DNA from: Pseudomonadota bacterium
Lineage (GTDB): Bacteria; Desulfobacterota; Desulfovibrionia; Desulfovibrionales; Desulfovibrionaceae
Length of the DNA stretch: 48,822 nucleotides
NCBI GenBank assembly: GCA_018817515.1
Contig: JAHIUD010000006.1
Location: forward strand, 1 to 48,822
Direction: 5' to 3'
The notes under the pieces were generated by a model. The model was given only the letters and a program-made list of their open reading frames with translations. It did no database searches and had not been told where the DNA came from. Positions 1 to 48,822 of the stretch are shown piece after piece. How positions within the stretch are numbered: the first letter of the stretch is position 1; each line of letters starts with the position of its first letter. The position numbers and the translations under genes are program-made.

Positions 1-494
1 ACGTAGTTGCCGCAGGCCTTGGCCTTGGTCATCATGACGTTGACGTGGTGGCGGTGGAAGGTGCTGGTCTTGACGGCGATGCCCTTCTCCAGCGCGCCCT
101 CGCCCAGGTAGGCGCCCCAGGGCCAGGTGGCGATGGCCACGCGGATGGGGTTGTCGCCCGGGTGCACGCCCATGACGCCGTCGCCGATGAACACCAGCGG
201 GCGGATGTAGCCGGACTTCATCTTGTTGACCTTCAGCGTGTCAACCACGGCCTGGACCAACTCCTCGCGGTTGAAGGGCAGCTTCATGCCCAGGATGTGC
301 GCGGACTCGATGAGCCGCTGCATGTGCTCCTTCAGGCGGTAGACCGCGCTGCGGCCGTCGGTGCACTCGTAGGAGCGGATGCCTTCAAACACGCCGCAAC
401 CGTAGTGCAGGGTATGCGTGAGGATGTGCACGTTGGCCTCTTCCCAGGGAATCAGCTTGCCATCCATCCAGATCTTTTCAGCTTTCTGAACCAT
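1..494 (-). CDS. ilvE: branched-chain amino acid aminotransferase (N-terminal part, cut by window edge)
   Basis: PLP-dependent class IV aminotransferase catalysing the last step of leucine, isoleucine and valine synthesis in the cytoplasm. About 164 residues are visible. The start has the family features: HTLHYGCGVFEGIRSYE near residues 28-43, then RPLVFIGDGVMGVHPG, and the PLP-lysine region TKAKACGNY. Lys159 falls at the position expected for the Schiff-base lysine. The ATG at 494 is preferred because GGAG lies 9 bases upstream. An in-frame ATG at 509 would add five residues but has no visible ribosome-binding site. The gene runs off the left edge, so the C-terminal half is not seen. Family assignment is confident; substrate range (IlvE rather than a D-amino acid enzyme) is inferred from overall similarity. 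Confidence 0.93.
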   Translation of the reverse strand, partial: MVQKAEKIWMDGKLIPWEEANVHILTHTLHYGCGVFEGIRSYECTDGRSAVYRLKEHMQRLIESAHILGMKLPFNREELVQAVVDTLKVNKMKSGYIRPLVFIGDGVMGVHPGDNPIRVAIATWPWGAYLGEGALEKGIAVKTSTFHRHHVNVMMTKAKACGNY

Positions 495-753
495 GTCGGT
501 GTTCTCCATTTGAGCAATTTGGGGGGTCGAGCACCGGGCGGGCCAAAGGGGCACGCCGAGGTCTCATAAAGTCAGACACGCTAAAAAAAACGGGGCGTCA
601 GGTCAAGGGCGGGAACAAGACGCCGGACGCTGCGCACGACAGTGGCAACGCCCAGCGCTAGCGACTGGATCAGGTTAAGACTATCTCTGTACACACAGAG
701 ACAGAGGTCAAAGAGGCAGGGGGAAGCTAGCTGTGGACAGAACATGTTTGTTA

Positions 754-1056
754 CTATTTCTTGTGCTTTTCCTCGAAATCCTTCGGCGCATTAAAATACA
801 CCGGGACTTTGAAAGATACTTTATTGACGTGTTCAGATGATAAGCTTCCCTCAACTCCAAAAGAGAAAATTTCAATGTTGGCTGCACCATCCTTACTGAT
901 GGTAACTGCTGTCTCAAAAGACACAAATGACGGCTCCAGTTGTTCTTTCCCCATCACACGCCCTGGCGCAATCCATACTGAAGCCTCGCCTTGAGCTTGC
1001 TCGACCCCCTGAGTGATATCGAGAAGCGTTTGCTTGATGAAATCTTTCAGCCTCAT
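754..1056 (-). CDS. small conserved hypothetical protein, possibly trypco2-like
   Basis: 100-residue soluble protein of unknown function. It opens with an amphipathic helix (MRLKDFIKQTLLDITQGVEQ), followed by alternating beta-strand-like stretches with a Gly/Ser-rich turn (FGVEGSLSSEH) and a final strand (VSFKVPVYF). This helix-then-beta layout recalls the 'trypsin-co-occurring domain 2' small proteins. That comparison is from memory and weak. The start is chosen for a textbook AGGAGG 4 bases before the ATG; the frame stays open upstream but with no plausible start. The gene lies 53 bp downstream of the cytosine deaminase gene on the same strand, so the two could be co-transcribed. Base composition is more AT-rich than its neighbours. 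No signal peptide or membrane segment is seen. Confidence 0.75.
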   Translation of the reverse strand: MRLKDFIKQTLLDITQGVEQAQGEASVWIAPGRVMGKEQLEPSFVSFETAVTISKDGAANIEIFSFGVEGSLSSEHVNKVSFKVPVYFNAPKDFEEKHKK

Positions 1057-1109
1057 GCAACCTCCTGAATGTACAGAGCTAGTACTCACCTGACACTGCC
1101 GCCTCCCCT

Positions 1110-1574
1110 CTACTCCACCCCGATGTCCTCGTTCCAGACCTCGGGCTTGTCGCGGATGAACCCGCCGAGCAGGGCCTTGCACTCGGCGTTGTCCAGATCG
1201 ATGACTGTGACGCCGTTCTCCTTGAGCCAGTCGAGCCCGCCCTGGAAGGTCGCGCTCTCGCCCGCAACCACGGTGCCGATGCCGAACTGGCGCACCAGGC
1301 CCGAGCAGTACCAGCAGGGCGCCAGGGTGGTGACCATGATGGTATCGCGGTAGCTTTGGCGGCGGCCCGCGTTGCGGAAGGCGCTGGTCTCGGCGTGCAT
1401 GGACGGGTCGGCGTCCTGGACGCGGCGATTGTGCCCGCGCCCGAGAAGCGCACCCGAGGAATCGAACAGTGCCGCGCCGATGGGTACGCCGCCCTCGGCC
1501 AGGCCCAGGCGGGCCTCTTCCAGGGCCACCTCAAGCATGGCGGCGTAATCCTTCCCAGTCAATTCCCTGCCCAT
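1110..1574 (-). CDS. cytosine/nucleoside deaminase, yeast FCY1-like
   Basis: 154-residue zinc-dependent deaminase of the cytidine/deoxycytidylate deaminase fold. Zinc ligands and the catalytic Glu are visible as MHAETSAF (His-Ala-Glu) and, about 30 residues later, PCWYC (Pro-Cys-x-x-Cys). The C-terminus (KPEVWNEDIG) closely resembles the end of yeast cytosine deaminase, which suggests cytosine to uracil conversion in pyrimidine salvage rather than tRNA editing (TadA). The start at 1574 is supported by GGAGG about 5-8 bases upstream; the frame is open further upstream without a ribosome-binding site. It is transcribed divergently from the downstream aminotransferase gene, and the small gene at 754-1056 follows it. 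Confidence 0.85.
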   Translation of the reverse strand: MGRELTGKDYAAMLEVALEEARLGLAEGGVPIGAALFDSSGALLGRGHNRRVQDADPSMHAETSAFRNAGRRQSYRDTIMVTTLAPCWYCSGLVRQFGIGTVVAGESATFQGGLDWLKENGVTVIDLDNAECKALLGGFIRDKPEVWNEDIGVE

Positions 1575-1767
1575 TGCCCACCTCCAAATGATCTGGCGCG
1601 AACCTAGCACGCCCAAATGTCCCGGACAATGGTTTTGCCCCTGGTTTGCATCATCATTCATTTTGACAGCGGGCCCCCGGCGCATGTAAGGTTCCGCCCT
1701 ACCGAACATTCATCTCCGGTCAGCCACGGGCATGTCCGGATAGCCACGGGGAGCCAAGGAGCGCGCA

Positions 1768-2940
1768 ATGCAGCAATTTCCCAGAGTCCACCGCCTGCCG
1801 CCGTACGTTTTCGCTCAGGTCAATGAACTGAAAATGCAGATGCGCCACCAGGGCGCGGACATCATCGACCTGGGCATGGGCAACCCGGACCTGCCCACTC
1901 CGCCGCACATCGTGGAGAAGCTGATGGAGGCCGCGCAGAAGTCCGGCAACCACCGCTACAGCGCCTCCAAGGGCATCAAGGGTCTGCGCCTGGCCGTGGC
2001 CAACTGGTATCTGCGCCGCTTCGGCGTGGAGCTCGACCACGACCAGGAGGTGGTCGTCACCATGGGCGCCAAGGAAGGCCTGGCGCACCTGGCGCTGGTC
2101 ATGCTCTCCCCCGGCGACGTCGTTTTCGCGCCCGACCCGGCCTACCCCATCCATCCCTTCGCCGCCATCATCGCCGGAGCCGACGTGCGCCGCATCCCCA
2201 TGGGCAAGAACCGCGACTTCCTGGAAGACCTCCAGATCGCCGTGAAGCAGACCTGGCCCAAGCCCAAGCTCCTGGTCATCAACTACCCGCACAACCCGAC
2301 CACCATCTGCGCGGACGTGGCCTATTTCGAGAAGATCGTGGACTTCGCCAAGGAGCACGGGATGTACATCATCCACGACTTCGCCTACGCGGACTTCACC
2401 TACGACGGCTACGTGGCCCCGAGCTTCATGCAGGCCAAGGGCGCCAAGGACGTGGCCGTGGAGTTCTTCTCGCTGACCAAGAGCTACTCCATGGCCGGCT
2501 GGCGCGTGGGCTTCTGCGTGGGAAACCGCGACATGGTCCAGGCGCTGACCCGCATCAAGAGCTACCTGGACTACGGCATCTTCCAGCCCATCCAGATCGC
2601 GGCCTGCACGGCGCTAAACGGCCCCCAGGACTGCGTGCGCGAGATCATGGACGTGCACCAGGACCGCCGCGACGCGCTCATCGAGGGCCTGCACCGCGCG
2701 GGCTGGATGGTGCCGCCGCCCAAGGCCACCATGTTCGTCTGGGCCGAGATCCCCGACGAGTTCAAGCACCTGGGCAGCGTGGAGTTCTCCAAGCTCCTGC
2801 TGCGCGAGGCCGAAGTGGCGGTGAGCCCCGGCCTTGGCTTCGGCAACTACGGCGACGACCATGTGCGCTTCGCCCTGGTGGAAAACCGCCACCGCATCAA
2901 CCAGGCTACGCGCAACCTGAAGAAGTTCTTCGGCAAATAG
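1768..2940 (+). CDS. alaC: class I/II aminotransferase, AlaC-type (glutamate-pyruvate or related)
   Basis: 390-residue PLP-dependent fold-type I aminotransferase. Visible landmarks are [11 protein letters not shown] near residue 36, the substrate/PLP loop [26 protein letters not shown], and the Schiff-base lysine in [15 protein letters not shown]. The pattern matches the AlaC/LL-diaminopimelate-aminotransferase-like group that interconverts alanine and pyruvate. Start ATG follows AAGGAGCGCGCA. It lies only 9 bp before hom, and hom is followed by apgM, so all three look like one amino-acid operon. Because these are aspartate-family genes, an aspartate or methionine-related substrate is also possible; the sequence alone does not settle this. 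Confidence 0.88.
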
Positions 2941-2949
2941 GGAGAGTTG

Positions 2950-4248
2950 ATGGATACGCTGCGCCTCGGACTCGCCGGATTCGGCACTGTCGGCTCTGGA
3001 CTCGCCAAGATCCTCCAGGAAAACGGCGAGATCATCCGCGCGCGCACCGGGCGTGACGTTGCCATCAGGGCCGTGCTGGTGCGCGACCTGGCCAAGAAGC
3101 GCGCCGTGGACCTCGGCCCTGAGGTGCGCTTCACCACCAACCCCGACGACCTGGTGAACGATGCCGAAATCGACGTGGTGGTGGAGCTCATGGGCGGCAT
3201 CGACACCGCCCGGGACCTCATCTCCCGCGCGCTTTGCGCGGGCAAGCACGTGGTCACGGCCAACAAGCACCTGCTGGCGCTGCACGGCCCGGAGCTCGCG
3301 GCCCTGGCGGCCTCAAGGGGCCTGGGCCTGTTCTACGAGGCCAGCGTGGCCGGGGGCATCCCCATCGTGCAGACCCTGCGCGAGAGCCTCGGGGCCAACC
3401 GCATCGAGCGCCTGGTCGGCATCATGAACGGCACGGCCAACTACATCCTCTCCGAGATGACCACCAGCCGCCTGGACTTCGGCACGGCGCTGAAGCAGGC
3501 CCAGGACCTGGGCTATGCCGAGGCCGACCCGACCTACGACATCGAGGGCCTGGACACGGCCCACAAGCTCGTTGTGCTCATCCGCCTGGCCTACGGGCGC
3601 GACTTCCCCCTGGCCGACGTGCCTGTGCGCGGCATCACCCAGGTCACGCCCATGGACATCGAGCTGGCCCGCGAGTTCGGCTATCGCATCAAGCTCCTGG
3701 CCCAGGTGCGCGAAGTCGACGGCAAGATCGAGGCCAGCGTGCAGCCCACGCTGGTCAAGTACACCTTCCTCCTGGCGCGCGTGGGCGGAAACTTCAACGC
3801 CGTGCGTGTGGAGGGCAACGCCGTGGGGCCCATCATGCTGCACGGCCAGGGCGCGGGCGACCTGCCCACGGGCAGTGCGGTCATGGCCGACATCATGGCC
3901 CTGTGCCGCGGCCTTTCCGTGCCGGGCTGGACGTTTGACAACACCGGCTTCGGCAACAAGCCGTTGCCCAAGGCCGACATCCTGCCCTCGGACGAGGCCG
4001 TGTCCATGCACTACTTCCGCTTCTCCGTGGCCGACCGCCCCGGCGTCATGGCGGCCATCGCCCACGCCATGGCCGAGCACGGCATCTCCATCGCCCAGGC
4101 CGTGCAAAAAGGCGACATGTCCGGCACGGACGTGCCCATCGTGTTCCTGACGCACAACGCCCGCGCCGCCGCCGTGGCCGACACGGTCCGCGACATCGAC
4201 GCCTCAAGCTTCACCGTGCGGCCCACCGTGCACTTCCCCATCCTCTAA
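2950..4248 (+). CDS. hom: homoserine dehydrogenase
   Basis: 432-residue enzyme reducing L-aspartate-4-semialdehyde to homoserine, the branch point to threonine and methionine. It has an N-terminal Rossmann nucleotide motif (GLAGFGTVGSGLAKIL), a catalytic/substrate region with NGTANYILSEM and a Glu-Ala-Asp-Pro stretch (GYAEADPTYDIEG), and a C-terminal ACT domain from about residue 350 (YFRFSVADRPGVMAAIAHAM) that usually gives threonine feedback control. The ATG at 2950 follows GGGAGAG closely. A TTG immediately before it is in frame but is less likely to be the start. It sits 9 bp after the aminotransferase and 19 bp before apgM. Confidence 0.96.
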   Translation: MDTLRLGLAGFGTVGSGLAKILQENGEIIRARTGRDVAIRAVLVRDLAKKRAVDLGPEVRFTTNPDDLVNDAEIDVVVELMGGIDTARDLISRALCAGKHVVTANKHLLALHGPELAALAASRGLGLFYEASVAGGIPIVQTLRESLGANRIERLVGIMNGTANYILSEMTTSRLDFGTALKQAQDLGYAEADPTYDIEGLDTAHKLVVLIRLAYGRDFPLADVPVRGITQVTPMDIELAREFGYRIKLLAQVREVDGKIEASVQPTLVKYTFLLARVGGNFNAVRVEGNAVGPIMLHGQGAGDLPTGSAVMADIMALCRGLSVPGWTFDNTGFGNKPLPKADILPSDEAVSMHYFRFSVADRPGVMAAIAHAMAEHGISIAQAVQKGDMSGTDVPIVFLTHNARAAAVADTVRDIDASSFTVRPTVHFPIL

Positions 4249-4267
4249 CGCGGGCTGGCCAACGCGC

Positions 4268-5488
4268 ATGAAACTCCTTTTCCTCATCGCCGACGGCATG
4301 GGCGGCTGGCCGGGCGAGATGCCCGGCGACAAGACCTGCATGGAGGCCGCCGCAACCCCGAACATGGATCAGATGGCCGCCAGCGGCATCGTCGGCGTGT
4401 GCCAAACCATCCCCGAGGGCATGCCGCCTGGCTCGGACGTGGCCAACATGTCGCTGCTTGGCTTCAACCCGGCCAAGCACCACACCGGACGCGGCCCCAT
4501 CGAGGCTGCCGCGCAGGGGCTCGCGCTCGACCCGGACGACCTGGTCTGGCGCATGAACCTGGTCAGCGTGAGCGAGCTTTCGCCCTCGGGCAACATGCTC
4601 GACTACTCCTCCGGGCACATCACCACCGAGGTCTCGGCCCCCCTGGTGCGCGACCTTCAGGAACGCCTGGGCGACGAGACCTTCCAGTTCTACCCCGGCG
4701 TGCAGTACCGGCACCTGCTGGTGCACAAGGGCGGGGCCGTGGAGTCCGAGGCCGGACTCAAGATCAGCCCGCCGCATGACATCACCGGCAAGTCCCTGCA
4801 CGCGGACATGCGCGAGTTCTCGCGCTGCGCCCGCATGTGGGACCTGCTGTTCCTGGCTGAGGAACGCCTGACCCAGACCGCCAAGGGCACCAAGGCCAAC
4901 TCCATCTGGCCCTGGGGCCAGGGCCGCCCGCTCATCCTGCCCGGCTTCAAGGATAACTTCGGACGCGTCGGCGCGGTGATCTCCGCCGTGGACCTGGTGC
5001 GCGGCCTGGGACGCGCGGCCGGCATGGAGGTCATCGAGGTGCCCGGCGCCACCGGCCTCATCGAGACCAACTACCAGGGCAAGGTGGACGCGGCGCTGAA
5101 GTTCCTGGAGCACGGCGACTTCGCCTTCGTGCACCTGGAAGGCCCGGACGAATGCGGCCACGCGGGCAACGCCGTTGAGAAGACCGAGGCCATCGCCCGC
5201 TTCGACGCGCGCATCGTGGCCCCGCTGCTGGAAGCGCTAAAGGACCAGGACGTGGCCTTTGTCATCACTTGCGACCACTTCACGCCCATCGTGGAAAAGA
5301 CCCACACGCCCGACGCCGTGCCCTTCCTGCTCTGGCACCCGGGCTGCAAGGCCACCAACAGCCTGAATTCCGGCTGCGAGACTTCGGGCCTTACGGCCTT
5401 CACGGAGGCCCAGGCACGCTCCACCGGGCTGGTGCTGGAGGCCGGGCACGAACTGCTGCACTGGGTGCTGCGCCAGCTGGAGGCCTAG
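4268..5488 (+). CDS. apgM: ApgM-family 2,3-bisphosphoglycerate-independent phosphoglycerate mutase, candidate homoserine kinase
   Basis: 406-residue alkaline-phosphatase-superfamily protein of the archaeal-type phosphoglycerate mutase group. The metal-binding start (FLIADGMGGWPG) and PPGSDVANMSLLGFNP with the catalytic Ser are clear, as are the later metal ligands HLEGPDECGHAGN and ITCDHFTP. By annotation it would interconvert 2- and 3-phosphoglycerate. Its place directly after hom, and the absence of a thrB-type gene here, fit the published proposal that some members of this family in Desulfovibrio and Bacteroides act as homoserine kinase. No clear Shine-Dalgarno precedes the ATG, so translation may be coupled to hom. 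The specific reaction is inferred, the family is not. Confidence 0.9.
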   Translation: MKLLFLIADGMGGWPGEMPGDKTCMEAAATPNMDQMAASGIVGVCQTIPEGMPPGSDVANMSLLGFNPAKHHTGRGPIEAAAQGLALDPDDLVWRMNLVSVSELSPSGNMLDYSSGHITTEVSAPLVRDLQERLGDETFQFYPGVQYRHLLVHKGGAVESEAGLKISPPHDITGKSLHADMREFSRCARMWDLLFLAEERLTQTAKGTKANSIWPWGQGRPLILPGFKDNFGRVGAVISAVDLVRGLGRAAGMEVIEVPGATGLIETNYQGKVDAALKFLEHGDFAFVHLEGPDECGHAGNAVEKTEAIARFDARIVAPLLEALKDQDVAFVITCDHFTPIVEKTHTPDAVPFLLWHPGCKATNSLNSGCETSGLTAFTEAQARSTGLVLEAGHELLHWVLRQLEA

Positions 5489-5490
5489 GC

Positions 5491-5931
5491 GTGGAGTTTC
5501 CCAAGGTCTTCCCCACCTCGGTCACCTGGTACGGCCACCGCGTGTCCTATGGCGAGACCGATGCCATGGGCGTGCTTTACTACGCGGAATACTTGCACAT
5601 CTTTGAGCGCGCCCGCAGCCAGTTCCTGCGCGAGCGCGGCATGGGCTACAACCTTGTGGAGGAGCGCGGAGTCATCCTGCCCGTGCGCGAGGCCTGGTGC
5701 CGCTACCGCGCACCCTCGCGCTACGACGACCTGCTCTGGGTGCACTGCGGCGTGTCCGGCTGGGGCCGGGCGTCCATGCGCATCGTCTACGAGTTCTGGA
5801 GCGAGGACCGCGCCCAGCTGCGCGCCCAGGGTTACACCGAGCACCCCCTCGTGAACAAGCAGGGCAAGCTCATCGCCGTGCCCGACTGGTTCAAGGAGCT
5901 GTGCGAGAGCACACCGCAGACGCCAGAATAG
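5491..5931 (+). CDS. acyl-CoA thioesterase, YbgC/4-hydroxybenzoyl-CoA thioesterase family
   Basis: 146-residue hot-dog-fold thioesterase. The signature YGETDAMGVLYYAEYLHIFE contains the Asp of the YbgC-type active site, and RYRAPSRYDDLLWV is the typical following strand. It hydrolyses acyl-CoA thioesters; in Tol-Pal-linked YbgC proteins it associates with phospholipid synthesis at the inner membrane, but no tol genes are next to it here. The start is GTG at 5491, two bases after the apgM stop codon, with GGAGG lying inside the end of apgM. The frame remains open upstream but only as the antisense-like shadow of apgM. Substrate is unknown. Confidence 0.88.
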   Translation: MEFPKVFPTSVTWYGHRVSYGETDAMGVLYYAEYLHIFERARSQFLRERGMGYNLVEERGVILPVREAWCRYRAPSRYDDLLWVHCGVSGWGRASMRIVYEFWSEDRAQLRAQGYTEHPLVNKQGKLIAVPDWFKELCESTPQTPE

Positions 5932-6041
5932 TCGCACGAGAGGAGCCGCGACAGTAAGCGCTCCCTCGCTCATTTCTCCTTGCCCCTGATGCATTTCGGC
6001 GTAATGTCCAGCCTTTGCCAATGCATTCAGGAGTTTCGCTC

Positions 6042-6842
6042 ATGTTCACCGACACCCATTGCCATCTGTTCCACCCGAAGATTGCGCAAAAGGCGCTGGC
6101 GCAGCTGGAGAACCACTACGGCATCGCGCCCGTGGGCACCGGCCTGCTGGACGACCTGCTGGCCCGGGCCGACCGCGCGGGCATCGCGCGCGTGGTGGTG
6201 CACACCGCCGCCACCGACCCCTCCCAGGTCATCCCGGCCAACAACTCCGCCCTTGCACTCATGCGCACGTCGCCGCGCATCACAGCCTTCGGCACCCTGC
6301 ACCCGGACTTTGACGATGCGGAAAAGGAGCTGGACCGTCTGGAGCGTGCGGGCATCAAAGGGCTGAAGTTCCACCCGGACTTTCAGGGCTTCTTCATGGA
6401 TGACCCCAAGTTTTTCGCGCTCATGCAAAAGATCGGCAGCCGCTTCATGCTCATGTTCCACGTGGGCGACAGGCTGCCGCCCGAGCAGAACCCGTCCTGC
6501 CCCATCAAGCTGGCCCGGCTGCGCCGGGAGTTCCCCGGCCCGGTGATGATCGCCGCGCACCTGGGCGGCTACCTGCACTGGAGCTTCGCCGTGGAGCACC
6601 TGGCCGGGCTCGACATGTACCTGGACACCTCAAGCTCCCTGCGCGTCATCCCGGACGATACCCTGCGCGAGCTTGTTGCCCGTCACCCGGCAGAGCGGCT
6701 GCTCTTCGGCAGCGACTATCCCCTGTTCGACCCGGTCGACGAGATCGCGCTCATCAAGCAGCGCCTCGTGCCCCTGGGCCTCAAGCTGGACGACCTCCTG
6801 GCCGCTGGCACGGCCCTGTTCCCCGCTCCTGAGTCGAAATAG
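6042..6842 (+). CDS. amidohydrolase-family metal-dependent hydrolase
   Basis: 266-residue TIM-barrel hydrolase of the amidohydrolase-2/TatD-like kind. The N-terminal metal motif DTHCHLF (His-x-His), GLKFHPDFQGF in the middle, a histidine in MLMFHVGD, AAHLGGY and the late Asp in LLFGSDYPLFD give the expected ligand set. The natural substrate is unknown. The ATG at 6042 follows AGGAG by 8 bases; an ATG nine codons earlier lacks a ribosome-binding site. It stands alone between the thioesterase and a bidirectional terminator, and converges with gap. Confidence 0.88.
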   Translation: MFTDTHCHLFHPKIAQKALAQLENHYGIAPVGTGLLDDLLARADRAGIARVVVHTAATDPSQVIPANNSALALMRTSPRITAFGTLHPDFDDAEKELDRLERAGIKGLKFHPDFQGFFMDDPKFFALMQKIGSRFMLMFHVGDRLPPEQNPSCPIKLARLRREFPGPVMIAAHLGGYLHWSFAVEHLAGLDMYLDTSSSLRVIPDDTLRELVARHPAERLLFGSDYPLFDPVDEIALIKQRLVPLGLKLDDLLAAGTALFPAPESK

Positions 6843-6880
6843 CCCACCCAAGCAGGCCCCATCTCTGGGCACGCGACGCG

Positions 6881-6917
6881 AAAAAGCCCCGGCCAGACAT
6901 GCTGACCGGGGCTTTCG
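6881..6917. terminator. bidirectional Rho-independent terminator
   Basis: A 10-bp perfect stem (AAAGCCCCGG at 6883-6892 pairing with CCGGGGCTTT at 6906-6915) flanked by A on the left and T on the right, between the convergent amidohydrolase and gap genes. It can serve both strands. A very similar stem occurs at 17974-18010. Confidence 0.88.
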
Positions 6918-6941
6918 CAATTTGCGTGAATGGGTGTCGGT

Positions 6942-7925
6942 CTAGCCGAAGGATGCGACCTTCTGGATGAGCCGCACCAGCTGGTGGGTGAACCCGGCCT
7001 CGTTGTCGTACCAGACGATGAGCTTGACCATGGTGCCGTTCATCACCGAGGTCAGGCCTGCATCGGCCACGCCGCCAAAGGTGCTGCCCACGAAGTCGGT
7101 GGAGACCAGCGGCTCTTCGGTGTAGCCGAAGTTCACGCTGGCCGCGGCCTTCAGCGCGGCGTTGACGTCTTCCTTGGTGGCGGGCTTCTCCACTTCGCAG
7201 GTCAAATCCACGATGGACACGTCCGGGGTCGGCACGCGGATGGCGAAGCCGTCCAGCTTGCCCTTGAGCGAGGGGATGACCAGGGCCACGGCCTTGGCCG
7301 CGCCGGTGGTGGTGGGAACCATGTTCATGGCTGCGGCGCGAGCGCGGCGGATGTCCTTGTGGGAGCCGTCGTGCAGGCGCTGATCCATGGTGTAGGAGTG
7401 GATGGTGGTCATGAGTCCGTGCTTGATGCCGAACGCGTCATTGAGCGCCTTGGCAGCCGGGGCCAGGCAGTTGGTGGTGCACGAGGCGTTGGACACGATG
7501 GTGTGCTCGGGCTTCAGGTCCGCATCGTTGACGCCCATGACGATGGTGGCGTCCATCTCCTTGCCGGGGGCGGAGAGGATGACCTTTTTCGCGCCGCAGG
7601 CCAGGTGCTTGGCCAGGTCCTCGCGCTTCACGAGCTTGCCCGTGGTCTCGATGACCAGGTCGATGCCGAGTTCCTTCCAGGTCCACTCGCCGGGGGCGCT
7701 GCGGGTGACGAGCACCTGCTTGCCGTCGATGAGCATGCCCTTGTCGTTGGGCTCCACGCGCAGGAAGCGACCGTGCACGGAGTCGTACTTCAAGAGGTGC
7801 GCCAGGTCCTTGTTCTCGGCCCGGGCGTTGATGGCCACCAGCTCGACGTCTTTGACGTCGGCCAAAAGGCGGGTCAGGTAGCGGCCGATGCGGCCAAAAC
7901 CATTTATGCCAACTTTCATCGCCAT
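6942..7925 (-). CDS. gap: glyceraldehyde-3-phosphate dehydrogenase
   Basis: 327-residue NAD(P)-dependent glycolytic/gluconeogenic enzyme. It has the N-terminal Rossmann motif VGINGFGRIGR, the catalytic SNASCTTNCLAP (Cys149) and the general base His176 in TTIHSYT, then the C-terminal WYDNEAGF. Length is standard. The ATG at 7925 follows AAGGAGAGAGATT. It lies 27 bp downstream of fba on the same strand, so it is co-transcribed with it, and surE is upstream of both. The set supplies two adjacent steps of central carbon metabolism. Nothing unusual is seen in the active site. Confidence 0.97.
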   Translation of the reverse strand: MAMKVGINGFGRIGRYLTRLLADVKDVELVAINARAENKDLAHLLKYDSVHGRFLRVEPNDKGMLIDGKQVLVTRSAPGEWTWKELGIDLVIETTGKLVKREDLAKHLACGAKKVILSAPGKEMDATIVMGVNDADLKPEHTIVSNASCTTNCLAPAAKALNDAFGIKHGLMTTIHSYTMDQRLHDGSHKDIRRARAAAMNMVPTTTGAAKAVALVIPSLKGKLDGFAIRVPTPDVSIVDLTCEVEKPATKEDVNAALKAAASVNFGYTEEPLVSTDFVGSTFGGVADAGLTSVMNGTMVKLIVWYDNEAGFTHQLVRLIQKVASFG

Positions 7926-7952
7926 AATCTCTCTCCTTGCGGTATTGAGCGC

Positions 7953-8876
7953 CTAGGCCTTGCCGGAGCAGCCAAGCACGTTCTTGATCTTGCGCTGGAC
8001 CATTTCCTTGACCGCGGTGCGGGCCGGGGCCAGGTACTGCCGGGGATCGAAGTCCGCCGGATTCTCCACGAAATGCTTGCGGATGGTGGCGGTCATGGCC
8101 AGACGGATGTCGGTGTCGATGTTGATCTTGCACACGGCCATGCTGGCGGCGCGGCGCAGCAGGTCCTCGGGCACGCCGCGCGCGCCGGGGATGTTGCCGC
8201 CGTACTTGTTGGCCATCTCCACAAACTCCTGGGGCACGCTGGAGGCGCCGTGCAGCACGATGGGCAGGCCGGGCAGAAGCTGGCTGACCTTCTCCAGGCG
8301 CGCGAAGTCGAGCTTGGCCTCGCCCTTGAACTTGTAGGCGCCGTGGCTGGTGCCGATGGCGATGGCCAGGGAGTCGCAGCCGGTGCGGGTGACGAAGTCC
8401 TTGGCCTGGTCCGGGTCGGTGTAGATGTGCTCGTCGGAGTGGACGTCGTCCTCCACGCCGGCCAGGCGGCCCAGCTCGGCCTCGACCCAGACGCCGCGCG
8501 CGTGGGCGTATTCCACCACCTTCTTGGTCTCGGCGATGTTCTCTTCGTAAGGCAGGTGCGAACCGTCGTACATGACCGAGGTGAAGCCGCCGTCGATAAC
8601 CTCTTTGCACAGCTCGAAGTTCGGGCCGTGGTCCAGGTGCAGCACCACGGGCAGGTCGGCCAGCTGCAGCGCGGCCTCCATGAGCTTCATGATGTAGACC
8701 TGGCCTGCGTATTTGCGCGCCCCGGCGGACACCTGGAGGATCAGCGGCGCGTTCTCGGCCTTGCCCGCCTCCATGATGCCCTGGACGATCTCCATGTTGT
8801 TCACATTGAAGGCGCCGATGGCGTAGCCGCCGACGTAGGCTTTTTCGAACATTTCCTTGGGTGATACGAGCGGCAT
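7953..8876 (-). CDS. fba: class II fructose-bisphosphate aldolase
   Basis: 307-residue zinc-dependent aldolase that cleaves or forms fructose 1,6-bisphosphate. Zinc-site and substrate motifs are visible: VVLHLDHGPNF (His80, Asp82, His83), VWVEAELG with the Glu ligand, AIAIGTSHGAYKF, LPIVLHGASSVP and INIDTDIRLA. The C-terminal extension (ADFDPRQYLAPARTA) is typical of this bacterial subgroup. The ATG at 8876 follows AGGAGGAGCCC. An open frame runs well upstream across surE but has no support as coding. A candidate promoter lies immediately upstream (8936-8965), so fba-gap may be transcribed separately from surE. Confidence 0.96.
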   Translation of the reverse strand: MPLVSPKEMFEKAYVGGYAIGAFNVNNMEIVQGIMEAGKAENAPLILQVSAGARKYAGQVYIMKLMEAALQLADLPVVLHLDHGPNFELCKEVIDGGFTSVMYDGSHLPYEENIAETKKVVEYAHARGVWVEAELGRLAGVEDDVHSDEHIYTDPDQAKDFVTRTGCDSLAIAIGTSHGAYKFKGEAKLDFARLEKVSQLLPGLPIVLHGASSVPQEFVEMANKYGGNIPGARGVPEDLLRRAASMAVCKINIDTDIRLAMTATIRKHFVENPADFDPRQYLAPARTAVKEMVQRKIKNVLGCSGKA

Positions 8877-8935
8877 GGGCTCCTCCTGGGGATCGGTACG
8901 TCGTGGTGTGGCGATGGGTCGTGCAATCAGTACAT

Positions 8936-8965
8936 ATTCTTGGCACGCGGCCAGAATTCTGTCAA
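8936..8965 (-). promoter_or_regulatory. candidate sigma-70 promoter for fba-gap
   Basis: On the minus strand TTGACA (8965-8960) is a perfect -35 hexamer, followed after 18 bases by AAGAAT (8941-8936), a 4/6 match to the -10 hexamer. It starts right after the surE stop codon and about 60 bp before the fba start. Inferred from sequence only. Confidence 0.4.
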
Positions 8966-8971
8966 TATACC

Positions 8972-9724
8972 CTAAGAAATTTTGGACTCCAACAAGGCCA
9001 GGGTCTCGTGGTCGGTGAAGTCGAAACGCAGCGGCGTCAGGGTGATGAAGCCCTCGGACAGGAGCCTGCGGTCGCGGCCCTGGCTGATGCTCTCGGGCTT
9101 GAGCTCCCCGCACATCCAGTAGTACTTGCGACCGCGCGGGTCCAGGCGCTCCTCGTACCAGTCGGTGTAGGCCACGCGCGTGTGCGCGCAGACGCGCAGC
9201 TCGCCCGACTCGGCCATGGGCCGGTTGGGAAAGTTCAGGTTGAGCACGCACTTGCCCGGCAGGGCGGCAAAAGGCAGCCGGGGCAGGAGTGCTGCGGTGT
9301 ACTGGGCCTGGCCGGAGAGCTCCGTCGGGTTGTGGTCGTCCATGGACACGGCCAAGGCCGGAAACCCCATGAGCGCGCCCTCTGTGGCGGCGGAGACCGT
9401 GCCGGAGTACATGATGTCGACCCCGACGTTGGCCCCGGCGTTGATGCCCGAAACCACAAGCTCCGGCGCGGGCTTGATCAGCGTGGAGATGGCCAGCTTC
9501 ACGCAGTCGGCCGGGGTGCCGGAGACGCCGAGCCCGAAGAAGCCCTCCTCGCGAAACTCCTTGACCCTGAGCGGCGCGGACAGCGTGATGGCGTGCCCCA
9601 CGGCGGACTGCTCGGTGATGGGCGCCACCACCTGAACGTCGTGGCCCGCGGCCACCAGCGCGCGGTGCATGGCCCGCAGGCCCACGGCCTGGATGCCGTC
9701 ATCGTTGGTAAGGAGGATGCGCAT
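8972..9724 (-). CDS. surE: 5'/3'-nucleotidase SurE
   Basis: 250-residue metal-dependent survival-protein phosphatase acting on nucleoside 5'- and 3'-monophosphates. It has the diagnostic start RILLTNDDGIQAVGL (metal-binding Asp-Asp), EQSAVGHAIT, the SGTPADCVKLA segment, and SGINAGANVGVDIMYSGTV. Length is normal. The ATG at 9724 follows GGGAGTTTTC. It is first in a surE, fba, gap order on the minus strand and is divergent from the OB/HD gene at 9950. The 225-bp divergent region (9725-9949) holds a small CCGG-ended inverted repeat but no promoter I would defend. Confidence 0.95.
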   Translation of the reverse strand: MRILLTNDDGIQAVGLRAMHRALVAAGHDVQVVAPITEQSAVGHAITLSAPLRVKEFREEGFFGLGVSGTPADCVKLAISTLIKPAPELVVSGINAGANVGVDIMYSGTVSAATEGALMGFPALAVSMDDHNPTELSGQAQYTAALLPRLPFAALPGKCVLNLNFPNRPMAESGELRVCAHTRVAYTDWYEERLDPRGRKYYWMCGELKPESISQGRDRRLLSEGFITLTPLRFDFTDHETLALLESKIS

Positions 9725-9949
9725 GAAAACTCCCTGAGACGCGTATGCGCCCTGCGGTTTGGCGAATCGCCTGTTTGAAGCTCAACACCCGGCCTGGTCG
9801 CACGCCTGATTTGAGCACACGTCCGCCTGAAAAATCACCCGGTTTGACAATCCGGGCCGTCAGGGGCAAAGAAATCGGTTCAGAGCACACCGCCGCCGCC
9901 TGCTCGCGGCAGCTCAGAATTACCCCAACATGAGGGAGAAGGCAAGGCC

Positions 9950-10999
9950 GTGATCTCGAAAGCCGTGTACATACGGGATATTAGCCCAGGCCAGACGATA
10001 CAGGACACCTTTCTTCTGGCCGACGCCCGCACGGGCCAGTCGCGCAATGGCCCTTACTGGAGCCTGGTCCTGCAAGACTCAAGCGGCCAGATGGACGCCA
10101 AGGTCTGGAGCCCGCTGTCGCAACAGCATCCGGCGCTTGCGGCCGGGCAGTTCGTCACGGTGCGCGGCCTGGCGGCAAACTACCGCGACAAGTGCCAGTT
10201 GACCCTCGACCAACTGGCCCTGACGCCGGTGGACGAGGTCGACCCCGCCGAATACCTGCCGCCCAGCCCGGTGAAGCCCGCCGAGCTTCTGGCCGAGATC
10301 GAGGCCCTGTGCCGCCGCGAGCTCACGCACAAGCCCTGGCGCAGCCTGATGAAGAAGATCCTGGGCGACGAGGAGATCCGCGCCCGGCTCTTGCCCGCCA
10401 CCGGGGCCAAGACCGTGCACCACGCCTACGTGGGCGGCTTGCTGGAGCACACCCTCTGCGTGGCCCGCACCTGCCTGGCCCTGTGCGACCTCTACCCCAG
10501 GCTCGACCGCCAGGTGCTGCTGGTGGCGGCCCTGCTGCACGACCTGGGCAAGGCCTGGGAGCTCTCAAGCGGCCTGACCACGGACTACACCGACGAGGGC
10601 CGCCTGCTGGGCCACATCCAGCTCGGGCTGGAGCGCGTGGAAGGCTTCCTGGCCAAGGCCCGCGACCTCGACCCGGCGCTCATCCTGCACCTCAAGCACC
10701 TGATCATCAGCCACCACGGCGAGTACGAGTTCGGCGCGCCCAGGCGGCCCAAGACCCCGGAAGCGTTCATCCTGCACTTCGCGGACAACATCGACGCCAA
10801 GATGAACACCATCGCCGGGGCCTATGCCGAGATCGAAGGCACGGAGCAGTCCTGGACGCCCTTCCAGCGCTACCTGGACCGCTTCATCTTCCAGCCCGTA
10901 CGCACCCCCGCGCAACACGACGGCCCAGGCGCGCAGGCCAAGGCCGAGGCGAACAAGCCCGATGCCCGCATCCTGCTCCTGCCTTTGGGCTCGGACTAG
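9950..10999 (+). CDS. OB-fold/HD-domain phosphohydrolase, YhaM-like 3'-5' exoribonuclease
   Basis: 349-residue protein with an N-terminal OB-fold nucleic-acid-binding domain (about residues 10-95) and an HD metal-dependent phosphohydrolase domain (about 155-290). HD-domain residues are visible as VHHAYVGGLLEHT, LLHDLGKAWE (His197-Asp198), HLIISHHGEYEFG and LHFADNIDAKMN. This is the architecture of YhaM/CBF1 nucleases that trim RNA or single-stranded DNA. The start is GTG at 9950, preceded by GGGAG at a somewhat long distance. The C-terminal 35 residues are Ala/Gly-rich and poorly conserved looking. It lies 50 bp upstream of the ClC gene. Confidence 0.87.
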   Translation: MISKAVYIRDISPGQTIQDTFLLADARTGQSRNGPYWSLVLQDSSGQMDAKVWSPLSQQHPALAAGQFVTVRGLAANYRDKCQLTLDQLALTPVDEVDPAEYLPPSPVKPAELLAEIEALCRRELTHKPWRSLMKKILGDEEIRARLLPATGAKTVHHAYVGGLLEHTLCVARTCLALCDLYPRLDRQVLLVAALLHDLGKAWELSSGLTTDYTDEGRLLGHIQLGLERVEGFLAKARDLDPALILHLKHLIISHHGEYEFGAPRRPKTPEAFILHFADNIDAKMNTIAGAYAEIEGTEQSWTPFQRYLDRFIFQPVRTPAQHDGPGAQAKAEANKPDARILLLPLGSD

Positions 11000-11049
11000 C
11001 AGCCAGCGCCCAGATCCTGAGTCTTCAAGGCATATCGAGAAGGAACCGC

Positions 11050-12903
11050 ATGGCTGAAGCCGACACAGAGACGCCAAAGATGACCGCGACCAGGCTTATC
11101 TCGCGCCTGGTCAAGATCTTCAGCGGCCTGCACACCAGCGATGCCCTGCGCATCATCGTCCTGGGCTGCGTCATCGGCGCGCTTTCCGGGCTTTTGGCCG
11201 TGGCCTTCTTCGCCTCGCTCAACGCGCTGCAGGAGCTGCTGCTGGGCAGCATCGCCGGCGCGCCCATGCCCAGCCACGGCGTCGCAGCGCTCACGGCGTC
11301 CACCACCTCGCCCCTGTACATACCGCTCATGACCACCGCCACCGGCGCGCTCATCGGCCTGTGCATGCGCTACATCCTGCCGGACAGCGCGGACCTGGGC
11401 ACAGACGGCACGGACATCATGATCCGCGCCTTCCACGGACCCACGGGCCGCGTCAGCTCGCGCATCACCGCCGTGCGTGGGGCGGGCGCCATCCTGACCA
11501 TCGCCAGCGGCGCCAGCGCAGGCCAGGAAGGCCCCATCTCGCTCATCGGGGCCGGGGCTGCCTCCTGGCTGGCCGACAGGCTGAAACTCACAGCCAGGGA
11601 ACGCCGCACCCTGCTGCTTGCTGGCGCCGCAGGGGGTCTCGGGGCCATCTTCCGCGCCCCGCTCGGGGGCGCGCTCACGGCCATCGAAGTCATCTACCGC
11701 GAGGACTTCGAGGCCGACTCGCTCCTGGCCGCACTGTTCTCCTCCACCACCGCCTATTCCGTGTTCACCATCTTCTACGGCGCGGACCACATCTTCCACG
11801 TGCCGGACCTGAAGCTGCACAGCATCAGCGAGCTGCCCTTCTACGCGTTGCTGGCCGTTGTCTGCTCAGTGGCGGCCTGGGCTTTCGTCTGGGGCTTCCG
11901 CCGGGCCAAATACCAGTTCTTCGCGCCCCTGCGCCAGCGCATCGGCGTGGTCGGCACCACGGCGTTGGGCGGGTTCATGGCCGGCATCGTGGGCATGCTC
12001 TTTCCGCAGCTGCTGGGCGGCGGCCTGGAGTGGGTGGAGCTGGCCCTGCACGGCGATCTGCCCCTCTTGGCCCTGTGCCTGCTGGCCCTGGGCAAGACCG
12101 TTGACACGGCCCTGACCATCGGTTCGGGCATGAGCGGCGGCATGTTCGCACCCTCGCTCTATGTGGGCGGCATGACCGGCACCGCCGTGGGCACCCTGTT
12201 CCAGAACTTCTTCCCGGACATCGTCACCAAGCCCGCCGCCTTCGGCATCGTCGGCATGTCGGTGTTCTTCTCCTGCGCCACCGGTGCCTCCCTCGGCCCC
12301 CTGGTCATGACCTGCGAGCTCACCAGCAGCTACGGCCTGCTGGTGCCCTTGATGCTGGCCACGGCCTGCGGGCTGTTGTTGTCGCGTAACGTCTCGCTCT
12401 ACAATAACCAGCTGCCCAACCGGCTGGCCTCCAATGCGCACACCCATGAGGCCGCCGTGAACCTGCTCAAGGGCCGCACCGTGTCGCAGCTGCCCCTGGC
12501 CCCGGCCCCGCCGGTGCTGCTGGAGTCCACCAAGCTCGGCGACCTGCGCGGCCTGGTGACCAGCTCCCAGGCCCTGTGCTATCCGGTATTCAACGCCCAG
12601 GGCGTCATGACCGGCATCGCCACCCTGTCCGACCTGCGCGAGGTGCTCTACGAGACCTGCCTGTTCGACCTCGTGGTGGTGAAGGAGGTCGCCCGCAGCC
12701 CTGTCTTCGTGGCGCCGGACGCCGACGGCTACGAGGCCCTCCTGACCATGCTCGACACCGGCCTGGACGAGCTGCCCGTGCTGGATCTGGCCAGCGGCAC
12801 CATCCTCGGGATGCTCGACCGCAAGGCCCTGCTCGGCATGTACCGCCCCAGGCAGGCCACGCCCCCAAACACCTCCGACACAGCGGGACTCGCATGTTCA
12901 TAA
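11050..12903 (+). CDS. ClC-family chloride channel/transporter with C-terminal CBS pair
   Basis: 617-residue inner-membrane protein with about ten or more hydrophobic segments between residues 33 and 430, then a cytoplasmic CBS-domain pair (about 465-600). Recognisable ClC features are [10 protein letters not shown], in which Glu160 is the gating glutamate, [17 protein letters not shown], and [13 protein letters not shown] near residue 360. The gating glutamate is present, so both channel and H+/Cl- exchange behaviour are possible. The CBS domains usually bind adenine nucleotides. The ATG follows AAGGAACCGC. The last ten bases overlap the tmk start, so the two are translationally coupled. Ion selectivity cannot be read from the sequence. 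Confidence 0.92.
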
Positions 12904-13529
12904 CCTTTGAAGGCATAGAGGGCACCGGCAAGTCCACCCAGATCGCGCTGCTCAAGGAATACATGCAGGCCCGGGGCGAGCGCGTGGTGGTGACCCTTGA
13001 GCCGGGCGGCAGCCGCATCGGCGCGGAGCTCAGGCGCGTGCTGCTGGCCCTGGAAAACCGCGACCTGACGTCACAGGCCGAGCTCTTCCTGTACCTGGCC
13101 GACCGCGCCCAGCACGTGGCCCAGGTGGTGCGCCCGGCGCTGGCCTCCGGGGCCGTGGTGCTCTGCGACCGCTTCGCCGACTCCACCGTGGCCTACCAGG
13201 GCTATGGCCGCGGCATGGACCCCGAGCTGCTGCACAGGCTCAACGCCGTGGCCGTGGACGGGCTCTGGCCGGAGCTGACCATCCTGCTGGACCTGGACCC
13301 GGTCATCGGGCTTGAGCGCGCCGTGGCCCGGAACCTGAGCGAGGGCAAGACCAACGCCGAGGGCCGCTTCGAGGCCGAGAGCCTGGCCTTCCACAGCCGC
13401 GTGCGCGAGGGCTTTCTGAAGCTCGCGGCAGCCCACCCCGAACGCATCAGCGTCGTGGACGCCACAGGCACGCCGGAAGAGATCGCCCCCCGGGTGCGCG
13501 CCCTGGTGGAGGCCCGCCTCCATGCCTGA
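12894..13529 (+). CDS. tmk: thymidylate kinase
   Basis: 211-residue kinase phosphorylating dTMP to dTDP. P-loop [11 protein letters not shown] is at residues 4-14, the [16 protein letters not shown] motif follows, and the LID region carries basic residues. The usual Arg-Glu-Pro-Gly-Gly loop here reads Leu-Glu-Pro-Gly-Gly; I recall the same change in Desulfovibrio homologues, so it looks like a lineage trait. The ATG lies inside the end of the ClC gene, and the 3' end overlaps the following permease start by 8 bp. This gives a tightly packed clcA-tmk-permease order. Confidence 0.95.
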
Positions 13530-14364
13530 GCCTTCTGACAGGCACGCACACTCTTCTCTCTCCTTCTTCAACTGCGGCCTGCGCGCCGGACTCTGCGCCG
13601 TGCTGCGCGACTGGCTGCTGTTCCTGCTCCTGGCCTCTGGCTTTGCATGGCTCGTTCTGCGCGGGGCCGAGGGCCTGGGCTACAACTGGCAGTGGTACCA
13701 GGTGCCGCGCGCCATCTACACCGACAACGGCGGCGCATTCATGGCCGGGCCCCTGCTGCAGGGCCTGCTGGTGACGCTCAAACTCACGGGCCTGAGCTTC
13801 GCCGGGGCCTTTGCCGTGGGCCTGACCGTGGCCCTGCTCAGGCTCTCCGGCTCGTGGTCCGGGCGCGTTCTGGCCCGGGGCTACCTGGAGCTGGTGCGCA
13901 ACACTCCCCTTCTCATCCAGCTCTTTTTCCTCTATTTTGTGCTCTCGCCCGTGCTGAACATGAACGCCTTCGCCACCGCCGTGCTCAGCCTGTCGCTGTT
14001 CGAGGGGGCCTACGTGTCCGAGATCTTGCGCGCCGGGGTGCGCTCGGTGGAGCAGGGCCAGTGGGACGCCGCCCGCAGCCTGGGCATGGGCCCGGCCACG
14101 GCCTACGTCTCGGTGATCCTGCCGCAGGCCCTGCGCCGCGTGCTGCCGCCCCTGGCTGGCCAGGCTGTATCGCTGGTCAAGGACTCGTCGCTGGCCAGCG
14201 TCATCGCCATCAACGAACTGACCCTGCGCGGGCAGAATATCGTGTCCGAGACCTTCCTCAGCTTCGAAATTTGGTTTACGGTGGCGGCAATATACTGGAT
14301 CGTCACAACAGCGCTCTCAGGCGCGGCGGATGCGCTCGAACGCCGCCTGGCCTTTCCCGCCTGA
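13522..14364 (+). CDS. polar amino acid ABC transporter permease (first)
   Basis: 280-residue inner-membrane permease of the HisM/GlnP type. It has a long hydrophobic N-terminus (about 28-46) and at least five membrane segments. The EAA-type loop is visible as [18 protein letters not shown] near residue 180, and [13 protein letters not shown] is the family signature. Together with the following binding protein and second permease it forms an importer for an amino acid, probably polar. No ATPase gene is adjacent. The ATG overlaps the tmk end by 8 bp. Confidence 0.9.
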
Positions 14365-14389
14365 GCCACGAACTTCCAAGGAGGCACCC

Positions 14390-15226
14390 ATGCGCAAGTC
14401 CACCCCATTCATCCCCCTGCTCGTCAGCGCCGCCCTGCTCGCGCTGCTGCTTGCCGCAACGACGGCCAGCGCCGCCACCCGCGCCGACCTGGCCCGTGAA
14501 AGCACGCTTGAGCAGGTGCTCCAGCGCGGCGTGCTGCGCGTCGGCTTCAGCACCTTTGTGCCCTGGGCCATGCAGGACAAGAAAGGCGAATTCGTCGGTT
14601 TTGAGATCGACGTGGCGCGCAGGCTGGCCCAGGACATGGGCGTGAAGATCCAGTTCGAGCCCACCCAGTGGTCCGGCATCATCCCGGCGCTCTTGTCGGG
14701 CAAGTTCGACATCATCATCGGCGGCATGAGCATCCAGCCCCAGCGCGGGCTCAAGGTCAACTTCACCATCCCCTACGAGTATTCGGGCATGTCGCTGGTG
14801 GCCAGCAAGAAGCTCGCGGGCAAGCTCAAGACCCTGGAGGACTTCAACCAGCCGAACATCATCCTGGCCATCCGCCAGGGCACCAGCGCCGTGGAGGCCG
14901 CCAGAAAGCACCTGCCCAAGGCCCAGGTGAAGTACTTCGACAACGAGGCCCAGACCATCCAGGAAGTGCTCAATGGCCGCGCCCATGCCGTGGTCGCCTC
15001 CGAGCCCTTCCCGGCCTTCCAGGCCCTGCGCAGCCCGGACAAGCTCTTTTTGCCCGTGGCCAAGGCCTTCACCCGCGAGCCCATCGCCTTTGCCGTGCGC
15101 AAGGGCGACCCGGACTTCCTGAACTTCCTCGACGGCTGGATCCGCGTCGTGGGTGACGAGGGCTGGCTCACGGAGCGCCACGACTACTGGTTCCGCACCA
15201 ATGCCTGGAAGGGTATGGTGGAGTAG
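14390..15226 (+). CDS. amino acid ABC transporter periplasmic substrate-binding protein
   Basis: 278-residue exported protein of binding-protein family 3. It starts with a clear signal peptide (charged MRKSTPF, hydrophobic core, Ala-Ser-Ala cleavage region near residue 27). The mature part shows GVLRVGFSTFVPWAM, GFEIDVARRLAQDMGV, and the KFDIIIGGMSIQPQR motif that lines the amino-acid site. AAGGAGGCACCC precedes the ATG at 14390; earlier in-frame starts lie inside the upstream permease. Ligand class (polar amino acid, possibly glutamine or a basic residue) is inferred from the family only. Confidence 0.92.
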   Translation: MRKSTPFIPLLVSAALLALLLAATTASAATRADLARESTLEQVLQRGVLRVGFSTFVPWAMQDKKGEFVGFEIDVARRLAQDMGVKIQFEPTQWSGIIPALLSGKFDIIIGGMSIQPQRGLKVNFTIPYEYSGMSLVASKKLAGKLKTLEDFNQPNIILAIRQGTSAVEAARKHLPKAQVKYFDNEAQTIQEVLNGRAHAVVASEPFPAFQALRSPDKLFLPVAKAFTREPIAFAVRKGDPDFLNFLDGWIRVVGDEGWLTERHDYWFRTNAWKGMVE

Positions 15227-15236
15227 CACACCCGGC

Positions 15237-16157
15237 ATGACGCGCCCAGCCGAGACACCACCGGCCCTAGCCCGGGCCAAACCGCTGGCCCCGGCGCTGC
15301 TGGTCGACCTGGCCGTGCTGCTGCTGGCGGGCGGCGGCTTGGCCTGGCTGGTGCTGCGCGCCAAGGCCACCCTGCCCTACAGCTGGGACTGGTCGGTGAT
15401 CCCGCAGTTCCTGGTCTACACCGGCGAGGACGGCACATGGCACGCGGGCCGCATCGCCACCGGCGTCTTCGCCACCGTGCGCCTGAGCCTCTGGGCCGGG
15501 CTGCTGGCGCTTGTGCTGGGCACCTTGGCCGGGCTCATGCGCGTGGGCCGGCGCCTGCTCTGGCGCTTGTGCGGCGGCGCTTACGTGCTCTTCGTGCGCA
15601 ACACGCCCCCGCTCGTGCTCATCTTCCTGTTCTCGTACTTCCTCAGCGGCCAGCTCATCACGGCCCTGGGCCTGGACATGGCCGTGGCGAACTTGCCGCC
15701 GGCCCTGCGCCCCGTGGCCGAAGCGCTGTTCGGTCCCTTGCGGCAAATGCCCGGCTTTCTCACCGCCATCCTCACCCTGGCGCTCATCGAGGGCGCGTAC
15801 ATGGCCGAGATCGTGCGCGCGGGCGTGCAGTCCATCGAGAGCGGCCAGTGGGATGCCGCCTACGCCCTTGGGCTGTCGCGCTGGCAGACGCTCCGGCAGG
15901 TCATACTGCCGCAGGCCTTCCGGCGCATGCTGCCGCCACTCACCAGCCAGTTCGTCTCCACCGTCAAGGACTCGGCCATCGTGTCCGTCATCTCCATCCC
16001 GGAGCTGACCTTCCAGGCCCAGGAACTCGTCAGCGCCACGTACCGCAGCTTTGAGGTCTGGACGCTGGTGCTGGCGCTCTACCTGGCGCTGAACCTGCCC
16101 TGCTCCCTGGCTGCGCGCTGGCTGGAGCTGCGGCTGCGCCGGTCGGACCGGGGCTAA
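15237..16157 (+). CDS. polar amino acid ABC transporter permease (second)
   Basis: 306-residue permease of the same family as the one at 13522, with RNTPPLVLIFLFSYF, an EAA-like loop (ESGQWDAAYALGLSRWQTL) and DSAIVSVISIPELTF. The two permeases flank the binding-protein gene and would form the membrane heterodimer. The ATG at 15237 lies 10 bp after the binding-protein stop, with only a weak, distant GGAG. No ATPase subunit follows: the next gene is a glutaredoxin behind its own candidate promoter. The energising ATPase must come from elsewhere. Confidence 0.9.
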   Translation: MTRPAETPPALARAKPLAPALLVDLAVLLLAGGGLAWLVLRAKATLPYSWDWSVIPQFLVYTGEDGTWHAGRIATGVFATVRLSLWAGLLALVLGTLAGLMRVGRRLLWRLCGGAYVLFVRNTPPLVLIFLFSYFLSGQLITALGLDMAVANLPPALRPVAEALFGPLRQMPGFLTAILTLALIEGAYMAEIVRAGVQSIESGQWDAAYALGLSRWQTLRQVILPQAFRRMLPPLTSQFVSTVKDSAIVSVISIPELTFQAQELVSATYRSFEVWTLVLALYLALNLPCSLAARWLELRLRRSDRG

Positions 16158-16200
16158 GACAGAGGCCAGTGCAGAGGCTGGGGCAAGGCGTTTCCAGGCT

Positions 16201-16229
16201 TTGACACCCGATGAGATTTCGCGCATGAG
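16201..16229 (+). promoter_or_regulatory. candidate promoter of the glutaredoxin-ftrB pair
   Basis: TTGACA at 16201-16206 is a perfect -35 hexamer. The -10 position 17 bases later (CATGAG, 16224-16229) is a poor match, so the call is tentative. The gap 16158-16321 is otherwise empty. Confidence 0.35.
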
Positions 16230-16321
16230 GTAAGTATTCCGAAAGGATGTCGCCCCCATAATCATGAAGCGCTCAGGGACATTGCGCCCGCTCGCGCCCA
16301 CGCAACCACAAGGAGATCACC

Positions 16322-16576
16322 ATGGCCCCGGAAGTGAAGGTTTACGCCCTGACGACCTGCGTGCACTGCAAGAACGCCAAGGCCTATCTGGACGAGTGCG
16401 GCGTGAAGTATGACTGCGTGCATGTGGACTCGCTCACCGGCGACGAGCGCAAGGCCACCATCGAGGAAGTGAAGAAGCTCAACCCGTCCGTGTCCTTCCC
16501 GACCATCGTCATCGACGGCAAGACGCTGGTGGGCTTTGACAAGGCCAAGGTGGACGAGGCGCTGGGCAAGAAATGA
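16322..16576 (+). CDS. glutaredoxin-like (NrdH/Grx) protein
   Basis: 84-residue thioredoxin-fold protein with the redox pair in TTCVHCKNAKAYL (Cys-Val-His-Cys), the cis-proline region VSFPTIVIDG and GFDKAKVDEAL at the end. It would carry dithiol-disulfide exchange in the cytoplasm. AAGGAGATCACC precedes the ATG at 16322. Its stop overlaps the ftrB start (ATGA), so the two proteins are very likely made together and act as partners: FtrB as reductase, this protein as substrate carrier. Confidence 0.92.
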   Translation: MAPEVKVYALTTCVHCKNAKAYLDECGVKYDCVHVDSLTGDERKATIEEVKKLNPSVSFPTIVIDGKTLVGFDKAKVDEALGKK

Positions 16577-16905
16577 ACGCGAAAGAGCTGCACGACGCCT
16601 TAAAGAAAATTCAGGAGCCCAAGGGCTGCTATTTCAACGCGGACGCCTCCATGACCATGGCGCTCATGGAGAGCCTGCTGGTGAACAAGGAGCGGCTTGG
16701 GTACATGGCCTGCCCGTGCAGGCTGGCCAACGGCACGCTGGAGGCCGACCGGGACATCGTGTGCCCCTGCGAGTACCGCGAGGCGGACATGGCCGAGTAC
16801 GGGGCGTGTTTTTGTGGGCTGTATGTGACAAGCGATTGGAACGAGGGCAAGCGTGAGCGGGTGTATGTGCCGGAGCGTAGGCCGGTGGAGAAGATATTGG
16901 GGTAG
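16573..16905 (+). CDS. ftrB: ferredoxin:thioredoxin reductase catalytic (beta) subunit-like
   Basis: 110-residue iron-sulfur disulfide reductase. Cysteine motifs appear in the family order: Cys-Pro-Cys (ACPCRLAN), Cys-Pro-Cys (VCPCEYRE) and Cys-Phe-Cys (ACFCGLY). These bind a [4Fe-4S] cluster next to the active-site disulfide and pass electrons from ferredoxin to a thioredoxin-type partner. The third motif is normally Cys-His-Cys; here the histidine is phenylalanine. No alpha subunit gene is nearby, as in other anaerobes. Translation is coupled to the glutaredoxin gene through ATGA. The call rests on cysteine spacing plus length. Confidence 0.92.
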   Translation: MNAKELHDALKKIQEPKGCYFNADASMTMALMESLLVNKERLGYMACPCRLANGTLEADRDIVCPCEYREADMAEYGACFCGLYVTSDWNEGKRERVYVPERRPVEKILG

Positions 16906-16931
16906 AAGAGTTATGGTCAGGATGGATAACG

Positions 16932-17948
16932 ATGACATCTAGAAGTAATGCGAAAACCCATGGCCTAAATGAAAGGGTTAAACGTTTTTTTTCCTCATTA
17001 TCAGGTGTTGAAGTTGTTGATGAACTAGACCTATTTTCAAAATTTCCAGATCGTAAAAGGGCAGATTATTTATTCGCAAACAGGAGAGTTATTGTTGAGT
17101 TGAAAGCATTAGAAGCCGATCCTGAAGGTAAGGTTCAAAATGAACTAGAGAAACACAAGGAACGCAAAGAGTATCCACTATTTTATGGCAAGCAAGAACT
17201 TTCAAAAATATTAAAGCACTTACCCGACGGCGAAAAAATCAATGCAGATATCTACGACAAAGTTACACGGTCTATTAAGCAATCGTTCAGAAGTTCTGAT
17301 AAACAAATCAGGGACACAAAGATAACAATCGATTGCAGTGATGCAAATGGTTTACTGGTTCTCCTCAATGAAGATATAAACATCCTTAGCCCAGAGATTA
17401 TTGCTTACAGCATAAGCCAGCAATTAGCAAAGAAGGACATGGATGGGACTGCACATTATGCACATGTAACGAGCGCATGGGTCATCTCAGAGAATTATTA
17501 TTACAGAGCCAGGCCAGAAACAGTCGCATTGCCATCAATTGTTATTGATGGTCCTTCAGCTGTTAATAATCATGAATTCTCAAAGATACTTGATATATTA
17601 CAAGCTGAATGGGCGAAGTTTAATGGTGTCCCACTAATAAAAGCTGAGCTTGGCAAGATTTCAGATAATGATTTTCTTCCATTAAAAGCACTCCAGAGAG
17701 ATGTGCCGCAAACAACGAGACAAGAACAGTGGCAAAGGCAGTATAGGACAAATCCGACACTTCGCAGCATGCCAGACAAGGAATTATTGAGGTACGGTAG
17801 GAATATTATTGAAATGATGCGCAAAAACTTTAGCGTTGGTGCCCAGAGGCCTCCTGATTTTGTACTCATGAAGATTCAAAAAGAGATTACTTTCTTTTTT
17901 GAAGAAGTGAATATTAGAGGGCTCAACCTAAAGGATATGCCCAAGTGA
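16932..17948 (+). CDS. AT-rich orphan protein with a PD-(D/E)xK nuclease-like motif
   Basis: 338-residue protein I do not recognise. Near the N-terminus, RADYLFANRRVIVELKAL gives Asp45, ten residues, then Glu56-Leu-Lys58, with alternating hydrophobic strands around it. That spacing matches the PD-(D/E)xK nuclease core used by restriction and repair enzymes. The rest is mixed alpha/beta, without signal peptide or membrane segments. Base and codon use are strikingly AT-rich (AAA, ATT and TTA codons common) against high-GC neighbours, which points to recent acquisition. No methyltransferase or other defence gene is next to it. A nuclease or DNA-binding role is inference from one motif; defence, repair or a selfish element remain possible. 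Confidence 0.6.
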   Translation: MTSRSNAKTHGLNERVKRFFSSLSGVEVVDELDLFSKFPDRKRADYLFANRRVIVELKALEADPEGKVQNELEKHKERKEYPLFYGKQELSKILKHLPDGEKINADIYDKVTRSIKQSFRSSDKQIRDTKITIDCSDANGLLVLLNEDINILSPEIIAYSISQQLAKKDMDGTAHYAHVTSAWVISENYYYRARPETVALPSIVIDGPSAVNNHEFSKILDILQAEWAKFNGVPLIKAELGKISDNDFLPLKALQRDVPQTTRQEQWQRQYRTNPTLRSMPDKELLRYGRNIIEMMRKNFSVGAQRPPDFVLMKIQKEITFFFEEVNIRGLNLKDMPK

Positions 17949-17973
17949 ATCCAAACAATTGTTCCACCAACAG

Positions 17974-18010
17974 AAAAAGCCCCGGTCCACTTTCGCAGAC
18001 CGGGGCTTCG
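17974..18010. terminator. bidirectional Rho-independent terminator
   Basis: An 11-bp perfect stem (AAGCCCCGGTC at 17977-17987 with GACCGGGGCTT at 17998-18008), preceded by an A-run, lies between the AT-rich gene and the convergent RRM gene. Its GC-rich stem matches the one at 6881-6917, so it looks like native host sequence rather than part of the acquired gene. Confidence 0.85.
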
Positions 18011-18028
18011 TAAGGTGCTTCGTTTTGA

Positions 18029-18298
18029 TTAGTACTGACGGGGCGGACGGGACTCGCGTTCCTGGGCCTCGTTGACCTTCAGGGCGCGGCCGCCGACTTC
18101 CTTGCCGTTCAGGGCCTGGACGGCCTCGCGGGCAGCGTTGTCGTCCATCTCCACGAAGCCGAAGCCGCGGAAACGACCAGTCTCACGGTCGCTGATGAAC
18201 TTGACGGAGTTGACTTCGCCAAACTGGGAGAACAGGTTGCGGATGTCATCCTCGGAGGTGCTGAACGCGATGTTGCCGACATAGATAGACTTAGGCAT
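18029..18298 (-). CDS. RNA-binding protein with one RRM domain
   Basis: 89-residue protein made almost entirely of one RNA recognition motif. RNP2 is visible as SIYVGNIAF near residue 4 and RNP1 as RFRGFGFVEM near residue 43. The tail (ERESRPPRQY) is basic and Arg-rich. Proteins like this bind single-stranded RNA and are often cold-responsive or act as RNA chaperones. AGGAG lies 9 bases before the ATG at 18298. The upstream region 18299-18522 is AT-rich, includes a T-run just before the ribosome-binding site, and probably holds the promoter and a long untranslated leader. Confidence 0.93.
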   Translation of the reverse strand: MPKSIYVGNIAFSTSEDDIRNLFSQFGEVNSVKFISDRETGRFRGFGFVEMDDNAAREAVQALNGKEVGGRALKVNEAQERESRPPRQY

Positions 18299-18522
18299 GT
18301 GATAAAACTCCTAAAAAAAACTGCTAAAAGGGTCGCCCATTTCGCCTGAGCAAAAAGCCTCCAGAACTCAAATCCAGATGTTGTTAACTAGGCTTCCTTT
18401 CCACGCTTGTAAAGGCCTAATTTGCATATTTCGAAAATAATTTCGCGCCCATAAAAACACCAGCCATGCACCATTTAATGCAACAAAAACACTGCAACAG
18501 CTACTTGCACTAAGTGTTACAG

Positions 18523-19944
18523 TCATTCTCCAGTGCCGATATTTTGCTTTTTCCACTCTGCAAAGCTGTCACGCGCGCGCTGGCCGTATAATTCCTTGCG
18601 GATTTTTTTCCCGGCGCGGCGGTTCAATTCCGGCATGAGCCCGAAGTGCGCGTTGGACGGCTGGAAGTTCTTGGCAGGCGGCGTGCGCAGGTGGCCGAGC
18701 AGCGCGCCCAGGGCCGAAGTCACCGGCGGCAGGGCCAGGGCATTGCCGTTGAGCTTGGCCCCGAGCATCAGCCCCACCCACAGCCCGCAGGCCGCGCTCT
18801 CCAGGTAGCCCTCCACCCCGGTGATCTGCCCGGCCATGTAGACGCCGGGCCGGGTGCGCAGCTCCAGCTCGCCCGTCAAGACCACGGGTGCGTCCACAAA
18901 GGTGTTGCGATGGATGCTGCCCAGGCGCAGGAACTCGGCCTTGGCCAGGCCGGGAATCATGCGGAACACGCGCTCCTGCTCCGGGTATTTGAGCTTGGTC
19001 TGGAAGCCCACGAGGTTGAACGCGGTCTTTTCCTTGTTCTCCGCACGCAGCTGAACGACCGCAAAGGCCTCCTCGCTGGTGCGCGGATTGGGCAGGCCCA
19101 CGGGCTTGAGCGGGCCGAAGCACAGCGTCAGCCGCCCGCGCTCGGCCATTTCCTCCACCGGCAGGCAGCCCTCGAAGTGGATGTGCTTCTCGAACTCGTG
19201 CGGGGCGACCTTTTCCGCCGCGATGAGCGCCGCAAGGAAGGCGTCGTACTCGGGCTCGGTCATGGGGCAGTTCAGGTAGTCGTCCTCCTCCGGGCGGTAG
19301 CGGCTGCCCCAGAAGCAGATGTTCATGTCCACGCTCTCGCGGCTGATGATGGGCGCGATGGCGTCGTAGAAATACAGGCGCTTGCCGCCGCCCTCGGTGC
19401 TTGCGGCCTCGGCCAGGCTGGCGGCCAGGCTCTCGCTGACCAGCGGCCCGGCGGCCACCACCACGGCGTCGAAGCCGTGCAAAAGCGGCGAGTCCAGGCT
19501 CTCGATCTCCTTGCGCACCACCTCGATGCTGGGGTCGTGCTCGATGATGGCGGTGACGTAGTCGGCAAAGAGCTTGCGGTCCACGGCCAGGGCCTTGCCC
19601 GCGGGGATGCGCGTCTCGTCGGCCACCTGCATGACCAGGCTGCCCAGCTCGCGCATTTCGGCCTTGAGCACGCCGATGGCCGTGGTCAGCTCCTCGGAGC
19701 GCAGGGAGTTGGAGCACACCAGCTCGGCCAGCTTGCCGGTCTCGTGCGCCGGGGATTTCTTGTCCGGGCGCATCTCGAACAGGCGCACGCCCACCCCCGC
19801 GCGAACCAGGGCCATGGCGCATTCGCACCCGGCCAGCCCGCCGCCGATGATGGCCACCCGCGCCACGGGCCGCGTCGGGGAAATCACCGCCGCCGCTGCG
19901 GAGTCCTGGGAGATGTTGGCGTGTGAATCGTTGTTATCCGGCAT
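18523..19944 (-). CDS. trmFO: methylenetetrahydrofolate:tRNA (uracil-54-C5)-methyltransferase TrmFO
   Basis: 473-residue flavoprotein that methylates uridine 54 of tRNA using methylene-tetrahydrofolate. It has the FAD-binding N-terminal motif AIIGGGLAGCECAMAL, then FEMRPDKKSPAHETGKLAELVCSNSLRS, a region diagnostic for TrmFO rather than GidA, and YMAGQITGVEGYLESAACGL near the C-terminus. The ATG at 19944 is chosen because homologues begin near the Rossmann fold; upstream codons are in frame but have no better ribosome-binding site, and the one at 19944 is weak. About 28 residues precede the FAD motif, a slightly long Ser/Ala-rich N-terminus. It is divergent from the ABC ATPase gene. Confidence 0.95.
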   Translation of the reverse strand: MPDNNDSHANISQDSAAAAVISPTRPVARVAIIGGGLAGCECAMALVRAGVGVRLFEMRPDKKSPAHETGKLAELVCSNSLRSEELTTAIGVLKAEMRELGSLVMQVADETRIPAGKALAVDRKLFADYVTAIIEHDPSIEVVRKEIESLDSPLLHGFDAVVVAAGPLVSESLAASLAEAASTEGGGKRLYFYDAIAPIISRESVDMNICFWGSRYRPEEDDYLNCPMTEPEYDAFLAALIAAEKVAPHEFEKHIHFEGCLPVEEMAERGRLTLCFGPLKPVGLPNPRTSEEAFAVVQLRAENKEKTAFNLVGFQTKLKYPEQERVFRMIPGLAKAEFLRLGSIHRNTFVDAPVVLTGELELRTRPGVYMAGQITGVEGYLESAACGLWVGLMLGAKLNGNALALPPVTSALGALLGHLRTPPAKNFQPSNAHFGLMPELNRRAGKKIRKELYGQRARDSFAEWKKQNIGTGE

Positions 19945-19998
19945 GATTTCAGCTATCCTCACAATATATTTGCAGCAGACTAACAATAGGCAAGGCCC

Positions 19999-21026
<1,028 letters not shown>

Positions 21027-21030
<4 letters not shown>

Positions 21031-22016
21031 GCGCCCTGCTGGAAATCGACGCCGTCTCCAGGCATTACCACGTCCGGGGCGGGCTGCTGGGCCTGAAGCA
21101 CGCTCTTGTGCGCGCCGTGGACGGCCTGAGCCTGACGCTCATGCCTGGCGAGAGCCTGGGCCTGGTGGGCGAGAGCGGCTGCGGAAAATCCACCCTGGCG
21201 CGCCTGATCCTGGGCCTGGAGCCGCTGGACGCCGGGAGCGTCCGCTTCCAGGGCCGGGACATCAACGACTGGCCGCAGACAGAGCTGCGCCGCCAGATGC
21301 AGATGGTCTTCCAGGACCCCTACTCTTCGCTGAACCCGCGCATGAGCGTCGGCGCAATCGTGGCCGAGCCCCTGGTGATCCACTCCATGGGAACCGTGGT
21401 CGAGCGCAGGGCCAAAACCCTGTCCCTGCTGCGCACCGTGGGCCTGGACGCGGACATGGCCCAGCGCTATCCGCACCAGCTCTCCGGCGGCCAGCGCCAG
21501 CGCGTGGCCGTGGCGCGCGCCCTGGCCCTGGGCCCGGCCCTGCTGGTCTGCGACGAGCCCGTGAGCGCGCTGGACGTGTCCATCCAGGCCCAGGTGCTTC
21601 TGCTCTTGCAGGACCTGCGGCAGCGCCTCGGCCTCACGTACCTCTTCATCTCCCACGACCTGGCCGTGGTGGGCCAGATCTGCGACCGCGTGGCCGTGAT
21701 GTACCTGGGACGCCTGGTGGAGCTGGCCCCGGCTGCGGCGCTCATCAGCAAGCCCTGCCACCCTTACACCCGCGCCCTGCTCTCCGCCGTGCCCGTGCCC
21801 GATCCCGGCCACGCGCGCACCCGCGAGCATCTGGTGGGCGAACTGCCGAGCCCGCTCAACCCTCCCGAGGGCTGCCCGTTCCACCCGCGCTGCCCGGAGG
21901 TCATGGACATCTGCCGCCGCGAGTTCCCGCCAGCCTTCGATACGTCAAGCTCTGGCGCCACCGGCGGCATCAGCGAAACACGGCTGGCCCACTGCTGGCT
22001 GCACAAGCCGGGCTAG
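21027..22016 (+). CDS. oligopeptide/dipeptide ABC transporter ATP-binding protein (DppF type)
   Basis: 329-residue partner of the preceding ATPase. Walker A is [15 protein letters not shown], signature [15 protein letters not shown] and Walker [15 protein letters not shown], followed by the extension with [19 protein letters not shown]. It starts inside the previous stop codon, so the heterodimer is translated at equal dose. Substrate is not readable from these subunits. Downstream, at 30 bp, begins the flavodoxin-fold gene, possibly in the same transcript. Confidence 0.93.
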
Positions 22017-22046
22017 TCCGACCTCAAACGCGAAAAGGAGCAAGCA

Positions 22047-22640
22047 GTGCGCGTATCCGTCATTCTGGGCCACCCGGACCCCAACAGCTTCAACCACGCC
22101 CTGGCCAAGGCCGCAGTGGACGCCCTGCAGGCCAAGGGCATCGAGGTCTGCTACCACGACCTCCAGGCCGAGGGCTTCGACCCGGTGCTGCCAGCCGCGG
22201 AGCTGGCCCGGGACGCGGTGCTGCCGCCCCTGGTGGCCCAGCACTGCCAGGAGATCAGCCAGGCCGACGGGCTGGTCATCGTGCATCCCAACTGGTGGGG
22301 CCAGCCCCCTGCCGTGCTCAAGGGCTGGGTGGACCGCGTGCTGCGGCCCGGCGTGGCCTACGAATTTCTGCCCGGCGACGGCGGCGAAGGCGTACCCGTG
22401 GGGCTGCTCAAGCCCATGACCGCCGTGGTGCTGAACACCTCAAACACGCCCGTGGAGCGGGAGCAGGCCGAGTTCGGCGACCCGCTGGAGCGCATCTGGA
22501 CGGACTGCATCCTGACCTTCTGCGGAGTCAACAGGGTCGTGCGGCGCATGTTCGGGGTCGTCTGCACCAGCCACGACGGGCAGCGCATGGCCTGGCTGGA
22601 GGTGGCCGCCAGAATGGTCAGTAAGGAGTTCGCCGGCTGA
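22047..22640 (+). CDS. flavodoxin-fold NAD(P)H oxidoreductase (quinone reductase family)
   Basis: 197-residue flavoprotein of the NAD(P)H:quinone oxidoreductase/Flavodoxin_2 family. FMN-binding start VSVILGHPDPNSFNHAL, then VHPNWWGQPPAVLKGWVDRVL and the conserved tail are visible. It would reduce quinones or other acceptors by two electrons in the cytoplasm. The start is GTG at 22047, behind AAAAGGAG. It may follow the ABC ATPases in one transcript. Physiological acceptor unknown. Confidence 0.9.
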   Translation: MRVSVILGHPDPNSFNHALAKAAVDALQAKGIEVCYHDLQAEGFDPVLPAAELARDAVLPPLVAQHCQEISQADGLVIVHPNWWGQPPAVLKGWVDRVLRPGVAYEFLPGDGGEGVPVGLLKPMTAVVLNTSNTPVEREQAEFGDPLERIWTDCILTFCGVNRVVRRMFGVVCTSHDGQRMAWLEVAARMVSKEFAG

Positions 22641-22711
22641 CCCGCTGATCGGCGCTTCGCAACGGACGCGCCGCGCAGGAATTTCCGCAACACAACAAGG
22701 AGTCACGTCAC

Positions 22712-23266
22712 ATGCTCAGCCGCGACGAAGCCTTCACCCTGTTGACCAAACACGTTCCCGACGCCCAGCTCATCAGCCACAGCCTGGAGTCCGAGGCCGT
22801 GCTCGCCGCCCTGGCGCGCCGCCTGGGCAAGGACGAAACCCTCTGGGGCATCGTCGGCCTGCTGCATGACCTGGACTACGCCAGCACCAAGGACAACCCC
22901 GCACGCCACGGCCTGGACTCGGCCGAACTGCTGGCGGGCCTGCTGCCGGATGATGCGCTGACGGCCATCCGCGCGCACAATGGAGCCCACACAGGCGTGA
23001 CCCCGGCCACGGACCTGGACTTCGCCCTGCGCTGCGGCGAGACCGTCACCGGGCTCATCCACACCAACGCCCTGGTGCGCCCGGCACGCATGGAGGGCAT
23101 GGACGCCAAGAGCCTGAAGAAAAAGATGAAGGACAAGGCTTTTGCCGCCAGCGTCTGCCGCGAAACCATCGGCGAATGCCAGAAGCTCGGCCTGGAGCAG
23201 GCGGAGTTCTTCATCATCGCCGTGGGCGCCGTGGCGGGGATTGCGGACAAGGTCGGCCTGGCGTAG
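22712..23266 (+). CDS. HD-domain phosphohydrolase
   Basis: 184-residue soluble protein of the HDIG-type hydrolase group. Metal-binding residues appear as HSLESEAVLAAL, then LLHDLDYAST (His-Asp) and a histidine in RAHNGAHTG. Proteins of this size often hydrolyse nucleotides or small phosphoesters, but the substrate is unknown. AAGGAG lies about 10-13 bases before the ATG at 22712. It stands alone, 71 bp after the flavoprotein. Confidence 0.85.
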   Translation: MLSRDEAFTLLTKHVPDAQLISHSLESEAVLAALARRLGKDETLWGIVGLLHDLDYASTKDNPARHGLDSAELLAGLLPDDALTAIRAHNGAHTGVTPATDLDFALRCGETVTGLIHTNALVRPARMEGMDAKSLKKKMKDKAFAASVCRETIGECQKLGLEQAEFFIIAVGAVAGIADKVGLA

Positions 23267-23347
23267 ATTCCAGAGGGCTTGCAATCAGCAGCCGGTTCAC
23301 GCAGAATACGTAACATTGAAAGAAACCCTTACACCAGGGAGCGACAC

Positions 23348-23878
23348 ATGAAACGCCACGACAAATGGGCGACGACACTTCTGGCCAGCCTGGCCTGCGT
23401 GGCCCTCTTCGCCCTGCCCGCCCTGGCCCAGGACAAGCTTTTTGTGGCCTCCGAAGGCGCCAAGCTCAAGGCCGACAAGAGCGCCAGCTCCGACACCGTG
23501 GCCGAGCTGGCCGTTGGCACCCAGCTCAAGGTCGAAGGCCAGGAAGAGAGCTGGTACAAGGTCAACGCGGGCGGAAAATCCGGCTGGATCTATCGGGGCA
23601 AGGTCTCCGAAACAGCGCCCGAACCCTCCAAGCAGGGCGGCGACAATCTTTTCGGCGGCGCGGGCTCAAGCACCATCATGGTCAGCGAGGCCGACAGCGC
23701 GCGCAGCATGCGCGGCCTGAACGAGAGCGAGCAGGCCGCAGCCAAGGCAGCCGGACGCCCGGCGCGGCCCTTGTCCGACTACAAGAGCGCCCTGGACAAG
23801 ATCCTGGCCGAGAAGGTGGACAAGAAGGAGATCGAAAACTTCCTCAAGGCCGGACACATCGGCGAGTATGCGAAATAG
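23348..23878 (+). CDS. exported SH3-domain protein
   Basis: 176-residue protein with a signal peptide (MKRHDKWATTLL, hydrophobic core, cleavage near ALPALAQ) and a bacterial SH3 domain (about 25-90; LKVEGQEESWYKVNAGGKSGWIYRG). The C-terminal half is polar and charged, with KVDKKEIENFLKAGHIGEYAK at the end. SH3b domains bind peptidoglycan or proteins in the periplasm. GGGAG precedes the ATG. It is 10 bp before an exported M48 protease, so the two probably work together in envelope quality control or remodelling. Confidence 0.88.
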   Translation: MKRHDKWATTLLASLACVALFALPALAQDKLFVASEGAKLKADKSASSDTVAELAVGTQLKVEGQEESWYKVNAGGKSGWIYRGKVSETAPEPSKQGGDNLFGGAGSSTIMVSEADSARSMRGLNESEQAAAKAAGRPARPLSDYKSALDKILAEKVDKKEIENFLKAGHIGEYAK

Positions 23879-23888
23879 GAGACCAGAC

Positions 23889-24755
23889 ATGAACGCCAAA
23901 CGCATCCTCACCCTTTTGTGCCTGTGCGCCCTTGTCGCCCTGCCCGCCATGGCCGCGGCAGGCTTCCTGGACAACCTGCTGGACCCCAACTCCAAGGAGC
24001 GCAAGATGCTCTCCGGCGCGCAGAACGTGCTCGGCAGCTCCCAGCAGATGGACTACAAGAGCGAGCGCGCCATCGGCGAGCGCCTGGCCGTGGAAGGGCT
24101 GCGCCGCTATGGCATGCCCACCACGAACCAAAAGATGCAGCATTACGTGAACCTCGTGGGCATGTCCGTGGCCATGAACTCCGCCAGGCCAGACATCCCC
24201 TACCGCTTCGTGGTGGTGGAATCGCCCGTGCAGAACGCCTTTGCCTGCCCCGGCGGCATCATCTTCGTCACCTCCGCGCTCATGCACACCATCCAGAGCG
24301 AGGCCCAGCTTGCGGGCATCCTGTCCCACGAGGTGGGGCACGTGGCCCTGCGCCATGCGCTGAAAAGCATCCAGCGCGCGCAGTTCTTCTCCGGCGTGGG
24401 GCAAATTACCGCCGCCACCATGAAGGGCGACAAGGGCGCGCAGTTCGAAAGCATGATCAGCGACATGCAGAATGTGCTCTTCGACAAGGGCCTGGACCAG
24501 AACATGGAGTACGAGGCCGACGCCTCGGCCATGGAGACGGCCTATCGCACGGGCTACAACCCGGCGGGACTCATGGAGGTGCTGGTGGAGCTCAAACGCA
24601 TCGAGGCCAGCTCGCCCGACAAGAAGGGCTCCTGGTTCTCCACGCACCCGCCGCTTGCCTCGCGCATCGCCAAGAATCAGGCCCAGATGAAGAAATATCA
24701 GGACGCCGCCAAGCTGGCCGTGCTGGCCGACAGGTTTAAGTCCCAAGCCCGCTAG
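23889..24755 (+). CDS. exported M48-family zinc metalloprotease
   Basis: 288-residue periplasmic protease of the BepA/LoiP-like M48 group. It starts with a signal peptide ending near AMAAAG. The zinc site is HEVGH at residues 147-151, with the third ligand in EYEADASAM; FSTHPPLASRI is the conserved C-terminal segment. Relatives assist outer-membrane protein assembly and degrade misfolded products. AGGAGACCAGAC precedes the ATG at 23889. It follows the SH3 gene directly and is closed by a terminator at 24778. No TPR domain like that of BepA is present, so it is a short form. Confidence 0.93.
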   Translation: MNAKRILTLLCLCALVALPAMAAAGFLDNLLDPNSKERKMLSGAQNVLGSSQQMDYKSERAIGERLAVEGLRRYGMPTTNQKMQHYVNLVGMSVAMNSARPDIPYRFVVVESPVQNAFACPGGIIFVTSALMHTIQSEAQLAGILSHEVGHVALRHALKSIQRAQFFSGVGQITAATMKGDKGAQFESMISDMQNVLFDKGLDQNMEYEADASAMETAYRTGYNPAGLMEVLVELKRIEASSPDKKGSWFSTHPPLASRIAKNQAQMKKYQDAAKLAVLADRFKSQAR

Positions 24756-24777
24756 ATCACTCACTATCTGTACAAAC

Positions 24778-24807
24778 AAGGCGGGGGCCCAAAAGCCTCC
24801 GCCTTTT
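24778..24807 (+). terminator. Rho-independent terminator
   Basis: GC-rich inverted repeat AAGGCGGGGGC / GCCTCCGCCTT with one mismatch, followed by a T5 run, 23 bp after the M48 protease gene. Confidence 0.85.
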
Positions 24808-24915
24808 TGCGTGCGCCCCCCCAAAAAGCCCAAAAGCCGCGACAGACCTAAAGATAGCGAATAACCGGACCGATAAGAGGGGTGTCAACGTCTGCAACGA
24901 CATATGGAGACTCCC

Positions 24916-25344
24916 ATGTCGAAGAAACTACTCCACGCCACAGGGTTCGGCAGAATCCACCAGCTCATCACCGAGGGCCGCGACGCCGAGGCCAAGGAAC
25001 TGCTCAAGGCCCTGCAGGACGAGTACATCGGTCTTGTGGAAGAGAATGATGCGCTCAAAAACCAGATCATAGAGGTCGCCCAGGTGCTGGACATGGCCGA
25101 GTGCATGGAGTTCGACGGCCAGAAATACTGGCTCACGGACGATCTGCGCCACAAGGGCCCCTACTGTCAGCTCTGCTACGACCGCGACGGACTCTTGATG
25201 CGCCTGCAGAAGCAGCAGCGCCACTGGAAATGCCAGTGCTGCAGCAACGTCTTCGTGGACACCAAGGCCGTGAAGGAGAGCGCCACCAAACGCGCCTTCC
25301 CCGTGGCCGTGCCCAGGCCGCCCTTGCAGTTGTTCATGAAATAG
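24916..25344 (+). CDS. zinc-ribbon-like hypothetical protein
   Basis: 142-residue soluble protein I do not recognise. Residues about 10-55 form an amphipathic, coiled-coil-like helix (EAKELLKALQDEYIGLVEEN). A four-cysteine cluster follows (PYCQLCYDR and CQCCSNVF, i.e. Cys-x-x-Cys repeated), which should bind one zinc. The C-terminus is basic and proline-rich. An ATG at 24904 is in frame, but GGAG lies between it and the one at 24916, which is therefore taken as the start. It stands between two terminators as a single-gene unit. Similar helix-plus-zinc-ribbon proteins are annotated as unknown. Confidence 0.8.
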   Translation: MSKKLLHATGFGRIHQLITEGRDAEAKELLKALQDEYIGLVEENDALKNQIIEVAQVLDMAECMEFDGQKYWLTDDLRHKGPYCQLCYDRDGLLMRLQKQQRHWKCQCCSNVFVDTKAVKESATKRAFPVAVPRPPLQLFMK

Positions 25345-25370
25345 CGCCCGCAGCGCAGAAGCATACCCGC

Positions 25371-25405
25371 AAAAAAGGGGCCGCAGAGTGATCCGCGGCC
25401 CCTTT
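25371..25405. terminator. bidirectional Rho-independent terminator
   Basis: An 11-bp perfect stem, AAAGGGGCCGC with GCGGCCCCTTT, flanked by A and T runs, between the zinc-ribbon gene and the convergent SH3 gene at 25451. It ends the long minus-strand gene train as well. Confidence 0.88.
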
Positions 25406-25450
25406 GCATTTGCTGTGGCGAAATATTGGACGTGCGGTGCGCAACACCAG

Positions 25451-26584
25451 CTAACGCTTGGTGCGCAGAACCACCTCGCGCCACCAGAATTCCTTGAGCC
25501 TGCCGTCCTCGTGGAAGCGGGCGATGCCGTAGGCCAGGCCATTCTGGTCCATGCCCGGCAGCAGCACCTCCACCTGGAGGTCCTCGTTCTTGCGGCGCTC
25601 TGCCTTCCATATCTCGCGCACGATCTTGCGCAGGGCCTCGGGCGCTGGAGGCGAGGCGGCGTCGAGACGCACGCGCAACACCACCGGGGCCAGGGGACGC
25701 AGGGCATCGGCCTGACGCCCCAGCACGGAATAGGCCACCACGTCGTCGCTCTTCTGCTTCTGCGTGTGGCCGTCCTTGCTGGCCGCCGTCTCCTTGGAAC
25801 TCGTCTCCTTGGTACTCGTATCCTTGCCCGCCGTCTCCTTGGCCGCCGTGTCCTTTGAGGCCGACTCCCTGCCAGGCGACTCCTTCTTGTCGGGCAGGGG
25901 CTGCCCGCTGTAGTCCTTTTCCGGCACGAAAAACTTGTCGCGGCCATAGCCCCAGGCGCGTTTGAGGTCGCGCACCTTCTCGTCCGGGGCGAACACGGCG
26001 TACCAGCCGTCCTCATGGAAATCGACGCGCACGCGCTGACCGGCCTGGAGCAGGCGCAGAAATTCGGTATCCTTGTCGCGCCCGGCGCGGATGGCCATCT
26101 TGCGATCGGCCACGCGCAGCTCGCCGAAGTCCTGATCCTGCAGAGCCTTCTGGGGCTGCTTCCTGGCGCTCTTGTCAAAAGTTGCGGACTTTTCGGGCTT
26201 TGCGGACTTTTCGGGCTTGTCGGAAACATCGGCGCGGGAAGCGGGCTCCAGCCGCGTTTCCGGCCTGGCCTCGGCCCGCAGCTCCAGCAGGCGCACGTAG
26301 CCCTGGGCGCGCGTCTCGGCGCGCACCGACTCGGCAAGATCAAACGCCGCCGCCCAACCGGCGTCCTCATAATCCACGCGCACCTTCTGCCCGGCCTTGA
26401 GCACGCGCACCGCAAGCGCATCCTCCGACGGGTTCTCGCGCACCGTGACCTTGCCGCGAACGGTATACACGCGGCCCCAGCCCAGGGTCTTGCCGGTATC
26501 CTTGGCCGAGTCCTTGGCCAGAGCGTCGGCGGCGCAGACAAGGGCCAGCAGGCCAGCGAGAATGCAGGAAAAAATGTTGCGCAT
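25451..26584 (-). CDS. exported protein with two SH3 domains and a Lys/Thr-rich linker
   Basis: 377-residue periplasmic protein. A signal peptide (MRNIFSCILAGLLALVCAADA) is followed by an SH3-like domain (about 35-85), a charged linker with a Lys-Pro-Glu-Lys-Ser repeat (about 120-140), a second SH3-like domain (about 160-210), and a low-complexity stretch (about 235-270) built on repeated Lys-Glu-Thr and Ser-Lys-Asp units. A C-terminal domain (about 290-377) has no recognised fold. It begins 2 bp after the stop of the OmpH-like gene and is last in the minus-strand train. SH3b domains suggest cell-wall or protein binding. The repeats are likely flexible spacers and may vary in number between strains. 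Confidence 0.82.
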   Translation of the reverse strand: MRNIFSCILAGLLALVCAADALAKDSAKDTGKTLGWGRVYTVRGKVTVRENPSEDALAVRVLKAGQKVRVDYEDAGWAAAFDLAESVRAETRAQGYVRLLELRAEARPETRLEPASRADVSDKPEKSAKPEKSATFDKSARKQPQKALQDQDFGELRVADRKMAIRAGRDKDTEFLRLLQAGQRVRVDFHEDGWYAVFAPDEKVRDLKRAWGYGRDKFFVPEKDYSGQPLPDKKESPGRESASKDTAAKETAGKDTSTKETSSKETAASKDGHTQKQKSDDVVAYSVLGRQADALRPLAPVVLRVRLDAASPPAPEALRKIVREIWKAERRKNEDLQVEVLLPGMDQNGLAYGIARFHEDGRLKEFWWREVVLRTKR

Positions 26585-26586
26585 GG

Positions 26587-27129
26587 CTATTTGCTGCGTC
26601 CGTCGAGTTCGCGCGCGACGCGCTCGGTCAGGTCCACCGAGGCCTTGTCCACATAGCCCACGGCGGCCGGATCGGTGAAGATGATGGCGTAGCCGCCCTT
26701 CTTGCCCAACTCCTCAAGCACGGCCTCGGCCCGGCGCATGACGTACTGCAGGAGCCGGGTCTCCTCGGCCTTGATGTCGCGCGCGTTCTCGGCGAGCAGT
26801 TGCTCGTGCTGGGCGGCCTTGCGCCGCAGCAGGTCCTCGCGCCGGGCGCGGTCCGAGGCCGAAAGGCCGGGGCCCTCGGCCTCCTTGCGCAGGGTGGCCA
26901 CCTGGGCCGCGCTCTCCTTGGCCAGGCGGTCCTTCTCGGCCACGTAACGCGCCAGATCGGCCTTGGCCATCTGGCCCAGGCGCGTCTCGTTGACCACGCG
27001 CTGCGGGTTCACGAAGCCGATCTTCTGCTCCGCCAGCGCGGGCAGCGGGGCGAGAAGAAAGGCAAGCATTACAGCCAGGAAGAATGGAGTGCAAAGGGGG
27101 TTGGAGCGGCTCATTGACGTTTGATACAT
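26587..27129 (-). CDS. OmpH/Skp-family periplasmic chaperone
   Basis: 180-residue exported protein. A signal peptide ends near PLPALAEQ; the mature part starts KIGFVNPQRVVNET, as in Skp/OmpH, and continues as a long coiled coil (about 55-140) rich in Glu, Lys, Ala and Arg. Family members hold unfolded outer-membrane proteins in the periplasm. The start at 27129 is preferred over the in-frame ATG at 27114 because only the former has AAGG upstream. It lies 53 bp after priA and directly before the SH3 gene. The long open frame upstream across priA is not coding. Confidence 0.87.
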   Translation of the reverse strand: MYQTSMSRSNPLCTPFFLAVMLAFLLAPLPALAEQKIGFVNPQRVVNETRLGQMAKADLARYVAEKDRLAKESAAQVATLRKEAEGPGLSASDRARREDLLRRKAAQHEQLLAENARDIKAEETRLLQYVMRRAEAVLEELGKKGGYAIIFTDPAAVGYVDKASVDLTERVARELDGRSK

Positions 27130-27182
27130 GTGCGAAGCCTTCTTGTCGAGAGGTCCTGGAACGCGGCAAAGGGCCTTGCGCC

Positions 27183-29576
27183 TCAGAGCATGTTCACCGG
27201 ATCCAGGTCCAGCTCCATGCGAAAGGCCTCGGGCTTGATCTCCGGGCGCGACAACGCGACATAAAGCGAACGGATGGGCTGCCAGTCGGCGCATTTGAGC
27301 AGGCAGTTGAAGCGCTTGCGGCCTCGCAGCTGGGCCATGGGCGCGGGCGCGGGACCCAGCACGTCCACGCCCAGCGGCTTGGCGGTTTCGCGCAGGGCCT
27401 TGGCAAAGGCCTGCATGGCCTGCACCAGATGCTCCTGGCCCGCCGGACAGGAGAGGCGCAGCAGGGCCAGCTTGGTGAAGGGCGGGTAGCGGAAGCGCTG
27501 GCGGCTGGCGATCTCCCGGTTGTAGAAGCCCTGGTAGTCGGCCCGCAGCACGAAGTCCCAGAAGGGATGCGCCGGATTTCTCGTCTGCACCAGCACACGC
27601 CCGGGCTTGTCGCCGCGCCCGGCCCGGCCCGAGACCTGGACCAGCAGCTGGTAGGTGCGCTCCGCCGCGCGGTAGTCCGGCAGGTACAGGCCCATGTCCG
27701 CGTTGGCCACGACCACCAGGGTCACGCCAGGAAAGTGGTGCCCCTTGCTGAGCATCTGGGTGCCCACGAGCACCTGGGCCTCGCCCTCGCGGAAGCGGCG
27801 CAGGATCTCCTCCAGGCGCTCCTGCCGACGCGCGCTGTCGCGGTCCATGCGCAGCACCGAGACCTCGTGCCCCAGGGTGCGCAGGAAATATTCCTCCAGG
27901 CGCTCCGTGCCCTCGCCCATGGGCACGAAGGTCACGCCGCCGCACTTGCCGCAGGGGATGGGGTACGGGTAGGTCAGGCCGCAGTAGTGGCAGACCAGGC
28001 GCTCGCGCAGCTTGTGGTAGGTCAGGCCCACCTGGCAGTCCGGGCACTGGACCACCTCCTCGCAGGCCATGCAGTACATCACCGGGGCATAGCCGCGCCG
28101 GTTGAGCATGACGATGACCTGGTCGCCCGCGTCGAGCGTGGTCTGGATGGCCTCAAGAGTCTCCGGGGCAAAGGGCTCGTCCGGGTTCTTCAGCCCCGCG
28201 ATGTCCACCAGCCGGACCTCGGGCATGGCCCGGCTGCCCACGCGGGTGCCCAGGGTCTGCACCGGCAGCTGGCCGCTTTGCCCGGCGTGGAAGGTCTTGA
28301 CGTCCGGCGTGGCCGAGCCCAGCACCAGCAGCCCCCCGGAGCGCTGGATGCGCGAATAGGCCAGCTCCTTGGCGTGGTACGGCAGCCGCTCCTCCTGCTT
28401 GTAGGACTCGTCGTGCTCCTCATCGAGCACCACAAGCCCCAGGTCGCGGATGGGCAGAAACAGGGCCGAGCGCGTGCCCACAACGAGCACCGGACCCTTG
28501 GCCGAGGCTATGTGCGAGAATGTCTGCTCGCGGCGGCTCGGGCTCTGGTAACCGTGGGAAAAATACGCCTCGGCATTCGGCAAGGCCGCCTTGGCCTGTC
28601 GCCACAAATGGCAGGCCAGGGCCACTTCCGGGGCCAGCAACAGGGCCGAGCGCCCCGATTCCAGGCAGCGCCGGGCCAGCTCAAGGTATACGTGGGTCTT
28701 GCCGCTGCCCGTAACCCCGTGCATCAGCGCCATGCGCGCCGAGGAGGACTCCAGGGCTGGCAAAAGGTCATCCAGCGCGGCCTGCTGCTCCGGCGTTGCG
28801 GAAAGCGCGCTGGCCTGTTCCCCCGGTTCGAGCTCGCCCGGCAGGGGCACGCAGGCCGGGATCTCGTCCGGATTGTCGGTGGTGTCCAGCGGTTCGCCCA
28901 GGCGCACGATGCCCGCCGTGGCCAGACGCTTCATGGCCAGGATGCCGGAATCGCCGAAGACCGCACGCACGGCCCCGAGGCTCATGGCCCCGGCGTCGAA
29001 CAGGCGCTCGAGCAGGCGGATCTGGTTGACGGCGTTGGGCCGCACGGCCCAGGGCGGGTCCTTGGCCAGCATGACGAAGAGTTCCTCGTCGCGCCTGCGC
29101 GGGGTCAGGCGCACGCGCATGCGGCCCTCGGACCAGAGCCCGGCCAGGACGGCCAGGCGCTCCGGCGGCAGCCCTTGCAGGGTCTTGGGGGTCAGGGTGG
29201 CCGGGAAATCGGGGTGCTCCACCGAAAAGGACGCGCTGGAGGTGCGCAGGCCGCGCGGCAGGATCAGCTCCAGCACCCGGCCGGGGTGCGCCATGTGCCG
29301 GGTGGAGAGCTCGCGCACCAGGTCAAGCGTGCCGGGGTCGAGCACGGGCTCGTGCTCCAGCGGCCAGACCAGCGGCTTCAAATCCACTCCCTCAGGCGGG
29401 GCCTTGGTGGGCTCCTGCAAGATGCCGACGCGCAGGCCGCGCCCCAGGGGCGCCAGCACGCGCAGGCCGGGCTGCGGCTCCGGGAACCAGGCCGGGCACA
29501 GGTAAGTGAGGGCCGCGTAAGGCGGACTGGCCAACCAGACCTGCCAGGCCTGCCAGGCCTGCCGCGCTAGGCTCAT
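27183..29576 (-). CDS. priA: primosomal replication restart helicase PriA
   Basis: 797-residue superfamily 2 DNA helicase that reloads the replisome at repaired forks. It has an N-terminal fork-binding domain; Walker A GVTGSGKTHVYLEL; the Asp-Glu-Glu-His box in VVLDEEHDESYKQ; and a zinc-binding insert with repeated Cys-x-x-Cys (YCMACEEVVQCPDC, CHYCGLTYPYPIPCGKCGG). Helicase motifs V/VI include VGTQMLSKGHHFPG and QVSGRAGRGDKPG. The ATG at 29576 follows AGGTGGG. It lies 43 bp after galU, across an 11-bp tandem repeat. Confidence 0.96.
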   Translation of the reverse strand: MSLARQAWQAWQVWLASPPYAALTYLCPAWFPEPQPGLRVLAPLGRGLRVGILQEPTKAPPEGVDLKPLVWPLEHEPVLDPGTLDLVRELSTRHMAHPGRVLELILPRGLRTSSASFSVEHPDFPATLTPKTLQGLPPERLAVLAGLWSEGRMRVRLTPRRRDEELFVMLAKDPPWAVRPNAVNQIRLLERLFDAGAMSLGAVRAVFGDSGILAMKRLATAGIVRLGEPLDTTDNPDEIPACVPLPGELEPGEQASALSATPEQQAALDDLLPALESSSARMALMHGVTGSGKTHVYLELARRCLESGRSALLLAPEVALACHLWRQAKAALPNAEAYFSHGYQSPSRREQTFSHIASAKGPVLVVGTRSALFLPIRDLGLVVLDEEHDESYKQEERLPYHAKELAYSRIQRSGGLLVLGSATPDVKTFHAGQSGQLPVQTLGTRVGSRAMPEVRLVDIAGLKNPDEPFAPETLEAIQTTLDAGDQVIVMLNRRGYAPVMYCMACEEVVQCPDCQVGLTYHKLRERLVCHYCGLTYPYPIPCGKCGGVTFVPMGEGTERLEEYFLRTLGHEVSVLRMDRDSARRQERLEEILRRFREGEAQVLVGTQMLSKGHHFPGVTLVVVANADMGLYLPDYRAAERTYQLLVQVSGRAGRGDKPGRVLVQTRNPAHPFWDFVLRADYQGFYNREIASRQRFRYPPFTKLALLRLSCPAGQEHLVQAMQAFAKALRETAKPLGVDVLGPAPAPMAQLRGRKRFNCLLKCADWQPIRSLYVALSRPEIKPEAFRMELDLDPVNML

Positions 29577-29598
29577 GTACGTCCCACCTTGAAAGTCC

Positions 29599-29620
29599 CG
29601 AGGGGACCCCGAGGGGACCC
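29599..29620. repeat. perfect 11-bp tandem duplication between galU and priA
   Basis: CGAGGGGACCC occurs at 29599-29609 and again at 29610-29620. The second copy touches the galU stop codon. With the preceding GTCCC the copies can also form short GTCCC/GGGAC hairpins just before the priA ribosome-binding site. Confidence 0.9.
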
Positions 29621-30495
29621 TACTTGCCCTTGCAGGGAACGAGCTCCTGGATGCGGTGCACGAGGTCGTCGTGCAGGTCCTCGTCGTGCAGGGCAAAGTA
29701 GATGTTGGCCGTGAGGTATTCCACCCAATCCCCGGCGTCGAAGCGCTGCCCGCGCAGCTTCACAGCCAGCAGACGGTTCTCGTTGGCCAGGCCCTGCAGC
29801 GCGTCTGTGAGCTGCAGCTCGCCGCCAACGCCGGGTTCGAGCTTCTCCAGGTACTTGAAGATCTCCGGCACCAGGACGTAGCGGCCCACGATGGCCAGGC
29901 GCGAGGGCGCAGTGCCCAGGGCGGGCTTCTCCACGAGGTTGCGCACGCGGAACACGCCGGGCATGAACTCCTCGCCCTGGATGATGCCGTAGCGGTCGAC
30001 CTTGTTCTCAGGTACCTCGATGACGCCGACCACGGCCATGTTCTCGGTCTTGGCCACGTCGAGCAGCTGCTGGATGCCAGGATCCTTGCCGAACATGAGG
30101 TCGTCGCCGACCATGACGGCGAAGGGCTCGTCCTTGCAGACCTCGCGCGCGCAGAGCACTGCGTGGCCCAGCCCCAACTGGACCTTCTGGCGCACGGAAA
30201 TGATGTTGACCATCTCGGCCACGGCGCGGATTTCCTGCAAAAGCGCGGTCTTGCCCTTGCGCTCCAGCAGGTTCTCCAGGGTCAGGTTGTGGTCGAAATG
30301 GTCCTCGATGATGGTCTTGGTCTGGCTGGTGACCAGCACCACAGTGTCGATGCCCGCGGCCTGGGCCTCCTCGACGACGTACTGGACCACCGGCTTCTTG
30401 AAGATGGGCAGCATCTCCTTGGGGATGTTCTTCGTCGCCGGAAGCGAACGGGTACCCCAGCCTGCAACGGGAATGACGACCTTGCGCACGTCCAT
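29620..30495 (-). CDS. galU: UTP--glucose-1-phosphate uridylyltransferase
   Basis: 291-residue nucleotidyltransferase making UDP-glucose for cell-surface polysaccharides. N-terminal nucleotide-binding motif PVAGWGTRSLPATKNIPKEM is complete, with the active-site lysine region VEKPALG and the length expected of bacterial GalU. The start at 30495 follows AGGAGGAAGCCC. It is 37 bp after glmM on the same strand. UDP-glucose and GlmM's glucosamine-1-phosphate are both envelope precursors, so the pairing is logical. Confidence 0.96.
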   Translation of the reverse strand: MDVRKVVIPVAGWGTRSLPATKNIPKEMLPIFKKPVVQYVVEEAQAAGIDTVVLVTSQTKTIIEDHFDHNLTLENLLERKGKTALLQEIRAVAEMVNIISVRQKVQLGLGHAVLCAREVCKDEPFAVMVGDDLMFGKDPGIQQLLDVAKTENMAVVGVIEVPENKVDRYGIIQGEEFMPGVFRVRNLVEKPALGTAPSRLAIVGRYVLVPEIFKYLEKLEPGVGGELQLTDALQGLANENRLLAVKLRGQRFDAGDWVEYLTANIYFALHDEDLHDDLVHRIQELVPCKGK

Positions 30496-30532
30496 GGGCT
30501 TCCTCCTCAGGTCTTGATGCCGCTGCCCACGC

Positions 30533-31885
30533 CTAGCGCAGGGAGCTCTCCAAAACAGCCGCGATGTCGGCGGCATACTGCTCCACACGGGAAATATCCT
30601 CGCCCTCGACCATGACCCGGGCCTTGGGCTCGGTGCCGGAATAGCGCAGGAGCACACGGCCCCGCCCGGCGAGCTCGGCCTCGACAGCGGACACGGCGCG
30701 GCCCACCTCGGGCAGGTCCTCAAAGGGCACCTTGCGCGAGAGCATCACGTTGACCATGACCTGCGGGAAGGGCTCGATGAGGTGCGCCAGAAGCGAAAGG
30801 GGCAGGTTCCGCTGGCACATGATGCGCAGCAGTTGCAAAGCCGCGAGCGTGCCATCACCAGTCGTCGAGTGCTCCATGAAGATGAGGTGCCCGGACTGCT
30901 CGCCGCCGAGCATGGCGCCCTCGCGGCGCATGGCCTCCACCACGTAGCGGTCGCCCACGGGGGTGCGCAAAAGCTGCCCGCCCTGGTCCTTCATGAACAT
31001 TTCAAGGGCCATGTTGCTCATGACCGTGGCCACCAGGGTGCCGCCGGGCAGCGCATCGCGCCCCAGCATGTCCTGGGCGCACAGGGCCATGATCTGGTCG
31101 CCGTCGAGCACCTTGCCCTGCTCGTCCACCACGATGAGCCGGTCGGCGTCGCCATCCAGCGCCAGGCCGATGTCCGCTCCGACCTCGCGCACCTTGGCCG
31201 CCACGACCTCCGGGTACAGCGAGCCGCAGCCCTCGTTGATGTTCACGCCGTTGGGCGAGACGCCGATGCTGACGACCTCGGCCCCCAGCTCCTCGAAGAC
31301 CAGCGCAGCGCCGCCATAGGCCGCGCCGTGGGCGCAATCGAGCACGATCTTCAGCCCGTTCAAGTTCAGTTCGCGCGGGAAGGTGTTCTTCAGGTACACG
31401 ATGTAGCGGCCCCAGCTGTCGACCATGCGCTTGGCGCGGCCCACGCGGTCAGGCGCGGGGAAGATCCAGGGCGGGTCCGTCGCCAGGGTCAGCTCGGCGA
31501 TCTCGGTCTCCAGCTCGTCGGCCAGCTTGAAGCCGTTGCTGTCGAAGAACTTGATGCCGTTGTCGTGAAAGGGGTTGTGCGAGGCCGAGATGACCACGCC
31601 CAGGTCCGCGCGCATGTTCCGCGTGAGGAAACTGATGGCCGGGGTGGGCATGGGGCCCACCAGATACACGTCCAGGCCGATGGAACACAGCCCAGAGGTC
31701 AGCGCCGTCTCGAAGACATAGCCCGAAAGCCGGGTGTCCTTGCCGATGATGACCTTGTGCTTGCGTCCGCTGTTGCGGAACTTTTGCCCCACGGCCATGC
31801 CCAGCTTGAGGGCGATGTCCGGGGTCATGGGATATTCGTTCACCCGGCCTCGCAGGCCATCGGTGCCAAACAACTTGTCGCGCAT
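30533..31885 (-). CDS. glmM: phosphoglucosamine mutase
   Basis: 450-residue mutase converting glucosamine-6-phosphate to glucosamine-1-phosphate for peptidoglycan and lipopolysaccharide. Start [18 protein letters not shown], catalytic phosphoserine in [14 protein letters not shown] (Ser102), metal loop [10 protein letters not shown] and sugar loop [10 protein letters not shown] are all present. The ATG at 31885 follows GGGAGAG; an in-frame TTG two codons earlier is less likely. cdaA, cdaR and glmM in this order is the standard cyclic-di-AMP cluster. A CGGGCC/GGCCCG hairpin at 31957-31973 lies in the 112-bp gap before the gene, but has no T-run. Confidence 0.96.
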
Positions 31886-31997
31886 GCTCAACTCTCTCCC
31901 GATGCATAGGGCCAGGATCGCCCTGGCGGATCACATTTGTTGCGTATCGTAAGGTTCGGGCCGCGTCGGCCCGCTAATTCCGAATGGCGTCAGCCCT

Positions 31998-32906
31998 CTA
32001 GTTCCGAATGACGACCGTCACGTTCTCGCCCTTGGTGGACACCACGCGAACACCCTCCGGGGCCTCCACCTCGTAGTGCAGGGCGTGGCGTCCGGCCTTC
32101 AGCCCGCCCGGCACCTTCACCTGGGCAGCAAGCCCGGGGATGGGCCGCCCGGCCTCGGCCTCGCGCACCAGGAACAACGGAGCCTCCACCTGCACGCGCA
32201 CGGTCTTCACGGAAGACTGCGCCGTGGTGCCGAGCGTGGTGCTCAAGAGCACGGGCACCGGCACCCACACGGTCTTGACCTCAGGGCCGAAGCGCAAGGT
32301 CATCTTCACCTGGCCCGGATTGGCTTCCACACCCTCGGCCAGCTTGATGGGCACATCGTCGGTCCAGGTGGCCGGGGGGTCCTCGAAATCGTTCTGCAGC
32401 AGCACGCGAACCTGGGTCATGGACCGCACCTGCCGCTCGGCCCCGCGCACCTCGACCATGGCGGGCACGGTATTGATCTCCAGCAGGCGGTAGTCCTTGG
32501 GGATGGTGCCGCGCCACTCCGCCGCAACAGGCAGCTCCTTCTTGGCCAGGCGGTCCACGGAGAGGATGAGCCGCGAGGGCTTCACCTCCACCACCTCGTA
32601 GGCCATGGACAGGGGGATGCGCTCGCGGTCGATGTCGACCAGGTTCTCGCCGACCTTGAGCTTGCTCACGTCCAGGGAATAGGTCCACTTGCGGCGGTCC
32701 AGCGAACGCACCAGGCCCTTTGGCCCGCGCACGCGCACCTCGATCTTGCTGATGAGGCCCTTGCGGATGATGAGACCCTCCGGGGCGTTTGCCATCTCCA
32801 CGCTCATGTCCACCCAGGCCTCGACCTTTTCCCGGCCGGTGAGCAGGTACCAGGTGAGGATGGCCAGGGCCAGCGCGATGCCGATGTCTTTCCAGTTCTT
32901 GATCAT
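31998..32906 (-). CDS. cdaR: YbbR-domain membrane protein CdaR
   Basis: 302-residue protein with one N-terminal membrane anchor (DIGIALALAILTWYLL, about residues 6-21) and three or more YbbR repeats outside the membrane, seen as recurring strands such as VEVRGPKGLVRSLD-like segments. CdaR binds CdaA and tunes its diadenylate cyclase activity. The ATG at 32906 is 2 bp after the cdaA stop codon, so the genes are coupled. Sequence conservation of YbbR repeats is low, so the assignment leans on topology and on position between cdaA and glmM. Confidence 0.9.
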   Translation of the reverse strand: MIKNWKDIGIALALAILTWYLLTGREKVEAWVDMSVEMANAPEGLIIRKGLISKIEVRVRGPKGLVRSLDRRKWTYSLDVSKLKVGENLVDIDRERIPLSMAYEVVEVKPSRLILSVDRLAKKELPVAAEWRGTIPKDYRLLEINTVPAMVEVRGAERQVRSMTQVRVLLQNDFEDPPATWTDDVPIKLAEGVEANPGQVKMTLRFGPEVKTVWVPVPVLLSTTLGTTAQSSVKTVRVQVEAPLFLVREAEAGRPIPGLAAQVKVPGGLKAGRHALHYEVEAPEGVRVVSTKGENVTVVIRN

Positions 32907-32908
32907 GG

Positions 32909-33658
32909 CTAGCGTTCCAGGGCGTTTTTGATGACCCGGCGCAGGCGCTGGTCGTTCAGTGAGGTGGTGAGCCGTCCGCTCATGGCGATGGACACTGTGC
33001 CGCGCTCCTCGGAGACCACGATGGAGAGGGCGTCGGACTCCTCGCTGATGCCCAAGGCCGCGCGGTGGCGCGTGCCGAAAAGGCTCTGGGCCTTGAGCTT
33101 GGAGGACAGGGGCAGGATGCACCCGGCGGCGGCGATGCGCCCCCGGCGGATGATGACGGCACCGTCGTGCAGCGGGGTGTCGACCTGGAAGATGGTGGTC
33201 AGCAGCGAACCGGTGACCACGGCGTCCAGCGGCACGCCGCGCTCGATGACATCGCCCAGGGGCACGTGGCGCTCCAGGACGATGAGCGCGCCCACATTGC
33301 CCTTGGCCAGGGTCATGACGGCCTGGGCGATCTCGTCCACCACGGCGTCGGCCAGTTGCGGTTTCTTGAAGAACCGCCCGGCGCCCATCTGGGCCAGGGC
33401 CCGGCGCAGGTCGCCCTGGAAGAGGATGATGATGATGAGCACGATGGAGCCGAGGAAATTCGTGAGCAGCCAGTTGAGCGAGTACAAGCCGAGTTCGCTG
33501 GAGAGGTAGTAGACCAGGAGCACCAGCACCAGGCCGTAGATGACGGCCACGGCGCGGGTGCCGCGAACAAGATGGATGATGTAGGCGTAAATGACGGCCA
33601 CAAGCAGGATGTCCAGGGCCTCCCGCCAGGCGATGTTCAGGCTGATGAGATACTCCAT
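32909..33658 (-). CDS. cdaA: membrane diadenylate cyclase CdaA
   Basis: 249-residue enzyme making cyclic di-AMP from two ATP. Three membrane helices fill residues about 15-80 and a DAC domain follows. The two catalytic signatures are intact: Asp-Gly-Ala in TPLHDGAVII (165-167) and Arg-His-Arg in FGTRHRAALG (197-199). AGAAGGGGACG precedes the ATG at 33658. It is in the ftsH-folP-cdaA-cdaR-glmM order. Cyclic di-AMP controls potassium, osmotic balance and cell-wall homeostasis; the targets in this organism cannot be read from the window. Confidence 0.96.
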   Translation of the reverse strand: MEYLISLNIAWREALDILLVAVIYAYIIHLVRGTRAVAVIYGLVLVLLVYYLSSELGLYSLNWLLTNFLGSIVLIIIILFQGDLRRALAQMGAGRFFKKPQLADAVVDEIAQAVMTLAKGNVGALIVLERHVPLGDVIERGVPLDAVVTGSLLTTIFQVDTPLHDGAVIIRRGRIAAAGCILPLSSKLKAQSLFGTRHRAALGISEESDALSIVVSEERGTVSIAMSGRLTTSLNDQRLRRVIKNALER

Positions 33659-33684
33659 CGTCCCCTTCTTTTCAGTCCGTCAGC

Positions 33685-34574
33685 TCATGCGCCTTGACTC
33701 TGCCAAGTGCCACTTTCAGGAGTGATCGCCGTGGCGATGACGCCCGCCTGGTGGGCGCTGGCCACCTCGTGCACCCGGTGGACCAGGACCCCGCGCGCCA
33801 CCAGCAGCCCCGTGGCCACGGCCGTGGCGTTCTGGCGCTGGCCGGGGGCAAGGCCCAGAAGCTGTCCCCAGAGGCTCTTGTTGGACAGCCCCACAAAGAG
33901 CGGCCGCCCCAATGCGCCGAAACGCTCCAGACCACGCAGGATGGCCAGATTGTGTTCCAACAATTTGCCGAAACCAATGCCCGGGTCAAGCACGATGCTG
34001 GCCTCGGGCAGCCCGGCCTTGGTCAGCGCGCTCAGGCGCTGCTCGAAAAAGTCCATGATCTCGCCCACGACATCCGTGTAGCGGGGGTCCTGCTGCATGG
34101 TGCCCGGGCGGCCCAGGCTGTGCATCAAAACATAGCCGGGCTTGTGCTGGGCCAGCACATCCAGCAGTTCCGGGTCAAAGCGGCAGGCCGAAATGTCGTT
34201 GACGATAAAGGCCCCGGCGCCGAGGGCCGCCACGGCCACGCGGGCCTTGTAGGTGTCTACGCTCAGCGTGGGGGATTCGCCCTTGTCCGGGTCAGACAGG
34301 CCCGCCAGCGCTTCAATCACCGGGACGACCCTGGCCAGCTCGTCGGCCTCGGTTACGGGCGCGGCGCCGGGCCGGGTGCTCTCGCCGCCGACGTCCAGGA
34401 TGTGCGCGCCGGCTTGCACCAACTCGCGGCCCTGGGCGAGGGCGGCCTGCGGATCCAGAAAACGCCCGCCGTCAAAGAACGAGTCCGGCGTGACGTTGAC
34501 GATGCCGGCCACAAGAAAAGGGGCAGGGCCAAGCACCCTGCCCCCGGACACATGCCATGTGTTCCCGCCGATCA

Positions 34575-34575
<1 letters not shown>
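33685..34575 (-). CDS. folP: dihydropteroate synthase
   Basis: 296-residue TIM-barrel enzyme joining p-aminobenzoate to the pterin pyrophosphate in folate synthesis. Signatures VNVTPDSFFDGG and ILDVGGESTRPGA are complete, and the barrel carries the SVDTYKARVA, NDISACRFD and IVLDPGIGFGK segments. The start is GTG at 34575, whose first base is the last base of the ftsH stop (TAGTG), so translation is strongly coupled. It is the sulfonamide target enzyme; no obvious resistance-type insertion is seen. Confidence 0.96.
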
Positions 34576-36596
<2,021 letters not shown>

Positions 36597-36745
36597 GCGG
36601 AGATCCTCCGGTAACGGGCAGGCACGTTCTGGGCCGCTGGGTTATGGTTGAGCGGGGAGACAATCCCCGGCGCGGCCCCTTCAATGAATGCCAAGATAAG
36701 GCATACTCCTGAAAAAGCAAGTGCTGGCCAGGGCCGTTCGGAACT

Positions 36746-36830
36746 TGTCGCACCAAGCTAAATATCCACCACGTATTCGGGTTGAATTGTCGGATTGCTG
36801 ACAGTTCTTGTCGGATTCTTCGTGCATGTT
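36746..36830 (+). promoter_or_regulatory. candidate CooA-controlled cooS promoter: palindrome plus phased half-sites
   Basis: A near-palindrome at 36788-36803 reads TGTCG, six bases, TGACA, and fits the TGTCR-N6-YGACA type of site known for CooA. TGTCG also occurs at 36746 and 36809, that is 42 bp upstream and 21 bp downstream of the palindrome start, so all three are on the same helix face. CATGTT at 36825-36830 could be the -10; that would put the palindrome centre near -41.5, the class II activator position. The regulator gene is close by at 39769. Site recognition is inferred from the consensus. Confidence 0.55.
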
Positions 36831-36889
36831 CCCTGAAACAATGGCGGCTGCCGCAGACGTTCGCAACCGCACAACTGGAGGTCATGCAT

Positions 36890-38785
36890 ATGTCGAAGGA
36901 ACGTAAGGTAAGAGACATCGCGGACTTGTCAATCTGGGAAGATGCCCGGCACATGATCGCCAAGGCCAAGGAGGAAGGCATCCAGACCGCCTGGGACCGG
37001 CTGGACACCCAGACCCCCCACTGCAACTTCTGCGAGCTGGGCACCACCTGCCGCAACTGCACCATGGGCCCCTGCCGCATCACCTCAAGGCCCGACGGCA
37101 AGCGCAAGCGCGGCGTCTGCGGCGCCGACGCCGACGTGGTCGTGGCCCGCAACTTCGGCCGCTTCGTGGCTGGCGGTTCGGCCGGGCATTCCGACCATGG
37201 CCGCGACCTCATCGAAGTGCTGGAGGCCATCGTCGAGGGCCGCACCACGGACTACGCCATCCGGGACGAGGCCAAGCTGCTGCGCATCTCAGCGGAGCTC
37301 GGCATCGCAACCGCAGGCCGCGCCCTGCTGGACGTGGCCCGCGACCTCATGGACGTCTGCTTCGCCGACTTCGGCAGCCGCAAACACGCGGTGTCGTTTC
37401 TGTCGCGCGTGCCGGCAAAACGCCGGGCCATCTGGGACAAGCTCGGCATCACCCCACGCGGCGTGGACCGCGAAATCGCCGAGATGATGCACCGCACCCA
37501 CATGGGCTGCGACAACGACGCCCCGAACACCATGCTGCACGCCGCGCGAACCGCCCTGTCCGACGGCTGGGGCGGCTCCATGATCGGCACCGAGCTCTCC
37601 GACATCATCTTCGGCACGCCGAGCCCGCGCATGTCCACCACCAATCTCGCCACCATCAAGAAGGAGCAGGTGAACATCCTGGTGCACGGGCACAACCCCG
37701 TGGTCTCCGAGATGATCCTGGCCGCAGCGCGCCTGCCGGAGCTGGTGGATGAGGCCAAGGCGCTTGGCGCCACGGGCATCAACGTGGTGGGCCTGTGCTG
37801 CACCGGCAATGAGCTGCTCATGCGCCAGGGCATCCCCATGGCGGGCAACCACCTCATGACCGAGCTGGCCATTCTCACCGGCGCTGTCGAGGCCATCGTG
37901 GTGGACTACCAGTGCATCATGCCGAGCCTGGTGCAGATCAGCCACTGCTACCACACCAAGTTCATCGACACCGCCCAGAAGGCGCGCTTCACCGGGGCCA
38001 TCCACTTCGACATCCATCCCGAAAACGCCCTGGTCAAGGCCAAGGAGATCGTGCGCCTGGCCGTGCAGGGCTATGCCCAGCGCAACCAGGCCCGCGTGGA
38101 CATACCCGGCGAGCCGGTGGAGATCATGACCGGGTTCAGCAACGAGGCCGTCATCGCGGCCCTGGGCGGCACCCTGACCCCGCTCATCGACGCCATCAAG
38201 GCCGGGCAGATTCGCGGCGCGGTGGGCATCGTCGGTTGCAACAACCCTAAATTCCAGCAGGACTCCATGAACGTGGGCCTGGCCAAGGAGCTCATCAAGC
38301 GCGACATCCTGGTGCTGGCCACGGGCTGCGTGACCACGGCGGCGGGCAAGGCCGGGCTGCTCATGCCGAAGGCCATCGAGATGGCCGGGCCGGGCCTCAA
38401 GGCCGTGTGCGGAGCGCTCGGCATCCCGCCGGTGCTGCACTACGGCAGCTGCGTGGACAATTCGCGCATCCTCCAGCTCTGCGCCGCCCTGGCCAATGAG
38501 CTGGGCGTGGACATCAGCGACCTGCCTGTGGGCGCTTCGTCGCCGGAATGGTATTCCGAGAAGGCGGCGGCCATCGGCCTCTACGCGGTTGCCAGCGGCA
38601 TCTACACCCACCTCGGGCACCCGCCGCACATCCTGGGCTCCAAGGTCGTCACCGACCTGGCCGTGTCCGGGCTGGAGGACCTCGTGGGCGCAACCTTCGT
38701 CATCGAGCCCGACCCGGTGAAGGCGGCGGAGCTGTTCGACATTCGCATTACGGCAAAGCGGCTGGCCCTCGGGCTTTCCGCTTAG
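36890..38785 (+). CDS. cooS: anaerobic carbon monoxide dehydrogenase catalytic subunit
   Basis: 631-residue Ni-Fe CODH oxidising CO to CO2 and passing electrons to ferredoxin. The N-terminal cysteines for clusters D and B are in HCNFCELGTTCRNCTMGPC (Cys45, 48, 54, 57, 62). C-cluster region motifs follow: VHGHNPVVSE, GLCCTGNELLMR, GCNNPK, ATGCVTTAAGKAGL and YGSCVDNSRI. The start at 36890 is chosen because GGAGG lies 8 bases before it; an ATG at 36884 is too close. No cooF or hydrogenase genes lie beside it, so this is a stand-alone CODH. A strong terminator follows it before cooC. Confidence 0.97.
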   Translation: MSKERKVRDIADLSIWEDARHMIAKAKEEGIQTAWDRLDTQTPHCNFCELGTTCRNCTMGPCRITSRPDGKRKRGVCGADADVVVARNFGRFVAGGSAGHSDHGRDLIEVLEAIVEGRTTDYAIRDEAKLLRISAELGIATAGRALLDVARDLMDVCFADFGSRKHAVSFLSRVPAKRRAIWDKLGITPRGVDREIAEMMHRTHMGCDNDAPNTMLHAARTALSDGWGGSMIGTELSDIIFGTPSPRMSTTNLATIKKEQVNILVHGHNPVVSEMILAAARLPELVDEAKALGATGINVVGLCCTGNELLMRQGIPMAGNHLMTELAILTGAVEAIVVDYQCIMPSLVQISHCYHTKFIDTAQKARFTGAIHFDIHPENALVKAKEIVRLAVQGYAQRNQARVDIPGEPVEIMTGFSNEAVIAALGGTLTPLIDAIKAGQIRGAVGIVGCNNPKFQQDSMNVGLAKELIKRDILVLATGCVTTAAGKAGLLMPKAIEMAGPGLKAVCGALGIPPVLHYGSCVDNSRILQLCAALANELGVDISDLPVGASSPEWYSEKAAAIGLYAVASGIYTHLGHPPHILGSKVVTDLAVSGLEDLVGATFVIEPDPVKAAELFDIRITAKRLALGLSA

Positions 38786-38793
38786 TCATAGAC

Positions 38794-38836
38794 GGGCCGG
38801 TCGGGAGGCCCCCCCTACCGACCGGCCCCATTTTTT
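38794..38836 (+). terminator. strong Rho-independent terminator between cooS and cooC
   Basis: Perfect 11-bp stem GGGCCGGTCGG (38794-38804) with CCGACCGGCCC (38818-38828), then a T6 run at 38831-38836. It falls 8 bp after the cooS stop and before cooC, so it would separate or dose the downstream genes. Confidence 0.9.
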
Positions 38837-38893
38837 GTGGCTTCTATTCAAGAAGCAGCAGCTTTCGGCCATCAGGAAGCAAGGAGCGCGCGC

Positions 38894-39703
38894 ATGAAGA
38901 TCGCATTCGCAGGCAAGGGCGGCGCAGGCAAGACCAGCCTGGCCGCTTGGCTGGGCGACTACCTGGCCCGCAACGGCGAAAACGTCTGGCTCGTGGACGC
39001 CGACACGGCCCTGTCCCTTGGCCAGGCCTCGGGCCTTAACCCGGCGCAGCTGCCCACGCCCCTGGCCGAGCGCGAGGACATCATCCGCAAGTACATCGGG
39101 CAGGGCTACATGAGCCTGAACCCCGAGGTCTCCGGCCTGCCGGAGGCCTTGAGCGTGCCGCTGCCTCTGGGTGGACCCGCCTTTGCCGGGCGCATTGCCG
39201 GGGACAAGCAGCTGCTGGTCATGGGCACGGTGGCCGGGGCCTCCAGCGGCTGCGCCTGCGCCGCCAACGCCCTGCTCAAGTCCGTGCTGGCGCACCTGAT
39301 ACTGGAGGAACGCGCCTGGGTTCTGGTGGACATGGAGGCCGGGGTGGAACACCTGGGCCGGGGCACCGTGGCCGATGTGGACGCCCTGGTGGTGGTGAGC
39401 GAGCCGAGCCTGCGCTCCCTGGGCACCGCGGCCGAGGTCGCCCGGCTGGCCGGAGGGCTCGGGCTTGCCCGCCAGGTGCTGGCGCTCAACCGCAGCGAGG
39501 GCGCTGCCGCGCTGCCGGATATTCCCGGCCTGCCGGAACAGGTGCTGCGCCTCCCGGTCTTGCAGGGGCTGCGCCAACGCCAGCTCAGCTCTGGGTCGGT
39601 CCTCGGCCTGCCTGAAGACCGCGAGGTCAACGCCCTCTGCGCAGAGCTGCTCGACATGCTCGGGGCGCCAGCGCCGATAGGTGCCCTAAAGGCTTCAGCT
39701 TGA
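38894..39703 (+). CDS. cooC: CODH nickel-insertion accessory ATPase CooC
   Basis: 269-residue MinD/ParA-type ATPase that loads nickel into CooS. Deviant Walker A KGGAGKT is at residues 8-14, and the metal-binding Cys-Ala-Cys motif (Cys120, Cys122) is in SSGCACAANALLKS, as in characterised CooC. DMEAGVEHLGRGT near residue 147 is the Walker B-like segment. AAGGAGCGCGCGC precedes the ATG at 38894; an upstream in-frame start has no support. It lies behind the cooS terminator and 65 bp before cooA. Confidence 0.94.
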   Translation: MKIAFAGKGGAGKTSLAAWLGDYLARNGENVWLVDADTALSLGQASGLNPAQLPTPLAEREDIIRKYIGQGYMSLNPEVSGLPEALSVPLPLGGPAFAGRIAGDKQLLVMGTVAGASSGCACAANALLKSVLAHLILEERAWVLVDMEAGVEHLGRGTVADVDALVVVSEPSLRSLGTAAEVARLAGGLGLARQVLALNRSEGAAALPDIPGLPEQVLRLPVLQGLRQRQLSSGSVLGLPEDREVNALCAELLDMLGAPAPIGALKASA

Positions 39704-39768
39704 GCCTTGGGCGGGTTGATTCCGCACGGTTTAGGCGTATACAGTCTGGATGACCATGGAGGGCGCTC

Positions 39769-40404
39769 ATGATCCACACCGGCATCGACATCCTGGCGGA
39801 ATTGCAGAAGCCCGGCCTTGAGGAGCTGGCCAAGAGCTTCCAGGCGCGGACCTATGCCCGGAAGACCCAGATCTTCTTGCCCAACCACGCCCAGGACATG
39901 ATCTTCATCGTCTCCAGCGGGCGCACGCGCATCTATCTGGCCTACGAGGACAAGGAATTCACCCTGGCCATCCTGGAGCGCGGCGACGTGTACAGCACGC
40001 ACACCCGCGCCTACGTCTCCGCCCTGGATGACACCACCCTGCTCTGTGCCCAAACAGCCCAGGTGCGCAGACACATGCTGAGCATCCCCGAGTTCACCGG
40101 CACCATGGTGCGCGTGCTGAGCGAGCTGCTCAAGCATTCCATCAGCATCATCGACGACCTGGCCTTCCGCGACGTGCAGACCCGGCTGCTGCGGTTTCTG
40201 CGATTCGTTTCGACGCAAAGCGGCGTGGCGGAATCCGGCGGCGTGCTGGTCAACCTCGGCCTCACCACGGAACAGATCGCCAGCATCATCGGCACCACCA
40301 GGCAGACCCTCTCGACCATGCTCAACGGGCTGGAGCGCGACGCCGTCATCGAGCTGCGCGGACGCGGCGCCATCTTCATCCCTGACGTCGCCGCCCTGGA
40401 CTGA
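39769..40404 (+). CDS. cooA: CRP/FNR-family regulator, candidate CO sensor CooA
   Basis: 211-residue transcription activator with an N-terminal cyclic-nucleotide-like sensory domain (to about 110), a dimerisation helix and a helix-turn-helix (about 165-190). Its recognition region TTEQIASIIGTTRQTLSTML is very close to the Rhodospirillum rubrum CooA equivalent. His78 in GDVYSTHTRAY aligns with CooA haem ligand His77; the residue equivalent to Cys75 is Ser76. That supports haem/CO sensing with a different ferric-state ligand. GGAGGG lies 6-11 bases before the ATG. The neighbouring cooS-cooC genes and the upstream palindrome fit autogenous control of the module. Confidence 0.87.
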   Translation: MIHTGIDILAELQKPGLEELAKSFQARTYARKTQIFLPNHAQDMIFIVSSGRTRIYLAYEDKEFTLAILERGDVYSTHTRAYVSALDDTTLLCAQTAQVRRHMLSIPEFTGTMVRVLSELLKHSISIIDDLAFRDVQTRLLRFLRFVSTQSGVAESGGVLVNLGLTTEQIASIIGTTRQTLSTMLNGLERDAVIELRGRGAIFIPDVAALD

Positions 40405-40513
40405 GCGCCTGCACCCAACAGTCTTTTGCAACGTCACTGCGTACAGAGCCTAGGTCTTGAATCCCGTGGGCTTGCAGAGCCGTGGCAAAGGGGTTAGAGA
40501 CTTTTTCCGGCAT

Positions 40514-40607
40514 GGAAGCGTATCGTCACCGGTGTGGCGCCCAGACTTCAAATCTGGTGTGTGGCCGAGAGGTCACAGGTAGGTTCGACTCCTATACGCT
40601 TCCGCCA
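40514..40607 (+). tRNA. selC: tRNA-Sec (anticodon TCA)
   Basis: 94-nt selenocysteine tRNA including encoded CCA. The acceptor stem has eight pairs (GGAAGCGT at 40514-40521 with ACGCTTCC at 40596-40603), the discriminator is G and CCA follows. The anticodon arm CCAGA-CTTCAAA-TCTGG (40541-40557) has TCA at 40548-40550. A long variable arm and a TTCGACT T-loop are present. The extended acceptor stem, long variable arm and TCA together identify selC. Its 3' end is a common integration target, and phage-type genes begin about 500 bp downstream. Confidence 0.95.
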
Positions 40608-41113
40608 ACGCACCATAGATACACACTTTTTATGTCCATTCTCTTTCACCTCAGAAACCAGCTCACCCCCGCAGGGCGCTAAAGCGCTCTCGTCCAGTCC
40701 CGGCATAGTCCCGGAAATTGTTTTACTCACCTGGAATGCATCCTCTTGTGGAGCGGCCGAGACCGCACGCACGAGAGGGCACAGACACTCGCGTTACCCC
40801 CAAGGGTGGGAGGGTGGCGCGGCCTCGGCCGCCTCCACTAGCCGCGAGCCTGCGAGCGGCTGCGGGGAGTCCGCCTCCCGCCCCCTTCTCCCCCACCCTG
40901 TGGGAGTTCAGGCCACAAGGTCCCATCGCAACACTCGGCATGCATCGATGCCCCCTTGCCTCGCGGGTCCTTTTGGGGAGTGTGCCTCTATGCGGCGCCA
41001 ACGTGCCGCGAGAGTCGACGGATTTTTTTGGAATAGTTTTCGCGGAAAAACGGAAGCCGATGCCTACGCAACTGCCCACTCTGGCAGCATAATTTCTCCA
41101 GCGCGGTGCGCCC
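40608..41113 (+). other. 506-bp gene-free structured leader between selC and the helicase gene
   Basis: No gene is credible here. It holds a 12-bp palindrome (GCGCTAAAGCGC, 40676-40687), AGTCCCGG twice 11 bp apart (40696 and 40707), an AGCCGC/GCGGCT hairpin (40840-40861), an imperfect long-range pairing between a GGGTGGGAG stretch (from 40804) and a CTCCCCCACCC stretch about 80 bp on, and TTTTCGCGGAAAA (41037-41049) close to the helicase start. It could carry the element's promoter, operators or a regulatory RNA. Confidence 0.5.
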
Positions 41114-42772
41114 ATGTCTAGCGGCGACACCACGCCAGGCGCCGCCGAGGAAATGGCGCGCCGCGTCCAGGCCCGCGTGGAGCAGGAAGCCGCCGCCGCA
41201 TCTCCGCCCAAGCCAGCCGTGCCCCTGCCCGATAACTTCATCCTCGACTGCCTGCGCGCCAATCGCGTGGGTGACGCCATCCTGTTCAACGCCCTGCATC
41301 GCGGCAAGTTCGTCTTCGTCGAGCGCTGGGGGCGCTGGCTCAAATGGGCCGGGCACCACTGGGCCGAGGATATGAACGATGCCACGGCCTTGGGCGAGGT
41401 CGAGGCCGTGAACGAGGAATACCTCCGCGTCGAGGACAATCTCTTCATCTCCAGCAAAGATCTTGACGGCGACGAACTCAAGCGGAACATCGCAACGCGC
41501 AAGGCATTGCGCGATCGTGTGAATCTGCTGCGCGACGTCTCCGGGCGTGACCGCCTGCTCAAATGCACCCACACAACCCGCGACCCGCTCCACATAGACG
41601 GCGAGGAGCTGGACCAACAGCCATACCTCCTCGCCTTCAAGAACGGCGTTGTGGATCTGCGCAGCGGAGCCTTCCGGCCTGGCCGCCCCGAGGACTACAT
41701 CCTTAACGCCTGCCCCATCGAGTGGGCCAGCCTCGACGCCGAGGCCGAGGCCTGGGAGCAGTACCTCCTCGATTGCCATGCTGGCGACCGCGAGATGGTA
41801 TCCTTCCTCCAGCGTGCGCTGGGCTACGCCATCATGGGAGTCCGGGAGGATCACGTCTGGTTTGTTTTTTATGGGATGAGGGGGCGCAACGGTAAGGACA
41901 TCTTCTTCAAGCTGCTTTCTGCGGTCATGGGCGGCGCGCTCGCGGGCACCATCCCACAGGAGATGCTCCTCGAGACCAAGATGCCGCGCAATCCCGCAGC
42001 GCCAAGCCCGGACGTCATGAGCCTGCGCGGCAAGCGCATCGCCATCGCGGCGGAGGCCGAAGACAAACAGCGCCTGGCCATCGGCAAGATCAAGCAGCTC
42101 ACCGGCGGTGGCGAGCTTGTTGGCCGTGGCCTGCAAGACAAGATGATGACGACCTGGCTGCCCACGCATCTGCTCTTCCTCCACACCAACGAGATCCCGA
42201 AGTCTAAGGCCGACGATGACGCCTTCTGGATACGCATGCTCGTGGTCCCCTGGAATGTTCGTTTTGTGGACGACCCCAAGACCCCGGACGAGCGCAAGCG
42301 TGATTCAAAAATTGAGTCGAAGCTCAAGCAAAATCTCTCCGGACTCGCGGCTTGGCTTGTGCGCGGCGCGCTTGAATACCAGGAAAAGGGCCTTTGCCCT
42401 CCGGAGTCGGTCATCACCGCCACAAGGGAGCAGCGCGAGCGCATGGACGACGTGGGCCTGTTCCTGTCCACCTGCTGCGACCTCGAGATCGCGCCCGAGG
42501 GCAAGGAGCCCACCACGCGGATTGCCTCGGGCGAGCTGCTCGACGCCTTCAACTGGTGGCAGCACAAGCAGGACCAAAACGCCTACCTCTACTCGTCCAA
42601 ACGCCTTGGCGAGATCCTGCGCAAGAAGCTTATACCATCAAAAAAATCTAATATTATTTATTACCTAGGCATCACGCTCAAGCCTGACGTGGCCGCCGAG
42701 TTTGAGGAATGGCAGGACTCCCAGGGCAGCCGTGGTGAGGATAAGTCTAAGAGGAGGAAGCTCTTTGGCTAG
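41114..42772 (+). CDS. phage/plasmid SF3 helicase, D5/P4-type primase C-terminal family
   Basis: 552-residue replication protein. An N-terminal D5-type region (about 85-240, with HTTRDPLHIDG and AFKNGVVDLRSG) is followed by a superfamily 3 helicase core: Walker A FYGMRGRNGKDIFF, where Lys261 is followed by Asp262 instead of Ser/Thr, Walker B-like GKRIAIAAEAE, and sensor LLFLHTNEIP. There is no primase domain; that is encoded by the separate gene at 43034. The start has only a weak ribosome-binding site. An A7 run at 42640-42646 lies near the 3' end, where a -1 slip would give an immediate stop. The last 40 codons include an unusually AT-rich patch. Confidence 0.85.
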   Translation: MSSGDTTPGAAEEMARRVQARVEQEAAAASPPKPAVPLPDNFILDCLRANRVGDAILFNALHRGKFVFVERWGRWLKWAGHHWAEDMNDATALGEVEAVNEEYLRVEDNLFISSKDLDGDELKRNIATRKALRDRVNLLRDVSGRDRLLKCTHTTRDPLHIDGEELDQQPYLLAFKNGVVDLRSGAFRPGRPEDYILNACPIEWASLDAEAEAWEQYLLDCHAGDREMVSFLQRALGYAIMGVREDHVWFVFYGMRGRNGKDIFFKLLSAVMGGALAGTIPQEMLLETKMPRNPAAPSPDVMSLRGKRIAIAAEAEDKQRLAIGKIKQLTGGGELVGRGLQDKMMTTWLPTHLLFLHTNEIPKSKADDDAFWIRMLVVPWNVRFVDDPKTPDERKRDSKIESKLKQNLSGLAAWLVRGALEYQEKGLCPPESVITATREQRERMDDVGLFLSTCCDLEIAPEGKEPTTRIASGELLDAFNWWQHKQDQNAYLYSSKRLGEILRKKLIPSKKSNIIYYLGITLKPDVAAEFEEWQDSQGSRGEDKSKRRKLFG

Positions 42773-43033
42773 GCTATCCTCCCACATCCTCCCGCATCGT
42801 CGACCCCTGTACGATGCCATAACCTGCCGGAACAGCAGGACGAACAGCCGCGCCGGGAGCTTGGGACGATTAAGTCATAATACCCTTGCATGCACGTGTG
42901 TGTTGTGTGTGGTGGTGTCCGCTTGGCTTGCGCGCGTCCCATACTCCCATTCTAATTTTATTATTAATAGAAATAGTAAGTTAAAGGTAAAAAGAGAGTT
43001 GGGAGTATTCGGGATGTTGGGAGGTTCGCCCTC
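42773..43033. other. 261-bp intergenic region with AT island flanked by inverted repeats (candidate replication origin)
   Basis: Between the helicase and primase genes, about 42950-42993 is a run of almost pure A/T in high-GC DNA. It is bracketed by ATACTCCCA (42941-42949) and its complement TGGGAGTAT (43000-43008). A GT-rich stretch (about 42896-42918) precedes it. No gene is credible. An easily melted island between helicase and primase genes is where an origin could sit; this is inference. Confidence 0.4.
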
Positions 43034-44629
43034 ATGAACCTCCTCGACCTGCTCCGCTCCCGTGGTTTGACTCCTGTCCACGTCTCCGCCGCCAAGGGCG
43101 GGGAGTGGGCCTGCCCGTGCCCGCTGTGCGGCGGCAAGGACCGCTTCCACTGCTTCCCGGAGCAGGAGGGCGGGCCGCTGTGCCAGGAGGCCGGTGCGCT
43201 CGGCACCTTCTGGTGCAGGAAGTGCGGCGCGGCGGGCGACCTGCTCGAGTTCCTCACCACCGTCGAGAGCATGAGCTTCGGCGACGCCTGCCAGGAGCTG
43301 AAAGTCCCGCGCAAGGCCCGGCCGCTCGGCCTGCCCAAGCCGCCCAAGTCCGCCGTGCCCCCGGCCTTCGTGCCCCAGGTGTGGCCACTGCCGTCCGATG
43401 TCTGGCGCGCCCGCGCCGCCCGCCTGGCGGACAAGTGCCACGAGCGCCTTGTCTCCGGCCCGAACAAGGCCCTGGACTGGCTGGCCGCGCGCGGCCTGGA
43501 TCTCGACGCCGTGCGCCGCTACCGCCTGGGCTACCTCATCGAGGAGCCGAACAAGGCCGGGAACTCCACCGGCATCTTCCGCGCCCGCAGCGCCTGGGGC
43601 CTGCCGCCCAAGGAAACCAAGACCGCCAGCGGCGCCATCGTCATCAAGAAACAGCTATGGATCCCGCGCGGCATCGTCATCCCGGACTATGGCCCTGGTG
43701 GTTATGCCGAGGGAGCGCTGCCCCTGCGCATCCGCATCCGCCGCCCGAACAAAGACGTGGCCGGAACCGACTTCCCCAAGTACCACGTCATCCCCGGCTC
43801 GTGCATGGCCCCGCTGCTCCTCGGGGCAGAGAGCCGCGCCTTCGTGGTGGTCGAGGCCGAGCTGGACGCCATGCTGTGCCACCACCGCGCGGGCGACAAG
43901 GTCGGGGCCCTGGCCGTGCTGACCAACCGGGGCAAGCCCGACGTGGCCGCGCATGCAGCCCTCTCCCGCGCGCTCACCACGCTGGTGGCCCTGGACTACG
44001 ACCCGGCCGGGGCCGATGGCTTGCCCTGGTGGCAGGACAACTGCCCCACGGCCAGGCGCTGGCCCACCCCGGTGGGCAAGGATCCCGGCGACATGTTCAA
44101 GGCCGGAGAGGATCCCCGCGTGTGGATCCTGGCCGGACTGCCTCCAGTACTGCGCCAGGACCGCCCGGCAGCGCCCGCCCAGCAAGGCCCCGCGATTTCG
44201 CCCGCGTCTGCACCGGCGACCATCACAGCACCGGCCCCCGCGCCCCAGCCCGAACCCGCCGTGTCCGAACCGTTGGGACCCTCGCTTGCTGGCGAGGTCG
44301 CGCCCCAGGGGGAGGGGGCACAGCCAAGCCAGCCCCAGGCCGACACACAAGCCCCGGCCCATGTTTCGGCTCCGGTCCAGGCCCCGGTCCAGGCTCCGGC
44401 GCTGACGCGCGAGCTGCGCCAGGTCCTCGCGCGCCTGGCAACCCTCATGCGCCGCCACGCCATCGAGTACTCCGGCGGCAAGTGGCGCACGCCTGGCCAC
44501 CTCACCCAGGCCCAGGACGAGGCCGTCTGGACTAGCCTCTTGCCCCTGCTCACCCCGGAAGTCGACCAACTGCTCCGTGCCCACCCGGACAGCCTGGTCA
44601 CGTCCGAGAACCTTTTGCCACGCCATTAA
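43034..44629 (+). CDS. phage DNA primase with CHC2 zinc finger and Toprim domain
   Basis: 531-residue primase-type protein. The zinc finger is ACPCPLCGGKDRFHCF with FWCRKCGAAGDLLEF (Cys27, 29, 32, 61 and 64 available). The Toprim domain follows at about 265-340, with FVVVEAELDAM carrying the catalytic Glu and VALDYDPAGADG the Asp-x-Asp. After about residue 375 there is an Ala/Pro-rich linker of about 90 residues, then a C-terminal helical domain (about 455-531) that might bind the helicase. GGGAGG precedes the ATG at a slightly long distance. In satellite phage P4 the primase and helicase are one chain; here they are two genes in reversed order with an AT island between them. Confidence 0.85.
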   Translation: MNLLDLLRSRGLTPVHVSAAKGGEWACPCPLCGGKDRFHCFPEQEGGPLCQEAGALGTFWCRKCGAAGDLLEFLTTVESMSFGDACQELKVPRKARPLGLPKPPKSAVPPAFVPQVWPLPSDVWRARAARLADKCHERLVSGPNKALDWLAARGLDLDAVRRYRLGYLIEEPNKAGNSTGIFRARSAWGLPPKETKTASGAIVIKKQLWIPRGIVIPDYGPGGYAEGALPLRIRIRRPNKDVAGTDFPKYHVIPGSCMAPLLLGAESRAFVVVEAELDAMLCHHRAGDKVGALAVLTNRGKPDVAAHAALSRALTTLVALDYDPAGADGLPWWQDNCPTARRWPTPVGKDPGDMFKAGEDPRVWILAGLPPVLRQDRPAAPAQQGPAISPASAPATITAPAPAPQPEPAVSEPLGPSLAGEVAPQGEGAQPSQPQADTQAPAHVSAPVQAPVQAPALTRELRQVLARLATLMRRHAIEYSGGKWRTPGHLTQAQDEAVWTSLLPLLTPEVDQLLRAHPDSLVTSENLLPRH

Positions 44630-44649
44630 CCAGGAGGGAGGAACGTATC

Positions 44650-44919
44650 ATGTGCGCCAAAACACTGAGAGACGAGCTGGACGAGCTGGACGCCAAGCTG
44701 CGCGAGCTGCTGGCCCACCCGGAGACCACCCAGGCGGACAAGGCCAGCATCGGCCTCGCTGGCTTGGAACTTCTTACGATCCGGCGCCGCCTCATGGGCC
44801 GCTGGACCCCGGTCAACCCGGCCACCCTGCCCCCGCGCAAGCCTGGCCAGCCCTACCCGCAGCTGACCAAGGGCTGGATGGAGAACTGGGAGGAACAGAG
44901 GGAGGTGGCCAATGCCTAG
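44650..44919 (+). CDS. small phage protein, unknown
   Basis: 89-residue acidic, helix-rich protein (RDELDELDAKLRELLAHPET) with no recognised domain. GGAGGGAGGAACGTATC precedes the ATG. It ends in Glu-Val-Ala-Asn-Ala because the next gene's ribosome-binding site GGAGGTGGCC lies inside its last codons; the stop TAG overlaps the next start (ATGCCTAG). It is the first of a run of small genes after the primase. Confidence 0.75.
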   Translation: MCAKTLRDELDELDAKLRELLAHPETTQADKASIGLAGLELLTIRRRLMGRWTPVNPATLPPRKPGQPYPQLTKGWMENWEEQREVANA

Positions 44920-45250
44920 CGCACCGCTGAACTATGACCCGACAGACGAAGATAAGATGCGCCTTCCCGTGGGCACAACTTGCGGAGAATGCGTCCATAT
45001 CCCCAGGTGCAAGGCGATGTTCGGACATACCGAGACGGACACCTCTTGTGATTGGTCGCCGTCAAGGTTCCAGCGCCGTCAGTCTGCGGGGATTACCTCC
45101 ACCCAGGTGCTGGCCCTGCGCAAAGCCACTCTGCTCATCGGCGAGGAAATGCCGAGCGAAGACCAGTGCGCACAGGCGTCCGACATCCTCAAAGCTGCGT
45201 TCCCCGAGGCCTACCAAGGAAAATGGTGGGAGGAGGTGCTCCATGTGTGA
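44912..45250 (+). CDS. small cysteine-rich phage protein, unknown
   Basis: 112-residue protein with a likely zinc site near the N-terminus: TTCGECVHIPRCKAMFG and, 13 residues on, a further Cys in TSCDWSPSRF. The C-terminal half is helical (LRKATLLIGEEM). I recall similar 'Cys-rich, DWSPSRF' proteins in prophages but no function. It overlaps both neighbours and uses the repeated initiation cassette. Confidence 0.75.
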   Translation: MPSAPLNYDPTDEDKMRLPVGTTCGECVHIPRCKAMFGHTETDTSCDWSPSRFQRRQSAGITSTQVLALRKATLLIGEEMPSEDQCAQASDILKAAFPEAYQGKWWEEVLHV

Positions 45251-45440
45251 TCATCATTATCGCCCCTGTGGCGTGTGTGGCGCTCCTGTGCATCGCAATT
45301 TCAGTTGCGATACATGCCTTGCCAAAGTTGACCCGTGGGGGTGGGAGCGCAATCGCAGCAAACTATACAACGACCTTCGCCAAAGGTTCGAAATCCTGAT
45401 GGCCGCGTTTAAACGCGCACAGGAGGTGCCCCATGCCTAG
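45243..45440 (+). CDS. very small zinc-ribbon-like phage protein
   Basis: 65 residues. The N-terminus is a compact zinc ribbon, RPCGVCGAPVHRNFSCDTC (two Cys-x-x-Cys pairs), followed by a short basic helix. Start at 45243 is preferred because the initiation cassette GGAGGTGCTCC lies immediately before it. It overlaps the previous gene by 8 bp and the next by 8 bp. Function unknown; single-strand or RNA binding is possible for such ribbons. Confidence 0.65.
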   Translation: MCDHHYRPCGVCGAPVHRNFSCDTCLAKVDPWGWERNRSKLYNDLRQRFEILMAAFKRAQEVPHA

Positions 45441-45711
45441 CGCCATCACCGTCACCATCACCAGCTCGGCTGACGTGAAGCCGGAGCAGCTGCTCGAGTA
45501 CATTAAGTGCAGCCTGGAGCGCAGCGACGAGCCCTGCATGTTGAATGAGACCGTGCACGAGTTTTTGGAAGGCTCGGAGATTTGGATCGAAGACGCGGAG
45601 CGCAGTTGTCAGACGTGTGCGAAGTATTGCGGCTGCACTTTCAAACACGCAGTTGGGAGCATCGAAGAGTGCTGGACGGCGAATCTCTTGGAGGTGCCCC
45701 ATGCGTCCTAG
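45433..45711 (+). CDS. small phage protein, unknown
   Basis: 92-residue protein starting MPSAITVTITSSADVKPEQLL, then a helical, acidic middle and a Cys cluster near the C-terminus (SCQTCAKYCGCTF), which may bind a metal. It lies between two copies of the initiation cassette and ends Glu-Val-Pro-His-Ala-Ser. No family recognised. Confidence 0.7.
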   Translation: MPSAITVTITSSADVKPEQLLEYIKCSLERSDEPCMLNETVHEFLEGSEIWIEDAERSCQTCAKYCGCTFKHAVGSIEECWTANLLEVPHAS

Positions 45712-46256
45712 CAGCACCAACCCCTCCTCGCCCCTGGCCGTGCTCGAGGCCAGGTTCAACGTCGACGTCCCGGACTCCGCCTACCTGGCCCCGGTCATCG
45801 CCCCGGCCCCGCACCCCTGCGCCAACATGGGGGGGCATCGCCACCATCTCGCAGTGCGTAAGCCTGGGCTGCCGTGCGAACAAGGCGCAGTTCAAGCGCT
45901 GCCTGGCTTGCGAGCAGGGCAAGCGCCTGGCCGCCACCAGCGAGTTCCACCGCCGCCCCAGGCCCGTGTACAAGTCCAGCCCCCAGCCGCGCCCGGACCT
46001 GCCCGCCGAGGATCCACGCCTGGCCGATCTAGCCGCGACGCTGCGCACTCTCACGGCAGATGGCCGCGTGCGCGTGTCCGTGCTGGACGTCATGCGCGGC
46101 CTGGGCGACCCGGATGTGGCAAGCTACGACGACACCCTGCGCCTGGTGCGCGAGGCCGGGCTCACCTCGGGCCGCCCCTTCGGCGCTGTCCCGGCCATCG
46201 CAGTGGACCACAGCCTGCGCACCTTTCTGGCGCGGACAGAGGGGGCACGGGCATGA
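45701..46256 (+). pseudogene. frameshifted phage zinc-finger protein
   Basis: From the ATG at 45701 the frame is sensible (SPLAVLEARFNVDVPDSAYL) until Met-Gly at a run of seven Gs (45829-45835). Beyond it only the +1 frame is sensible: GIATISQCVSLGCRANKAQF, then RCLACEQGKRLA and a helical domain to the stop at 46256. One G fewer would give an intact 184-residue protein with Cys in the order C-x11-C-x4-C-x9-C-x2-C. So it is either a real frameshift, a programmed slip, or a homopolymer sequencing error. The start uses the initiation cassette; the end overlaps the next start (ATGA). Confidence 0.7.
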
Positions 46257-46711
46257 AAAGGTGCAGGGCGTGCCGCCGCTTCTTTGATCATCGTATGTAT
46301 TCCAGGTGCCCCAACTGCGATGCTGTTCCCATCACGCTCCAGCGCATGCAGGCCGATAACGCCGCCCTTCGCGCCCAGGTGACCAGCCTGCAGGAGCACA
46401 ATACCGCCGAGGTGGAACGCAGGCGCAAGGCGGAGGTAGACCTCGGCGCCATTCTCTGCCTTGGCGGTCCTGGCCCTTTAGGGCTCATCTTGCAGGAGCT
46501 GCGCAAGGCCAAGCTCAAGTACCCGCACTTCGCCATCAACGTCGAGGAGGCTTTCGCCGTCCTCGCTTCCGAGCATGGCGAGCTGGCCACGGCCATCCTC
46601 AAGAGCGACGTGCACGGCGAGCACGGCATCATCCGCGAGGCCGCCCAGGTCGCAGCCGTAGCCATCCGCATAATCGAGTTCCACCAGCCGATGGAGGTGC
46701 CCAATGCCTAA
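46253..46711 (+). CDS. zinc-ribbon plus coiled coil plus MazG-like C-terminal domain
   Basis: 152-residue protein in three parts: an N-terminal zinc ribbon (RCRACRRFFDHRMYSRCPNC), a coiled coil (about 30-65, QADNAALRAQVTSLQEHNTA), and a C-terminal helical domain (about 95-145; VLASEHGELATAI and IIREAAQVAAVAIRIIE) resembling phage MazG-like nucleotide pyrophosphohydrolases. The acidic Glu residues expected for metal binding are in the right place, but the match is short. Its start overlaps the upstream stop (ATGA), and its end carries an initiation cassette. Confidence 0.7.
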   Translation: MKRCRACRRFFDHRMYSRCPNCDAVPITLQRMQADNAALRAQVTSLQEHNTAEVERRRKAEVDLGAILCLGGPGPLGLILQELRKAKLKYPHFAINVEEAFAVLASEHGELATAILKSDVHGEHGIIREAAQVAAVAIRIIEFHQPMEVPNA

Positions 46712-46880
46712 GCTCCCTGACTGCCACGGGCAGGCTGTGGAACCCATGGACCCCAGCGTGGAGTTCTGTGAGGACTGCCCACACCTAAACACCTGCGTTC
46801 CGGCCATGATCGCAAACGGGCACAATCCATGCGGCATCCAGTTGAGAGCCTTGGACGCGCAGAACGAGGCCTCCGCATGA
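46704..46880 (+). CDS. 58-residue cysteine-rich phage protein
   Basis: Short protein MPKLPDCHGQAVEPMD... with a Cys pair EFCEDCPHLNTC and further Cys at residues near 7 and 43, so a small metal site is plausible. It overlaps both neighbours (8 bp and 4 bp) and is preceded by the GGAGGTGCCCA cassette, which is the main reason to accept so short a gene. Confidence 0.6.
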   Translation: MPKLPDCHGQAVEPMDPSVEFCEDCPHLNTCVPAMIANGHNPCGIQLRALDAQNEASA

Positions 46881-47302
46881 CCCCCACCCCCACCCTCTGC
46901 CCGCACGAGCTGCGCCCGGCCCTGCGCCTGATGCTCCAGGACCTGGAGTGCGAGCGCCTGGAGGTAATCCTCGTGCCCGCTCCGGAGCGCCGGGTCCACC
47001 GCTGGCAGTCCGTGCGCGCCGTGTTCTCGCAGAACCCCGCCTGGTACCGCGAGCTGGCCGCCACCTTCCAGCGCACCCGGCGCGTGCGCACCGCCCGCAA
47101 GTCCGATCCACGCTTCAAGCGCGCCGACGTGAAGGACGTGCTCCAGCGCCTGCTCTCCAGCGGCACGCGCTCCTATCTGGCCTGGCCGCTGCTGTGTGCC
47201 GCCAAGGCCCAGGTCCAGACCGAGAACTTCCCCTTTGACCTGGTCTATGACCTGCCCGCCGATCTGTATGCCGCAGCGGGCGCAATGGAGGCCACCCTAT
47301 GA
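46877..47302 (+). CDS. phage protein, unknown
   Basis: 141-residue soluble protein, basic in the centre (RRVRTARKSDPRFKRADVKDV), with no recognised domain. The ATG at 46877 overlaps the upstream stop (ATGA) and it overlaps the following gene the same way, so it belongs to a translationally coupled string. DNA or RNA binding would fit the charge but is not shown. Confidence 0.68.
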   Translation: MTPTPTLCPHELRPALRLMLQDLECERLEVILVPAPERRVHRWQSVRAVFSQNPAWYRELAATFQRTRRVRTARKSDPRFKRADVKDVLQRLLSSGTRSYLAWPLLCAAKAQVQTENFPFDLVYDLPADLYAAAGAMEATL

Positions 47303-47799
47303 GCGCCCTGCCCCGCCACATGCTGCGCCGCCTGTGCGCACTGGACCTTGTCACCGGCATCCTCGACTCCCTGGCAGAAACCGTCCCGTCCTGGAAGTCT
47401 GAATACCTGCTCGGCCACGTCGCTCCCCTCTGCTGCCGCATCGCCATGCACCGCGAGCGCTGCTTCCGGCTCACCGTGCGCGGCGAGCATCTCGACCTCT
47501 CCGCAGACGACAAGGCCAGTGGCCGCTACATGCGCGCGGTGGAGCACATGAAGCGCACCATCACCAGCTCCTGGCCGGAGACGGTAGACGCCACGGCCTT
47601 CATCGCCGCCGTGCTGACCCATGTGGCCGAATGCGAGGAGCAGCTCCCGCGCAGCATGGCCTACCTGGACCACCGGGCCGAGTGGGGCGCGCTGCACACC
47701 CTGCTGGGGGAACTTTACGAACTCTTCGACCCGGAGCTCCAGGCCGTGGAGCACATCGAATACGGCGCCCAGGTGGGCGCAAGGATGGTGAGCTTATGA
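47299..47799 (+). CDS. phage protein, unknown
   Basis: 166-residue, helix-rich protein (LVTGILDSLAETVPSWKSEY; ELYELFDPELQAVEH) without recognised motifs, signal peptide or membrane segments. Coupled by ATGA overlaps to both neighbours. It contains two adjacent cysteines (PLCCR) but no zinc-site pattern. Confidence 0.7.
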   Translation: MSALPRHMLRRLCALDLVTGILDSLAETVPSWKSEYLLGHVAPLCCRIAMHRERCFRLTVRGEHLDLSADDKASGRYMRAVEHMKRTITSSWPETVDATAFIAAVLTHVAECEEQLPRSMAYLDHRAEWGALHTLLGELYELFDPELQAVEHIEYGAQVGARMVSL

Positions 47800-48002
47800 G
47801 CGAATGCACCACGTGCCACCACTACGGCCCGCACATGCACGGCGCGGCCCACGATATGCCCTGGCCCTGCATCGTCTGCGAGGGCGGGGAAAAGTACGTC
47901 CAGAAGGGGACCAAGCCGCCGCGTAAGACCCTGCGCGACAGGTGCGCCCAGCTTGAGGCCGAGAACTATCTGCTGCGCGCAAAGGTCGGGGCGCGCACAT
48001 GA
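47796..48002 (+). CDS. small cysteine/histidine-rich phage protein
   Basis: 68 residues. The N-terminal half is a likely zinc site: CTTCHHYGPHMHGAAH followed by PCIVC, mixing Cys and His. The C-terminal half is a short coiled coil (DRCAQLEAENYLLRAK). Overlaps the previous and next genes by four bases each. Function unknown. Confidence 0.65.
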   Translation: MSECTTCHHYGPHMHGAAHDMPWPCIVCEGGEKYVQKGTKPPRKTLRDRCAQLEAENYLLRAKVGART

Positions 48003-48232
48003 CCGCCCTCGAGATCCTCTCCACCGTCCTGGCCCTGGTGGCCGTGTGGCGCATCGGCAAGCTGGACGTGCGCGGCCAGTACCTCATGCTCGCGGCGCAG
48101 CTCGGCTGGGGCGTGTTCGCCGCCCTGGGCGGGCACTGGGCGCTCTTGGCGCAGAGCCTGGTGCTCATCGGCCTGACGATGAAGGCCATCCGGCACTGGC
48201 GGGCGGAGCAGTTCAAGCGGGTTGGGGCATGA
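47999..48232 (+). CDS. small membrane protein, holin-like topology
   Basis: 77-residue protein with two or three hydrophobic segments (LEILSTVLALVAVW at about 4-17; LMLAAQLGWGVFAAL and LLAQSLVLIGLTM later) and a basic C-terminus. That topology fits a small phage membrane protein such as a holin or an exclusion protein, but no endolysin lies beside it. Overlaps the previous gene by ATGA. Confidence 0.65.
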   Translation: MTALEILSTVLALVAVWRIGKLDVRGQYLMLAAQLGWGVFAALGGHWALLAQSLVLIGLTMKAIRHWRAEQFKRVGA

Positions 48233-48414
48233 ATGACCCTTACGAGGAGAGGCTACGAGCTGAACGAGCTGCCGTGCGCGAGCGCGAAGAGGCCCTCAAG
48301 CCAAAGGTTCACAACTATCCGCCTATCTCCAAGTTCACGGAGAAAGTCCCACGGCTTGAGCGTCGCAAGGACAGGCGGAAGAACAAGCGAAGGAAGAGGT
48401 TGAGGAATAGGTAG
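48229..48414 (+). CDS. very basic small phage protein
   Basis: 61 residues. The N-terminal third is an acidic-basic helix (YEERLRAERAAVREREEAL) and the C-terminus is a cluster of Arg/Lys (RRKDRRKNKRRKRLRNR), suggesting nucleic-acid binding. ATGA overlap with the membrane-protein gene. Its stop is directly followed by the structured RNA candidate. Confidence 0.6.
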   Translation: MNDPYEERLRAERAAVREREEALKPKVHNYPPISKFTEKVPRLERRKDRRKNKRRKRLRNR

Positions 48415-48417
48415 AGG

Positions 48418-48498
48418 TGGGGGCTGCCCTGTGGTGCGCTAACACCACCTGGCGGCCGGATAAGTTGCAGTATCCGACCAGGAAAAACCCAGCCCCCA
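48418..48498 (+). ncRNA. candidate structured RNA: three-way junction with competing downstream hairpin
   Basis: Outer stem TGGGGGCTG (48418-48426) with CAGCCCCCA (48490-48498), nine perfect pairs, encloses two hairpins: GTGGTG-CGCTAA-CACCAC (48431-48448), and CGGATA (48457-48462) with TATCCG (48471-48476), extended by CTGG (48449-48452) with CCAG (48478-48481). The closing C-run can instead pair with GGGG at 48517-48520 around a CTCG/CGAG hairpin (48502-48513), an on/off layout just before the gene at 48539. No tRNA features are present. Function unknown. Confidence 0.55.
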
Positions 48499-48538
48499 GA
48501 TCTCGTAGGCGAGTTCGGGGATAGCACAAGAGGGTCGG

Positions 48539-48822
48539 ATGGAAAACCTCAAAATCGAAGAGTGGCCCGTGGAAAGACTTAAGCCCAGCGCAACCCAGCT
48601 CCGGCAGCATGATGCCGCCGTTCCCCGCATGGCCGAGGCCCTGCGCGAGTTCGGCTTCCGCGTGCCCCTGCTGGCCAAGAGCGACGGCGAAGTCATCGAC
48701 GGCCACCTGCGCCTCAAGGCCGCCCTGGCCATCGGCCTGGCCACGGTCCCGGTCATCCTGGCCGACGACCTCACCCTTACCCAGGTGCGCACCTTCCGGC
48801 TCCTGGTGAACCGCTCGGCCAC
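48539..48822 (+). CDS. ParB-like nuclease-domain protein, N-terminal part
   Basis: First 94 residues of a protein continuing past the window. ParB/Srx-type core is visible: VERLKPSATQLRQHD, then MAEALREFGFRVPLL, KSDGEVIDGHLRLKAALAIG and VPVILADDLTLTQVRTFRLL. In phages this domain is often fused to a DNA methyltransferase, or acts alone as a ParB-like DNA-binding nuclease; which applies cannot be seen. Only a weak GAGGG precedes the ATG. The structured RNA lies in the 124-bp gap before it. Confidence 0.8.
   Translation, partial: MENLKIEEWPVERLKPSATQLRQHDAAVPRMAEALREFGFRVPLLAKSDGEVIDGHLRLKAALAIGLATVPVILADDLTLTQVRTFRLLVNRSA

What the first reader, a model, noticed from the sequence alone, without database searches (positions are those of the whole stretch)
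48415..48538. Possible cis-regulatory or stand-alone structured RNA before the ParB-like gene
Seen: a nine-pair outer stem closes two stable hairpins (three-way junction), and the closing C-run can alternatively pair downstream with GGGG around a CTCG/CGAG hairpin that ends 18 nt before the start codon. Two mutually exclusive folds next to a start codon is the design of a riboswitch or protein-controlled leader. Inference: it could control the ParB-like gene, or be a phage non-coding RNA or packaging/processing signal. I know no named family with this layout.
Basis: partly seen in the sequence, partly recalled or inferred. Interest (0 to 1): 0.7.

Follow-up and report, generated by a model that had tools for sequence, protein, structure and literature searches.

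The report
RNA switch before phage DNA-modification genes
A folded piece of RNA, not in the public RNA library, sits right in front of genes that phages use to chemically mark their own DNA, and it probably keeps those genes off until they are needed.

Summary
The 9-bp outer stem, two hairpins and alternative downstream pairing are at the stated place, and the design recurs in dozens of divergent prophages with many compensatory changes. It matches no Rfam 15 family. The downstream gene is a ParB-domain DNA methyltransferase. Relatives carry the element before an N6/N4 methyltransferase alone, D12 (Dam-type) methyltransferases, com-mom, com plus a C5 or N6/N4 methyltransferase, and a ParB-like gene plus mom. 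So it marks phage DNA-modification operons rather than one protein.

Two signals coexist. On the gene strand, an alternative fold buries the start codon in a helix that changes in step with the start region; it is the lower of two forced folds in 28 of 34 leaders. On the opposite strand, the junction is the fold that tolerates wobbles: in 47 distinct P2 stems A·C outnumbers G·U by 42 to 2 on the gene strand, which is G·U on the other.

Best reading: default-off translational control, like Mu's mom inhibition structure, paired with a structured antisense RNA like P22 sar. No transcript was measured. A new RNA family; mechanism about 45% sure.

The parts
48229..48414 (+). small upstream gene (61 aa, no Pfam hit); its stop codon 48412-48414 abuts the element
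   Evidence: in same-genus genome G007 this stretch (48228-48411) is replaced by unrelated DNA, while 48412-48822 is 97% identical and homology resumes at 48227
48418..48498 (-). three-way-junction fold on the strand opposite the gene (P1, P3, P2); candidate antisense RNA
   Evidence: model R1 match 70.5 bits on the minus strand (the window was not among the 13 sequences of the model); covariation; G·U on minus far exceeds A·C; more stable than plus in 33 of 34 copies
48418..48426 (.). P1 5' strand (gene-strand sense), pairs with 48490-48498
48490..48498 (.). P1 3' strand; its C-run is shared with P4
48426..48453 (.). P2 hairpin, fast-evolving, 37 inferred changes to another Watson-Crick pair on the protein tree
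48454..48479 (.). P3 hairpin; its 3' strand is shared with the start-codon helix
48422..48457 (+). P2ext: lengthened P2 (GGCUGCC/GGCGGCC) of the gene-strand alternative fold
   Evidence: four added pairs 97.8% paired as plus RNA (shuffled mean 91.2%) against 76.5% as minus RNA over 34 copies
48494..48520 (+). P4: alternative helix CCCC/GGGG around a CTCG/CGAG hairpin, excludes P1
   Evidence: present by eye in both subclasses with changed sequences
48471..48479 (+). Pstart 5' strand (UAUCCGACC), pairs with 48533-48541
48522..48526 (+). UAGCA, conserved as UANCA just before the Shine-Dalgarno-like bases (opposite strand TGNTA, could be an extended -10)
   Evidence: 34 of 34 main-class copies; 17-18 nt before the start codon in the 31 copies listed; promoter reading is weak
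48530..48534 (+). GAGGG, Shine-Dalgarno-like
   Evidence: read from sequence
48533..48541 (+). start-codon region GGUCGGAUG, Pstart 3' strand
48539..48822 (+). ParB-domain DNA methyltransferase gene, cut by the window end (456 aa in relative L006)

Best explanation
It is a portable control element for phage DNA-modification operons. In the mRNA (gene strand) the leader folds by default so that the 3' strand of P3 pairs with the start-codon region (Pstart), with P2 lengthened and the P1 C-run taken into P4; this keeps the modification gene off. The other strand carries a structured antisense RNA of about 80-100 nt, the three-way junction, complementary to the leader, which would set the switch by pairing with it (repression, or release of the start codon by capturing the anti-start strand). 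Shown by sequence: recurrence, covariation, association with modification genes, start-codon complementarity, opposite-strand wobble bias. Inferred: that both strands are transcribed, that pairing changes translation, and the direction of the effect.
For: Recurrence: 34 distinct main-class cores, 11 distinct sequences in 12 loci of a second subclass and 5 more distant copies. Downstream genes are of several unrelated types but, where identified, DNA modification or com. Covariation: 0 of 500 shuffles; P2 has 37 inferred changes to Watson-Crick pairs. Start-codon helix: 6-bp core 97.1% paired against 95.7% in shuffles, 1 of 2000 as good; it follows changes in P3's 3' strand in L343/L346, L349, L351, L340 and L426, L428 (by eye). 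The start-codon fold is below the junction fold in 28 of 34 leaders, window -53.0 against -46.4 kcal/mol. Opposite strand: A·C 42 against G·U 2 on the gene strand over 47 P2 stems; 13 against 0 events on the protein tree; minus core more stable in 33 of 34, mean 6.2 kcal/mol. One copy (L431) has an intrinsic terminator on the minus strand starting 14 nt beyond the core.
Against: No transcript on either strand was seen. No sigma-70 promoter or terminator by consensus in 48200-48822. The best minus-strand site falls on TGNTA in 35 of 48 copies, but the score rewards TG and 28 of those 35 lack the last T of the -10; rank-p median 0.08 minus, 0.23 plus (recalled weights). Left-flank terminators: 1 plus and 1 minus in 50. 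No clear extra synonymous conservation at the gene start. P3 wobble events are balanced (A·C 4, G·U 3). Ten of the 42 A·C come from near-fixed outer positions of subclass 2. Under neutral scoring P4 gives A·C 44, G·U 16, mostly at helix ends. The start-helix shuffle margin is small and the same on either strand; its 9-bp form favours neither (0.820 against 0.814). One search forced only standard pairs, so the start helix was forced in part in copies such as L314, L341 and L351. Subclass-2 genes start 58-65 nt after the core and lack the CGGAUG match (by eye); their P3 has one wobble change of each type (L367, L364, by eye). Only 1 of the 80 best methyltransferase relatives (of 514) has the element.
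Confidence: 0.45

Rival explanations
1. Gene-strand leader only: a two-state translational switch operated by a protein (a Com-like zinc-ribbon protein or the modification enzyme itself), as in Mu mom; no antisense RNA.
For: Position and near-fixed UANCA-to-ATG spacing; P2ext fits plus only (0.978 against 0.765); com is the first gene behind several subclass-2 copies and com homologues are present in 7 of 10 genomes checked, including the window's own; a type II hammerhead lies just upstream on the gene strand in L245.
Against: P2 belongs to both gene-strand folds, yet its wobbles are almost all of the opposite-strand type (42 to 2; 13 to 0 events). Com was not found in 3 of the 10 genomes (G019, G254, G261), all of which carry the element.
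Confidence: 0.27
2. Antisense RNA only (sar-like): the opposite-strand junction RNA represses the modification gene, and the gene-strand alternatives are by-products.
For: minus terminator in L431.
Against: The start region tracks P3's 3' strand before non-homologous genes and in six lineages (two of these lineages are sisters's tree); P4 is kept by eye in both subclasses; no convincing promoter.
Confidence: 0.15
3. DNA-level site: a folded single strand used in recombination that swaps modification cassettes between phages.
For: One-strand wobble bias; sharp homology break at the element's left edge between the window and G007; the same element beside different cassettes.
Against: Near-fixed spacing to the start codon and the UANCA/start-region conservation point to translation. 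A recombinase or a second copy at the cassette end was not looked for.
Confidence: 0.07
4. Small-molecule riboswitch, for example for S-adenosylmethionine.
For: Two exclusive folds before methyltransferase genes.
Against: No Rfam match in the element; also precedes com-mom, whose chemistry is not SAM-dependent (recalled); opposite-strand wobble bias.
Confidence: 0.04
5. Chance structure in GC-rich DNA.
For: 124-nt fold z only -1.27.
Against: Covariation and recurrence.
Confidence: 0.01

Closest known systems
Phage Mu com-mom translation inhibition structure (TIS)
   Same: A leader stem holds the start codon of a phage DNA-modification gene and must be opened for translation; several copies here sit directly before com, with mom (PF25680) following in L365.
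   Different: In Mu the TIS stem holds the mom GUG start and Com binds a hairpin next to it (PMC6483171, abstract and passages read). Here the element precedes com or other modification genes, has a three-way junction with an exclusive alternative, and shows an opposite-strand signal; Com binding was not tested.
P22 sar antisense RNA
   Same: A small phage RNA on the opposite strand that base-pairs with the ant mRNA and prevents its translation (PMC13397905, passages read; arc-ant intercistronic position recalled).
   Different: Different target genes; fold not compared; no promoter or transcript shown here.
IS10 RNA-OUT/RNA-IN and plasmid CopA/CopT pairs (recalled)
   Same: Folded antisense RNA facing a ribosome-binding region.
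   Different: No common sequence or fold tested; recalled only.
Hammerhead type II ribozyme (RF02276)
   Same: One copy of the element (L245) has one just upstream on the gene strand.
   Different: The element itself has no hammerhead match.

Membership tests
Any Rfam 15 family | Score above a family's gathering threshold | tested here: not met
   (window and 10 loci): no match in the element; one search lists nothing below E 0.5
Mu com-mom TIS | Stem containing the start codon of a phage DNA-modification gene | tested here: met
   Main class: Pstart 6-bp core 97.1% paired over 34 copies; not seen by eye in subclass 2
Mu com-mom TIS | Located between com and mom | tested here: not met
   Element lies before com (L365, L364, L367, L373, L375, L377, L378) or before a methyltransferase without com (com by Pfam in L365, by genome search in L364 and L367, the rest by sequence)
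Mu com-mom TIS | Opened by binding of Com | not testable with these tools
   Com homologues in 7 of 10 genomes; binding needs an experiment
cis-antisense RNA of the sar kind | Selected fold on the strand opposite the target gene | tested here: met
   Wobble census 42 to 2, 13 to 0 events
cis-antisense RNA of the sar kind | Promoter and transcript on that strand | tested here: inconclusive
   Promoter scans weak; one terminator in L431; no expression data
Riboswitch | Aptamer with two exclusive folds in the mRNA leader | tested here: inconclusive
   Exclusive folds supported, but the junction fold is favoured on the wrong strand
Riboswitch | Binds a small molecule | not testable with these tools
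   Needs in-line probing
Phage packaging site or packaging RNA | Fixed place beside terminase genes | tested here: not met
   Upstream of TerS/TerL in G007, but at the end of tail-type genes (by eye) before com in subclass 2

The most novel reading that the evidence does not exclude
A new RNA family in which both strands of one 130-bp element are under selection to fold in different ways: the mRNA leader hides its start codon, and the opposite strand makes a three-way-junction antisense RNA that throws the switch. Phages reuse it as a plug-in regulator for whichever DNA-modification gene they carry.
Probability: 0.35. Interest if true: 0.86.

Novelty: new variant of a known kind. Interest (0 to 1): 0.72.

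Why it matters
Phage DNA modification defeats restriction but can harm the host if made too early (recalled); Mu's mom control is the best-known case. A single RNA element shared by methyltransferase, ParB-MTase and com-mom cassettes would be a general solution to that timing problem, and would also be a search handle for unknown phage modification genes. The opposite-strand wobble bias makes a testable claim about an antisense RNA.

Tried and rejected
Chance fold: rejected by covariation. Known Rfam family: no match in the element. Packaging or cos site: judged unlikely because the element occurs at two different places in phage genomes. ParB-specific or MTase-specific leader: rejected, since 1 of the 80 best genomic relatives of the methyltransferase carries it (the 80 kept of 514; scanned; at least L047 has no upstream sequence) and it precedes unrelated genes. 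The 13 viral loci with a relative of the ParB domain gave no match to the element's pattern; the 290 INPHARED records with a relative of that domain were not scanned by model. Antisense promoter hidden in the gene start: no clear synonymous conservation (first 10 codon columns 0.47 against 0.49 for the rest over all pairs, 0.72 against 0.61 in one clade whose other windows reach 0.79). Terminators as strand evidence: 1 against 1 of 50, L428 dropped because its place was not resolved; one search was a first, flawed version of that scan. BLAST in 288 family genomes: 12 matched at E <= 0.01, of which the window, G007 and four divergent copies are real and six (L026-L031) I judged chance. Right-flank pattern in viral contigs: 49 stretches, of which only L241, L266 and L396 carry the element in the listing I read (L241 and L396 by model); the rest look like chance. 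BLAST of the element against INPHARED (3 queries) and PLSDB (2 queries) found no relative (one search gave four weak Streptomyces hits, judged chance). Weak model hits judged chance from their surroundings: L355, L357, L430; L353, L356, L358-L360 and L362 were not used, and four weak family hits (G036, G045, G145, G146) were not inspected. The order search added no further genome to the family search.

Full report
OBSERVATION. The described stems are in the sequence at the stated coordinates. The 82-nt junction folds better than all 200 shuffles (z -3.90); 48415-48500 gives z -2.83 on the gene strand and -5.05 on the other. The 124-nt stretch as a whole does not stand out (z -1.27). In longer context the minimum-energy fold is not the junction but the alternative: P2 lengthened, P4 formed, and P3's 3' strand AUCCGACC paired with GGUCGGAU over the start codon.

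SURROUNDINGS. The element begins right after the stop codon of a 61-aa gene and ends at the start of a ParB-domain DNA methyltransferase (in full-length relative L006: PF01555 E 1.3e-26; ParB_N 20.6 bits, below its cut-off; PHROG 498 DNA methyltransferase and several ParB-like PHROGs). In same-genus genome G007 that gene is followed by a terminase small subunit, a second DNA methyltransferase and a terminase large subunit. Window genes at 41.1-44.6 kb match phage primases. Between the window and G007, 48412-48822 is 97% identical; the stretch directly left of it (48228-48411) is replaced by unrelated DNA in G007, and homology resumes at 48227.

RELATIVES. BLAST over 288 family genomes gave the first four divergent copies, patterns in viral contigs gave more, and covariance model R1, built from 13 copies on the minus strand, found matches at E <= 0.1 in 35 of 288 family genomes; 20 matches, in 20 genomes, have E below 1e-8. 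In a phylum-wide draw 7 of 395 genomes matched at E <= 1e-3, the window's own included and one (L430) judged chance. I worked with 34 distinct cores, from the top 38 of 78 rows. In 31 of these the next gene is, by sequence, the ParB-MTase (two of them cut by contig or window ends). The exceptions are L245 (N6_N4_Mtase alone) and L232/L234 (a gene that looked ParB-like by eye; L232's has no Pfam hit and matches PHROG 7405 of unknown function).

SECOND SUBCLASS. Weaker model hits in the same genus, and a pattern scan, led to 12 loci with 11 distinct sequences. Behind them lie D12 methyltransferases (L363, L372; L376 by sequence), com then mom (L365: PF10122 E 3.7e-24, PF25680 E 3.9e-82; L374 is the same sequence), com then N6_N4 methyltransferase (L373; L367 by sequence), com then C5 methyltransferase (L364, L378; L377 by sequence), and com then an ATPase/acetyltransferase-like protein (L375); L366 is cut by the contig end. 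Distant copies precede D12 methyltransferases (L428, L431; L426 and L429 by sequence) and, in L427, a ParB-like gene (by eye, no Pfam hit) followed by Mom (PF25680 E 6.8e-50). So the constant is phage DNA modification. Conversely, of the 80 best relatives of the methyltransferase in GTDB genomes only G007's own copy has the element.

COVARIATION. On alignment A5 (13 sequences, minus strand) 97.0% of cells pair, with 10 pairs changed on both sides; none of 500 shuffles reaches this, and slid structures fall to 29-53%. Over 34 copies P1, P2, P3 and P2ext each exceed all 2000 shuffles.

WHICH STRAND. A G·U pair on one strand is an A·C mismatch on the other. For the junction, the minus strand has 76 G·U and 11 A·C cells over 34 copies; 29 of the G·U cells are one nearly fixed P3 position. 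The minus core is more stable in 33 of 34 copies. On a tree of 31 downstream proteins, P2 shows 13 events to A·C and 0 to G·U on the gene strand, P1 5 to 4 (3 to 0 without the terminal pair), P3 4 to 3. With a scoring that treats both alike, 47 distinct P2 stems of all classes give A·C 42 and G·U 2, in 31 and 2 sequences; the two G·U come from one lineage, and 10 of the 42 A·C from near-fixed outer positions of subclass 2. P2 is therefore selected as a fold of the strand opposite the gene. Against this stand helices of the alternative fold: P2ext is 97.8% paired as plus and 76.5% as minus RNA, and the start-codon helix keeps plus-type wobbles (6-bp core: G·U 12, A·C 3). P4 shows U·G in its middle in several lineages, but A·C 44 to G·U 16 overall because of its ends. 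The 9-bp start helix favours neither strand.

START CODON. UANCA is present in 34 of 34 main-class copies (after the start sites of L234, L287 and L330 were corrected by hand). It stands 17-18 nt before the start codon in the 31 copies listed; in the other three I count 17, 17 and 19 by eye. The start region CGGAUG follows P3's 3' strand: CAUUCG/CGAAUG in L343 and L346, AUCCGAUC/GAUCGGAU in L349, UCCAGUC/GAUUGGA in L351, CAUCCGAUC/GAUCGGAUG in L426, AUCCAA/UUGGAU in L428, where P3 itself has lost two gene-strand pairs (by eye). L314 keeps GGUCGGA a few bases before its ATG. The statistical margin over shuffles is small because most copies share CGGAUG (97.1% against 95.7%, 1 of 2000). In forced folding the start-codon fold is below the junction fold in 28 of 34 leaders (mean gap 2.5 kcal/mol; only standard pairs were forced).

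MECHANISM. I read this as default-off translation (Mu TIS logic) plus an antisense-strand RNA (P22 sar logic). The antisense RNA is inferred from selection on its fold, not from a transcript. Promoter evidence is weak: the best minus-strand site falls on the conserved TGNTA in 35 of 48 copies, but the score rewards TG, and 28 of those 35 lack the last T of the -10; median rank-p 0.08 minus, 0.23 plus (recalled weights). The window has no consensus promoter or terminator in 48200-48822, nor has L367 in 5900-6400. L431 has a minus-strand terminator 14 nt from the core and L427 a plus-strand one 31 nt away; the other 48 of 50 have neither by this scan. L245 has a type II hammerhead (47.3 bits) ending 4 nt before the core on the gene strand, which suggests gene-strand transcription there.

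LITERATURE. Four searches completed. Those aimed at a structured prophage RNA (58) and at an antisense RNA before a prophage methyltransferase (93) listed nothing that, from titles and abstract openings, describes this element; one search returned no paper. The library holds open-access papers only, so absence from print is not shown. PMC6483171 was read as abstract and passages, PMC13397905 as passages.

VERDICT. A real, recurring RNA element of phage DNA-modification operons with no Rfam family; the kind of control is known, while I found neither the family nor the two-strand design described in these searches.

Noticed in passing
window 40514-40607 (+): A selenocysteine tRNA gene (RF01852, 83.6 bits; ARAGORN) lies just before phage primase-like genes; the stretch fetched from G007 is homologous from 40831 on, so selC may be the attachment site.
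   Followed up: no
L245:1575-1646 (+): Type II hammerhead ribozyme directly upstream of the element in a viral contig with a lone N6_N4 methyltransferase.
   Followed up: partly
L006:5977-6453 (-): In G007 an AT-rich leftward gene (membrane-like by eye, 158 aa) takes the place of the window's 61-aa gene, and its start faces the element.
   Followed up: no
L431, about 254-281: Strong intrinsic terminator oriented for leftward transcripts beside the element.
   Followed up: partly
relatives L024, L023, L125, L234, L363, L365, right of the core: The small hairpin inside P4 is a perfect 12-14 bp DNA palindrome of changing sequence in many copies (for example GCCATGCATGGC, GCCACGCGTGGC), though not in the window; could be a protein site or a kissing loop.
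   Followed up: no
G000:C15:6823-6969: A Com homologue (PF10122, E 2.1e-21) exists elsewhere in the window's own genome.
   Followed up: no
L426 (G656): The Dam-like gene behind this copy appears split into two open frames (74 and 232 aa).
   Followed up: no
L365, L367, L373 left flanks: Strong hairpins stand directly before subclass-2 elements at the end of the upstream genes, leaving little room for a separate gene-strand promoter.
   Followed up: partly
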